Source: an uncultured Bacilli bacterium | GTDB taxonomy: Bacteria > Bacillota_I > Bacilli_A > RF39 > UBA660 | Reading direction: 5' to 3' | NCBI GenBank assembly: GCA_947581835.1 | Contig: CANPVV010000007.1 | Span: 1-44,642 of the forward strand | DNA length: 44,642 nt | Shown: piece by piece, positions 1 to 44,642 of the stretch | Layout: every line of letters begins with the position of its first letter | How positions within the stretch are numbered: position 1 is the first letter of the stretch | Translations under genes and position numbers: made by a program | The notes under the pieces: model-generated | The model's input: the letters and a program-made list of their open reading frames with translations, nothing else | Database searches by the model: none | Told to the model about the DNA's origin: nothing

Positions 1-57
1 TTGCATTTTCTCTTGATATTAAAAGAATTTATTACAAATTGCATTTTACTATTTAAC
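1..57 (-). repeat. 3'-flank repeat/terminator half after the sigma factor gene
   Basis: The bases right after the sigma factor stop match, at about 80% identity, the bases right after the lipoprotein stop (6629-6685). In that second copy the segment forms the 5' arm of a complete intrinsic terminator. Here the other arm and the T-run would lie outside the window, so this is probably a truncated terminator. Confidence 0.6.
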
Positions 58-2426
58 TAACTTCCTGCAATTTGACTATTATATTTTTCTTTTTTAGTTT
101 CATCTGTTGCAATGGCAATTGCATTATCTAAAAATCTGTTTATATTTTCTTTATATACTAATAATATTTTTTTGGTTGTTTCTATTACTTCTAATGGTTC
201 TATTCCTAAAAATTTAGCAATAGATTCAGTTGAATAATATTTACCATCTATATATCCTAATCTTAATGATATTATTACTGCTTCTTTTACTGATAAAGTA
301 CTCATCATTTGAGCAAATGTAGGTGTTCTTAATAATTCTAATACCTTTATGTAATCTTCTTTTGACATTTGATTATTGTTATTAGTAGGTTGTTCTACTG
401 ATTGTTTTGGTAAGTTAGTTGATTTGATTGTTAAGTCTTTTTCTTGGTGTTCCTGTTGCTCTATCTTTTTTTGCTCGTCTGAATCTTCCATAATTATAGT
501 TGAAATAACTTGATTTTCATTGTTTTCTGGTGGTAATGTTTCTTGTAGCTCTTTTGGAACTTCATTAGTTTTCGTTTGGACGATACTTACAGTTTGATTT
601 GCTACTGGTTGTTTGGCTTTCTTTTTTCTTTGGTTTGAATTTCTTTCTTTGGTTGGATTTGTTAATAATCTTTTCATTGTAGGTATTAATGTACCATAAA
701 ATCTATTAGTTTGTTCCTGAGTTAGTTTGTTTGATGCTGGATTATTTAAATCTTCTCCATATCGAATTATTAATAATGCTTTTTCTTCTTCTGTCAATTT
801 TGTTAACATTTCGTCAATTTGTTCTTTAGTATAATCTTTAAAATATTCATATATTGTTTGTAATTTTGGCATTTCTTCTTCATCTTTCCCTTCTTTATGT
901 TTATAATCATTTAAAAGTGTTTTATAATATGGATTTTTCATTTTTCGATATTTTTTTCTAAATTCGTTGATATTTTGTAATGATTTGTCCGGATAATTAG
1001 TATATACAGCTAATTCTTTGACGTATTTGGATCTTCTAATTTTCATTATGGCTTTAGCTTCTATTTGTCGGACTCTTTCTCTAGTTAAATTATATTTTTT
1101 ACCTATTTCTTCCAAAGTCATAGGTTCTCTATTATTAAATCCATATCTTAACATTAATATATCTTTTTCTCTAGATTCTAAATTACATTTTTCAAATATC
1201 AAATTTATTTGGGATAGCAAGGTTTCATCTATTGTTTTATCTTCTGGTGTCTTTTCAGAAGAAGATATAAAATTTTCTAATTCAGTATCTTCATCTCCTA
1301 TAGTAGCATTAATGCTTAGAGTATCCCATTGAAGTTCTTGTAATTTGGATACTTCAGATATTGATAGTCCCATTTCATTTGCTATTTCACTTACGGTTGC
1401 ACTTCTGCCTAATTTATCTTCCATTTTAGTTATTGTTTTTTTATATAATCTAACTTTTCCATATAAATGTACCGGGATTCTTATATTTCTTCCTTTAGTT
1501 TCAATTGCTTTAATTATAGATTGTTTTATCCAATAAGTTGCATAAGTTGAAAATTTATACCCTTTATTTGCATCATATTTATCTACTGCAATCATTAATC
1601 CTATGCTTCCTTCTTGGATAAGATCTAGAAGGGATAAGCCTCTATTAATATATTTTTGAGCTATACTTACTACTAATTTTAGATTGCTCTCAATAAATAT
1701 TTCTCTAGCATTAGAATCGCCTTCAGCAATTTTTATAGCAAGTTGTCTTTCTTGTTCAGGAGATAATAAAGGTCTTTTTTCAATTTCTCTTAAATACATT
1801 TTATATGAATCTGTAGTTTTATCTTTGGTTAGGTCATAATTTTCTAAACTTATATTTTCTGTTTTAGCTATGTCAATATTATTTAACATACAATATGCAT
1901 TTATTGTTGATAATAATAAGCTATCATTAAATAGTTCTTCAACTTTACCAGATATAATTTGCGTATAATGCTCTTTAAAAACTGTAGCTACCATTTGATT
2001 AAAAGTATTATTTTTATTAATAAGTTCAATTAGTAAATCTGGGGTTGGTATATAATTGTAGGTTTCTAAAAAGTTGCTTAACTTATTAAAAGATTGAATA
2101 ACATTTATATAATCTGAAATATTAATAATTTTTGCAGTTATGTAATTATTTAATAAAGTAAAAGAGGTCTTTGGATTAAAAATTTGTTTTTTAGTTATTT
2201 CAGATAATTGAAATCTTATTTTTCTTTTTATATAATCTGAATATTTTTGATCTCCCTTATATTGTTTTTTAGAGTCTGAAATTTCTTTTATTATTAATTC
2301 TTCATATTCTTCATTAGAAATTGATATATATATAAAAGATAAATATAGCTTATTTATAGTAGGTTGTAATAAATCATATATTTGATTAGGATTCAATTGT
2401 TGTACTTTTTTTAAATTTAATTCCAT
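57..2426 (-). CDS. Sigma-70 family RNA polymerase sigma factor with extended N and C termini
   Basis: Directs RNA polymerase to promoters. Region 1.2/2 spans residues ~207-320 (YLREIEKRPLLSPEQE, DLIQEGSIGLM, YATYWIKQSI), region 3 ~322-395, and region 4 ~410-470 with the HTH TLEEIGKKYNLTRERVRQIE. RpoD-type factors usually end about here. This one continues for ~310 residues, and that tail holds two stretches resembling degenerate region 4: ~535-590 (LTEEEKALLIIRYG) and ~700-765 (LSVKEAVIISLRLGYIDGKY, then an HTH-like STESIAKFLGI). A low-complexity Gln/Asn/Glu/Lys-rich linker joins them. The N-terminal ~200 residues are unrecognisable. The start is set by GGTGAT upstream of ATG. It has its own promoter and no dnaG neighbour, so it may be the housekeeping factor or a paralogue; the sequence does not decide. 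Confidence 0.88.
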   Translation of the reverse strand: MELNLKKVQQLNPNQIYDLLQPTINKLYLSFIYISISNEEYEELIIKEISDSKKQYKGDQKYSDYIKRKIRFQLSEITKKQIFNPKTSFTLLNNYITAKIINISDYINVIQSFNKLSNFLETYNYIPTPDLLIELINKNNTFNQMVATVFKEHYTQIISGKVEELFNDSLLLSTINAYCMLNNIDIAKTENISLENYDLTKDKTTDSYKMYLREIEKRPLLSPEQERQLAIKIAEGDSNAREIFIESNLKLVVSIAQKYINRGLSLLDLIQEGSIGLMIAVDKYDANKGYKFSTYATYWIKQSIIKAIETKGRNIRIPVHLYGKVRLYKKTITKMEDKLGRSATVSEIANEMGLSISEVSKLQELQWDTLSINATIGDEDTELENFISSSEKTPEDKTIDETLLSQINLIFEKCNLESREKDILMLRYGFNNREPMTLEEIGKKYNLTRERVRQIEAKAIMKIRRSKYVKELAVYTNYPDKSLQNINEFRKKYRKMKNPYYKTLLNDYKHKEGKDEEEMPKLQTIYEYFKDYTKEQIDEMLTKLTEEEKALLIIRYGEDLNNPASNKLTQEQTNRFYGTLIPTMKRLLTNPTKERNSNQRKKKAKQPVANQTVSIVQTKTNEVPKELQETLPPENNENQVISTIIMEDSDEQKKIEQQEHQEKDLTIKSTNLPKQSVEQPTNNNNQMSKEDYIKVLELLRTPTFAQMMSTLSVKEAVIISLRLGYIDGKYYSTESIAKFLGIEPLEVIETTKKILLVYKENINRFLDNAIAIATDETKKEKYNSQIAGS

Positions 2427-2517
2427 GTATTATCACCACTTATTACTCATTTGCATTGAAAATGTCATATGTAATCTATTCATAGTAATAGTTAAAAAAA
2501 TCATATAGCTATAAAGT

Positions 2518-2546
2518 ATGATACTACAAAAAAAGGAAAAAATCAA
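2518..2546 (-). promoter_or_regulatory. Promoter of the sigma factor gene
   Basis: TTGATT, a 17-base spacer and TATCAT, about 90 bases upstream of the ATG at 2426. Confidence 0.6.
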
Positions 2547-2569
2547 TACTACCATTTTATTGCAGGAAT

Positions 2570-2587
2570 TTGATTTTTTAATTAAAG
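2570..2587 (-). repeat. 18-bp AT-rich repeat upstream of the sigma promoter (copy 1)
   Basis: The plus-strand string TTGATTTTTTAATTAAAG recurs exactly at 6535-6552. In both places it lies 20-30 bases upstream of a -35 box, so it could be an UP-like element or a shared operator. Confidence 0.45.
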
Positions 2588-2593
2588 TTATTT

Positions 2594-2627
2594 AAAAAAG
2601 TGATAAATTTTTAGTTCTTTATCACTT
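2594..2627 (-). terminator. Intrinsic terminator after the 222-residue membrane protein
   Basis: A perfect 10-bp stem (AAGTGATAAA/TTTATCACTT) with a 9-base loop is followed by a T-run, just after the stop at 2639. Confidence 0.8.
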
Positions 2628-2638
2628 ATTCCCCTCTT

Positions 2639-3307
2639 TTAGTTTTTTCTTCTTATTAATTTAGGTCCCTGTTCTTCTAAGTTTTCTTCTTCATTATAAC
2701 CTAAATTATAATAATATTCCAGATTATTTTGTAATTCTTCTAATTGTTTTTTATCATCTATTTGAACAATTTTTACTTCTTCTAATTTGTTTGAATTTTT
2801 TTTGGCTTTTTTTAATTCCTCTAAAATTTGTTTTTCTTTAATAATTTGATTTTTTAAATATTCTAGTTCTTTATTGGTTCCATTTTGGTCTTTTTTGGCT
2901 TCTTTATAAGTTTTATATATAAAATACTCAGAAATAGCTCCGATAGGTATAAGTATTGAAGAAAAAGCTAAACTCCAATATGTTGCAAAATTTAAAGTAC
3001 CAAATATAGTATTAACTTGTTCGGTTAAAGGATTAATACCAGTATAAAAATAAAATATTAAATTAGCACCAATGGTCGATATAAATGTTAAGGCAGGCAA
3101 TACGATAGGAATATAATGTTTTCTTGTTCTAACATTTTGAATATTTTGTTCTTTAGTTAATTCAGTAATTTGATTTTCCATTTCTTCTACTAAATTCTCT
3201 TGAACTAAAACTTTATTTAAATCTTCATAATATTCTTCTAATTTTTGATTTCCTTTATTGTCTGTTATTAATGCTTTACCATCAATATAAGCATATTCTT
3301 TATTCAT
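2639..3307 (-). CDS. Hypothetical coiled-coil protein with two central TM segments
   Basis: A 222-residue protein of unknown function. A charged, helical N-terminal part (~20-60) is followed by two membrane segments (~65-90 and ~105-130), then a Lys/Glu-rich coiled coil to the C terminus. ATG 3307 is chosen because GAGGG lies 8 bases upstream; an upstream in-frame ATG would place the -35 box inside the gene. It is monocistronic, with its own promoter and terminator. The layout matches the two proteins flanking xseB (10386-11063 and 11319-12014), although sequence identity by eye is low. The shared architecture suggests one loose family; no function is claimed. Confidence 0.7.
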   Translation of the reverse strand: MNKEYAYIDGKALITDNKGNQKLEEYYEDLNKVLVQENLVEEMENQITELTKEQNIQNVRTRKHYIPIVLPALTFISTIGANLIFYFYTGINPLTEQVNTIFGTLNFATYWSLAFSSILIPIGAISEYFIYKTYKEAKKDQNGTNKELEYLKNQIIKEKQILEELKKAKKNSNKLEEVKIVQIDDKKQLEELQNNLEYYYNLGYNEEENLEEQGPKLIRRKN

Positions 3308-3338
3308 TAAATAATCCCTCTTTCTTATTCGGGTATGT

Positions 3339-3367
3339 ATTGTACAACTAATATTAAAAATTGTCAA
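3339..3367 (-). promoter_or_regulatory. Promoter of the 222-residue membrane protein gene
   Basis: TTGACA, a 17-base spacer and TACAAT. The -35 box lies inside the upstream in-frame extension of the gene, which supports the start at 3307. Confidence 0.8.
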
Positions 3368-3429
3368 TATTTTTTAATTTTTAATTTTGGTGAAAAAAAT
3401 AATGAAAGATTTTATAATTATCTTAGGTT

Positions 3430-3489
3430 TTATTCTTTAGAAGATTTGTATCTTAAAAGATCTAATAATACACCAATGGCTGTTTTAAA
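3430..3489 (-). other. Possible C-terminal gene remnant
   Basis: A 19-codon open stretch with a protein-like end (AIGVLLDLLRYKSSKE, then stop) and no start codon lies in the gap between two genes. It may be a decayed gene end or chance. Confidence 0.15.
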
Positions 3490-3523
3490 TTATAAACTTT
3501 AATTATATAAAAGCTTGCTTCTC

Positions 3524-6448
3524 TTAATTCTTCTTTTCTAGTTTATGAGTATAACTTGATTCCGTTTCTTTAGTTGGTAATTTATTCTTTAATAAGTCTT
3601 TAACAGAAACATTATAGGTTTTAGATAGGAGTTCAAGAAGTTTCTCGACAAATTCCTTAATATTACAACTTTCTAAGATATCGTTTACATATATGTAACC
3701 ATTTTTTAGAGAATCTTTTAAATTTAGTAACATAACTTCACCATAATTATCAGTGGCAATGGCAAATTGAGTTGGTTCTAAATAAAAATTTTGGTAATTT
3801 TCGAGGGTGGTAATTATAAAGTTTTGAAAGTTTTCACTTAAATTTAATTCTTTTACAGTATTGATAATATTAGTAAAATCAGATTTGATAAAACTAGAAT
3901 TACTTTGAGGAATATTTATTTGGGTAAGAACTTCGTTATAAAATTTACCTGTTACTTCATCTTTTTTTATTTGGTTTATAAGTATTTTATAATGGTCAGA
4001 GAAGGTATATTTAAATATAGAAATACAATCATTAGAATTATTACCAAAATAAGCTTTTGATAAACATTTGATAAAAGCTTTTGATAAACTGCGGATATTT
4101 TCAAATTCTGGAAGTTGATAATAGTTTTTAAAACAATTAGGCAAATATTTTTTATTTTCGGATAGTTTTTGCTTACCACTCGGGAAAATTATACCCCAAC
4201 AACCATTTGTTTCAGTGCAGTACATAGGATTAGCGCTAAAACTTCCATCTTCAATACTTTTGTCATAAAGCCAAACATTTCTTCTTAGAGCAGAAACATT
4301 GCTAAAATTAGGATTAAAAGTAAAATAAGTGCTATGATCAAACTCGTCATACCTAATTATACTTATAATATCCTGTATCGATCCTTTTGGTTCCACTACT
4401 TCATTTAATGGGGTTGGGAATTTTCCTTGGTATAGAGCTAGAGAGAATGAATGCATGGAATTAGAATCCAAATAATTATTTCGAAGTTCTAAATAAATAT
4501 CACCATATTTAGTCGATGCATTGGCATAGGTATAATTTATACCATATTTTTCGGGATTTCTTCGGGCTTCAATAGCATTTTTAACGTCTTCTAAAGAATT
4601 GGAACCTTTCTTATAAAGAGTATACTCATCAATATGAAGATTTTTCTTAGGAATAAAGGTTAATAAGCCAGCAAGATTATAAGTTTTGGAGTTTAGAATA
4701 ATTTTTTTACAATTTAGATCAGAGGTTACTATATAATTAGTTCTTTTATCTTTATAAGTTATTTTATTTTCACCACGAGAAATAATTTCAATGTTATAAA
4801 TTTCATCAGATGATACTTCTAAGCCTTCTTTAAAAATAAATTTTTTGACGTGGCTGGGGTAAAAAAGAGCTGTGTTATAGTTAAATTCTTTTAAACTAGA
4901 TGGCAAAACTACTATTTTATCACAAGTTAATTCCCGCGTTTTTATAGCAGTTAAATTTAAAGAACTAGTTCTAAAGGTTATAGTATCGTTTTTAACTCTA
5001 GTAATTCCCTCAGGTAGATAATATAAATTATCATCAGGATAAATAATATTTTTTAATAATTCGTAAAGTAATGCATCATATCCAACATTTTGAGATAACA
5101 TAAGGCGATAAATAGTTTCTAGGGGTAGTTCGTCTTCCCAGTCAAAGATACTATTACAAAAGTTAAAATAAATGTAATCAGCTTTTTTTACTTTAAAATT
5201 TTTTAAAAATGAAATTAAGTCTTCTTGAGAATTTAGGGATAATAAGAAATTTAATAAATATTTATTAGATAAAATAGTAGGTATATCTAATTTAGTTTTA
5301 CCTTGTTTTAAAATATTTTTAAATATTTCGATAGCTTTTTCAGTATTTTCAAGAAATATAGCTTGGAAATTAGGATTTTTGCCCGTTATAATTAATTCAA
5401 TTTGATGATAGATTATTTTTTCATAGTATTCTAATTCAAAATCATCTGGGTTAAGGGGCTCTATAAACCCAATGGGAGCCATAGTTAGGATATCAAATTT
5501 TAAATTATAAAGTTCTTTTAGGTCTATTTCGGTGATTAAATTGTGACCATATTCATAAAATATTCTAAATTTTAATTCTAAATTAGTTATTTGGTTTAAA
5601 AGTTCTTCATTATAATTAGAAGTTTCTTTTTTAGATAAGTTATTTAAGTCTAGTGTTGTGATATATTTAAGAGAAATTTCGGTTAATTCTTGAAAAAGAG
5701 TGGCGACTTCTGTTTGGTGTTTATAGACATATATTTCTAATAATTTTTGAGTGGTAGCAATATCTTTTAGGACTAATCCTTTCTCTTCACTTATAGATAT
5801 TATTGTTTTTTTAAATATTGCTTGTTCATATTTTAATAATAGTTCTCTTTTTTTAGAGATTATACTTTCTTCTTCAGCAAGAGAATTCTTGTTTGAGTGA
5901 TAATCTTTAATACCATTTTCTAAATAGTTTTGAGTTTCGAGGGTTAAGGCAATAGTCTGATTTTGAATTATTAAGTAAATATTGGTTAAAGTTTCAAATA
6001 AATTTTTGATAGTATTTTTTTTACTAGAAGATAAAAAAATGTTTTCTTGAGATATTTCTTGTAAAGCAATAAGTTTAGCAATTAGAGTATTTTTTAAGTC
6101 ATTAATATTATTTAAATATAAATATAATTTTTTAGAAATTATTAAATAATTAAGTCTTTTTTCAAGATTAGGCATATTAGTAATTAATTCAGAATCTAAG
6201 AAAATATTTAAAGTTAGATCAATAAGCATTTTCATTTCTGTTTGTAATTCATTTTCATTTAAGTTGGGATTTTTTAAGGATAATTTAGTTAAATATTCTG
6301 TTTTAAAATTATCTATTTGAGTTAAAATTAAGGGATTATCTTTATATAAATTCTTGGTGGGAATTGATATTAAATTATTAGGATTTATTAAATATTTAGG
6401 TAATTCTTTAGATTTAAAAAACTTTTTTAGAATATTTAAGAAATTCAT
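3524..6448 (-). CDS. Large hypothetical protein (974 aa)
   Basis: I do not recognise this protein. It is rich in Leu, Asn, Lys and Glu, with no signal peptide or TM segment, so it is probably cytoplasmic. The first ~450 residues look helical. Residues ~480-640 have short strand-rich units of the kind seen in BspA-like leucine-rich repeats (VLPSSLKEF, PSHVKKFIFKEGLE), a weak resemblance. The next ~150 residues contain several Trp, Cys and Tyr residues (MYCTETNGCWGIIFPSGKQ), suggesting a folded domain. ATG 6448 follows AGAGGG at good spacing; the upstream ATG overlaps the -35 box and is rejected. The gene has its own promoter and no operon partner. It could be a lineage-specific orphan. Confidence 0.65.
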   Translation of the reverse strand: MNFLNILKKFFKSKELPKYLINPNNLISIPTKNLYKDNPLILTQIDNFKTEYLTKLSLKNPNLNENELQTEMKMLIDLTLNIFLDSELITNMPNLEKRLNYLIISKKLYLYLNNINDLKNTLIAKLIALQEISQENIFLSSSKKNTIKNLFETLTNIYLIIQNQTIALTLETQNYLENGIKDYHSNKNSLAEEESIISKKRELLLKYEQAIFKKTIISISEEKGLVLKDIATTQKLLEIYVYKHQTEVATLFQELTEISLKYITTLDLNNLSKKETSNYNEELLNQITNLELKFRIFYEYGHNLITEIDLKELYNLKFDILTMAPIGFIEPLNPDDFELEYYEKIIYHQIELIITGKNPNFQAIFLENTEKAIEIFKNILKQGKTKLDIPTILSNKYLLNFLLSLNSQEDLISFLKNFKVKKADYIYFNFCNSIFDWEDELPLETIYRLMLSQNVGYDALLYELLKNIIYPDDNLYYLPEGITRVKNDTITFRTSSLNLTAIKTRELTCDKIVVLPSSLKEFNYNTALFYPSHVKKFIFKEGLEVSSDEIYNIEIISRGENKITYKDKRTNYIVTSDLNCKKIILNSKTYNLAGLLTFIPKKNLHIDEYTLYKKGSNSLEDVKNAIEARRNPEKYGINYTYANASTKYGDIYLELRNNYLDSNSMHSFSLALYQGKFPTPLNEVVEPKGSIQDIISIIRYDEFDHSTYFTFNPNFSNVSALRRNVWLYDKSIEDGSFSANPMYCTETNGCWGIIFPSGKQKLSENKKYLPNCFKNYYQLPEFENIRSLSKAFIKCLSKAYFGNNSNDCISIFKYTFSDHYKILINQIKKDEVTGKFYNEVLTQINIPQSNSSFIKSDFTNIINTVKELNLSENFQNFIITTLENYQNFYLEPTQFAIATDNYGEVMLLNLKDSLKNGYIYVNDILESCNIKEFVEKLLELLSKTYNVSVKDLLKNKLPTKETESSYTHKLEKKN

Positions 6449-6476
6449 TTTTATCCCTCTTTTTGCAATATGATTT

Positions 6477-6505
6477 ATTATAACAAAAAAGTTTTTTAAA
6501 TGCAA
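6477..6505 (-). promoter_or_regulatory. Promoter of the 974-residue protein gene
   Basis: TTGCAT, a 17-base spacer and TATAAT, 29 bases upstream of the ATG at 6448. Confidence 0.8.
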
Positions 6506-6534
6506 ATTTAAAGAACTTTATTCTTTTGTTGCAC

Positions 6535-6552
6535 TTGATTTTTTAATTAAAG
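6535..6552 (-). repeat. 18-bp AT-rich repeat upstream of the large-orphan promoter (copy 2)
   Basis: Identical to 2570-2587; it lies 29 bases upstream of the -35 box. Confidence 0.45.
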
Positions 6553-6610
6553 AATTATCGTAAGATTAGTATTACTTAAAAATTTAGAAAAAATATTTTT
6601 TACTAATATT

Positions 6611-6645
6611 AAAAAATCAAGAAAAAACTTGTATTTTCTCTTGAT
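6611..6645 (-). terminator. Intrinsic terminator after the lipoprotein gene
   Basis: A 12-bp stem (ATCAAGAGAAAA with TTTTTTCTTGAT, one G-U pair) with a 6-base loop is followed by six T, about 45 bases past the stop at 6689. Confidence 0.85.
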
Positions 6646-6685
6646 ATTATGAGTATTTGTTGCAAATTTTATTTTATTATTTAAT
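6629..6685 (-). repeat. 3'-flank repeat shared with the sigma factor gene
   Basis: About 57 bp matching 1-57 at roughly 80% identity by eye. It includes one arm of the terminator and runs almost to the stop codon. The two upstream genes are unrelated, so the 3' flank itself was duplicated or exchanged. Confidence 0.65.
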
Positions 6686-6688
6686 AAT

Positions 6689-7789
6689 TTATCTATATAA
6701 TTCTAAACTATTAATATAATCATATATTTCTATAATTTCATCTTTGGTATAATTTTCTTTTATTAAATCAGATAAACCTAACTCTCTTAAGAAGCTTTCT
6801 AAACTACTTACTTTAAATCCTTCTTGATAAGTTGCATTGATAACATTATAGTAATAAAATCCTATAACTTCTTGGGAATTAAAAAAGTAGATCGCTTGAG
6901 GATTTTCGGTATCTCCAGTTATAACAATATCTAAATTTCCTTTTACCTTTTTTAAATAATCATTAGGAATTAAAATATCATTATATTTAATATCTCTATA
7001 ATTATAAATACTTCCTATTTCATTACCATAAACATTATTAATTACTTTATTATGTTCTTCATCTATAGCTCTGGTAGCTTCTTTTGCCATAATATAATAG
7101 TTTCTTGTTCCTTTATCATTTAACCAATTAGCATTTAAACTCATATCCGCTACCATAAGATTTTCAAGTTTATAGTTATCATCTTTATTAAACTTTTCAT
7201 TTAAATAGTTATAGATTTCTTCTAATTCTTCTTCTTGATATTCATCTTTAATAAAAGCTTCTAAATTGTACTTTTTTAAAAAACTATTTAAAGTTATTAC
7301 TCCCTCTAAGGTATATTCTTGGTTAATTATTGTTTCACCAACATTATTTTTTTCTTTATATTCGGCATATCCTAAACTGTTAAATTCACCATCTTGGTCT
7401 AAAGTTAGTTTGCTCCATATTGAAATTGTAGCATTATTACTAATATCTTCATACCAAGCAAAATTTTCATCACTTTTCTCTTCAAATTTTATAAGGCGAT
7501 ATTTTGGTAAATTGGAAAGTTTAATACTATTTGCATTAATACTAGAATTGCAAATATAATCACTATCTAAAACTAATAAATCATTTGCTTTAGTTTTAAT
7601 TTCTTCTGTATCCACAAAGGTATCTAACTCATTATTTTCATTAGATAATACAGTATTCCCTATTGTATTATTACTAGAATTATCTAAGTTATTACTTTTA
7701 TCTTCATTTCTTGAACAAGCGGCACTAACTACCATAACTCCAGCTAAACCTAAGGCTACAAATCCTTTTTTTAAATTATATTTTTTCAT
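6689..7789 (-). CDS. Putative lipoprotein with an internal repeat
   Basis: A 366-residue exported protein. It has a Lys-rich N terminus, a hydrophobic core (residues ~9-21) and a lipobox-like SAAC with Cys25, so it is likely lipid-anchored on the outer face of the membrane. A Ser/Asn-rich linker follows. A ~32-residue unit occurs twice, at ~166-198 (SFLKKYNLEAFIKDEY) and ~330-362 (SFLRELGLSDLIKENYTKDE), each ending in an acidic helix. No family is recognised. ATG follows GGGGGA at good spacing. It is monocistronic, with a near-consensus promoter and a strong terminator. Confidence 0.75.
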   Translation of the reverse strand: MKKYNLKKGFVALGLAGVMVVSAACSRNEDKSNNLDNSSNNTIGNTVLSNENNELDTFVDTEEIKTKANDLLVLDSDYICNSSINANSIKLSNLPKYRLIKFEEKSDENFAWYEDISNNATISIWSKLTLDQDGEFNSLGYAEYKEKNNVGETIINQEYTLEGVITLNSFLKKYNLEAFIKDEYQEEELEEIYNYLNEKFNKDDNYKLENLMVADMSLNANWLNDKGTRNYYIMAKEATRAIDEEHNKVINNVYGNEIGSIYNYRDIKYNDILIPNDYLKKVKGNLDIVITGDTENPQAIYFFNSQEVIGFYYYNVINATYQEGFKVSSLESFLRELGLSDLIKENYTKDEIIEIYDYINSLELYR

Positions 7790-7821
7790 ATTTTTCCCCC
7801 AATTTCTAAAAGAACGGAGAT

Positions 7822-7850
7822 ATTATAACTCTACTTAAAATAAAAGTCAA
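7822..7850 (-). promoter_or_regulatory. Promoter of the lipoprotein gene
   Basis: TTGACT, a 17-base spacer and TATAAT, close to the full consensus. Confidence 0.85.
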
Positions 7851-7904
7851 ATTATTTATATAGTGGTATTACTTAAAGATTTAACTAACTTTTAAGGCTT
7901 TAAA

Positions 7905-7936
7905 AAAAATACAAAAAGTGAGTTATTTCTCACTTT
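7905..7936 (-). terminator. Intrinsic terminator overlapping the spoIVB stop codon
   Basis: An 8-bp stem (AAAGTGAG/CTCACTTT) whose 6-base loop contains the TAA stop is followed by a T-rich tract. It ends the nusB-to-spoIVB operon. Confidence 0.8.
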
Positions 7937-8888
7937 CTTCTAACATGGTAGTTATAAATATACCATAACCTGATTTAACATTATCAGTAATAACATGAGT
8001 TACAGCTCCGATTAGTTTACCATTTTGAACTATGGGAGAACCACTCATGCCTTGGATTATTCCGCCAGTTTTATTTAAAAGATTAGAATCTGTTATTTCA
8101 AAAGTTAGGTTTTTTGTTTCACTATTTTCATTGATACTTTTAATATTGATAGTAAACTCCTCCACTGTTTCATTGTTTAAAACAGTATAAATGGAGGCAG
8201 GACCTACCGTTATTTCTTCGGGTTTGGCTATACTTATTAAATTATTAGGATCTAATTTAGCAGTATATTTACCATAGATACCTACTTTAGTATTTTTAGT
8301 TATATCGCCGTAGGTATTTTGATAATAAAATTTAGCATTTTTACTACCGGGATTACCATTAGAACTAGGTTTTATACTGGTTATACTGTTTTCAAAGATA
8401 GATCCACTTTTTATTTCAAGTTTTTGATTGGTATTTACTTCTAATATTTCATGACCTAAAGCACCATAGATATGGGATTCACTGTCAATAAATGTTAATG
8501 TACCTATACCAGTGATACTATCTTTTACATATAAACCAGTTTTATATATTTCTTTATCTTTGATTAAATCTAAAGTAGTAATAAATTCTTTACCCGCTCT
8601 AAGATAAGTGATATTAATGGTATTTGATAATTTTAAGGCTTCTTCAATGGCTAGTGTTAATTCTTTAATAGAGGCGATACTAGTTCCATTTATACTTTTT
8701 ATTATATCTCCTTCTATTAGACTAGTTTTAGGATAATTTCCCGAAACTTTATAGAAACCTACTACCATTACCCCATTTGATTTTATATCAATACCAATTG
8801 TTTCACCACCTAAATAAACAGTATCAGAATAAGCATAGATATTTAAGGGGAAGGATAAAAACATTAAAAAAACAATAAATTTTTTCAT
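7923..8888 (-). CDS. spoIVB: SpoIVB-like serine peptidase (family S55) with PDZ domain
   Basis: In spore formers SpoIVB is a secreted signalling protease that triggers pro-sigma-K processing from the inter-membrane space. The 321 residues show a signal peptide/anchor (1-19), a PDZ domain (~25-115) and an S55 domain with the likely catalytic His146 (GALGHEI) and Ser282 (GMSGSP). B. subtilis SpoIVB is about 425 residues, so this copy is compact. ATG 8888 is used: the longer reading starts at a GTG that lies within the GGGTGAG ribosome-binding site. It is the last gene of the nusB-xseA-xseB-proS operon. No other sporulation gene is visible here. Confidence 0.9.
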   Translation of the reverse strand: MKKFIVFLMFLSFPLNIYAYSDTVYLGGETIGIDIKSNGVMVVGFYKVSGNYPKTSLIEGDIIKSINGTSIASIKELTLAIEEALKLSNTINITYLRAGKEFITTLDLIKDKEIYKTGLYVKDSITGIGTLTFIDSESHIYGALGHEILEVNTNQKLEIKSGSIFENSITSIKPSSNGNPGSKNAKFYYQNTYGDITKNTKVGIYGKYTAKLDPNNLISIAKPEEITVGPASIYTVLNNETVEEFTINIKSINENSETKNLTFEITDSNLLNKTGGIIQGMSGSPIVQNGKLIGAVTHVITDNVKSGYGIFITTMLEESEK

Positions 8889-8950
8889 ACTTCTCACCCA
8901 TTTATAGGATAGCTTATTAATTGTTTTATATGATAGAAATTATTGGAAAT

Positions 8951-10372
8951 TTAGTATTGGCGGCCAAAGTAGAGACGATATTTAGCAGGTTTGTTACAGC
9001 AAACACAGGGTCCTGTTATACTTTCATTTTCGATTAAACAACGAGATTTCATACTAAAATCATCTTTTATTTTGTTTTCACAAGAGATATCACCACACCA
9101 ATTAGCTTTAATAAAGCCAGGTTTAGTGGTAGCAATAGAGGTAAATTCTTCATAATTGTGAGCTTCATAAATCATAGAATCACGTCTTTTTAAGGCACGA
9201 TTATATAGATTTGTTTGGATATCTTCAAATAGTTTAGTTAAAGTAGTTATAATATCATTTTTAGAAATGCTTATTTTTTCGAGGGTGTCTCTTCTTACTA
9301 GGGTTACCTTATTTTCTTTTAAGTCACGAGGACCTATTTCAATTCTTACGGGATAACCTTTTACTTCGGCAAGAGCAAATTTATAGCCAGGAGTTTTATC
9401 TTTATCATCAGTTTGATAAGTAATACCGGCTTGTTTTAGCATTTCTTCTATTTCATGAGTTGATTTTGTTACTTCTTCAGTATTATTAATAGGAATTAAA
9501 CAGACTTTATAAGGAGCAATTTTAGGAGGAAGAACTAAACCTTGGTCATCACCATGAACCATAATTAAAGCCCCAATCATTCTGGTAGTTACTCCCCAGC
9601 TGGTTTGATAAGGAGTTACTAATTTATTTTCTTTATTTAGATAAGTTATACCAAATGATTTAGCAAAACCATCACCAAAATAATGGCTGGTACCATTTTG
9701 TAGAGCCACTCCATCATACATCATGGCCTCTAGGGAATAGGAAGCCTCAGCTCCAGCGAATTTTTCTTTATCTGTTTTTTTACCAACAATTACGGGAATA
9801 GCTAAATAATTTTTTTGAAAATCCTCATAAATATGAAGCATTTTTAGGGTTTCTTCAAGAGCTTCTTCTTTAGTCGCGTGCATAGTATGCCCTTCTTGCC
9901 ACAAAATTTCTCTACTTCTTAAGAAAGGACGAGTGGTTTTTTCCCATCTAACTATCGTACACCACTGATTATATAATTTAGGTAAATCACGATAAGATTT
10001 GATTATTTTTTTATAGTAATCACAGAATAAGACTTCACTTGTTGGACGAACACATATTCTTTCATCAAGTTTTTCTTCGCCACCGTGAGTTACCCAGGCA
10101 ACTTCAGGGGCAAAACCACTTACGTGTTCTTTTTCAATATTTAAGAGACTTTCAGGAATAAACATAGGCATTTGAACATTTTCATGGCCTGTTTCTTTGA
10201 ATTTTTGATCTAAAACTTTTTGCATTTCTTCCCAGATAGCATAACCATAAGGACAGATAATCATACTACCTTTAACATTAGAATAATCTACTAATTCAGC
10301 TTTTTTTACGACGTCAGTATACCATTTAGCAAAATCAATGTCTCTTTTAGTTATTTCTTTTAATTCATTCAT
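8951..10372 (-). CDS. proS: Prolyl-tRNA synthetase (type 3, archaeal/eukaryotic-like)
   Basis: Charges tRNA-Pro with proline in the cytosol. The 473 residues match the short ProS class: a class II core with GSMIICPYGYAIWEEMQ and RPTSEVLF, the motif 2 region VRWEKTTRPFLRSREILWQE, and no inserted editing domain. The C-terminal domain has a Cys cluster (CVCCNKPA) and ends in Tyr, as is usual for this type. The ProS of Bacillus is longer and of the bacterial type, so this form is a lineage marker shared with Mycoplasma-like groups. A clean AGGAGG sets the start. It lies between a coiled-coil membrane protein and spoIVB. Confidence 0.96.
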   Translation of the reverse strand: MNELKEITKRDIDFAKWYTDVVKKAELVDYSNVKGSMIICPYGYAIWEEMQKVLDQKFKETGHENVQMPMFIPESLLNIEKEHVSGFAPEVAWVTHGGEEKLDERICVRPTSEVLFCDYYKKIIKSYRDLPKLYNQWCTIVRWEKTTRPFLRSREILWQEGHTMHATKEEALEETLKMLHIYEDFQKNYLAIPVIVGKKTDKEKFAGAEASYSLEAMMYDGVALQNGTSHYFGDGFAKSFGITYLNKENKLVTPYQTSWGVTTRMIGALIMVHGDDQGLVLPPKIAPYKVCLIPINNTEEVTKSTHEIEEMLKQAGITYQTDDKDKTPGYKFALAEVKGYPVRIEIGPRDLKENKVTLVRRDTLEKISISKNDIITTLTKLFEDIQTNLYNRALKRRDSMIYEAHNYEEFTSIATTKPGFIKANWCGDISCENKIKDDFSMKSRCLIENESITGPCVCCNKPAKYRLYFGRQY

Positions 10373-10385
10373 TATATTTCCTCCT

Positions 10386-11063
10386 TTATTTGTGTTTAAT
10401 TAATTTTAAAGATATTACTTTATTTTCTAAAGGTGTAATATTATCAGGTTCTTTATTTAAGTTATAACTGATTAAAAAGTAGGTACTATCATAGATAGCT
10501 TTAGAACTCGTTATGTAGTCTGTTATTAAATGTAAGTAGGATAAAGCTTTTTGATAGGTATGAAAATTAGTGATTTCATTTAGATCAACTTGAGTTAAGT
10601 CAATCCTTTTTTCTAAAACTTTTTTTAATTCAGTTTGAGTTTTTAAATCTGATTCAAGTTCTTCTTGCTCTTGCTTTATCTTGGTATAAAATTTTAGTTT
10701 AGTATGAGGGTATTTTTTAAAAAAAAGACAAAGAGAAAAAATGATAGGAATAAGCGTAGTTAATAAAGATGCAATGATGGCAAAGGCGCTAGGTACTAAA
10801 AAGGCTGGTATTAAAGAAATAAGTAAACCTATTAATAAACCTTTAATTAGATAAGTATCAAGAATACGAATATTTTGTTCATTTTCTTTAATCTCGGCAA
10901 GTTTCTTAGTTATATTGGTTATTAAAAGATTGGTATTATCAAGAGTTGTTTTTAAAGTTTCAAGTTTATTTTTAGTACTTAATTCTAAACTTTTGCGCTT
11001 ACTTTCTTTTTCTTGATATTTTTTTATTAATGTATTATATGTAGCAAGTATATCTTTTTTCAT
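10386..11063 (-). CDS. Hypothetical coiled-coil protein with a hydrophobic hairpin
   Basis: A 225-residue protein of unknown function. An N-terminal coiled coil (~10-65) is followed by a hydrophobic hairpin (~70-115: LLIGLLISLIPAFLVP and ATSLL-like LLTTLIPIIFSLCLFF), a second Lys/Glu-rich coiled coil (~125-160) and a mixed C-terminal part. GAGG lies upstream of the ATG. It is 9 bases downstream of xseB and 13 bases upstream of proS, within the nusB operon. It has the same layout as 11319-12014 on the other side of xseB. A cytoplasmic coiled coil tethered by a membrane hairpin is the simplest topology. Confidence 0.7.
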   Translation of the reverse strand: MKKDILATYNTLIKKYQEKESKRKSLELSTKNKLETLKTTLDNTNLLITNITKKLAEIKENEQNIRILDTYLIKGLLIGLLISLIPAFLVPSAFAIIASLLTTLIPIIFSLCLFFKKYPHTKLKFYTKIKQEQEELESDLKTQTELKKVLEKRIDLTQVDLNEITNFHTYQKALSYLHLITDYITSSKAIYDSTYFLISYNLNKEPDNITPLENKVISLKLIKHK

Positions 11064-11072
11064 AGAAGCCTC

Positions 11073-11288
11073 TTATTCGCTTACTTCAAAATCAACTAAT
11101 TCTTTATTTTCAGTTAAGATTTTATTTACTTTTTCAGTGGCCGTATTTAGTTTTTCATTACAGTATTTAACTAATTTCATAGCTTCGGTGTATTTATCAA
11201 TTGCACTATCTAATTCAACATTACCACTTTCTAATTCTTTTACAATTGCCTCTAATTCTTTTAAGGCATCTTCAAATGATTTTTCCAT
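11073..11288 (-). CDS. xseB: Exodeoxyribonuclease VII small subunit
   Basis: The small regulatory subunit of Exo VII, which degrades single-stranded DNA to acid-insoluble and then small oligonucleotides. The 71 residues carry the family pattern SFEDALKELEAIVKELESG, then LDSAIDKYTEAMKLVKYC, then a third helix. Length is typical. It is separated from xseA by the 231-residue membrane protein gene, whereas in most genomes xseA and xseB adjoin. Confidence 0.95.
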   Translation of the reverse strand: MEKSFEDALKELEAIVKELESGNVELDSAIDKYTEAMKLVKYCNEKLNTATEKVNKILTENKELVDFEVSE

Positions 11289-11318
11289 ATTTTACACTCC
11301 TTAATTTTAATTTATTTT

Positions 11319-12014
11319 TTATTTAATTTCTTCATAGAAATTACGGGTTAGTTTGATTGTTTCATTTTGTTCAAATGATTCGTCAAGTAATTTTTCGGCT
11401 TTAGGTAATTTGATTATTTCAGCGATAGCTTTAGCTTTAGTATCTTCAACTAAAGTTATGCTTTTAAAACAGTTTGTTATTTCATTTTCAGTGATAGTTA
11501 AATCACGAGTTAAATCCTCATTAGTTCTAATAGTTGTTTTTAAAGACTCATTTAGGCTTTTTAGTAATTCGGCATTTTGTTCAAGTTCCATTTCAATAGT
11601 TTCTTTAGAACGATTGTTTAAGCGATATTGAAATAATTTGAAGCAAGAATGATAAAAGATAAGAGAAAGAAGAGAAAAAAATGCGAATAAGCCTAGACCT
11701 ACAAAAGTTAGTGTAGGATTGATAGTAATAAAAATTAGACCAGGAATTAAGAATACTAGACTATAACCAAAGCAAAATCTTAAATTTTTTATTACCTCTT
11801 TTATTAAGTTTAGATGGAATTTAGGTTTGTTATTAAAATATTCAATAAACTTTGATAGTTCAGCTTTTTCTTGTTCAGAGCTTGATATTTTATTTTCTAA
11901 GTCGTTTATTTCAAGATTGTTTGCTTTTATTTGGTCTTCTATTATTTTTTTGTTAAAGTTTTCTTTAATTTCTAATTGGTGTAGTTTTTGAAGTAATAAA
12001 TCGTATTTATTCAT
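11319..12014 (-). CDS. Hypothetical coiled-coil protein with two TM segments
   Basis: A 231-residue protein of unknown function inserted between xseA and xseB. A coiled coil (~15-60) is followed by two hydrophobic segments (~80-125, including LVFLIPGLIFITINP and GLGLFAFFSLLSLIFYH), then a long Glu/Asn/Leu-rich coiled coil (~135-185). The start overlaps the 3' end of xseA by 8 bases, and its GGAGG lies inside xseA, so translation is probably coupled. The architecture repeats that of the gene on the other side of xseB and of 2639-3307. It could instead be a general membrane scaffold unrelated to Exo VII. Confidence 0.7.
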   Translation of the reverse strand: MNKYDLLLQKLHQLEIKENFNKKIIEDQIKANNLEINDLENKISSSEQEKAELSKFIEYFNNKPKFHLNLIKEVIKNLRFCFGYSLVFLIPGLIFITINPTLTFVGLGLFAFFSLLSLIFYHSCFKLFQYRLNNRSKETIEMELEQNAELLKSLNESLKTTIRTNEDLTRDLTITENEITNCFKSITLVEDTKAKAIAEIIKLPKAEKLLDESFEQNETIKLTRNFYEEIK

Positions 12015-13350
12015 GGGACAAAACCTCCTTAATTTCGGCTTTAATGCGACCTTTGTGAAATTTTACTTTGATAATATCATTTACTTTTAAATCTTTGGTA
12101 TCTTTAATTACAGTATTGTCTTTAGTTACGAGAGAATAACCTTTATCTAAGATATTTAAGGGATTAACTAATTTTAAAGTATTTACTAATATGTCATATT
12201 TATGATTATTTATAGTAAGGGTATTAGTAATATGGTTGGTTAGATTTTTTTCAGTAAATAGTAGTTTTTCTTTTTTTACTGCAAATAAACTTAAAGGATT
12301 TTTTAAAACATAAGATTGTTTAAGATTATTTAAAATTAGTTCATAGTTTCCTAAACGTTTTTTTATGTTGTTATTTAAAGTATCTATAAAAGTATCTAAT
12401 TTTTGTTCTTTTAATTCATATAAAGATAATGGATTTTTAAGAATATAGGAACTAGTGATATTATTTAGTTTTAATTTACTTTTATGAATTAGATTAGTAG
12501 TAAATTCATTTAGACGAATTTCATAAGAATTGAGAATATTATTTATTTCAGAAATAGTTGGAACAGCCATTTCAGCAGCACCAGTTGGAGTTGGAGCACG
12601 CATGTCGGCCACAAAATCCGAGATAGTAAAATCTATTTCATGACCTACAGCACTAATTATAGGAACACGAGCATCATAGATAGCCCGAGCAACTATTTCT
12701 TCATTAAAGGCCCATAAGTCTTCAATAGACCCCCCTCCCCGACCAATAATTAAGACGTCTAAATTATATTTACCAGAATCGGCTTCTTTAATTTGTTTTA
12801 CAATATCGGGGGCGGCAGAAGAACCTTGAACAAGCGCAGGAAAAAGGATTGTTTCACATATCGGAAAACGTCTTTTAATAGTGGATAAAATATCACGAAT
12901 AGCGGCTCCAGTGGGAGCAGTAATAATACCAATTCGTTTAGGAATTTTGGGAATTCTTTTTTTAGCTTCGGGTGCAAAAAGGCCTTCTTTAGAGAGCTTA
13001 GCTTTTAATTTTTCAAATTCTAAATAAAGATTACCTAAGCCATCTACTTCCATTTTATCGACATATATTTGATAGGTTCCTTGTGCAGGATAACAGGAAA
13101 TACGACCTTCAACTAAAACATTCATGCCATCTTCGGGAGCAAAATTAATATTAACAGCACTAGAGTAAAACATAACAGCACTAATTCGTGAGGCATCATC
13201 TTTTAAGGTAAAATAAAGGTGACCACGAGAATGATTTTTAAAGTTAGATATTTCACCACGAAGATAGACTTTTTTTAAATAAGGATTTTCATCAAAAAGA
13301 GATTTAATATAAGTATTTAAATCACTAATTTTCATATATTTATCATTCAT
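12007..13350 (-). CDS. xseA: Exodeoxyribonuclease VII large subunit
   Basis: The catalytic subunit of Exo VII. The 447 residues show an N-terminal OB fold (~5-100; VYLRGEISNFKNHSRGHLYF), then the catalytic core with GIITAPTGAAIRDIL, IIGRGGGSIEDLWAFNEE and SAVGHEIDFTISDFVADMRA, then a helical region with repeated L-K-NPLSL units (~300-400) that would bind XseB. Length is typical. The start follows AAGGTG. It sits 25 bases after nusB in one operon. Confidence 0.97.
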   Translation of the reverse strand: MNDKYMKISDLNTYIKSLFDENPYLKKVYLRGEISNFKNHSRGHLYFTLKDDASRISAVMFYSSAVNINFAPEDGMNVLVEGRISCYPAQGTYQIYVDKMEVDGLGNLYLEFEKLKAKLSKEGLFAPEAKKRIPKIPKRIGIITAPTGAAIRDILSTIKRRFPICETILFPALVQGSSAAPDIVKQIKEADSGKYNLDVLIIGRGGGSIEDLWAFNEEIVARAIYDARVPIISAVGHEIDFTISDFVADMRAPTPTGAAEMAVPTISEINNILNSYEIRLNEFTTNLIHKSKLKLNNITSSYILKNPLSLYELKEQKLDTFIDTLNNNIKKRLGNYELILNNLKQSYVLKNPLSLFAVKKEKLLFTEKNLTNHITNTLTINNHKYDILVNTLKLVNPLNILDKGYSLVTKDNTVIKDTKDLKVNDIIKVKFHKGRIKAEIKEVLSHE

Positions 13351-13375
13351 TTTAACACCTTATTTCTTTAATAGT

Positions 13376-13771
13376 TTATTCTTTAATAATTTTATCTAAG
13401 ACAGCATTAATAATTTTTCTTACAGATTCATCACTATATTTTTTGGCTAGTTCAACTGCTTCATTTATAACGACTACCTCGGGAGTATCGGTATATTTTA
13501 GTTCATAAATTGCTAATCTTAGGATAGCGGCCCCAGTTTTATCAATTCGGGAGATATTCCAATCAATCATTTTACTATTAGCAATTTCATCAAGAGCTTT
13601 AGTATTAGTAATAACCCCATAAACAATATCTTTTACAAAATCATTTTCAATAGCAATATTATCTTTAATTAGACTATCAATATTGCATTTAACTTTATTA
13701 TTAGTCATCAAATCATATTGGTAGAGAATAATCATTATTTTTTCTCTTAGTTCACTTCTTGTTAGAGACAT
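13376..13771 (-). CDS. nusB: Transcription antitermination factor NusB
   Basis: An RNA-binding protein that works with S10/NusE in antitermination, mainly on rRNA operons. The 131 residues are all-helical and carry the C-terminal family signature YELKYTDTPEVVVINEAVEL, followed by AKKYSDESVRKIINAVLD. GGTGAT precedes the ATG. It is the first gene of the operon that runs through xseA, xseB and proS to spoIVB. Confidence 0.95.
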   Translation of the reverse strand: MSLTRSELREKIMIILYQYDLMTNNKVKCNIDSLIKDNIAIENDFVKDIVYGVITNTKALDEIANSKMIDWNISRIDKTGAAILRLAIYELKYTDTPEVVVINEAVELAKKYSDESVRKIINAVLDKIIKE

Positions 13772-13789
13772 ATAAAATCACCTTTTTTA

Positions 13790-13818
13790 ATTATATCTTA
13801 TATTTAGGGATAATTCAA
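13790..13818 (-). promoter_or_regulatory. Promoter of the nusB operon
   Basis: TTGAAT, a 17-base spacer and TATAAT directly upstream of nusB. Confidence 0.8.
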
Positions 13819-13837
13819 TTTATTTCCAAAGATTTTT

Positions 13838-13868
13838 AAAAAAGAAAAATGATTAGAAAGTTCTAATC
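13838..13868 (-). terminator. Intrinsic terminator after the phosphodiesterase gene
   Basis: An 8-bp stem (GATTAGAA/TTCTAATC) with a 2-base loop is followed by a T-rich tract; the stem overlaps the TGA stop. The very tight loop would cost one or two base pairs in practice. Confidence 0.7.
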
Positions 13869-14994
13869 AAAATTTAGATTTTAGATATTCTATAATACTT
13901 TTTTTAGTACGATATACAATTATGGGGACTTTTACCTCAGCATTAGTTATACCACCATGCATAGAGATATGGTGAATACTAGAGTTATTATAGCGAAAAT
14001 ATTTATTGGTTATAGCAACCGCGAGGAAATCCCCGATGGAATTTGCAAAATTAGCATGGTTTAGACCAAGACCAAATAAGTGTTTTTTTAAGACTTCTTC
14101 TTTAGAAAAGAGAAGAAAATCAGGGCCAAATTTTTCTTGGAATAAAATTTTAAAGTCTTCCTTTTTATTCTCTTTAACATAGAAAGCACAAGCTCGACCT
14201 TCAATAGAAATATCCTTACTTAATAAATCATAAATATCAGGATAATCACTTAAAGTTATAGCTTCACTATTTATTATACCATGAGTACTAGTAATAATTA
14301 CTAAGCTATCTTCTAAGTTCCGACATAGAAATTCCGTACTTTCATCTAATTGGTCTAAGACTTGTTTAGTAATATCACTGTCGGTGCCATTAACATGAAG
14401 AAAATCATCGGGTAAATTACTGTAAGCAAAGATTAATTTAGGATTTTTAGCTTTACTTAAAGTTATAATTTTATTGTCTAAATCAACTAAATCACGATAG
14501 GCATTTTCGCCATAGGGTAATAATTCATAAACATCAACTCGAGAAGTTATCATATTTAAAATAGAATTATAAGAATAGTATTTATTGATTAAGCCAGGCA
14601 TTTCAAATTCAGTATCTTTAACTTTGTTGGTTTTTAGATTGACTGTTTTATCTTCATTAGGAAAGTATTGGTCAGAACCTAATAAGCCATGTTCATTGGG
14701 ATTTAGGCCTGATAAAAGACTGGTTAAAGGAGCAATGGAAGAAGTAGGAAAAACTGTATCCATAGAGGTTTTTAAATGTTTTTTTAAGAAACTTTTAGGA
14801 AGAAGAGTACGAAGGAGTTCAGTTCCAAGACCATCATAAACTAAAACGACTATAGTTTTATATTGTTTACGTTTTAAAATACGATCAATGGTAGGAGAAT
14901 TACGATGAAAAGTAGGTATTCCATAATATTTTAGGAAAGAATTACTAAAATTAGTTAAAGTATTATATTTAGGAAAATGATAATCTTTTTTCAT
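13867..14994 (-). CDS. Alkaline phosphatase superfamily phosphodiesterase/nucleotide pyrophosphatase-like protein
   Basis: A cytosolic member of the type I phosphodiesterase family (375 residues; no signal peptide). Metal and catalytic motifs run in the usual order: VLVYDGLG (~52-60, metal Asp), the nucleophile region TVFPTSSIAPLTSLLSG (~80-97), NEHGLLG, then DDFLH (~195). The position that normally reads DHG appears as STHG, so one metal-ligand Asp is replaced. A late His motif (SMHGG, ~350) is present. Substrate unknown. It is monocistronic, with its own extended -10 promoter and terminator, between mutS and nusB. Confidence 0.82.
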   Translation of the reverse strand: MKKDYHFPKYNTLTNFSNSFLKYYGIPTFHRNSPTIDRILKRKQYKTIVVLVYDGLGTELLRTLLPKSFLKKHLKTSMDTVFPTSSIAPLTSLLSGLNPNEHGLLGSDQYFPNEDKTVNLKTNKVKDTEFEMPGLINKYYSYNSILNMITSRVDVYELLPYGENAYRDLVDLDNKIITLSKAKNPKLIFAYSNLPDDFLHVNGTDSDITKQVLDQLDESTEFLCRNLEDSLVIITSTHGIINSEAITLSDYPDIYDLLSKDISIEGRACAFYVKENKKEDFKILFQEKFGPDFLLFSKEEVLKKHLFGLGLNHANFANSIGDFLAVAITNKYFRYNNSSIHHISMHGGITNAEVKVPIIVYRTKKSIIEYLKSKF

Positions 14995-15020
14995 ATTTGA
15001 TATCTCCTTTATTTTTTTAT

Positions 15021-15050
15021 ATTATAACACGTATATTACAGGTTAGTAAA
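15021..15050 (-). promoter_or_regulatory. Promoter of the phosphodiesterase gene
   Basis: TTTACT, an 18-base spacer and an extended -10 (TGTTATAAT). Confidence 0.7.
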
Positions 15051-15067
15051 GAAATTGAGATTTATTA

Positions 15068-17611
15068 TTATTTATTTTCTAATTCTTTTAATTCAAATAA
15101 AGCATTAATAGCTTCCATGGGAGTCATGTGAAGAGGCTCTAACTCTTTTAGTTTAGCTCGGAGTTTATCATGATTTTCTTCAGGAGTTTCAAAGTTCATG
15201 GCTAATTGAATATTATCTAAAGCTTTATTTTTAATAGGATTATTTTCATAACTGTTTAATATTTCTTCAGCTCGAGATAAAAGACTTTCAGGCATATTAG
15301 CTAGTCGGGCAACATGAATACCATAACTTTTATCAGCAGGACCATTTTTTACTTTATGTAAGAAAGTTATCATGTTACCTTCTTCTTTGGCTGCGACATG
15401 AACATTTTTAATATTTAAAAATTCTTTATCAAGGCTTGTTAATTCATGATAGTGGGTAGAAAAAAGAGTTTTACATTTAATATTTTGGGCAACATATTCT
15501 AATATAGCCTCAGCAATACTCATACCATCATAGGTTGCAGTTCCCCTTCCTAGTTCATCAAATAAAATTAAGCTTTTAGGAGTAGCATTTACTAAAGCAT
15601 TTTGAGCTTCTTTCATTTCGACCATAAAGGTTGATTCACCACTTACTAAATCATCACTAGCACCAATTCGAGTAAATATTTTATCAATGATAGGAAGATT
15701 AGCGCTTTTAGCGGGGACAAAAGAACCCATTTGCGCCATAATAATTATAATAGCAGTCTCACGCATAAAGGTTGATTTACCACTCATATTAGGACCAGTA
15801 ATAAGAAGAATATCTGTAGTTTTATCCATGATGACATCATTTGGAACATAGATATCTTTACTCACTGTTTCGATTACAGGATGGCGACCATCTATTATTT
15901 CTAGTAATCCTTCTTCATTTAAAGTTGGTTTTACTAAATTGTATTCATCTGCACAAACTGCAAGAGAAATTAAAGCATCGATTTCACTTATAATATTGGC
16001 AGTTTCTTTTATTTTTAAAACTTCTTTTTTAAAAATATCTCTTATTTCACAAAATAAATTATATTCTAATTCAAATATTTTTTCTTCAGCATTTAAGATT
16101 AAGTTTTCCTTTTCTTTTAATTCCGGAGAGATAAAACGTTCAGCAGAGGTTAGAGTTTGTCTTCTTTCCCAACCGAGATTTTCGGTTACAAGTTGGGTTT
16201 GACCTTTAGATACTTCAATATAATAACCAAAGACACGATTAAAACCTACCTTAAGATTTTTGATACCAGTTTGTTCTTTTAATTTAGATTCAAATTCGGC
16301 GATAAATTCTTTTCCACCAGAACGAATACTTTTTAATTCGTCTAATTCTTTATTGTAACCATCTTTAATTAAATAACCTTCTTTTATACTTAAGGGAGGA
16401 TTTTCATAGATACTTTTTTCGAGGAGACTATATAAATCTTCATGAGTATTTAATTCATAGGGAAATTTTAGGTCAGAGAGAATATCTTTTAGACGGGGTA
16501 AAACACTAAGACTATTTTTGATTTGAAGTAAATCTCGAGCATTTAGATTACCTGTGATAACTTTAGCACATAATCTTTCTAAATCATAGACTTCATATAA
16601 GAGATTACGAAGTTCGTCTTTTAAGATAAATTCTGTATTTAAAACTTCAATTTTGTGATAGCGATCCATAATGGTTGCTTTATCACGAAGAGGATTTAGA
16701 AGCCAAGATTTTAGTTTCCTGGAACCCATCGCGGTTTTAGTTTTATCAAGTAACCAAAGTAAAGAGTAAGTGCGTTCTTTTAGGCGGAGAGTTTCAACTA
16801 ATTCTAAGTTTCTAATAGTGTGGATATTCATTTCTAAATAATCATTTTTATTTACAATAGAAACTGTAGAGATATGGCTTAAATCTTTTAGTTCTTTTAC
16901 TACTAAATAATATAATAAGTGACGAAGGCCTTGTTTTACACGAATATCTGGAACACTATTGATTAAAGTTTCATAACCTTCGGTTAAATAATTATTACTT
17001 ATTGAAACTTCTATATTGTAAGTATTTTTAAGGAGGTTTAATAATTCAGCATCATTATTGTTTTCTAAAATTATTTCTTTAATATTTAAATGGAGAATTT
17101 CATTTATAAGTTTTTCTTTGGTATGGGGTATGTTTAGACTTTTTAATTCACCGGTGGAAATATCTGCGAATGTTAAAAGATAGAGATAATCTAAATCAAG
17201 AAGAGAGGCAATATAATTATTATCATGTTCATTTAGAGATTCTAAATTTACAATGGAGCCTTTAGATATTACTTCTACTACTCCCCTTTTAACCATACCT
17301 TTGGTATTTTTAGGGTCTTCTAATTGTTCACAGATAGCAATTTTATAACCACGTTCAACTAATTTTTCAATATAGGGAGTAACACTGTGGAAAGGTACAC
17401 CACACATGGGAATTCGCTCTTTTAAGCCAGCATTTTTGCCAGTTAAAGTTAATTCTAATTCCCGAGAGGCAGTTAGGCCATCTTCAAAAAATAATTCATA
17501 AAAGTCACCAAGACGAAAAAACAACAATTCGTCGGGATGGGATTTTTTTATCTCAACATATTGTTGCATCATGGGACTTAATTCATTTATATTTACTTCT
17601 TCTAATTTCAT
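15068..17611 (-). CDS. mutS: DNA mismatch repair protein MutS
   Basis: Recognises mispaired and unpaired bases and starts mismatch repair. The 847 residues show the N-terminal mismatch-binding domain (FFRLGDFYELF with the Phe-x-Glu pair at ~39-41), connector, lever and clamp domains, then the ATPase: Walker A TGPNMSGKSTFMRE, Walker B ILFDELGRGTATYDG, and STHYHEL. The C-terminal HTH is present. Length is typical. mutL is not next to it, unlike in Bacillus. The start follows GGGTGAT. Confidence 0.98.
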   Translation of the reverse strand: MKLEEVNINELSPMMQQYVEIKKSHPDELLFFRLGDFYELFFEDGLTASRELELTLTGKNAGLKERIPMCGVPFHSVTPYIEKLVERGYKIAICEQLEDPKNTKGMVKRGVVEVISKGSIVNLESLNEHDNNYIASLLDLDYLYLLTFADISTGELKSLNIPHTKEKLINEILHLNIKEIILENNNDAELLNLLKNTYNIEVSISNNYLTEGYETLINSVPDIRVKQGLRHLLYYLVVKELKDLSHISTVSIVNKNDYLEMNIHTIRNLELVETLRLKERTYSLLWLLDKTKTAMGSRKLKSWLLNPLRDKATIMDRYHKIEVLNTEFILKDELRNLLYEVYDLERLCAKVITGNLNARDLLQIKNSLSVLPRLKDILSDLKFPYELNTHEDLYSLLEKSIYENPPLSIKEGYLIKDGYNKELDELKSIRSGGKEFIAEFESKLKEQTGIKNLKVGFNRVFGYYIEVSKGQTQLVTENLGWERRQTLTSAERFISPELKEKENLILNAEEKIFELEYNLFCEIRDIFKKEVLKIKETANIISEIDALISLAVCADEYNLVKPTLNEEGLLEIIDGRHPVIETVSKDIYVPNDVIMDKTTDILLITGPNMSGKSTFMRETAIIIIMAQMGSFVPAKSANLPIIDKIFTRIGASDDLVSGESTFMVEMKEAQNALVNATPKSLILFDELGRGTATYDGMSIAEAILEYVAQNIKCKTLFSTHYHELTSLDKEFLNIKNVHVAAKEEGNMITFLHKVKNGPADKSYGIHVARLANMPESLLSRAEEILNSYENNPIKNKALDNIQLAMNFETPEENHDKLRAKLKELEPLHMTPMEAINALFELKELENK

Positions 17612-17634
17612 ACTACAATCACCCTGTATTAATA

Positions 17635-17663
17635 ATTATAGCAGAGGATAGAAAATAAATCTA
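17635..17663 (-). promoter_or_regulatory. Probable mutS promoter
   Basis: A consensus TATAAT with a weak -35 (TAGATT) at 17 bases, just upstream of mutS. Confidence 0.5.
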
Positions 17664-17684
17664 TATTTTAAAAAAATTTAAGAT

Positions 17685-17714
17685 AAAAAAAGTGGGAAAG
17701 AATGGAGTTCCCAC
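17685..17714 (-). terminator. Intrinsic terminator of the candidate small RNA
   Basis: A 7-bp GC-containing stem (GTGGGAA/TTCCCAC) is followed by seven T on the minus strand. Confidence 0.85.
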
Positions 17715-17789
17715 GTATGAAATTTGAAACATTTCCTCTAGATAATCTCTAGAAGTTCAATACATAATATGCATAACATTATGTATTGC
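17685..17789 (-). ncRNA. Candidate small RNA (~105 nt), unknown family
   Basis: In the rpe-mutS gap a near-consensus promoter is followed within 7 bases of the -10 box by four hairpins. These are: an 11-bp perfect stem CAATACATAAT/ATTATGTATTG (~17757-17788); an 8-bp stem CTTCTAGA/TCTAGAGG (~17735-17755); a weak 5-bp stem (~17720-17736); and the terminator GTGGGAA/TTCCCAC with seven T. No ribosome-binding site or useful ORF is seen. The predicted RNA ends upstream of the separate mutS promoter, so it is not simply a mutS leader. It does not look like tmRNA, SRP RNA, 6S RNA or RNase P RNA. Promoter, start, folds and terminator are read directly; that it is a functional RNA is inferred. Confidence 0.7.
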
Positions 17790-17795
17790 ATTATT

Positions 17796-17824
17796 ATTAT
17801 AAGGTAAATTTGAGGATTAGTCAA
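17796..17824 (-). promoter_or_regulatory. Promoter of the candidate small RNA
   Basis: TTGACT, a 17-base spacer and TATAAT, 26 bases downstream of the rpe stop. Confidence 0.8.
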
Positions 17825-17849
17825 TAGTTTTGAGAAATTTTTATTAAAT

Positions 17850-18494
17850 TTAAGATTTAAGAGATTGTTTTAAATTGGTAATTTGAGTATTAAAATTGGT
17901 TGAGGTACAGATATAAGAACCACTTACAGCGATATCTATATCTGGAACTTGTTTTATGGTATCAGCATTAATACCACCATCTATTTCAATTTTATAGTGG
18001 AGGTTATTGTTTTTTCGAAAAGCAAGAAGGTCATTAACTCTTTTGATAGAACTTTCTTGGAAGGCTTGACCTCCAGCCCCGGGATTAACACTCATAACTA
18101 AGACTAAATCAATTACACTTAAAAAGGGATAGATTTCAGATAAATCAGTTTCTGGTTTTAAAGATAAACCTACTTTGATATTGTTGTTTTTGATGGCAGC
18201 GATAGTTTTAATAATATCTTTGGTTGATTCAATATGAAAGGTTATGTATTCGGGTTTTAGTTTAGCTAAATCTGGAATATAGATTAGGGGATCAAAAACC
18301 ATTAAATGAATATCTAAAGGTAAAAGATGGTTAGCCAGTAGTTTTGTAATTTCACTAATAGTAAAATTTTTTTGAGGAACAAAACCGCCATCCATTAAAT
18401 CAACATGAATATAATCAGCATTACTTTTTTCAATTAAATAGATGGTTTTTTCTTTTTTATAGATACTTTTTAAATAAGAAACAGAGATTTGCAT
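17850..18494 (-). CDS. rpe: Ribulose-phosphate 3-epimerase
   Basis: Interconverts ribulose-5-phosphate and xylulose-5-phosphate in the pentose phosphate pathway. The 214-residue TIM barrel carries YIHVDLMDGGFVP, DIHLMV, VMSVNPGAGGQAF and IEIDGGI, covering the metal and phosphate sites. The usual N-terminal API/PSIL is replaced by ISVSYLKS, a small deviation. GTAGGTGAT precedes the ATG. It is the last gene of the fmt-rlmN-prpC-prkC-rsgA operon, next to rsgA as in B. subtilis. Confidence 0.96.
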   Translation of the reverse strand: MQISVSYLKSIYKKEKTIYLIEKSNADYIHVDLMDGGFVPQKNFTISEITKLLANHLLPLDIHLMVFDPLIYIPDLAKLKPEYITFHIESTKDIIKTIAAIKNNNIKVGLSLKPETDLSEIYPFLSVIDLVLVMSVNPGAGGQAFQESSIKRVNDLLAFRKNNNLHYKIEIDGGINADTIKQVPDIDIAVSGSYICTSTNFNTQITNLKQSLKS

Positions 18495-18502
18495 TTTATC
18501 AC

Positions 18503-19327
18503 CTACTTTATAAAGCTACAATAATTATCATAGCGAGATTTTAGAATTTTATTATTTGCTACAGCTTCTTTAACACGACATTCCCCTTCTTTTATGTGAT
18601 TACAGTCATGATAGATACAGGGATATAAACTAAATTCTTTAAAAGTATTTTTTATTTCTTCTTTAGAATAAGAAGATAGATCAAGACTGGAAAAGCCTGG
18701 AGTATCGGCGATAAAGAAATCGAAAATATTGTAATACTCAGTATGACGGGTGGTATGTTTGCCTCTTCCTAAAGCAAGAGAGATTTCCCCTACCTCAAGA
18801 TTTAAATTAGGATTTAGTTTATTTATTAAACTGGATTTACCTGAACCAGTTTGACCAGTTAAGACAATATATTTGTGAGATAGATATTTTTTTAAAGGAT
18901 TTAGATTGGTATTAGTAAATACTTTGATACCTAAGGCTTCATAGTATTTAGTTAGTTTTTTTAATTGAGTTTGTTCTTCTTTATTAATTAGATCTAGTTT
19001 AGTAAAACAGATAACAGGTTCAATATTAGCAAGTAAAATACAGGTTAATTCTTTATCTAAAAGATTTAAAGATAGATCTGGAGATTTTAGACTGGTTATA
19101 ATTAGAGCTATATCAACATTACTGATATGAGGTCTTATTAATTCATTTTGGCGAGGTAATATTTCTTTAATAGATAAAGTTTCTTCATTAAATATTACTT
19201 TATCACCAACAAGAGGGGTAAGTTTTGATGCCCGAAACTTACCCCGTGGGATACATTCATATAGTTTATTATCAGAAATAATAGTATAGATATTACTGAT
19301 ATTTTTAATTATTTGTCCTTGTTTCAT
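18503..19327 (-). CDS. rsgA: Ribosome small subunit-dependent GTPase RsgA
   Basis: A circularly permuted GTPase acting in late 30S maturation. The 274 residues have an N-terminal OB fold (~1-65), then the permuted order G4 (CFTKLDL), G1 (TGQTGSGKSSLINKL) and G3 (DTPGFSSLDL), then a C-terminal zinc domain (YPCIYHDCNHIKEGECRVKE, with Cys-x-x-x-x-Cys-His and a later Cys). Length is slightly short. It sits between prkC (6-base gap) and rpe (8-base gap), the conserved Firmicutes order. Confidence 0.96.
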   Translation of the reverse strand: MKQGQIIKNISNIYTIISDNKLYECIPRGKFRASKLTPLVGDKVIFNEETLSIKEILPRQNELIRPHISNVDIALIITSLKSPDLSLNLLDKELTCILLANIEPVICFTKLDLINKEEQTQLKKLTKYYEALGIKVFTNTNLNPLKKYLSHKYIVLTGQTGSGKSSLINKLNPNLNLEVGEISLALGRGKHTTRHTEYYNIFDFFIADTPGFSSLDLSSYSKEEIKNTFKEFSLYPCIYHDCNHIKEGECRVKEAVANNKILKSRYDNYCSFIK

Positions 19328-19333
19328 GTTATT

Positions 19334-21082
19334 TTAGCATAATCCTTCTTCACAGCCATCATCATCTAATAATTCTTCAGCAACACGGATACGGAAGCTT
19401 TGGCCTGCAACAATACGATAGCCTTCAGGACGAGATTGATAATAGATAGTACCAGGGTTATAATCGTCGTTAGGTACATATTCAATATTTAAGTCAAGTT
19501 CATACATATCGGCAAAGTCTTCTACGTCTTCTATAGTATAATCACCACTTGTAAAATCAGGATAAGTTGAAATAATATCAGGAATAAATAAGGTAATTGT
19601 ATCTCCTTTAGAAAGCTTTTCCCCTTCTTTAGCAGATTGGTCAATTATTTTACCATCTTCATATTCTGTTTCGGTTCCTTCTTCAACTGCTCTTCTTTCA
19701 ACAACTACTACAAGACCTAAAGCTTCTAGTTTACCTTTAATTTCAAGATAACTTTCACTCGTGTAATCCTCAATAGTTATTTGGGTATCGCCTAAAGAAA
19801 CTTTTAAAGTAACTTCGGTTCCTTTTTTACGTTTAGAGCCAATTTCTGGTTTAGTTCCAATAACTTTATCTTTTTCAATTTCAGTAGAGGATTCTTCTAT
19901 TTGACTATCAGAAACATCAAAACCAGCATCTTGAAGTTCTTTTATAGCTTCACTTATACTCATATTAGCAACATTAGGAATTGAGGCTTGTTTACCAGTT
20001 TTATTAATTATAGGCATAAGAACGACAACAGAGGTCATACAAACAACTAAACCTGTAAAGATAAAGGCTAAAAAAATTAATAATCTATTTTGCTTTTTCA
20101 AATCATCACCCGTTATTTTTTTTGCAATAACTTCTTCTTTCTTTGTTTTTATTTCATTTAATTCTTTGGTTTTTTCTTTTTTGACCATTTTCATTATTTT
20201 GGTATCATCTGTTTCATTTTCAGGATATTTAAAAGTAATAATTGGTTCATTGATACGAGATGAGTCAAGACAAGTTTTTAAATCTTCATGCATAACTCTA
20301 GCATCACTATAACGATTTTTAGGATTCTTAGCAGTGGCTTTTTTGATTATATTAGCAATACTGTTAGGAACACTTGGAATTTTATCTCTTATATCCGTGA
20401 TAGGTTCTTTTAGATGCTTTAAAGCTATTTCAACAGCATTATCACCTTTAAATGGAAGTTCGCCAGTAATTAACTCATACATGACTATACCCATAGAATA
20501 GATATCACTTTGTAAGGTTGAGCCCTGTCCACTTGCTTGTTCGGGGGGAAGATAGTGAACACTTCCCATTACTGAATTTGTTTGAGTTAGTTGGGTCGCA
20601 TTCATAGCCATAGCAATTCCAAAATCAGTTATTTTTACTAAGCCATTTTCTAAAATCATTATATTTTGAGGTTTGATATCGCGATGGATAATATAAGAGT
20701 CATGTGCAACACTCATACCATCAGTTATTTGAAGCATAATATCAACGGCTTCACTTAGAGTTAATTTACCACGCTTTTTTAAAAGGTCTTTTAAATGTTT
20801 ACCTTCGATATATTCCATTACAATGTAGTACTCACCATTATCTTCTCCAACGTCATAGACTTCTACAATATTGGGGTGAGTAAGACTACTCGCGGCAAGT
20901 GCTTCTCTTTGAAAACGTCTTACAAATTTTTCATCATTGGATAAATCGCCTCTTAAAACTTTAACTGCGACATTACGATCTAAAATTGTATCATAAGCAA
21001 GATAAACATTAGCCATACCACCTTCACCAATTGATTTAATTATTTGGTAACGGTCGCTAATTTTTTGCCCTTTCATTATCAC
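19334..21082 (-). CDS. prkC: PASTA-domain Ser/Thr protein kinase (PrkC/Stk1)
   Basis: A membrane kinase that senses cell-wall fragments and phosphorylates proteins involved in growth and wall synthesis. The kinase domain (~10-270) shows GEGGMANVYLAYD, VAVKVL, HRDIKPQNIM, DFGIA and GSVHYLPPEQ. A charged juxtamembrane region and one TM (~336-358) precede three outside PASTA repeats (~370-437, ~438-508, ~510-575). The end is acidic with Cys (DDDGCEEGLC), an unusual tail. The best start is the GTG at 21082: it overlaps the prpC stop (TAGTG) and lies 8 bases from GGGAGG. An ATG two codons later is possible. Confidence 0.97.
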   Translation of the reverse strand: MIMKGQKISDRYQIIKSIGEGGMANVYLAYDTILDRNVAVKVLRGDLSNDEKFVRRFQREALAASSLTHPNIVEVYDVGEDNGEYYIVMEYIEGKHLKDLLKKRGKLTLSEAVDIMLQITDGMSVAHDSYIIHRDIKPQNIMILENGLVKITDFGIAMAMNATQLTQTNSVMGSVHYLPPEQASGQGSTLQSDIYSMGIVMYELITGELPFKGDNAVEIALKHLKEPITDIRDKIPSVPNSIANIIKKATAKNPKNRYSDARVMHEDLKTCLDSSRINEPIITFKYPENETDDTKIMKMVKKEKTKELNEIKTKKEEVIAKKITGDDLKKQNRLLIFLAFIFTGLVVCMTSVVVLMPIINKTGKQASIPNVANMSISEAIKELQDAGFDVSDSQIEESSTEIEKDKVIGTKPEIGSKRKKGTEVTLKVSLGDTQITIEDYTSESYLEIKGKLEALGLVVVVERRAVEEGTETEYEDGKIIDQSAKEGEKLSKGDTITLFIPDIISTYPDFTSGDYTIEDVEDFADMYELDLNIEYVPNDDYNPGTIYYQSRPEGYRIVAGQSFRIRVAEELLDDDGCEEGLC

Positions 21083-21828
21083 TAGTCTTTCCTCCCATCA
21101 TTTATAATTAAATATGCGACTGAAATATTATCAGTACCCCCTCTAGCATTACATTTACGAATTAATTTACTTACTTTTTCTTCAATTTCTAATTCAGGGT
21201 CATTTAAAACTTTTTCAATTTGGTCATTTGTAAGCATATTAGTAAGACCATCAGAACAAAGTAAGATACTATCTACAGTGGTATCAACATCGAAAATATC
21301 TAATTCACATTTTTCAGCAGCACCTAAGGCTTTCATTAAAACATTTTTTTTAGGATGAAATTTAGCTTCTTCTTCCGTTAAGTTACCAGCTTGGACTAAG
21401 AGATTTACTAAAGTATGGTCTTTGGTTACCTTATGAAGTTTACTATTTTTTAAGACAAAGCCAGAGGAATCACCAATATTACCAAAAATTAAATATTCAC
21501 GAGTTAAGAGAGCAACAACTAAAGTAGTACCCATACCAGTAGAATCTGGATTACTTTCAGCATATTCTAAAATATTTTTATTTATTTCACTAACACTATC
21601 ATTTAACCAATTGACGGCATCAAGTTTAGAGCCAATACTTGAAATTTTATTAAAACGAGTACCTAAAGCAGCGATGGCCATAGATGAGGCAACTTCCCCT
21701 TTGCGATGACCTCCCATGCCATCACAAACTACCATTAAATATTCATTACTAGCATTTTTAAGAATAGTAACACTGTCTTCATTATGAGTTCTAACTCGGC
21801 CGGTATCGGTTAAATAAAATGTTTTCAT
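21082..21828 (-). CDS. prpC: PP2C-type Ser/Thr protein phosphatase
   Basis: Reverses PrkC phosphorylation in the cytosol. The 248 residues carry the PP2C metal motifs: RTHNEDS near the N terminus, VVCDGMGGHRKGE, DSILLCSDGLTNML and GGTDNISVAYL. ATG 21828 is used: it overlaps the rlmN stop as ATGA, has GAGGGAG at good spacing, and removes ten residues that would lie inside rlmN. It is paired with prkC as in most Firmicutes. Confidence 0.96.
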   Translation of the reverse strand: MKTFYLTDTGRVRTHNEDSVTILKNASNEYLMVVCDGMGGHRKGEVASSMAIAALGTRFNKISSIGSKLDAVNWLNDSVSEINKNILEYAESNPDSTGMGTTLVVALLTREYLIFGNIGDSSGFVLKNSKLHKVTKDHTLVNLLVQAGNLTEEEAKFHPKKNVLMKALGAAEKCELDIFDVDTTVDSILLCSDGLTNMLTNDQIEKVLNDPELEIEEKVSKLIRKCNARGGTDNISVAYLIINDGRKD

Positions 21829-22844
21829 TGCTTCATACTCCCTCTTAATTGACCACAAGCAGCATTAATTTTATGCCCAAATTCCTTTCTAATTGTAACA
21901 TTTAATCCTTCTTTTTTTAAGCAATCATAAAATGCTAAAATATTTTTTTTACTACTTCTTTTAAATTCAAGATGATTTGTTTCATTATAAGGAATTAAAT
22001 TTATATAAATATTCATGCCTTTAAAAAGTTTGGCTAATTCTTTAGCATGAGATAATTTATCATTTACATTATCAAGCATAACATATTCAATGGTAATTCG
22101 TCTACCTGTTACTTGCAAATAGTCCTTAATTCCTTGCATAAGAGTGTCAATATTATACACTTTATTTACAGGCATAAGTTCATTTCTTAATTTATCATTG
22201 GGAGCGTGAAGAGAGATAGCCAGATTGATTTGTAAAGGTAACTTGGATAGTTCATACATTTTGGGAACAAGTCCACAGGTTGATAAAGTTATATGACGGG
22301 CACCTATTTTTAAGCCTTTAGGATCATTAATGATTTTGATAAAGCGAATTATATTATCAAAGTTGTCTAATGGTTCACCTATACCCATGATAACAACACT
22401 TTTGATGCGAATATCTAAATCTTGTTCAATTACAAGAATTTGTTCAACTATTTCATAGGCTTCTAAATTACGAATTTTCTTTTGACGACCACTTTCACAA
22501 AATTTACAGGCCATATTACAGCCGACTTCACTTGAAACACAGATAGAGGTACCATAATCATGTTCCATAACAACGGCTTCAATAAAGTTGTTGTCTTTTA
22601 AGCGAAATAGATATTTATGAGTTAGATGGTCACTTTCTTTTTTTTCAATTGTGATTAAATCCGTAGAAAAAGTGGCTAGAAGTTGGTCACGAAGTTCTTT
22701 TTTTAAATTTGTAAAATTGTTTAGATTATATTCTTTCTTTTCATAAAGCCATTCATAAACTTGGGTAGCTTTAAATTTTTTTTCACCAAGAGATAAAAAA
22801 TAGTTTTCAAGTTCTTCTTTAGTTAAATCAAATATATTGCGCAT
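21825..22844 (-). CDS. rlmN: Dual-specificity 23S rRNA/tRNA adenine-C2 methyltransferase RlmN
   Basis: A radical SAM enzyme that methylates C2 of A2503 in 23S rRNA and A37 in some tRNAs. The 339 residues have the cluster motif CNMACKFC (~109-116), VIMGIGEPLDN, the SAM-binding SLHAPND region, and the C-terminal catalytic Cys in INAACGQLRG. Length is typical. AAGGAGG precedes the ATG. It overlaps prpC by 4 bases. Confidence 0.97.
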   Translation of the reverse strand: MRNIFDLTKEELENYFLSLGEKKFKATQVYEWLYEKKEYNLNNFTNLKKELRDQLLATFSTDLITIEKKESDHLTHKYLFRLKDNNFIEAVVMEHDYGTSICVSSEVGCNMACKFCESGRQKKIRNLEAYEIVEQILVIEQDLDIRIKSVVIMGIGEPLDNFDNIIRFIKIINDPKGLKIGARHITLSTCGLVPKMYELSKLPLQINLAISLHAPNDKLRNELMPVNKVYNIDTLMQGIKDYLQVTGRRITIEYVMLDNVNDKLSHAKELAKLFKGMNIYINLIPYNETNHLEFKRSSKKNILAFYDCLKKEGLNVTIRKEFGHKINAACGQLRGSMKQ

Positions 22845-22868
22845 AGGTTTGCCTCCTTAGTTATAGTT

Positions 22869-23564
22869 TTAATTATAGTTTAGATTGTAAGAATAAGTAT
22901 CACTTATAATATTGATAAAAATAAGGTTGGTTGTTTCTTTAGAAAGACCTATTTCTATTTTTAGATTGTCAAAAGTGGTTTCATAAAGATAGTAAGAAGA
23001 AAAAGCGGTGTTTAAAGTGAATGTATGAGTAGTAATTAAATTGGTTAGATAATCTAAATTAAGATAGTTAGAGTCAATATTTTCATAAAGATTGGTGATA
23101 GGAGTTTTAGTGGTAGTAGTTAAAGTGTAGGTACCGGTTTCATCAATTAGATATTTGATTGTTTCAGTAGATGATTCTTTATAACCAGTATCAGAGGTTA
23201 AATCTTTGGTCCCTTTATAAATATACTTTAAATCATTGATTTTTATTTCATAGTTATAGGTAAATTTATCAGCTAAAAGTTGGTCTTTGGCGGTTAGAAA
23301 AGTGGTAGTTTCTAAGATGGTGTTAGGTACAACTTCAGGAATTTCAGGAGATTTTTCGGGAGTTAATTCTTCAGTATTAGAATAATCTTGGTTAGAAGAT
23401 GGTTTTACAGGTGGTTTTATAAAAGAAGAGATAATGATAATAATAAAGAGGAAAGCAAAAAAGATGGCCCAGAAGATTAATTTTAAAATAGCCTTCCCTT
23501 TAGAGGTATTTTTTAAGTCTTGAATTTTAGATTTTAATTTAGATTTTTGGGGAGATTTACGCAT
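22869..23564 (-). CDS. Hypothetical membrane-anchored protein
   Basis: A 231-residue protein of unknown function. A very basic N terminus (KSPQKSKLKSK) precedes one TM (~24-47), so the rest should be outside. A Pro/Ser/Glu linker (~50-80) leads to a Thr/Tyr-rich, strand-like domain (~85-230), the type seen in small surface or lipoprotein-like domains. AAAGGAGG precedes the ATG. It sits between fmt and rlmN, where Bacillus carries priA, def, fmt and rsmB; no rsmB (sun) is seen here. Confidence 0.75.
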   Translation of the reverse strand: MRKSPQKSKLKSKIQDLKNTSKGKAILKLIFWAIFFAFLFIIIIISSFIKPPVKPSSNQDYSNTEELTPEKSPEIPEVVPNTILETTTFLTAKDQLLADKFTYNYEIKINDLKYIYKGTKDLTSDTGYKESSTETIKYLIDETGTYTLTTTTKTPITNLYENIDSNYLNLDYLTNLITTHTFTLNTAFSSYYLYETTFDNLKIEIGLSKETTNLIFINIISDTYSYNLNYN

Positions 23565-23588
23565 TTTATTTTCCTCCTTTTTATTAAT

Positions 23589-24518
23589 TTAATTTACTTG
23601 TTTATTAAGTAATTCTTCTTTTTTGATACCATTTAAGTAATCTTTAACTAACATTTTCTTTTTGCCAAAAGGCTTTATTTCAGTAAGATAGTAAATTTTA
23701 TCGGAACAAGCAATACCGATGGCATCTTTTTTTAAATCAACGATAGTGCCGGGAACTCCTTTAGTAGATGGACCTATATAACCATTTATGACTTTTATTT
23801 CGGCATTATCTAAAAGAAGATTAGCTAAAGGCCATGAATTTAGAGCTCTAACTTGGTTAAAGATTGCTTTGGCGGTTAAAGTAAAATCAAGGTGTTCATC
23901 TTCCCTTTTAATTATACTAGCATAGGTGGCCTTGGTATTGTCTTGTTTAAGACGAGGGTTGGTTTTATTAATAATACTAGGTAAGGTTTCTTCTAAAAGC
24001 TTAGCACCAGCAAGACTTAATTTATCATGAAGGCTCGCAGTAGTATCAGTATCTAAAATGGGCACTTCTACTTGAGAGATTATATCACCAGTATCTAAGT
24101 CTTTATCCATATACATGATAGTTATTCCGGTAGTATCTTCTCCATTTAGGATAGCACGGTGAATTGGGGCCCCTCCCCGATATTTAGGTAATAAACTTGC
24201 ATGAACATTGATACAGCCAAGACGAGGAAGATTTAAAATTTCTTCAGGAAGAAGCTGGCCATAAGCACAGGTTATAATTAAATCAGGATGAAGGTTTTTA
24301 ATGGTTTCATAATCGGTACGAATTTTAAGGGGTTGAAAAACAGGAATATTGCTATTTAAAGAAGCTATCTTAATGGGAGATGGAGTTAATTCTTTTTTTC
24401 GGCCCACTAGTTTATCAGGTTGAGTTACAGTAAGTACAACGTCAACTAGGTTGGTTAAAGTTTGAAATACTGGAACAGCAAATTCAGGAGTTCCCATAAA
24501 AACTGTTTTGATAGTCAT
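23589..24518 (-). CDS. fmt: Methionyl-tRNA formyltransferase
   Basis: Formylates initiator Met-tRNA using 10-formyl-THF. The 309 residues show VFMGTPEFAVPVF, the catalytic NVHASLLPKYRGGAPI with Asn and His, and the TGITIMYMDKDLDTGDI region with the catalytic Asp. The C-terminal OB-like domain is present (LNSWPLA, then IKPFGKKKM). ATG 24518 is chosen because GGTGAT lies just upstream; the earlier in-frame starts fall in the promoter/terminator zone. It is the first gene of the operon ending with rpe. Confidence 0.97.
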   Translation of the reverse strand: MTIKTVFMGTPEFAVPVFQTLTNLVDVVLTVTQPDKLVGRKKELTPSPIKIASLNSNIPVFQPLKIRTDYETIKNLHPDLIITCAYGQLLPEEILNLPRLGCINVHASLLPKYRGGAPIHRAILNGEDTTGITIMYMDKDLDTGDIISQVEVPILDTDTTASLHDKLSLAGAKLLEETLPSIINKTNPRLKQDNTKATYASIIKREDEHLDFTLTAKAIFNQVRALNSWPLANLLLDNAEIKVINGYIGPSTKGVPGTIVDLKKDAIGIACSDKIYYLTEIKPFGKKKMLVKDYLNGIKKEELLNKQVN

Positions 24519-24534
24519 AATAATCACCATAAAT

Positions 24535-24543
24535 ATTATATCA
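24535..24543 (-). promoter_or_regulatory. Extended -10 promoter of the fmt operon
   Basis: TGATATAAT with no convincing -35, placed between the sufU terminator and fmt. Confidence 0.55.
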
Positions 24544-24548
24544 AAAGG

Positions 24549-24589
24549 CATGAAAAAAAGCTATTTATTTTGTTCTAAAATAGCTTTTT
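24549..24589 (-). terminator. Intrinsic terminator of the suf operon
   Basis: A 12-bp perfect stem (AAAAAGCTATTT/AAATAGCTTTTT) with an 11-base loop, then more T. Part of the stem and loop lies inside the 3' end of sufU, including its stop. Confidence 0.85.
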
Positions 24590-24986
24590 CTAAACCACGA
24601 AATGGAAGTGTGGCACAAGTTTTACGATTGCCTTGTTTATAAATATTAGAGTAAGCATTACCCTCTTTTAAAAGTTCTTCATTATATTCTTCGCCTTCAG
24701 TCATGTGATAAAACTCATGAATATAGGTAAGGGCTTCATCTTTAGTTTTACCTATTAGATTATTAATCATTATTGAGGTGGCAGAAATAGATATCGCACA
24801 GGCCTCCCCTTCAAAAGCAATATCTTCGATTATATTGTGGTTAAATTTGATATAAATATCTAAGTTATCAATACAGCTAGCATTATTGGTGTTTATTTTA
24901 AAATAATTGGGATTGTCTACTCTTTTACGATTGGTAGGATGAGTATAATTCTCCATAATTATTTCTCTTTTAGTATTTTCGTCCAT
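24561..24986 (-). CDS. sufU: Iron-sulfur cluster assembly protein SufU
   Basis: A zinc-dependent sulfur acceptor from SufS in Gram-positive Suf systems. The 141 residues have the three family Cys: ASCIDN (~38), GEACAIS (~63) and KTCATLPF (~128), and align from REIIMENYTHP onwards. The first site normally reads CGD; here it is CID, so the Gly is lost but the Asp kept. The ATG directly abuts the sufS stop, suggesting coupling. It is the last gene of the suf operon. Confidence 0.93.
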   Translation of the reverse strand: MDENTKREIIMENYTHPTNRKRVDNPNYFKINTNNASCIDNLDIYIKFNHNIIEDIAFEGEACAISISATSIMINNLIGKTKDEALTYIHEFYHMTEGEEYNEELLKEGNAYSNIYKQGNRKTCATLPFRGLEKAILEQNK

Positions 24987-26183
24987 TTAAATCATCTCTT
25001 TTACTATTTTATCATAATCGCTTAATAATTCAACTAAATTGTCTATTTCTTCAAAAGTATTATAAAAATATAGACTGATACGAACAGTATTGGTTACCCC
25101 AACACTTGATTTGAGGATTTTAGCACAGTGATTACCAGCCCGAACACAGATATTGTATTTATTTAAATAGTAAGCAACGTCTTGACTAAAGATATTGTTA
25201 ACATTAAAGGCAATTATAGCACTGTCACTTTCGATATTAATTATATCAATATGCTTTAGGGGTAAGAGTTTGTCCAGAAGATATTTTCTTAAAGCGTGTT
25301 CTTGAGAACTTATTTTAGCAAAGCCTAGATTATTTAGATATTTTATGGCTTCACCTAAACCTATTACTCCAGCGATATTTGGTGTTCCAGCTTCAAGACG
25401 GGTTGGAAGTGGTTTTAGATAGACTTCTTCGGGACTATCAAAAGATTCATTCATTCCTCCACCTAGTTTTTGGGGTTTTAAATGTTCTAAAAGTTCTATT
25501 TTACCATATAAAACTCCAATACCAGTTGGGCCTAACATTTTATGACCAGAGAAGGCTAAGAAATCTATATCATTATCAGTTACATCGATAGGTACATGGG
25601 GAACCATTTGAGCACCATCAATTACTACAAAAATATTGTTTTCATGAGCAAGTTTGGTTATTTCTTTGATAGGTCTTATGTCGCCAATTACATTGGTTAT
25701 ACCAGCAATGCTTATTACTTTAGTATGGGGAGTGATACTTTTTTTAACATTGTCTAAAGTTACATAATAATTGGAATCTAAAGGTATATATTTAACTTTA
25801 ATTCCTAACTCAGAGACAAGATTAAACCAAGGCAAAATGTTTGAGGCGTGTTCACTCGTAGTTATTAAAACTTCATCATTGGCTTCTAAATAATTGGCAA
25901 AAAAACCATTTATTATCATATTTAGAGACTCAGTTGCACCACTGGTGAAGATTATTTCTTCTAAATGCTGGGCATTAATAAAATTTTTAACTAATTCACG
26001 GGTTTCTTCATATTCTTTATCAACTTTAAAAGATAAATCGTAGTCGCCACGATGAGCATTAGCGGAATAATTAGTGTAATAATCATTCATTTTATCAATT
26101 ACAGTTTGAGGTTTTAAGGAAGTAGCACTGTTATCTAAATAAATTATGTCTTGTTTTAGTAAGGGAAAATCATCTCTATTCAT
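24987..26183 (-). CDS. sufS: Cysteine desulfurase SufS
   Basis: A PLP enzyme that takes sulfur from cysteine for Fe-S cluster synthesis. The 398 residues carry YLDNSATSLKP, TSGATESLN, the PLP lysine in AFSGHKMLGPTGIGVLYG, the active-site loop Cys in RAGNHCA, and the RISLYFYNT end. Length is typical of SufS. GGGAGGTGAT precedes the ATG, which overlaps sufD by 8 bases. Confidence 0.97.
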   Translation of the reverse strand: MNRDDFPLLKQDIIYLDNSATSLKPQTVIDKMNDYYTNYSANAHRGDYDLSFKVDKEYEETRELVKNFINAQHLEEIIFTSGATESLNMIINGFFANYLEANDEVLITTSEHASNILPWFNLVSELGIKVKYIPLDSNYYVTLDNVKKSITPHTKVISIAGITNVIGDIRPIKEITKLAHENNIFVVIDGAQMVPHVPIDVTDNDIDFLAFSGHKMLGPTGIGVLYGKIELLEHLKPQKLGGGMNESFDSPEEVYLKPLPTRLEAGTPNIAGVIGLGEAIKYLNNLGFAKISSQEHALRKYLLDKLLPLKHIDIINIESDSAIIAFNVNNIFSQDVAYYLNKYNICVRAGNHCAKILKSSVGVTNTVRISLYFYNTFEEIDNLVELLSDYDKIVKEMI

Positions 26184-26850
26184 TGTTTATCACCTCCCTA
26201 TTAAGTTTAGATTGGAGATTTTGGTCTAATTTGGATTCTAAGAAACCTTCTAAAAGAAGTTGTTTAGATAAAGCAAGACTTAGGCCTTTTGAGGTTAAAT
26301 AGAATAATTCTTCTTCATTAAAGGAACCAATAGTTACAAAATGGTTTGCTTCAACGTCTTCAGTTGATACATAGATATTAGGACTGATTTTGATGGTATC
26401 TTCATGAGTGATTAGACCTTTTAAATCCTCTACTAGAATATTGTTATGCGTGTTTTTAGTAATGTAGCCATTGCAGATAATATCTATAGCACTATCTTTA
26501 GTAGTGTTTATAGTGCGAATATTGATATTAAATTGATTATTATTAGATAGTATATTAATATTGATAGTTAATTTATTTTCACCAGTGTTTATTATTACAA
26601 GATTATAGGTACTTTTAGTATTTTCAGTAATTTTAATATTTAGAGTGGAGCTTTGGTTTAACTCTTTTAGTTGGGTAAAAGTTAAGGTGGAATTAGGGGT
26701 TAAATAAGTATTTAGATTACAATTTGATTTGTCATAATGAGATATAATGACATTACCCGAAATATTTAAAGTAGTATCTTTTTGGTAGGTTAAATCATAG
26801 GTGCCAGTTTTTAAGTTGCAAATATCATCTACCAGTATTAGTTTATTCAT
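26176..26850 (-). CDS. sufD: Short SufD-like Fe-S scaffold protein
   Basis: A probable partner in the SufBCD scaffold. It is only 224 residues against ~430 for usual SufD. It consists of a strand-rich, Asn/Thr/Ile-rich core (beta-helix-like, ~15-150) and the conserved-type C-terminal part with EDVEANHFVTIGSFNEEELF, YLTSKGLSLALSKQLLLEGF. This matches the SufB/SufD C-terminal helix region with the His used in interface metal binding. ATG 26850 overlaps the sufC end by 8 bases; a longer reading would sit within sufC. The assignment leans on position and the C-terminal motif. It might serve as a fused minimal SufB/D. Confidence 0.82.
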   Translation of the reverse strand: MNKLILVDDICNLKTGTYDLTYQKDTTLNISGNVIISHYDKSNCNLNTYLTPNSTLTFTQLKELNQSSTLNIKITENTKSTYNLVIINTGENKLTININILSNNNQFNINIRTINTTKDSAIDIICNGYITKNTHNNILVEDLKGLITHEDTIKISPNIYVSTEDVEANHFVTIGSFNEEELFYLTSKGLSLALSKQLLLEGFLESKLDQNLQSKLNREVINNE

Positions 26851-27601
26851 TTTTATCAGACCCATCAATAATATTCGCCTTAAAGCCATAATTTAAAATA
26901 TTATTACTTAAAGATTTATCACCACTTTTAATTATTTTACCATTTTCTAAAATGTGAACTTGATAATTGGGAAAGTAATTTAAGATATCTTGATGATGCG
27001 TAACAATTAAGAAACTAGCTTCTTTTTCTTTAAAATATTCTTGTAAAACTTGGCCAACTAGTTTGGTACTATCGACATCTAGGCCGGAATCTATTTCATC
27101 TAAAATAATAAATTTAGGTTCTAATAGTAAAATTTGGAGAAGCTCCATTTTCTTTTTTTCGCCACCACTCATATTAAAGTTGATATCACGATGAACAAAT
27201 TCTTTGGGAATATTTAATTTGGTACAGATATTAGTTAGTTTTTTATTAAATTCAAAGATATCAACTTTAGAATTGGTGGTTTCAGATAAGACATTGCGAA
27301 GAAGCTCTGCGGTTGTAATACCTGATATTTCGATAGGATTTTGATTGAGTAAAAAAATACCTAAGCGAGAGATTTCAGTGGGAGTAAGTTGGGTTAAATC
27401 TTCATTATTATAGGTAATTGTCCCCTTCTTTATTTCATAATCAGGATGATTAAAAATTGTTTTGCAGATAGTACTTTTACCTATCCCGTTTGGTCCCATT
27501 AGAACATGAATTTCCCCGGGCTTTATTTCTAAATTAAAATCTTTTAAAATTTCTTGGGCATTTTCTTGGGCTGTAACCGTTAAATTTGTTATTTTGAGCA
27601 T
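26843..27601 (-). CDS. sufC: Fe-S cluster assembly ATPase SufC
   Basis: A cytosolic ABC-type ATPase that drives the Suf scaffold. The 252 residues show Walker A GPNGIGKSTICK, a Q-loop (LLNQNP), the signature NMSGGEKKKMELLQ, Walker B FIILDEIDSGLD and the H-loop VTHH. These are the SufC variants rather than an importer pattern. GGTGAT precedes the ATG. It is the first gene of the suf operon. Confidence 0.97.
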   Translation of the reverse strand: MLKITNLTVTAQENAQEILKDFNLEIKPGEIHVLMGPNGIGKSTICKTIFNHPDYEIKKGTITYNNEDLTQLTPTEISRLGIFLLNQNPIEISGITTAELLRNVLSETTNSKVDIFEFNKKLTNICTKLNIPKEFVHRDINFNMSGGEKKKMELLQILLLEPKFIILDEIDSGLDVDSTKLVGQVLQEYFKEKEASFLIVTHHQDILNYFPNYQVHILENGKIIKSGDKSLSNNILNYGFKANIIDGSDKNE

Positions 27602-27618
27602 ATTAAATCACCAGAAAT

Positions 27619-27656
27619 ATTTTACCACATTTATGAGTATTTGAAAAGTAAATACT
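27619..27656 (-). promoter_or_regulatory. Possible suf promoter with overlapping inverted repeat
   Basis: A weak TTTTCA-17-TAAAAT promoter. The -35 box lies inside a perfect inverted repeat AGTATTT-N7-AAATACT (27636-27656), which could be a repressor site. Confidence 0.4.
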
Positions 27657-27673
27657 TTCAGGGATATGATAAG

Positions 27674-28501
27674 TTACTTTATAAGTTTAATGTTTTCTTG
27701 CCAAGTAAAAAGTTCGGCTTTATGAAGAAGATTTCTTATTTCATAATCAAGGTCAAAATTAGTAGAAGAATTAAAGCCTAAAATAGTAATTAAAGGACCA
27801 TCTACAAGATTATTATAAGATAGGCGAATATTTAAATCAGAAATAATTTTATTAAATTCATAATAAATTAGTTTACCATCTTTGAGGTGAATAGAATCCA
27901 TCGTTGCTCCTTCTTGAGTTAATTCTTTAATACTTAATATAGTGGGTAAATTACTGTAATCATAGGAACTTTGATAGTTTTTAAAATAGGTTTCATAGAG
28001 TTTTTGAAGGTCTTTTAAAGTTTTGGCGGAATCTAAGTTGGTTAAAACATAGGGATCAAATACTTCATCTGTAGTCATTGGGATAGTTAATTCATAGTAT
28101 TTAGGAGTATTATGAGGTCTTACTTTAAAACTTATTTGGTGAGGAGCAAACTCTTCAATAATATCATTAGGAGTATTATAAAAAGTAAGGGATTTTAGGT
28201 TTAAGCGAATTTTAGAGACTTCATAAAAATGGTCAAAGTGGTATTCATAGTTAGCATATTTAATAGTTATTTGGTCTTTTTTTAGATTAAGATATAATTT
28301 TTCAGAAGAAGATAGATGAGCTTCAGCTTGAAGTCCTTTAGATGATGAGGTAATAATTAAACCAAATGTAGTTTTTTTAGTTAATAAATATATTAAATTA
28401 TAAATTAAAGATTTATCATAAGGTCTTAAAGGTAAAGAAGATTTAGAGGTAATTACATTAAAGCTGTGAATATCTTGAGATAATTCATAATTTAAGAGCA
28501 T
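27674..28501 (-). CDS. Hypothetical protein (275 aa)
   Basis: I do not recognise this cytosolic-looking protein. It has no TM or signal peptide and is rich in Tyr, Leu and Lys. Strand-like segments (~50-130) are followed by a helical stretch (~165-195: LDSAKTLKDLQKLYETYFKN). The start is ATG 28501 after GGTGA; an upstream ATG would leave no ribosome-binding site. It lies 34 bases after a terminator and 72 bases before sufC, so it may share suf transcription, but no promoter is obvious. Confidence 0.65.
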   Translation of the reverse strand: MLLNYELSQDIHSFNVITSKSSLPLRPYDKSLIYNLIYLLTKKTTFGLIITSSSKGLQAEAHLSSSEKLYLNLKKDQITIKYANYEYHFDHFYEVSKIRLNLKSLTFYNTPNDIIEEFAPHQISFKVRPHNTPKYYELTIPMTTDEVFDPYVLTNLDSAKTLKDLQKLYETYFKNYQSSYDYSNLPTILSIKELTQEGATMDSIHLKDGKLIYYEFNKIISDLNIRLSYNNLVDGPLITILGFNSSTNFDLDYEIRNLLHKAELFTWQENIKLIK

Positions 28502-28520
28502 TTTTTTCACCATCTTTCTT

Positions 28521-28556
28521 AAAATAAAAAATATGTTACTTATTTTCTTGTAACAT
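28521..28556 (-). terminator. Intrinsic terminator after the 140-residue protein
   Basis: A 7-bp stem (ATGTTAC/GTAACAT) with a 10-base loop, then a T-rich tract; the 3' arm of the stem contains the TAA stop. Confidence 0.75.
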
Positions 28557-28958
28557 ATTTAGTAAATCAATTTTAAATTTATCTTTTGATGCATTAGCTT
28601 TGGATATCATTATACCTTTATAGGTTGTAAGTTCACTCATATGTCCTTCAAGTAAAATTTCGGTTGGTGTTATTTTTTCTAACATAACAGTTGCCTCTTT
28701 TAAATAAACAGTATAATATAATTTAACTTCGCCATGAACGGCAGCGAACATTTTGTCACTTGGTAATTTAAGTTCATATTTTTCAGTGTGTTCTTTTTTA
28801 TTAGTGCTTACTAATTCACCAACAAACTTACCATTTCTTAAATCTGGATAATATTCAAAATTTAATTTTTTGAATGCAAGCATATTATATTTTTTTAATG
28901 CTCTTTCTAGTTTTTTAAATTCATTTTCATTAATGTAATCTAATACATAACCTTTCAT
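28536..28958 (-). CDS. Hypothetical protein (140 aa)
   Basis: A small protein of unknown function with no TM. It has a helical N terminus (NENEFKKLERALKKYNMLAF), a strand-rich middle (~35-110), and a basic C-terminal helix (SKDKFKIDLLNMLQ). GGGGG precedes the ATG. It is monocistronic with a consensus promoter, so it is probably well expressed. The -35 box of that promoter adjoins the small inverted-repeat element at 29019-29286. Confidence 0.65.
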   Translation of the reverse strand: MKGYVLDYINENEFKKLERALKKYNMLAFKKLNFEYYPDLRNGKFVGELVSTNKKEHTEKYELKLPSDKMFAAVHGEVKLYYTVYLKEATVMLEKITPTEILLEGHMSELTTYKGIMISKANASKDKFKIDLLNMLQENK

Positions 28959-28990
28959 AATAAAACCCCCTATATTTCAATTACGTATAC

Positions 28991-29019
28991 ATTATAGCAT
29001 ATTTTAAATAATTTGTCAA
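28991..29019 (-). promoter_or_regulatory. Consensus promoter of the 140-residue protein gene
   Basis: TTGACA, a 17-base spacer and TATAAT with an extended TG. The outermost -35 base touches the 16-bp direct repeat of the neighbouring element. Confidence 0.85.
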
Positions 29020-29286
29020 ATTGGGGAGGTTTTTTGTTAATCCTTTTTTAAAATGTCACCATATCATTAGTTAAAATGTCACCTCCATTATTTAGTGTTT
29101 TTTTTTAAGCATTCATTGATAATAGGCAGTAATAATTCGTGATACTTATTGTAATATCTTATTTTTAAGATATTACAGTTTCTATAAGAATTGTTGCTGG
29201 GTTCCTGTTGTCAATGAGGAATTATAAAGAAACTTATATATAATCGGTGACATTTTAACTAATGTTTAACAATTGGGGAGGTTTTT
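29019..29286. mobile_element. Small non-coding inverted-repeat element (MITE-like or IS remnant)
   Basis: The stretch holds no gene. Identical 16-bp direct repeats AATTGGGGAGGTTTTT lie at 29019-29034 and 29271-29286. Inside are perfect 19-bp inverted repeats: CATTAGTTAAAATGTCACC (29065-29083) and its complement (29246-29264). A further direct copy of AAAATGTCACC is at 29050-29060, and a 10-bp palindrome hairpin is at 29151-29176. The termini resemble insertion-sequence ends, but no transposase remains. Direct repeats of 16 bp are long for a target duplication, so duplication by recombination is also possible. The rest of the gap to 29338 shows nothing clear. Confidence 0.6.
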
Positions 29287-29338
29287 AGGCCTATATAAGA
29301 GGCTTAGAGTATAAATTTAGATATAGGAGATTGGGATT

Positions 29339-29590
29339 TTAATGTTTTTTTAGTTTAACAATAGTTAGACCAGGATTAAATGGGTCTACTTTAAAGCTAT
29401 CGACTTGTTTATTCTTTTTTAATATTTCATGAACTTTATTTTTAAGGATGGTACCACTATATCCATGAATAACACCAACATATTCATTGTGAAGTTTATA
29501 ATTGTCATTTAGAAAATCATTTAGTTGAAAAACAACAGTTTCTCTTGTTTCACCATGAAGGTTTATAGTGGGAGATTTACTGTTGTACAT
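29339..29590 (-). CDS. Stand-alone Smr-domain protein
   Basis: Smr domains, best known from the C terminus of MutS2, are often nucleases on branched DNA or on mRNA. The 83 residues are almost only this domain: INLHGETRETVVFQLNDFL, then VGVIHGYSGTILKNKVHEIL, then a final strand. The first HG and second IHG motifs are present; the usual GxG after IHG reads GYSG. The start overlaps the PfkB gene by 14 bases. A MutS2 fragment origin is possible, but the frame and the motifs look intact. Confidence 0.83.
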   Translation of the reverse strand: MYNSKSPTINLHGETRETVVFQLNDFLNDNYKLHNEYVGVIHGYSGTILKNKVHEILKKNKQVDSFKVDPFNPGLTIVKLKKH

Positions 29591-30716
29591 TGTTTGAGGC
29601 CTCGATTACAGGGATATTAGAACTTGGAGCTTGGGTATGTTCAGGAATTGGGGTTGCACCAAAAAAGGAAGCTCCTAAATCATTAACACTATCTTTATTA
29701 TTAGATAAAATATTGGCAGGTATAACGAAGGTTTTAGCATCTGGAATATCGGGTAATACATTTTCTTTAGGTTTTTCTTCAACTTTAACTTCTTCAACAG
29801 GGGCTTTAATATTGAATTTTTGATTGTAATAATTAATTACTTCTTTAAGAGCAGGAATTGAGGGTTGTCCACCCATTTTAGTAACGGAAAGACCGGCCGC
29901 GATATTAGAGTAAGTAACAGCTTTTTCAATATCAAAATTGTTGGCCATACAATAAGCAAAAGCACCATGGAAAACGTCTCCAGAACTACTAGGGTCTACT
30001 TGATTTACTTTGATACCAGGCATTACACGAATTTCACCATTAATACTATATAAAGCACCCATTTCTTCAAGAGTAACTATTATTTCGTTGTTAGGATAAT
30101 GCTCTTTTAATTTTTTATAAACACTAACTAAGCTTGAGGAATTGTTAAAATCAATTTTAAGGCCACTTACTTTTTCAGCAAAACCTTTAGAACAAACTAT
30201 ATATTTAATATATTTACATAATTCTAGTAAATCACGGTCAACTCGGCCAGCATCAATAATACTGATAGCATTTGGATACTTATTTAAAGCATTAACGGTT
30301 GCCCCATATTCTTGACCATCAGTAAATATAACTTGAGGAGTAATGGTATAATCATATTTTTTTAATTGAGGAAGATTAGGACTTACAACGTCAAAACGAG
30401 TTCTGGACCCAGCTTTTTTGTTTACTAAAATAACAGATACAGGTGTACCTACTTCATAAGATATTTCAATTAAATCAGTTTTAACTAAAGATTGCTCTAA
30501 GCCTTTTTTTATTTTAGTACCATAATCATCAGAGCCGATAACACCAGCAAAATAAGATTCTTCTCCCCATTTACCTAAGAGATAAGCAACATTACAGGCA
30601 GTTCCACCACCTGATTCTATTTTTTCGGTTAATAAATATTTGGAACCTTCAGCGGGATAATCTTCGATAGGACAAGTTAAATCAAAACTAGCTCGCCCAA
30701 AACTTATGATAGTCAT
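29577..30716 (-). CDS. PfkB-family carbohydrate/nucleoside kinase with C-terminal extension
   Basis: A ribokinase-like sugar or nucleoside kinase. It shows an N-terminal GRASFDLTCPIEDYP, the substrate motif ESGGGTACNVAYLLGKWG, and the C-terminal ATP/anion-hole motif VDPSSSGDVFHGAFAYC. There the usual GAGD reads SSGD, with the catalytic Asp kept. The core ends near residue 300. A Pro/Val/Glu-rich low-complexity tail of ~75 residues follows, which the family usually lacks. ATG 30716 follows AGAGGTGG; the longer reading would start with a GTG inside the ribosome-binding site. Substrate cannot be told. Confidence 0.88.
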   Translation of the reverse strand: MTIISFGRASFDLTCPIEDYPAEGSKYLLTEKIESGGGTACNVAYLLGKWGEESYFAGVIGSDDYGTKIKKGLEQSLVKTDLIEISYEVGTPVSVILVNKKAGSRTRFDVVSPNLPQLKKYDYTITPQVIFTDGQEYGATVNALNKYPNAISIIDAGRVDRDLLELCKYIKYIVCSKGFAEKVSGLKIDFNNSSSLVSVYKKLKEHYPNNEIIVTLEEMGALYSINGEIRVMPGIKVNQVDPSSSGDVFHGAFAYCMANNFDIEKAVTYSNIAAGLSVTKMGGQPSIPALKEVINYYNQKFNIKAPVEEVKVEEKPKENVLPDIPDAKTFVIPANILSNNKDSVNDLGASFFGATPIPEHTQAPSSNIPVIEASNNVQQ

Positions 30717-30796
30717 AAAATCCACCTCTTCTATTCTACTTTATTAATATAACATATTTTCATTAAAAATAAAAGACTTATAAATTAATTTATATG

Positions 30797-30833
30797 AAGA
30801 AAAAAGAATGAAATAATCACTCTTATTTATTCT
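30797..30833 (-). terminator. Intrinsic terminator of the alaS operon
   Basis: An 11-bp stem with a one-base bulge (AGAATAAATAA with TTATTTCATTCT) is followed by T5; it contains the alaS stop. Confidence 0.75.
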
Positions 30834-32575
30834 AAAATAGCTTTGATACGGCGAACACCAGCAGAACTTGCCTCTTCTTTAATAATTCTAAATTTGCCTA
30901 ATTTACCAGTGTTAGTTACATGAGGTCCTCCACATATTTCTTTAGAAACATTACCAATACTATAAACATTTACAATATCAGCATATTTTTCAATAAACAT
31001 AGCCTCAGCACCACTTTTTAGGGCTTCTTCTTTAGGCATAGTACTCATGGTTACTGGTAAATCTTCTTTTATCCAGTTATTAACTATTTCTTCAACTTTA
31101 TGTTTTTCTTCATCGCTTAGTTTATGATCACATGAGAAATCAAAACGCATTCTTTCAGAGGTAATATTACTACCCTTTTGATGAACATTTTTATCAACAA
31201 CTATTTTTAATGCAGCATTTAAAAGATGGGTTGCAGTATGATACATGGTCTCTTTTTCACCAGTGCTAGCTAGGCCACCTTTAAATTTACCAGCAGAGGC
31301 AGTACGAGATAGTTCTTGGTGAGCTTTAAATTTTTCTTTAAAGCCAGCAGTATCAACAGTTAAACCTTTTTCTTCGGCCATCTCTTCAGTTAGTTCAATT
31401 GGAAAGCCATAGGTATCATATAATCTAAAAGCACTTTCAGCATCAATTGTAGAATTTTTTATATGAGCTAAGACTTTCGAAAATTCTTTTAAACCTTTTT
31501 CAAGGGTGTGATTAAATTTTATACGTTCTTCTTTTAAAACTTCTAAAATATGAGTTTGATTATCTTTAATTTCGGGATAATAGTTAATATATTCTTGAAT
31601 AACTACTTTAGCTGTTTCTTCTAACCAAGAAGATTCCATATCGATTTCTAATTTTTTAGCATGGCGAATGGCTCTTCTTATAAGTCTTCTTAAAATGTAA
31701 CCTTGGTCTGTATTACTTGGAACTATTCCAGCATAATCAGCACTGATAAAAACACTGGTTCTTATATGATCAGCGATAATACGCATACTTGTTTCATTAC
31801 CTTTATATGGTTTATGACTTAATTCTTCGATTTTAGCAATAATATTTTTCCAAATTGAGGTTGCATAATTATCTGTTACGCCTTCTAATATGGCAACTAC
31901 TCTTTCAAGACCCATGCCTGTGTCAACATTTTTTTTAGGTAATTCGGTAATATTACCTGAGGCATCTTTATTATATTCCATGAAAACATTATTCCATATT
32001 TCAACCCAATGATCATCTTTAGGATCAAATTTTTCGGGAATATTATCGCCGCGATAATAGAAAATTTCGGTATCGCCTCCGCATGGTCCTGATTCACCCG
32101 CGATCCAAAAATTGTCTTCAACTCCAAGATAAGCTATACGTTCTTCTTTTATTCCTAAATTTTTCCAAATACTAGCAGAAACTTCATCACGAGGAATTTT
32201 ATCTGTTCCAGCAAAAACAGTAACTGCAAGTCTTTCGACAGGGATTTTTAAAACTTTAGTTAAAAATTCATAACTATATTCAATACTTTCTTTTTTAAAA
32301 TAATCGCCTAAACTCCAGTTACCAAGCATTTCAAAGAAGGTATGATGAGTTTTATCACCAATACTATCTAAATCTGTTAATCTAACACATTTTTGATAAT
32401 CACATAATCTTTTACCTTCGGGGTGTTCTTTACCCATTAAATAAGGAATTAAGGGTTGCATACCAGCTGTATTAAATAATACAGAAGGATCATTTTCGGG
32501 AATTAGAGGAGCACTAGGTATTTCTACGTGTCCTTTACTTACAAAGTAATCAATAAATAATTTTTTTAAATTCAT
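30827..32575 (-). CDS. alaS: Alanyl-tRNA synthetase lacking the C-terminal domain
   Basis: Charges tRNA-Ala. The 582 residues cover the class II aminoacylation core (FNTAGMQPLIPYL, HHTFFEMLGNWSLGDYF, NVDTGMGLERV), the tRNA-recognition helices (HIRTSVFISADY, NTDQGYILRRLIRRAIRHA) and the editing domain with HTATHLLN and CGGPHVTNTG. It stops there. Usual bacterial AlaRS is ~870 residues, so the DHHA1/C-Ala part is absent, with a clean stop and no downstream remnant. The start is ATG 32575, one base after the kinase stop, with AAGGTGG upstream. Editing residues look intact. Confidence 0.96.
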   Translation of the reverse strand: MNLKKLFIDYFVSKGHVEIPSAPLIPENDPSVLFNTAGMQPLIPYLMGKEHPEGKRLCDYQKCVRLTDLDSIGDKTHHTFFEMLGNWSLGDYFKKESIEYSYEFLTKVLKIPVERLAVTVFAGTDKIPRDEVSASIWKNLGIKEERIAYLGVEDNFWIAGESGPCGGDTEIFYYRGDNIPEKFDPKDDHWVEIWNNVFMEYNKDASGNITELPKKNVDTGMGLERVVAILEGVTDNYATSIWKNIIAKIEELSHKPYKGNETSMRIIADHIRTSVFISADYAGIVPSNTDQGYILRRLIRRAIRHAKKLEIDMESSWLEETAKVVIQEYINYYPEIKDNQTHILEVLKEERIKFNHTLEKGLKEFSKVLAHIKNSTIDAESAFRLYDTYGFPIELTEEMAEEKGLTVDTAGFKEKFKAHQELSRTASAGKFKGGLASTGEKETMYHTATHLLNAALKIVVDKNVHQKGSNITSERMRFDFSCDHKLSDEEKHKVEEIVNNWIKEDLPVTMSTMPKEEALKSGAEAMFIEKYADIVNVYSIGNVSKEICGGPHVTNTGKLGKFRIIKEEASSAGVRRIKAILE

Positions 32576-32576
32576 T

Positions 32577-33107
32577 TTATTTTCCACCTTCTAAATATGC
32601 CATTACTTTACTTTCAAGAGTTTTTTTATCATCATTGGTAATGGTTAAATCAAAATTGTCATAATTTTCTAAGGCTGTTTCAGTTATATGCATTTGTTCT
32701 TTTAAAGATAATTTACTTTCTTCAAATTGATTAATAACATATATAGAAACACAGTTAGGATAAGCAGCTTTAAATTCTTCTATTTCTTCTGGTAATCTAA
32801 CGTCACTAATTACAACAATATCATAATAAAGAGTATAAACTTTGATATCTTCTTTCATACGGTCGATTAAGAAATTAGGCATTTCCATATTTTCACGAAT
32901 AGTTACACCTAAATCTTGGAGGAAACGACGAGGTTTGTCTTCATTTACGCCATCCCAGCCTAAGACTTCTTTAGCATATAATTTTAGATATTTACTAAAT
33001 TCAGTTATAACTACCCTTTTGCCAAAAGCTTCATAATAATCTTTGATAATACGAGCAACTTCATTTTTACCACTGCCGGATTTGCCCGCAACTAAATATA
33101 TTTTCAT
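32577..33107 (-). CDS. P-loop nucleoside/nucleotide kinase-like protein
   Basis: A 176-residue P-loop protein: Walker A AGKSGSGKNEVARII (~7-21), then RRFLQDLGVTIRE (~62-74), then VVISDVRLPEEIEEF (~98-112), a pattern like deoxynucleoside monophosphate kinases and dephospho-CoA kinase relatives. Substrate is uncertain. AGGTGG precedes the ATG. It precedes alaS by one base and probably shares its mRNA. Confidence 0.78.
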   Translation of the reverse strand: MKIYLVAGKSGSGKNEVARIIKDYYEAFGKRVVITEFSKYLKLYAKEVLGWDGVNEDKPRRFLQDLGVTIRENMEMPNFLIDRMKEDIKVYTLYYDIVVISDVRLPEEIEEFKAAYPNCVSIYVINQFEESKLSLKEQMHITETALENYDNFDLTITNDDKKTLESKVMAYLEGGK

Positions 33108-33124
33108 AGAACCACCTAATTAAG

Positions 33125-33133
33125 ATTATATCA
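33125..33133 (-). promoter_or_regulatory. Extended -10 promoter of the kinase-alaS operon
   Basis: TGATATAAT upstream of the kinase gene with a poor -35. Confidence 0.5.
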
Positions 33134-33247
33134 TTATTTTTTTAAAAATAGAAGAGTTATTTTAGTTTCTCCTTTTAAACTAGTATTTAGTTTATTTTCT
33201 TTCTTGTTTACTAATTTTTCTTTTAAATCGGTATTTTGTTTAAAAAT
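33134..33247 (-). other. Possible C-terminal gene remnant
   Basis: A 37-codon open stretch without a start codon ends in a protein-like KGETKITLLFLKK just before the kinase promoter. It may be a decayed gene end or an A+T-rich accident. Confidence 0.15.
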
Positions 33248-33255
33248 TTATATTT

Positions 33256-33280
33256 TAAAAAAAGACTAATTAATAGCCTT
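33256..33280 (-). terminator. Intrinsic terminator of infC-rpmI-rplT
   Basis: A 7-bp stem (AAGGCTA/TAGTCTT, one G-U pair) and T-run, overlapping the rplT stop. Confidence 0.7.
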
Positions 33281-33821
33281 ATTTTAAATTTGCAAGTAAT
33301 TCATCTTTTTTCATAGTAGAATAACCTTTGATGCCTTGTTCTTTAGCAATATTTTTTAATTCACTCAAAGTCATTGTACTATAATCTGGTTTAGAAGTTG
33401 GGGTTGTCTTTTTGGCTGGTTTAGCATCTTTAACTTCTTCTTTTACTTCTTTTTTAGAAATTTTGCCTTCTAGGGCTTCTTTACTAGTTTTAACTAAGTT
33501 TTTAAACATTTCAGGATCATTTATAGCCATTTCACTTAACATTTTACGATTAATTTCAATTCCAGCTTTTGATAAACCGTTCATAAATTTAGAATAACTT
33601 ATGTCATTTTCACGGCAAGCGGCATTAATTCTAGTAATCCATAATTTTCTAAAGTTTCTTTTATTGGCTTTACGGTCACGGTAAGCATAAGCACCACTAT
33701 GGAATACTTGCTCTTGAGCTGTTTTATATAATCTATGTTTAGAACCAAAATAACCTTTGGCTTCTTTTAAAACTTTTCTTCTTCTAGTTTTAGAAACTGT
33801 TCCACCTTTAACTCTTGTCAT
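33279..33821 (-). CDS. rplT: 50S ribosomal protein L20 with SAP/Rho-N-like tail
   Basis: A 23S rRNA-binding assembly protein and, in Firmicutes, the repressor of its own infC-rpmI-rplT operon. Residues ~1-118 are ordinary L20 ([37 protein letters not shown]). The 180-residue product then adds a Lys/Glu/Pro linker and a ~32-residue tail with [20 protein letters not shown], a SAP or Rho-N type helix-extended-loop-helix. L20 normally ends near residue 118. The same tail closes S2 in this window. AGGAGG precedes the ATG. Confidence 0.96.
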
Positions 33822-33833
33822 AATAACCTCCTA

Positions 33834-34028
33834 CTAGATAACAGATTTTAATCTGTTTGCTTCTCCTTTAGCTAATACGCCTTTATTTCTTCTTTGACGT
33901 ATTTGTTTTGATGTGTCTTTATTAGTTTTGTGGTTACCATTACCCTTTTTGTAGGTTAAAGTACCATTTTTCTTTTTAGTTAAAACTTTACTACTTGCTT
34001 TATGAGTTTTTTGCTTACTCTTTGCCAT
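33834..34028 (-). CDS. rpmI: 50S ribosomal protein L35
   Basis: A small basic large-subunit protein. The 64 residues start with AKSKQKTHKASSKVL, the family signature, and continue with the Lys/Arg-rich body (NKDTSKQIRQRRNKG). Length is typical. AGGAGG precedes the ATG. It lies between infC and rplT, as in nearly all bacteria. Confidence 0.97.
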   Translation of the reverse strand: MAKSKQKTHKASSKVLTKKKNGTLTYKKGNGNHKTNKDTSKQIRQRRNKGVLAKGEANRLKSVI

Positions 34029-34039
34029 TTTAATTCCTC

Positions 34040-34567
34040 CTACTTACTTTTGGGTGCTAATAGCATATACATTTGACGTCCGTCCATTTTAGGTTCAGTC
34101 TCAACTGTTGATACTTCTTCTAAGGCTTCTTTAAATCTTATTAAAACTTCTTTACCTAATTCAGGTCTTGCCATTTGACGACCTTTAAAACGGATAAAAG
34201 CTTTAATTTTATGGCCTTTGATTAAATATTCTTTAGCATTTCGAACACGGGTTTCAAAGTCATGAATATCTATAGTTACAGATAAGCGATATTCTTTTAA
34301 TTCTTTGTTTGTTTCCCTTTGCTTTTTTTGGGCTTCTTTTAATTTTTTTTGACGTTCATAACGATATTTGTTGTAATCCATAATTTTAGCAACAGCCATC
34401 TTACCATTGTCGTTCATTAAAACTAAATCAAGGCCAGCATATCTAGCTAAAGTTAAGGCATCTTCTAAGCCTTTTTGACCCATTTGTTCTCCATTGGGAC
34501 CAATTACCATCATGGTATTTACTTTAATTTGTTCATTAATTAGTAACTCTTTACTCGCACTTGCTAT
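34040..34567 (-). CDS. infC: Translation initiation factor IF-3 (probable AUA start)
   Basis: Binds the 30S subunit and checks the initiator codon. From the first ATG (34513) the protein would lack the conserved IF-3 beginning. The frame stays open upstream and reads SKELLINEQIKVNTMMVIGP, exactly the family N terminus. The only plausible start there is ATA at 34565-34567, ten bases after GGAGG, giving 175 residues, the usual length. Non-AUG starts are known in infC (AUU in E. coli), where IF-3 discriminates against its own start. The rest is typical: NGEQMGQKGLEDALTLA, then SVTIDIHDFETRVRNAKEYL. Confidence 0.93.
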   Translation of the reverse strand: MASASKELLINEQIKVNTMMVIGPNGEQMGQKGLEDALTLARYAGLDLVLMNDNGKMAVAKIMDYNKYRYERQKKLKEAQKKQRETNKELKEYRLSVTIDIHDFETRVRNAKEYLIKGHKIKAFIRFKGRQMARPELGKEVLIRFKEALEEVSTVETEPKMDGRQMYMLLAPKSK

Positions 34568-34706
34568 AAGTCTCGCACCTCCATATAATTAAAAAGGTAG
34601 AATATATATTCCACCTAAAAAACCTTATTTAAATACTTGGCTTTTTACCTATGAATGCAATTATTCATCAGGTGGAAAATAGTTTTCGCTTTCCTTTTTA
34701 AATTTC
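34568..34706 (-). promoter_or_regulatory. infC leader with attenuator (L20-leader-like)
   Basis: The ~140-nt leader holds a terminator (34591-34616) whose 5' arm (AGGTGGAA, minus strand) can instead pair with an upstream TTCCACCT (34670-34677). This gives mutually exclusive terminator and antiterminator folds. A second hairpin with ATGAAT/ATTCAT arms (34650-34670) lies between them. In B. subtilis L20 represses this operon through such a leader; the same role here is an inference. Confidence 0.75.
34591..34616 (-). terminator. Attenuator terminator in the infC leader
   Basis: A 9-bp stem (AGGTGGAAT/ATTCTACCT, one G-U pair) with a 4-base loop and five T, about 25 bases before the infC start. 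Confidence 0.8.
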
Positions 34707-34712
34707 TTATAC

Positions 34713-34741
34713 ATTATAAGATATTATATGCCTTTTGTCAA
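34713..34741 (-). promoter_or_regulatory. infC-rpmI-rplT promoter
   Basis: A perfect TTGACA, a 17-base spacer and TATAAT, the strongest promoter in the window by consensus. Confidence 0.92.
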
Positions 34742-34778
34742 GTAAAAATGTTGAAATTAGGAGTAGTAATACTCTTAA

Positions 34779-34871
34779 GTTATTTATAATTTTATTTTGG
34801 GTGTTAATAAAAATAGTTTAGATATAAATAATGAGAATATAGAAAATATAGTAAAAGCAAGAATAAAATAA
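34779..34871 (+). other. Possible gene remnant in the yqeY-infC gap
   Basis: The gap from 34742 to 34903 holds no gene. A 30-codon plus-strand stretch without a start (ILGVNKNSLDINNENIENIV) could be a decayed gene end; no other feature is seen. Confidence 0.15.
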
Positions 34872-34903
34872 TAATAGAAATAAAATATAATTAAAAGATA
34901 AAT

Positions 34904-34936
34904 AAAAAAATTGAAGTGCTTAAGTTAACATTTCAA
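34904..34936 (-). terminator. Intrinsic terminator of rpsU-yqeY
   Basis: An 8-bp stem with one mismatch (TTGAAATG/CACTTCAA) and seven T. Confidence 0.7.
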
Positions 34937-34958
34937 TTTTTATTTGGTTTAATATTTA

Positions 34959-35393
34959 CTAGCTTAATTTATCTTTTACTATTTTACTTACTAAAGACAT
35001 ATCAGCATTGGTTATTTTGGTATTCAAGACTTTCATGATATTACCCATGTCTTTCATACTAGTTGGTTTAAGTTCTTCAAATACTTCATCAATTATTTTT
35101 ATTACTTCTGCTTCACTCATTTCAGCAGGAAGATATTCATTTAAAATTGCAATTTCTTTTTTTAGATTATTTATTTCTTCTTCTTTGTTATATTTTTCAA
35201 ATTCTGTAATGCTGTCTTTTCGTAATTTAACTTGTTTTTTAATGACAGCTAGAACTTCAGCATCTTCTAAATCATGCATTTTATTTATTTTTTCTAATTG
35301 TAAAGCACTTTTTAGCATTCTTAATACAGATAATTTAAATTTATCGCCACTTTTCATGGCATCTTTTAAGTTTTGGGCAATTCTTTCGTTCAT
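34959..35393 (-). CDS. yqeY: GatB/YqeY domain-containing protein
   Basis: A 144-residue YqeY-family protein, related to the tRNA-binding tail of GatB; its true role is not settled. It has an N-terminal LKDAMKSGDKFKLSVLRMLK, then an acidic helix region, a hinge (YLPAEMSEAEV) and the C-terminal domain with PTSMKDMGNIMKVLNTK. GGAAAGAG precedes the ATG. It follows rpsU by 15 bases, a widespread pairing in Firmicutes. Confidence 0.94.
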   Translation of the reverse strand: MNERIAQNLKDAMKSGDKFKLSVLRMLKSALQLEKINKMHDLEDAEVLAVIKKQVKLRKDSITEFEKYNKEEEINNLKKEIAILNEYLPAEMSEAEVIKIIDEVFEELKPTSMKDMGNIMKVLNTKITNADMSLVSKIVKDKLS

Positions 35394-35408
35394 AAGCTCT
35401 TTCCTATT

Positions 35409-35597
35409 CTAATAATTATTGCGATGCTTTTTCGCATTTCTCATTTGTTCTTTCTTTTCATTTCTACGACGAACGCCTGGTTTTTCGTAATGTTTTCGTT
35501 TTTTTAACTCAGAAGGGACACCGCTACGGGCTACTTTAGCTTTAAATTTCTTTAAAGCGCCATCGACGTTTCCATTTTGAACAACTACTTTTGTCAT
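35409..35597 (-). CDS. rpsU: 30S ribosomal protein S21
   Basis: A small basic 30S protein needed for normal initiation. The 62 residues match the family: VVVQNGNVDGALKKFKAKVA, then ELKKRKHYEKPGVRRRNEKK and a basic tail. GGGAGGG precedes the ATG. It is the first gene of the rpsU-yqeY operon. Confidence 0.97.
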   Translation of the reverse strand: MTKVVVQNGNVDGALKKFKAKVARSGVPSELKKRKHYEKPGVRRRNEKKEQMRNAKKHRNNY

Positions 35598-35630
35598 TTA
35601 TAAAATCCCTCCCTTCATTTACTAATTTAT

Positions 35631-35659
35631 AGTATAACACCTATTAACCCTTTATTCAA
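35631..35659 (-). promoter_or_regulatory. rpsU-yqeY promoter
   Basis: TTGAAT, a 17-base spacer and TATACT. Confidence 0.75.
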
Positions 35660-35669
35660 GGATAATTAT

Positions 35670-35855
35670 TTAATTTTCAGTGGTTTTTGCCTCTGGTTTT
35701 AAATGATATGTACTTAATTCTTCTTTGATATCATTTTTAAGAGTATTTAAAAAATTTTTTTTATAATTATTTACCATAAGGACTGATAGCATCATAACTG
35801 TAAAGATTAGAAAAAAAGAATAAATTAAATACATTGAGGCAAAACCTTTTTTCAC
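35670..35855 (-). CDS. Small pilin-like membrane protein
   Basis: A 61-residue protein. A basic KKGF at residues 2-5 is followed by a long hydrophobic helix (~5-29: FASMYLIYSFFLIFTVMMLS), then a charged helical tail. This resembles class III leader peptides of minor (pseudo)pilins, with cleavage expected between Gly and Phe, although the usual Glu at +5 is absent. The start is the GTG at 35855, four bases after AGGTGAT; the longer reading starts inside that site. An extended -10 lies upstream. A plain single-TM protein is equally possible. Confidence 0.55.
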   Translation of the reverse strand: MKKGFASMYLIYSFFLIFTVMMLSVLMVNNYKKNFLNTLKNDIKEELSTYHLKPEAKTTEN

Positions 35856-35872
35856 AATTATCACCTAATTAA

Positions 35873-35881
35873 ATTATAACA
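35873..35881 (-). promoter_or_regulatory. Extended -10 promoter of the pilin-like gene
   Basis: TGTTATAAT directly after the bacteriocin terminator, with a weak -35 (TTTTAT). Confidence 0.5.
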
Positions 35882-35907
35882 AAAAAGGGTTTAAAATAAA
35901 ACCCTTT
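35881..35907 (-). terminator. Intrinsic terminator of the bacteriocin operon
   Basis: A perfect 9-bp stem (AAAGGGTTT/AAACCCTTT) with a 6-base loop, then T-run, 10 bases past the last peptide gene. Confidence 0.85.
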
Positions 35908-35916
35908 AGATAAAAA

Positions 35917-36075
35917 TTAGCAATAATTTTTTGTAGAACCACGACGGATTGATGATCCAACCATTTTTCCAAATTCAATAATGGTAGTAAATGCTTTAAT
36001 TACTGAGGTAATGAAGGCTGCACTAAGGCCCGCACCACCAGTAGTTGCTAGTAATTGTTCTTTAGTAAGTTGCAT
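35917..36075 (-). CDS. Bacteriocin-like prepeptide C (double-glycine leader)
   Basis: A 52-residue precursor. The 14-residue leader MQLTKEQLLATTGG fits the C39 pattern: Leu at -12, Gln at -8, Leu at -7, Gly-Gly at -2/-1. The 38-residue core starts AGLSAAFITSVIKAF, has a GxxxG motif (GKMVG), is cationic, and ends in KNYC with a single Cys. The start is ATG 36075, one base after the stop of peptide B. A longer in-frame reading extends into peptide B and is rejected. It is last in the exporter operon. Probably a class II (possibly IIb) bacteriocin; a signalling peptide is the alternative. Confidence 0.85.
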   Translation of the reverse strand: MQLTKEQLLATTGGAGLSAAFITSVIKAFTTIIEFGKMVGSSIRRGSTKNYC

Positions 36076-36076
36076 A

Positions 36077-36226
36077 TTAGTTACACTTATTAGGATGAAT
36101 GTAGCCATAGATAACTGAGGCAACAAAGGTACCTAAAGCCGCTAATCCTGCTCCTACTACTTTAATAACACTCATTGAAATACCACCATTTATTTGATTA
36201 AGTTCAAGATTATCTAAATATGTCAT
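36077..36226 (-). CDS. Bacteriocin-like prepeptide B (double-glycine leader)
   Basis: A 49-residue precursor, found by translating the gap. The leader MTYLDNLELNQINGG is an almost ideal C39 substrate: Leu -12, Glu -8, Leu -7, Ile -4, Gly-Gly. The 34-residue core is very hydrophobic (VIKVVGAGLAALGTFVASVI) with small-xxx-small spacing, and ends IHPNKCN with one Cys. Single bases separate it from its neighbours (stop, one base, ATG on both sides). Its own ribosome-binding site is poor, so translational coupling is likely. Confidence 0.85.
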   Translation of the reverse strand: MTYLDNLELNQINGGISMSVIKVVGAGLAALGTFVASVIYGYIHPNKCN

Positions 36227-36227
36227 G

Positions 36228-36362
36228 TTAACTTAAGCGTCCTTTCACTACATAAATTATATTTGCTAATTTTTTTAAAGATGTAGCTAAAATAGTTAGT
36301 AAGGTATTTATAACTGCCCCACCCTCACAACTAAGTAGCTCATAATTGTTTAATTTTTCCAT
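36228..36362 (-). CDS. Bacteriocin-like prepeptide A (double-glycine leader)
   Basis: A 44-residue precursor, also too short for a routine ORF screen. The leader MEKLNNYELLSCEGG has Leu -12, Glu -8, Leu -7 and Gly-Gly. The 29-residue core starts AVINTLLTILATSLKKLANI and ends in a basic VVKGRLS. It has no acidic residue and reads as an amphipathic helix. It is the first of the three peptides and the only one with a good ribosome-binding site (AAGGAAG). It lies 17 bases after the accessory gene. Confidence 0.85.
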   Translation of the reverse strand: MEKLNNYELLSCEGGAVINTLLTILATSLKKLANIIYVVKGRLS

Positions 36363-36379
36363 TTTATACTTCCTTTCTT

Positions 36380-36790
36380 TTAAAATGCTTTATTTAGCAT
36401 TTTGGTTATAATTCTTTGTTTATTATAATAAAAATTTAAGTTTAAAATTTCATTGGCCTCATAATTATTATTAGTAGTTATTGAGAGTTTTTTTAGACTT
36501 TCGAAGGAATCCTCGGGGATAATAATTTGAGAGTCAATTATTTGATAACTTGTTTTTTTATTATTAATGGTTAGATAGTCAAAAGTAATGGTACTAGGAA
36601 TATAGGTAGTAATATAACAGGTATCATTACAAGTAACTATTCCTTGGGTAGAATAATTGTCATAAATTTTAGTTTGGGTTAGATAGATGATTAAAATACT
36701 AAAACTAATGAAGATTAATATTAGAATAAGAGTTAAGTTTTTGGGTTTTGTTGCTTGGAAAGCTGTTTTGTTGTTAAATATTTCAATCAT
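36380..36790 (-). CDS. Small one-TM protein of the bacteriocin operon (accessory or immunity)
   Basis: A 136-residue protein. A short cytosolic N terminus (MIEIFNNKTAFQATKPKNL) is followed by one TM (~20-42) and an outside strand-rich domain (~50-136) with a Cys pair in VTCNDTCYI. The N terminus, TM and following Gly-Ile-Val strand resemble the start of HlyD/LcnD-type accessory proteins, but these are ~400 residues with a coiled coil, which is missing. ATG 36790 follows GGAGG, one base after the exporter stop. An immunity protein is the main alternative; no other immunity candidate is seen. Confidence 0.65.
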   Translation of the reverse strand: MIEIFNNKTAFQATKPKNLTLILILIFISFSILIIYLTQTKIYDNYSTQGIVTCNDTCYITTYIPSTITFDYLTINNKKTSYQIIDSQIIIPEDSFESLKKLSITTNNNYEANEILNLNFYYNKQRIITKMLNKAF

Positions 36791-36791
36791 T

Positions 36792-38828
36792 TTAACCTCC
36801 AACATTAATAATGTTGGTAAATAAATCATCTACGTTTTTGTGTGAGACATAAATTAGAATATTATTGGGGAAATATGTTTTGATATTAGTAATTATTTCT
36901 TTTTCTAATTTAAGATTTACTTCACTTAAGGCTTCATCTAAAATAATAATGGTAGATGGTTTTAATAAAGCTCTAGCAAGAATAATTCTTTGCCTTTCAC
37001 CACCACTTAGATTATTTTCAGAAGCATTGATTATTGAATCTAACCGATTTGGTCTTTTAGAAATTATTTCATCAACTTTGCAAATTTTAATAATATCAAG
37101 TAATAAATTATCATCAATATTGCGAAAACATTTAATATTGTCTTTAATAGAACCAGTAAATAGAGTTTCTTCTTGATTAACATACAAAATATCAGATCTA
37201 ATGGTTTTTAAACTAAGATCTTTTTCACTCAAATTACCTAGTTTAATGTCACCTTGATAATCAGATAAGGTTTTATATAATAATTTACAGATAGTACTTT
37301 TACCACAGCCAGATGGGCCTTTAAGTAAGACTTTAGCTTTGGGTTTAATTTCAAAGTTCTGGTTAGATAAAATATTGGTGTAATTATTATATGAATAACT
37401 TAAATTAGTAACTTTAATTTTATCAATAGGAAGATTTAAACCTTCATACACCTCCTCATCTAAACTTAAAAACTCACTTAATTTAGTAAATGAAGCTTTT
37501 ATATAGTAATATTTTGGGAGTAAATCAAGCATTTCTTTTACGGGATCAAATAGATAGAGAATAAGACTGTTAAATGTTACTAAGCTTAATAATTCTAATT
37601 TATTTTGAGATATTAAATAGATGCCATAAGTTGTAAGAAAAAATAAGCCAAATTCATAAATACTGTTTTTAATAAGATTTAAATTGTTTAGAATAGTGTT
37701 TAACTTAAAATTGTTTTTAAGCATTATTACAAGTTTGTTTTCTAAACGGTAATAAAACTCATTTATTAAATTTAAGTTTTTCATACTATTAATTAAATTG
37801 ATATTCTCGACTAAAGTAGTATTGAAATTAGTTGATGATTCAATATTTTTAATGATAGATTGATAAATTACTTTACTAAATATTAAACCAATTATAATAT
37901 AAATACTAATAATTAAACAAAGAAGAAAAAATAGTTTAGTACTTATAAAATATAAAGCAATTATGGTACCCAATACCAAAACCGAATTAAGTAAAATACT
38001 TGCGAATATTTCCGATAGTAATGACTTGATTTCATTTAATTCCTCAACGCGAGAGATTATTTCACCAGTAGTTCGGTTTTGAGTAAATTTTAAAGGAAGA
38101 TTAAAGATATGGTGAAGGAAGCTAGTAAAAATTTCAAGATCAAGATTTTTATGAAAATAGTTTAAATAGTAATTTTTAAGATAGCTAAAAATAACTTTAA
38201 AAACAGTGAGAAAACTAAAGAGAATAATAATGAATTTTAAGAATTTTAGATCAGAATTTAAACTAGAAACTGTTATTTGAAAGTAAAAACTACTTATTAT
38301 ATACAAAAACATTAAGATTACATTTACTAGACAAATAAAAGTAAATATGGTTTTATTGTGAATGAGAAGTGAACCAAATAATTTAAATATAGTTATTTCT
38401 TTATTCATTTTAATAATACTAGATATAGGATTTAGTAGAATTAAAATGTTATCCCAAATTTCATTAAATTCTTCAAGATTTAGTTTAACTATACCTTTAG
38501 CAGGATCCATGATATAAACATGGTTTTTAGTTATTTTAGATACAACAACAAAATGGTTTAAGCCATTTTTTAAGATAACATGAGCAATAGCAGGAAAATA
38601 AAGATTTTCGTTAGTTAAATGATCTACTTTCACTCCATTAGTTTCAAATCCATATTTTTTCGCGGCCTCAATTAAATGATAGGCTGTTGTGCCATCTTTG
38701 TTAGTGTATGTATCTTCTCGGATTTTTTCTATAGGAACATAGCCTTTATAGTATTTGATAATACAGGATAGACAGCAAGCTCCACAATCTTTTAAATCTT
38801 GTTGTTTTACAACTTCAACTTTAGCCAT
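36792..38828 (-). CDS. Peptidase-containing ABC transporter (C39), bacteriocin exporter
   Basis: Cleaves double-glycine leaders and exports the mature peptides. The 678 residues have an N-terminal C39 peptidase (~1-130) with Gln9, Cys15 (DLKDCGACC), His92 (GLNHFVVV) and Asp108 (MDPAKG). A membrane domain (~155-430) follows, then the ATPase with Walker A GPSGCGKST, signature LSGGERQRI, Walker B IIILDEALSE and the H-loop VSHKN. ATG 38828 is chosen because GGGAG lies eight bases upstream; a GTG six codons earlier would cover that site. All catalytic residues are intact. Confidence 0.96.
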   Translation of the reverse strand: MAKVEVVKQQDLKDCGACCLSCIIKYYKGYVPIEKIREDTYTNKDGTTAYHLIEAAKKYGFETNGVKVDHLTNENLYFPAIAHVILKNGLNHFVVVSKITKNHVYIMDPAKGIVKLNLEEFNEIWDNILILLNPISSIIKMNKEITIFKLFGSLLIHNKTIFTFICLVNVILMFLYIISSFYFQITVSSLNSDLKFLKFIIILFSFLTVFKVIFSYLKNYYLNYFHKNLDLEIFTSFLHHIFNLPLKFTQNRTTGEIISRVEELNEIKSLLSEIFASILLNSVLVLGTIIALYFISTKLFFLLCLIISIYIIIGLIFSKVIYQSIIKNIESSTNFNTTLVENINLINSMKNLNLINEFYYRLENKLVIMLKNNFKLNTILNNLNLIKNSIYEFGLFFLTTYGIYLISQNKLELLSLVTFNSLILYLFDPVKEMLDLLPKYYYIKASFTKLSEFLSLDEEVYEGLNLPIDKIKVTNLSYSYNNYTNILSNQNFEIKPKAKVLLKGPSGCGKSTICKLLYKTLSDYQGDIKLGNLSEKDLSLKTIRSDILYVNQEETLFTGSIKDNIKCFRNIDDNLLLDIIKICKVDEIISKRPNRLDSIINASENNLSGGERQRIILARALLKPSTIIILDEALSEVNLKLEKEIITNIKTYFPNNILIYVSHKNVDDLFTNIINVGG

Positions 38829-38898
38829 AAATTTATCTCCCTTCACTAATATTTATTACCCTCTACCCTTCTATTTCCTTCTTTTTTGGAGATTTTAC

Positions 38899-38926
38899 GA
38901 ACAAATTGAAGAATTAGGAACACAAT
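38899..38926. promoter_or_regulatory. Candidate operator repeats between the regulator and the exporter
   Basis: Two imperfect direct repeats, GAACAAATT and GAACACAATT, start 19 bases apart in the divergent promoter region. The exporter has only a weak -10 (TAAAAT) beside them, which would fit regulated transcription. A consensus TATAAT for the plus-strand regulator lies at 38954-38959. Confidence 0.4.
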
Positions 38927-38986
38927 TCGACAAATTTTTTAAATGTTATAGGTTATAATAGCAACTTTAAGAAAGGGGGAAAATTT

Positions 38987-39439
38987 ATGAATTGGAATAT
39001 TTTGTTGGGTTCTTTAAGAACTAAAAGAAATTTAACTCAGCAAGAAATGGCTAATATTTTGCATTGTACTCTTAGAAGTTATCAGTTGTATGAAAGTGGT
39101 TCAAGATTAATTTCGATAGAAAAAATTAATTTGTTAAGTAATTATTTTCATGTTTCGATAGATTATCTTTTAGGAATTACGAAAAAAAGTCAGTCTTTTA
39201 ATAAGATAGATAGTTTTAATTATCTAAGACTAACCTTCTATTTGAAATTTTTAAGAATTAAAGAGCATATTACTCAGAAAGATTTAGCAAGATTCTTAAA
39301 GGTTTCAGCGCATACAGTGTCAAGATATGAGATTAATGCCAAAAATATTAATATTTTGTATTTAGCAAAAGTAGCAAATTATTTTAATATTTCAGTTGAT
39401 TATATGGGTGGAAAGACCACAAAAAAAGAAGTACTTTAA
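38987..39439 (+). CDS. Double HTH (XRE-family) transcriptional regulator
   Basis: The only plus-strand gene here. Its 150 residues are two XRE helix-turn-helix domains in tandem: ~5-62 (LRTKRNLTQQEMANIL, then YQLYESGSR, VSIDYLLG) and ~79-142 (LRIKEHITQKDLARFLKVS, then TVSRYE, ISVDYMGG). There is no separate sensor domain. AAAGGGGG precedes the ATG. It diverges from the bacteriocin operon, so local control is likely. Its stop overlaps the stop of the convergent permease gene by 4 bases. Confidence 0.88.
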   Translation: MNWNILLGSLRTKRNLTQQEMANILHCTLRSYQLYESGSRLISIEKINLLSNYFHVSIDYLLGITKKSQSFNKIDSFNYLRLTFYLKFLRIKEHITQKDLARFLKVSAHTVSRYEINAKNINILYLAKVANYFNISVDYMGGKTTKKEVL

Positions 39440-39460
39440 TCATCTTTTAGTACTTCTTTT
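39424..39460. terminator. Bidirectional terminator between the regulator and the permease gene
   Basis: A perfect 12-bp inverted repeat (AAAAGAAGTACT/AGTACTTCTTTT) spans both overlapping stop codons, with T-runs on both strands (longer on the minus strand). Confidence 0.8.
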
Positions 39461-40599
39461 AATAAAACTTCATCATCTTTAAAAAGATTGTATTTTTTAA
39501 CTATAAAACGGAAGATTACTTTTAGAAGAGCGATACAAGGGGTGGCAATAATCATGCCGACAATACCGAAGTAATAACCAAAAGCAAGTAAGCCAACAAT
39601 TATAGTTACAGGGTGTAATTTAGTAGTTTTGCTCATTATAACAGGTTGTAAAATATAGTTTTCAACAAGTTGGACTATAATACAGACTATTAAAACAGCA
39701 ATACCAGTGATTGAACTTTGAGAAAAACCAACAATTACTGCGGCAGCACCTCCAATGTAAGGACCAATGTAAGGAATAAGATCAGTTAAACCACAGAGCA
39801 TACCAAATAATAAAGGAGCATCAAGACCAACTGCTACAAAGCCAATACTATCACAGACAAAGACCATTAGAGCTACTAATAAAGTACCAGATATAGTTTT
39901 TCTCACTTCTTTTCCAATATCATTTAATAAAACTTCAATTTCAAATTTGTTTTTATTAGGAACTAATCTTAGAAAATGTTTAGCAATTGCATCAAAATCA
40001 AAAAGCATATATAAACCAACAACTAAACTTATAAGAATATTGCCTAAACCAGAGAGAAGATTGCCTAATAGATTGATTATAGTATCAGGAAGAGAATTAG
40101 TTAAATTGACTAAATAATCACCAATACCATCAAAGATATTGTCTTTAAATTTGGTTAAATCAATACCACTTATAGATATTTGATTAATAAAATCATTGGC
40201 AATAGTTTTAAATTTCTCCGCGATAGCGGGAATAGAGTTTATTAATTCATTTATTTGAGTATATAAAGTAGGAATAAATAAACTTAAAAAGAAATAGATA
40301 AATAATAAAAATACGGCATATACTATAAGACTTCCCGCAATACGAGGAATACCCTTTTTGTTCATTTTTTTTACTATAGGATCAAGTAGCCACGCGATAA
40401 TAAAACCAATAAATAAAGGTGATAGTACACTTAAAAAGGTAAAAAGAAGATGCCAAATATTTAAGTTACGAAGAATAATTGTACCACATAAAATAATAGC
40501 AACTATCATGACAATATATAATAATTTTAAAATTTTCTTAGTAAGTGATACAACTTCATTAATTTGTTTATTATCAATTTCTTTAAGTTCTTTTTTCAT
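39436..40599 (-). CDS. AI-2E family transporter (permease)
   Basis: A membrane protein of the AI-2E/YdbI/PerM family; members export small solutes or act as Na+/H+ antiporters, so the substrate is open. The 387 residues have paired N-terminal TMs (~25-75), further TMs, and the family signature GLTDLIPYIGPYIGGAAAV (~275-295). The N-terminal half includes a non-membrane stretch (~125-185). Its GAGGG lies inside the end of frr; ATG is one base after the frr stop, so it is in the frr operon. Confidence 0.9.
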   Translation of the reverse strand: MKKELKEIDNKQINEVVSLTKKILKLLYIVMIVAIILCGTIILRNLNIWHLLFTFLSVLSPLFIGFIIAWLLDPIVKKMNKKGIPRIAGSLIVYAVFLLFIYFFLSLFIPTLYTQINELINSIPAIAEKFKTIANDFINQISISGIDLTKFKDNIFDGIGDYLVNLTNSLPDTIINLLGNLLSGLGNILISLVVGLYMLFDFDAIAKHFLRLVPNKNKFEIEVLLNDIGKEVRKTISGTLLVALMVFVCDSIGFVAVGLDAPLLFGMLCGLTDLIPYIGPYIGGAAAVIVGFSQSSITGIAVLIVCIIVQLVENYILQPVIMSKTTKLHPVTIIVGLLAFGYYFGIVGMIIATPCIALLKVIFRFIVKKYNLFKDDEVLLKEVLKDD

Positions 40600-40600
40600 T

Positions 40601-41128
40601 TTAAACCCTCATTAATTCTATTTCTTTAGCTTTAAATATATCATCTATTTTTTTATTATAAGTATTTATTAATTCTTGTATTTTTTCTAATTCTTTTTTT
40701 TCTTCATCTTCAGGTAATTCAAGTTTTTTGATTTCATTATTAGCCTCTTGACGAATATTTCTTAGAGAAACACGAGCCTCTTCACAAGTGGTTTTGGCCA
40801 TTTTAACATATTCTTTTCTTTTTTCTTCGGTTAATTCAGGAACAGTTAAGATTATGACCTCACCATTATTAGTTGGAGTTATTCCAATATTTGCTTCATT
40901 TATTGCTCGTTCGATTTCTTTTAAAGCATTTTTATCGAAAGGTTTAATCATAAGGCTTCGAGCTTCAGGTACAGTTATATTTGCTAGACTTTGAATAGGA
41001 GTAGGTGTACCATAATAACTAGCATTAATACCATTTAACATAGCGGGATTAGCACGACCAGCGCGAATGTTTAATAATTTTTCTTCTAAGACTTCGATTG
41101 ATTTGATAAACTTTAATTCTGTATCCAT
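40601..41128 (-). CDS. frr: Ribosome recycling factor
   Basis: Splits post-termination ribosomes together with EF-G. The 175 residues show the family core: LLNIRAGRANPAMLNGI, then YYGTPTPIQSLANITVPEAR, KALKEIERAI-like NALKEIERAINEANIGITP, and the C-terminal helix EEARVSLRNIRQEAN. The usual length is ~185, so it is slightly short at the N terminus. GGAGG precedes the ATG. pyrH, its usual partner, is not adjacent. Confidence 0.97.
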   Translation of the reverse strand: MDTELKFIKSIEVLEEKLLNIRAGRANPAMLNGINASYYGTPTPIQSLANITVPEARSLMIKPFDKNALKEIERAINEANIGITPTNNGEVIILTVPELTEEKRKEYVKMAKTTCEEARVSLRNIRQEANNEIKKLELPEDEEKKELEKIQELINTYNKKIDDIFKAKEIELMRV

Positions 41129-41140
41129 AGTAATTCCTCC

Positions 41141-42052
41141 TTATTTAAGAATTATAATATCATTATAATCAATTTCATGGGTTTTGACAAGATAACTTAT
41201 AGTTAAATATCCACTTTTATCAATATATAAACCATAATTATCAGGGTTATCTAAATTTTTTAGAGTACCTAATATATCTATTGCTTCTATTTGTTCTTCT
41301 TTTGGGGTTTCTTCTTGAGGTGATTTTTCTTCTTCGGTATCTTGATTTTTCTTTTCTTCTTGATTACTAGTATCTTCCTCCTCGGTAGTAATATCTTCTT
41401 CTATAACAGGTTTGGTAATTAGAGTTTGCTTTTTTTCTAAGCGAGTATTTATAGTGTTTTTTATTTCATCTAAAGTAATATTAAATAGACTTAATAATTT
41501 AGAATTGTTTAGAAGTTTACCCGTATTTAAATCAAAAGTATAGGCATGAGAACTTAGATATTTTTCACCAGTAAAACAATCAAATTCATAGTTTTCTTTT
41601 AAAAGAGAGACATAATCTTTAGAGAAATATCGGGTATATTTGATATAGTTAGCTTTATAAATACCACTGTCGTTATAGATTATTTTTTCAGTTTCTTCGG
41701 GAGTTAAATCTGCATCACTTATTAAAGTATATGTTCTTTTTAAGGTAGACATTTCATTATTTAAAGTGTTTTCAAGATTTTGGGCATCAGAAGAATTGAT
41801 ATTTATTTTTATTTCATGATAATTGATATCATAAGAAGAATTTTTTAAATCGTCATTTTGAAAGTAGATATAATCAGCAGTTTTATTTAGTTTTAAAATA
41901 TCAGTATCAGCGATTACTTCTTCGTTAGAGTTAGAATGATTTAGAGGTTCTTTAGTTAAAGATTTAGTTAAAAAGAACCCACCTACTCCTAATAATAGTA
42001 AGAAAAATATAAAAGTTAGGGCATAAAATTTGCCATTACGAATATCGTTCAT
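41141..42052 (-). CDS. Membrane-anchored protein with DUF3298/RsiV-like domain
   Basis: A 303-residue protein. One N-terminal TM (~10-30) precedes an outside region. Residues ~60-200 contain YTFDLNTGKLLNNSKLLSLF, the type of motif seen in the DUF3298 domain of RsiV and related surface proteins. An acidic Glu/Thr/Gln-rich linker (~205-250) interrupts the domain before a final strand-rich part. Its ATG directly follows the stop of the thioredoxin-like gene, so the two are coupled. Role unknown. Confidence 0.7.
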   Translation of the reverse strand: MNDIRNGKFYALTFIFFLLLLGVGGFFLTKSLTKEPLNHSNSNEEVIADTDILKLNKTADYIYFQNDDLKNSSYDINYHEIKININSSDAQNLENTLNNEMSTLKRTYTLISDADLTPEETEKIIYNDSGIYKANYIKYTRYFSKDYVSLLKENYEFDCFTGEKYLSSHAYTFDLNTGKLLNNSKLLSLFNITLDEIKNTINTRLEKKQTLITKPVIEEDITTEEEDTSNQEEKKNQDTEEEKSPQEETPKEEQIEAIDILGTLKNLDNPDNYGLYIDKSGYLTISYLVKTHEIDYNDIIILK

Positions 42053-42640
42053 TTATTTTACCTCTTCTACATAATTTTTAAGAATAACTCTTAAAGAATT
42101 TTTTTTAACATTTTTATTAAATTCGGTCCAATATTCTTCGGGAGTTATAGTACCTTCACGGATAGCGGTTTCATTATCATAATAAAGGATTTCACCATTT
42201 TTTACAATTAATAAAGTGGGAGCATAAATATCTTGGTTATTGTTATCAGTGGTAGGTAAAAAGGCATTTAGACGCAAGACAATACTTTGATAAACTGCAT
42301 TCCCAAGACGTTTATCATCATAAAAATCATAGTAAGATATTTCTTTTAAACCTACTTCTTTGGCAACGTCATTTAAAATACTAGCATAATAACCCGTCCA
42401 ATTGTTACTGGGATAGCCCATAAAAATAACAGATGCACCAGTTTTTAATTTAGAATAGACTTCACTAGCATTGACATATTTAAAAACATTGTCTTTATTT
42501 ACTAAAGGATAGTCACGGTCAAATTTTTCATTGTCTACTTCGAGATTATGACTAAAATCTTGAGAACCTATATATATAAAACCAGCGATTATTAAAATAA
42601 ACAGGATAGCTTCAATTGTTCCTTTAACACTTTTATTCAT
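42053..42640 (-). CDS. Membrane-anchored thioredoxin-like protein without CxxC
   Basis: A 195-residue protein. One N-terminal TM (~8-25) precedes an outside domain (~45-195) with thioredoxin-fold features: the ASVIFMGYPSNNW strand and loop, helix AKEVGLKEISYYDF, a cis-Pro-like YAPTLLIVKNGEILYY. At the CxxC position it has PSNNW with no Cys, so it cannot act as a dithiol oxidoreductase. ATG 42640 follows GGTGA; the longer reading starts in that site. Perhaps a binding or chaperone-like thioredoxin relative. Confidence 0.7.
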   Translation of the reverse strand: MNKSVKGTIEAILFILIIAGFIYIGSQDFSHNLEVDNEKFDRDYPLVNKDNVFKYVNASEVYSKLKTGASVIFMGYPSNNWTGYYASILNDVAKEVGLKEISYYDFYDDKRLGNAVYQSIVLRLNAFLPTTDNNNQDIYAPTLLIVKNGEILYYDNETAIREGTITPEEYWTEFNKNVKKNSLRVILKNYVEEVK

Positions 42641-42659
42641 ACTTTTCACCACTAAATAT

Positions 42660-42688
42660 ATTATAACAAATTAAAGAGCTAATATTAA
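42660..42688 (-). promoter_or_regulatory. Probable promoter of the thioredoxin-like operon
   Basis: TTAATA, a 17-base spacer and TATAAT (extended TG). Confidence 0.55.
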
Positions 42689-42792
42689 GTAAAATAAGTA
42701 ATTTATGTTAAGTAAATGTCTAAGTTTTTAGATATTTTTAGGGATTTTAAAGAATTTAGAAGAAAATATGTTTTTTACTTATTTGATAAAGA

Positions 42793-42838
42793 ATAAAAGG
42801 TGGTACTCCCCTTTTATGTTTAGGAAATGTTGGGAGTA
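42793..42838. other. Two alternative hairpins in the tsf downstream gap
   Basis: ATAAAAGG/CCTTTTAT (42793-42817) and TACTCCC/GGGAGTA (42804-42838) overlap and exclude each other. No T-run or gene makes sense of them; the rest of this 250-base gap shows nothing clear. Confidence 0.35.
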
Positions 42839-42888
42839 TTATCTTACTTTTAACTTTTAGATTTTATTTAAAATATTTTATAGGGAAA

Positions 42889-42914
42889 AGAAAAAACTAA
42901 CAAATGGTTAGTTT
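42889..42914 (-). terminator. Intrinsic terminator overlapping the tsf stop codon
   Basis: An 8-bp stem (AAACTAAC/GTTAGTTT) with a 5-base loop, then T-run; the TAA stop is in the stem. Confidence 0.8.
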
Positions 42915-43786
42915 CCTTTAATTTGATTCATAACTTCTTCAGCAAAGTTTTCAGTTCTTTTTTCAAGACCTTCGCCTACTTCGTATCTGATAACTTTCTT
43001 AATAGTTCCATGATTGTTTTTAACATAGGTTGCAACTGAGATATCACCATCTTTAATAAATGGTTGTTCTGCTAAACATATTTCTTTAAAATATTTTTTT
43101 ATACGACCTTCAACCATTTTTTCAGCAATATCAGCAGGTTTTCCCTCAGACATAGCAAGCTCTTTTTGAACAGCTCGCTCCTTATCGATTACACTTGCAG
43201 GAACGTCACTTTCAAAAACGTATTCAGGACGCATAGCAGCAGCTTGCATAGAGACATCTTTTGCAACGTCTTCATTGGCACCTTCTAAAACACTTAAAAC
43301 GGCAATTTTACCACCCATATGAAAATATGAGCCAAAAACTTCATTATCATTTTTTTCAACTACTTCTAGTCTTCTTAAAGATAACTTTTCGCCAATTTTA
43401 GCGGTTTTAGCAATTATTAAATCTTTTATTGTACCTTCAGACGTTGGTAAGTCAAAAGATTCTTCTAAAGTATTTACTTTACTATCTAAAATAGTATTTC
43501 CAATAGTATCAAGCATGCTAGTAAATTCTTCATTTTTACTAACAAAATCAGTTTCACTGTTAACTTCTAAAATAACGGCACGATTGCCTTTTAAATAGAT
43601 ATTAGCTAAACCTTCAGCGGCAATACGTGATTCTTTTTTAGCACTTTTAGCAATACCTTTTTCTCTTAACCAATCAACTGCGGCATTCATATCACCATTG
43701 GTTTCAGCTAGAGCTTTTTTACAATCCATCATGCCGGCGCCAGTCATTTCACGAAGTTCTTTAACCATACTTGCTGTAACTTCCAT
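42908..43786 (-). CDS. tsf: Elongation factor Ts
   Basis: The nucleotide exchange factor of EF-Tu. The 292 residues have the UBA-like N terminus (VKELREMTGAGMMDCKKAL, then NGDMNAAVDWLREKG), the signature EVNSETDFVSKNEEF (~75-89), and both core subdomains, ending with EVMNQI. Length is typical. AAGGA precedes the ATG. It follows rpsB by 16 bases in the usual rpsB-tsf operon. Confidence 0.98.
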   Translation of the reverse strand: MEVTASMVKELREMTGAGMMDCKKALAETNGDMNAAVDWLREKGIAKSAKKESRIAAEGLANIYLKGNRAVILEVNSETDFVSKNEEFTSMLDTIGNTILDSKVNTLEESFDLPTSEGTIKDLIIAKTAKIGEKLSLRRLEVVEKNDNEVFGSYFHMGGKIAVLSVLEGANEDVAKDVSMQAAAMRPEYVFESDVPASVIDKERAVQKELAMSEGKPADIAEKMVEGRIKKYFKEICLAEQPFIKDGDISVATYVKNNHGTIKKVIRYEVGEGLEKRTENFAEEVMNQIKGN

Positions 43787-43802
43787 ATTTATCCTTCACT
43801 TT

Positions 43803-44642
43803 CTATTTTAAATTACTTATAATTTCTTCTTTTTTCATAGAAGAATAACCTTTAATACCACGGTCTTTAGCAATAGTTTTCAATTCTGTTAAAGTAAGAT
43901 TGTTGTAATCTACTTCTTTTTCTTTTTTATCTTTTTTTACTTTATCTTTATGAGGTTTTTCTTCTTTTTTAGGAGTATCTTCATCATCAGATTTTTTAAC
44001 ATTAGCTGCTTCTTCCTTCATAATTTCGTCCATTGTTTTAACTTCTTTGTTTTTCTTATCTTCTTCAGTGATATAATCAACCATTTCTAAATTACGAGAT
44101 TCACAAATAGCATTATTTAAAACACCAAGTAAGACTTTAACACTGCGAACAGCATCATCATTACCAGGAATAACAAAGTCTACGTCATCTGGATCACAGT
44201 TAGTATCAACAATTCCAAAAACAGGAATACGTAGTTTGCGAGCTTCTCTTATTGCATTAATTTCCTTTTTAGGATCAACAATTATTAAAGCATTTGGTAG
44301 TTTATTCATTTCTCTTATACCACATAAGATTTTATTTAGTTTTTCATATTCTTTCTTTAAACCAATTACTTCTTTTTTAGGTAAAACTTCAAATCTACCT
44401 GTAGCTTCCATATTTTCAATATCTTCAAGACGTTTAATTCTTCTTCTAATAGTTCTAAAATTAGTTAGAGTTCCTCCTAACCATCTTTCAGTTACATAGT
44501 AAGAATTACTTCTTTGAGCTTCTTCACGTGAGGCTTCACTAGCTTGTTTTTTAGTACCAACAAATAGGAATGTTCCTCCATTGTCAGCTATAGCTTTAAT
44601 TTCAGCATAAGCTTCCTCTAATTTTTTAGTTGTTTTTTCAAG
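43803..44642 (-). CDS. rpsB: 30S ribosomal protein S2 with SAP/Rho-N-like tail (5' partial)
   Basis: A 30S protein that binds S1 and 16S rRNA. The frame is open to the window edge, so the N-terminal ~50 residues are missing. The visible part includes [56 protein letters not shown] and [13 protein letters not shown]. After the normal end come a Lys/Glu-rich linker and a ~32-residue tail with [20 protein letters not shown], nearly the same as in L20. A shorter reading from an internal ATG (44411) is not the true start. Confidence 0.96.

Follow-up and report, generated by a model that had tools for sequence, protein, structure and literature searches.

A class IIb-like two-peptide locus with a co-encoded C39 exporter, kept as a core trait across an order of gut Bacilli

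Gene content of the locus

The window, that is, the whole stretch of 44,642 nt that was analysed, carries on its minus strand the genes for a C39 exporter, an accessory protein and three double-glycine peptides (C, B and A, in this order), which end at a terminator; the gene for a double-HTH regulator diverges from them. Every element named in the original prediction (three leader peptides, exporter, accessory protein, regulator and terminator) is present:

38987..39439, plus strand: Xre-type double-HTH regulator with two HTH_3 matches
36792..38828, minus strand: C39 peptidase-ABC exporter (Pfam C39, ABC_membrane and ABC_tran)
36380..36790, minus strand: accessory protein, predicted to have one transmembrane (TM) helix and a small beta domain
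36362-36228, minus strand: precursor of peptide C, leader MEKLNNYELLSCEGG, core AVIN...GRLS; genus-specific, core cationic and hypervariable
36226-36077, minus strand: precursor of peptide B, leader MTYLDNLELNQINGG, core ISMS...NKCN; hydrophobic helix, SxxxG, C-terminal Cys
36075-35917, minus strand: precursor of peptide A, leader MQLTKEQLLATTGG, core AGLS...KNYC; cationic helix, GxxxG (GKMVG) then SSIRR, C-terminal Cys
35884..35907, minus strand: intrinsic terminator at the end of the operon, 9-bp stem and T-tract
35670..35864, minus strand: 64-aa protein with one TM helix, past the terminator; no family match above cut-off

The leaders of A, B and C all share Leu-12, Glu/Gln-8, Leu-7 and Gly-Gly. 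Only 1 nt separates B and A in the window, where the two are probably translationally coupled. Within the genus the position of the locus is fixed, with frr upstream in 30 of 31 loci and rpsU/yqeY downstream in 27 of 28; the double-HTH regulator accompanies 31/31 genus loci versus 3/127 other loci.

The exporter matches the Pfam models C39 (5.7e-40), ABC_membrane (3.9e-30) and ABC_tran (1.1e-24), and has the features of a peptidase-containing ABC transporter, namely the C39 residues Cys, His and Asp, a TM domain and a nucleotide-binding domain with Walker and signature motifs. Cys15, His92 and Asp108 are kept in 152-153 of 153 relatives, the sole exception being an alignment gap at Cys. The GTG at 38846, with which the reading frame opens, was replaced as the start by the ATG at 38828, which is preceded by the Shine-Dalgarno sequence GGGAG. 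The closest solved relative is PCAT1 (PDB 4ry2; phmmer E 2.7e-92), and ComA is matched with E 5e-85; on NCBIfam TIGR01193 the exporter scores 354 bits, below the curated cut-off of 523.85 (~524), and it was not assigned to that subfamily.

The conserved peptides and their distribution

The order exporter, B, A is the same in 152 of 152 readable loci, with a median gap of 8 nt between B and A, and both peptides are encoded downstream of all 101 related exporters with a readable flank, the only weak cases being B in L085 and A in L111; this arrangement is far above chance. The Gly-Gly of the leader is invariant in the alignments of A and of B (32 members each). GxxxG is found in the core of A in 152/152 loci (0.22 in shuffled cores); the core of B has [GAS]xxxG in all 152 (1.0, versus 0.69 in shuffled cores) and strict GxxxG in 124, SxxxG of the window's own B being GxxxG in most relatives. 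Median identity to the window is 0.39 for the core of A and 0.47 for that of B, versus 0.59 for the exporter. The conserved unit is two peptides, B and A, not three.

In class IIb bacteriocins, by definition, each of the two peptides has a GxxxG motif or one resembling it (PMC8538875). At the locus there are two different adjacent precursors with double-glycine leaders, a co-encoded C39 exporter and a GxxxG-type motif in both peptides. The window's B scores 23 bits on the class IIb model TIGR03949 (lactobin A/cerein 7B; cut-off 21.5), in a match that includes the leader, and among its relatives TIGR03949 is matched in 29/32 and lactococcin G-beta in 20/32, each at E<=0.1; A matches class IIb models weakly. 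The cores had been described as unlike any recognised, which for B does not wholly hold. The helix-packing motifs in A and B and the match of B to a class IIb model suggest that the pair works like a class IIb two-peptide bacteriocin, and sequence evidence supports the original view of class II products from a Bacilli lineage with a reduced genome: double-glycine leaders, export by a C39 transporter and no modification enzyme.

The exporter is encoded in 268 of 291 genomes and 145 of 150 genera of the order, which is probably RF39/UBA660, and peptide A (profile A1) in 359 of 385 genomes, or 290 of the 306 good ones. No full-length match to A was found among the 341 genomes searched from other families of Bacilli; weak matches in a different family of the class (g153; 20-25 bits, covering no more than model positions 2-28) were judged chance or leader-only. 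Most genomes without A are also without B and the exporter, and of 13 picked for missing A or the exporter 12 were without B and 10 without a C39 domain above chance. Apparent exceptions were set aside: in G071 and G073 a more diverged C39 exporter adjoins A, whereas G275, with an exporter and no A, is on broken contigs, and G100 has a short exporter frame close to the start of a contig. As the module is largely all-or-none, the search for cores in genomes without the exporter, proposed as a refuting test, did not refute the class II reading.

Bacteriocin genes as a rule occur sporadically, on plasmids or islands, together with an immunity gene. The present locus, at first described as a compact multi-component bacteriocin, is a near-universal, single-copy core trait of the whole order and neither a sporadic bacteriocin locus nor a cluster of one strain. 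A B-like query had no match in the plasmid collection searched. The literature search found no work joining bacteriocins with UBA660, and among the matches listed the titles and abstracts on RF39 and bacteriocins describe no such locus.

Each peptide has one C-terminal Cys at a fixed distance past the motif: 12 residues for A and 7 for B, in 140 loci each. Of 152 loci scored, 140 have both Cys and 11 have lost the two together; single loss was never seen. Apparent one-sided cases in L078 and L088 were discarded: there the Cys of B sits within the GxxxG motif rather than in the tail, and the tail of each peptide is truncated. Parsimony places four changes, two of them forced by strongly supported branches; joint loss has thus occurred at least two and up to four times. 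The signal may rest on as few as two independent losses, and a sign test on four pairs cannot reach significance. That the two Cys are lost together and never singly points to an intermolecular disulfide between A and B, and this covariation suggests that the expectation of unmodified products, although no modification enzymes are present, may be incomplete. Since Cys-less lineages exist, the bond would not be indispensable. A VKOR-type oxidase, the only oxidase type sought, was not found, nor was a precedent for a covalent two-peptide bacteriocin in the literature searched.

Self-protection, peptide C and other possible roles

Of 156 loci, 118 have the gene for the accessory protein next to that of the exporter, in most loci directly after it, and in the other 38 it was not found there; the protein contains CxxxC in most genus members. 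No curated family (Pfam, NCBIfam) is matched above cut-off, and a PDB profile search gave chance matches only. Its AF2 model (pLDDT 77) has one TM helix and a beta-barrel-like domain. Among the VIA-align matches of the model, the top nine (Z 6.4-7.6) are without exception membrane fusion proteins; as modelled, the accessory protein resembles a minimal β-barrel of the membrane fusion protein kind.

Curated family searches matched nothing in the operon to a known immunity family; CPBP/Abi proteins are encoded in the genome, unlinked to the operon. Intrinsic immunity through a missing target was rejected: UppP, the target of lactococcin G, is present in every genus genome tested, so its absence cannot explain self-protection. 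The 64-aa one-TM protein (28 of 31 genus loci) is a candidate immunity factor, but may be unrelated.

Self-immunity conferred by C, by the accessory protein or by the 64-aa protein, instead of a role as a bacteriocin or a helper in export, is rather unlikely. The accessory protein has one TM helix and its gene in most loci immediately follows that of the exporter, and single-TM immunity proteins down to 42 aa, such as CbnZ, are known (PMC8538875); the fold of the accessory protein, however, matches membrane fusion proteins and its gene was not found beside every exporter, while C bears an export leader and the 64-aa protein lies past the terminator and is mostly genus-specific. A true three-peptide bacteriocin with C as an essential component is very improbable. 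Leader and Shine-Dalgarno sequence of C are conserved within the genus, and C is present in 30 of the 31 other genus loci; yet it is missing from L071, was not found in the operon of other genera sampled, and no part of the locus is less conserved than its core (median identity to the window 0.22). Three peptides there are in the window, as originally described, but order-wide only B and A are conserved; C is a genus-level addition outside the conserved unit, and a separate role, as a bacteriocin of its own or an inducer, fits better.

That the locus is core and single-copy, with no known-family immunity gene in the operon, also speaks against a bacteriocin as such. The peptides might be a conserved secreted signal or a self-acting cell-envelope factor (autoinducer, autolysis trigger or developmental factor) and not weapons, which would explain both the near-universal vertical inheritance and the missing linked immunity gene; in other genera a SpoIIIAH-like gene, identified by eye, lies divergently upstream of the exporter. 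As a rule, however, a pheromone is one peptide whose gene is linked to that of a histidine kinase or receptor; here there are two peptides and neither kinase nor receptor was seen in the operon, the cores change faster than the exporter does, and two different GxxxG membrane helices with matches to class IIb models fit a pore-former better. We regard such a role as unlikely.

Proposed mechanism and known systems

On balance, the probable reading is a class IIb-like two-peptide system, disulfide-joined and membrane-permeabilising, that is inherited vertically as part of the core genome of the order. By analogy with the known families, the C39 domain of the exporter would cut the double-glycine leaders off B and A, and the exporter would pump the cores out, aided by the small membrane-fusion-like accessory protein. 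Outside the cell cationic A and hydrophobic B would pair through their GxxxG-type motifs, probably in parallel, with their C-terminal Cys probably joined by an intermolecular disulfide; the pair would then insert into the membrane of neighbouring bacteria and permeabilise it, so that A and B together are predicted to be antibacterial. The window's genus would have gained the third, fast-changing cationic peptide C, and its operon adjoins the divergent double-HTH regulator. FabF was not found in the window's genome, and fatty-acid synthesis is lost in the genus tested; speculatively, fatty-acid-auxotrophic hosts might use the A-B system to free nutrients from neighbours. The complete scenario, a disulfide-linked two-peptide membrane toxin which, as an order-wide vertical core trait, takes lipids and building blocks from neighbours for auxotrophs, is doubtful.

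Bacteriocin loci are regarded as sporadic weapons that turn over fast; here one class IIb-like pair and its exporter are kept in single copy across ~150 genera of prevalent, uncultured, genome-reduced gut bacteria. Such retention marks the pair either as a tool central to the ecology of the order, and then as relevant to the lifestyle of RF39 and its resistance to culture, or as a secreted factor conserved for some other function. Whether the two peptides are covalently joined can be tested directly through the joint loss of Cys.

With PCAT1/ComA-type transporters (TIGR01193; PDB 4ry2, 8hf4) the exporter shares the full domain set and the catalytic residues; by its score under the cut-off it is a diverged, lineage-specific branch. 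The accessory protein is like HlyD/LcnD-type membrane fusion proteins in its predicted TM helix and beta-barrel-like domain, but its ~137 aa leave no space for hairpin and lipoyl domains. Class IIb systems such as lactobin A/cerein 7B (TIGR03949) and lactococcin G/enterocin 1071 share with the locus two adjacent double-glycine precursors with cores of ~30-40 residues, GxxxG-type motifs in both peptides, and a co-encoded C39 exporter with accessory protein. The system of the window differs from them in that A is weakly matched by known models and no member of a known immunity family is linked, in the one co-lost Cys per peptide, which suggests a covalent heterodimer, and in being an order-wide, vertically inherited core locus where class IIb systems are sporadic.

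Operon layout and its proteins

The exporter, accessory protein, three leaders, terminator and double-HTH regulator of the original prediction were all found and, as leaders and exporter domains are intact, that observation is confirmed; only the exporter start had to be corrected, to the ATG at 38828.

Features of the operon and its surroundings in the window
38828 (ATG) to 36792, minus strand: C39 peptidase-ABC exporter; peptidase, membrane and ATPase domains intact
36790-36380, minus strand: accessory protein, next downstream of the exporter
36362-36228, minus strand: peptide C precursor, double-glycine leader
36226-36077, minus strand: peptide B precursor, double-glycine leader
36075-35917, minus strand: peptide A precursor, double-glycine leader
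35907-35884, minus strand: terminator (stem-loop and T-tract) after peptide A
38987-39439, divergent, upstream of the exporter: regulator with two HTH_3 domains (domain matches)
35670-35864, minus strand: 64-aa one-TM protein, directly past the operon terminator

The leaders of A, B and C have Leu-12, Glu/Gln-8, Leu-7 and Gly-Gly in common, and a single base separates the stop of B from the start of A. The catalytic residues of the exporter (Cys15, His92, Asp108) are kept in 152-153 of the 153 exporters of the family; the nearest relatives of this exporter with a solved structure are PCAT1 and ComA. The accessory protein, present beside 118 of 156 exporters, matched no known family by sequence above cut-off; its AlphaFold2 model (pLDDT 77, four sequences) predicts a beta domain of six strands together with one TM helix and one C-terminal helix, and its nine best structural alignments are all to membrane fusion proteins (Z 6.4-7.6; next unrelated fold 5.7). 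Z scores below 8 are modest, so the protein is called, with modest confidence, membrane-fusion-like. The double-HTH protein accompanies 31/31 genus loci versus 3/127 others and is thus a genus-level regulator. In loci L076, L077, L079-L082 and L085 of other genera, a gene that by eye is SpoIIIAH-like is found upstream of the exporter, divergent from it and on the opposite strand. The 64-aa protein, kept in 28/31 genus loci, may serve in immunity or be pilin-like.

Elsewhere in the window, ribosomal proteins L20 and S2 (33279-33821; 43803-44411, minus strand) share an extra tail at their ends, L(T/S)L.ELK.IAK..GIKGYS.MKK.E....NLK, by eye a Rho-N/SAP-like module fused to both. The primary sigma factor ORF (57-2426, minus strand; 789 aa) has a long extension beyond region 4 with a second region-4-like stretch, TEEEKALLIIRYG (by eye), and the alanyl-tRNA synthetase ORF (30827-32587, minus strand) is, with 586 aa, much shorter than the usual enzyme.

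Distribution and inheritance of the exporter-peptide module

The exporter is present in 35/36 genomes of the genus (57-78% identity) and, across the family, in 268/291 genomes and 145/150 genera. Flanking DNA was taken around more than 150 family exporters, and profiles of A and B were used to search it downstream for the peptides. In a first set, 101/101 exporters with readable flank were followed by both, this count including B of locus L085 and A of locus L111, which closer inspection showed to be weak or missing; in a larger set the order exporter-B-A holds in 152/152 scored loci. The profile of A matches 359/385 genomes of the order (290/306 good-quality ones), which is one family in the genome sample used; in other families of class Bacilli its only matches were three partial ones of 20-25 bits, all within one genus.

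Among 13 genomes picked for lacking A or the exporter, B is absent from 12 and a C39 peptidase above chance from 10; one further C39 match has 22 bits in a 1073-aa frame, and the remaining exceptions are on broken contigs. Therefore, exporter and peptides are one module, retained or lost together, and the cores were not seen to persist in genomes devoid of the exporter, the finding that would have spoken against the original prediction. In the genus, the locus position is fixed: it is preceded by frr and a gene of the AI-2E family in 30/31 loci and followed by rpsU/yqeY in 27/28 with room; rpsU/yqeY also follow in 23/44 loci with room from other genera. The exporter-B-A locus is vertically inherited.

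Peptide C occurs in 30/31 other genus loci (in some by reading DNA), and the operons of other genera were not found to include it. Measured against the window, its core changes fastest (median identity 0.22, versus 0.39 for A, 0.47 for B, 0.42 for the accessory protein and 0.59 for the exporter). While the three precursors predicted for the window are there, a three-peptide unit is not upheld, since C is limited to the genus and its core is hypervariable; the ancestral unit is exporter, B and A. In locus L078 the B-A pair is duplicated in tandem, which gives four peptides, and the tails are truncated.

The cysteines of A and B

Each core of A and B carries a single cysteine near its C-terminus, 12 residues after the second glycine of the motif in A and 7 in B (140 loci each). 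Of 152 scored loci, 140 have both of these and 11 (L078, L088 and nine genus loci) have neither; the one left over is truncated by the end of its contig, and wherever the ends are complete a cysteine in a single tail was never seen. Mapped on the exporter tree, the cysteine changes four times in A and four times in B, along the same paths, and strongly supported branches force at least two independent joint losses. So few events do not allow a sign test to become significant; the co-variation is strong but does not amount to proof. It is most simply read as an intermolecular A-B disulfide, which would sit close to the ends of two helices lying in parallel; alternatively, the peptides could form homodimers and have lost the cysteine jointly, or share a ligand. 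No VKOR-type oxidase, the only oxidase type sought, was found.

Possible function and relation to class IIb bacteriocins

Against TIGR03949 (lactobin A/cerein 7B), which has a cut-off of 21.5 bits, B reaches 23.0; of 32 B relatives, 29 match this model and 20 lactococcin G-beta (E ≤ 0.1), with a contribution of the leader. GxxxG is found in A in 152/152 loci versus 22% of shuffled cores, and [GAS]xxxG in B in all loci versus 69% (GxxxG in 124/152). For two-peptide bacteriocins, a motif of this type in each peptide is the accepted signature of helix-helix pairing (PMC8538875). Most likely, the C39 exporter would cut the leaders and export the cores; for the steps after export we infer that A and B would pair and that the pair would insert into the membrane of a neighbour cell. 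The strongest rival, that the peptides are a conserved signal or a self-acting envelope factor, is favoured by the universality of the locus, but the two-helix class IIb anatomy speaks against it, as does the lack of a linked sensor.

As to self-protection of the proposed bacteriocin producers, none of the operon's genes belongs to a known immunity family; UppP, the target of lactococcin G, is present in producers, and unlinked CPBP/Abi proteins of the genome are candidates for this role. The genome (1.29 Mb) and the other nine genus genomes tested lack FabF (PF00109); in published genomes of RF39, to which UBA660 belongs as a family (PMC13155120), pathways for fatty acids, several amino acids and vitamins are missing (PMC6784871). 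The genome with the window is probably of this RF39/UBA660 lineage.

In the literature searched, which took in a commentary on the main IIBacFinder atlas, no pair of peptides was found that is inherited vertically across an order and has lost its cysteines jointly; the atlas itself may list A and B uncommented. The likeness to class IIb two-peptide bacteriocins lies in the GxxxG-type motifs of both A and B and the TIGR03949 match of B, which takes in the leader, and the parts belong to known kinds, a C39 exporter and class IIb-like peptides.
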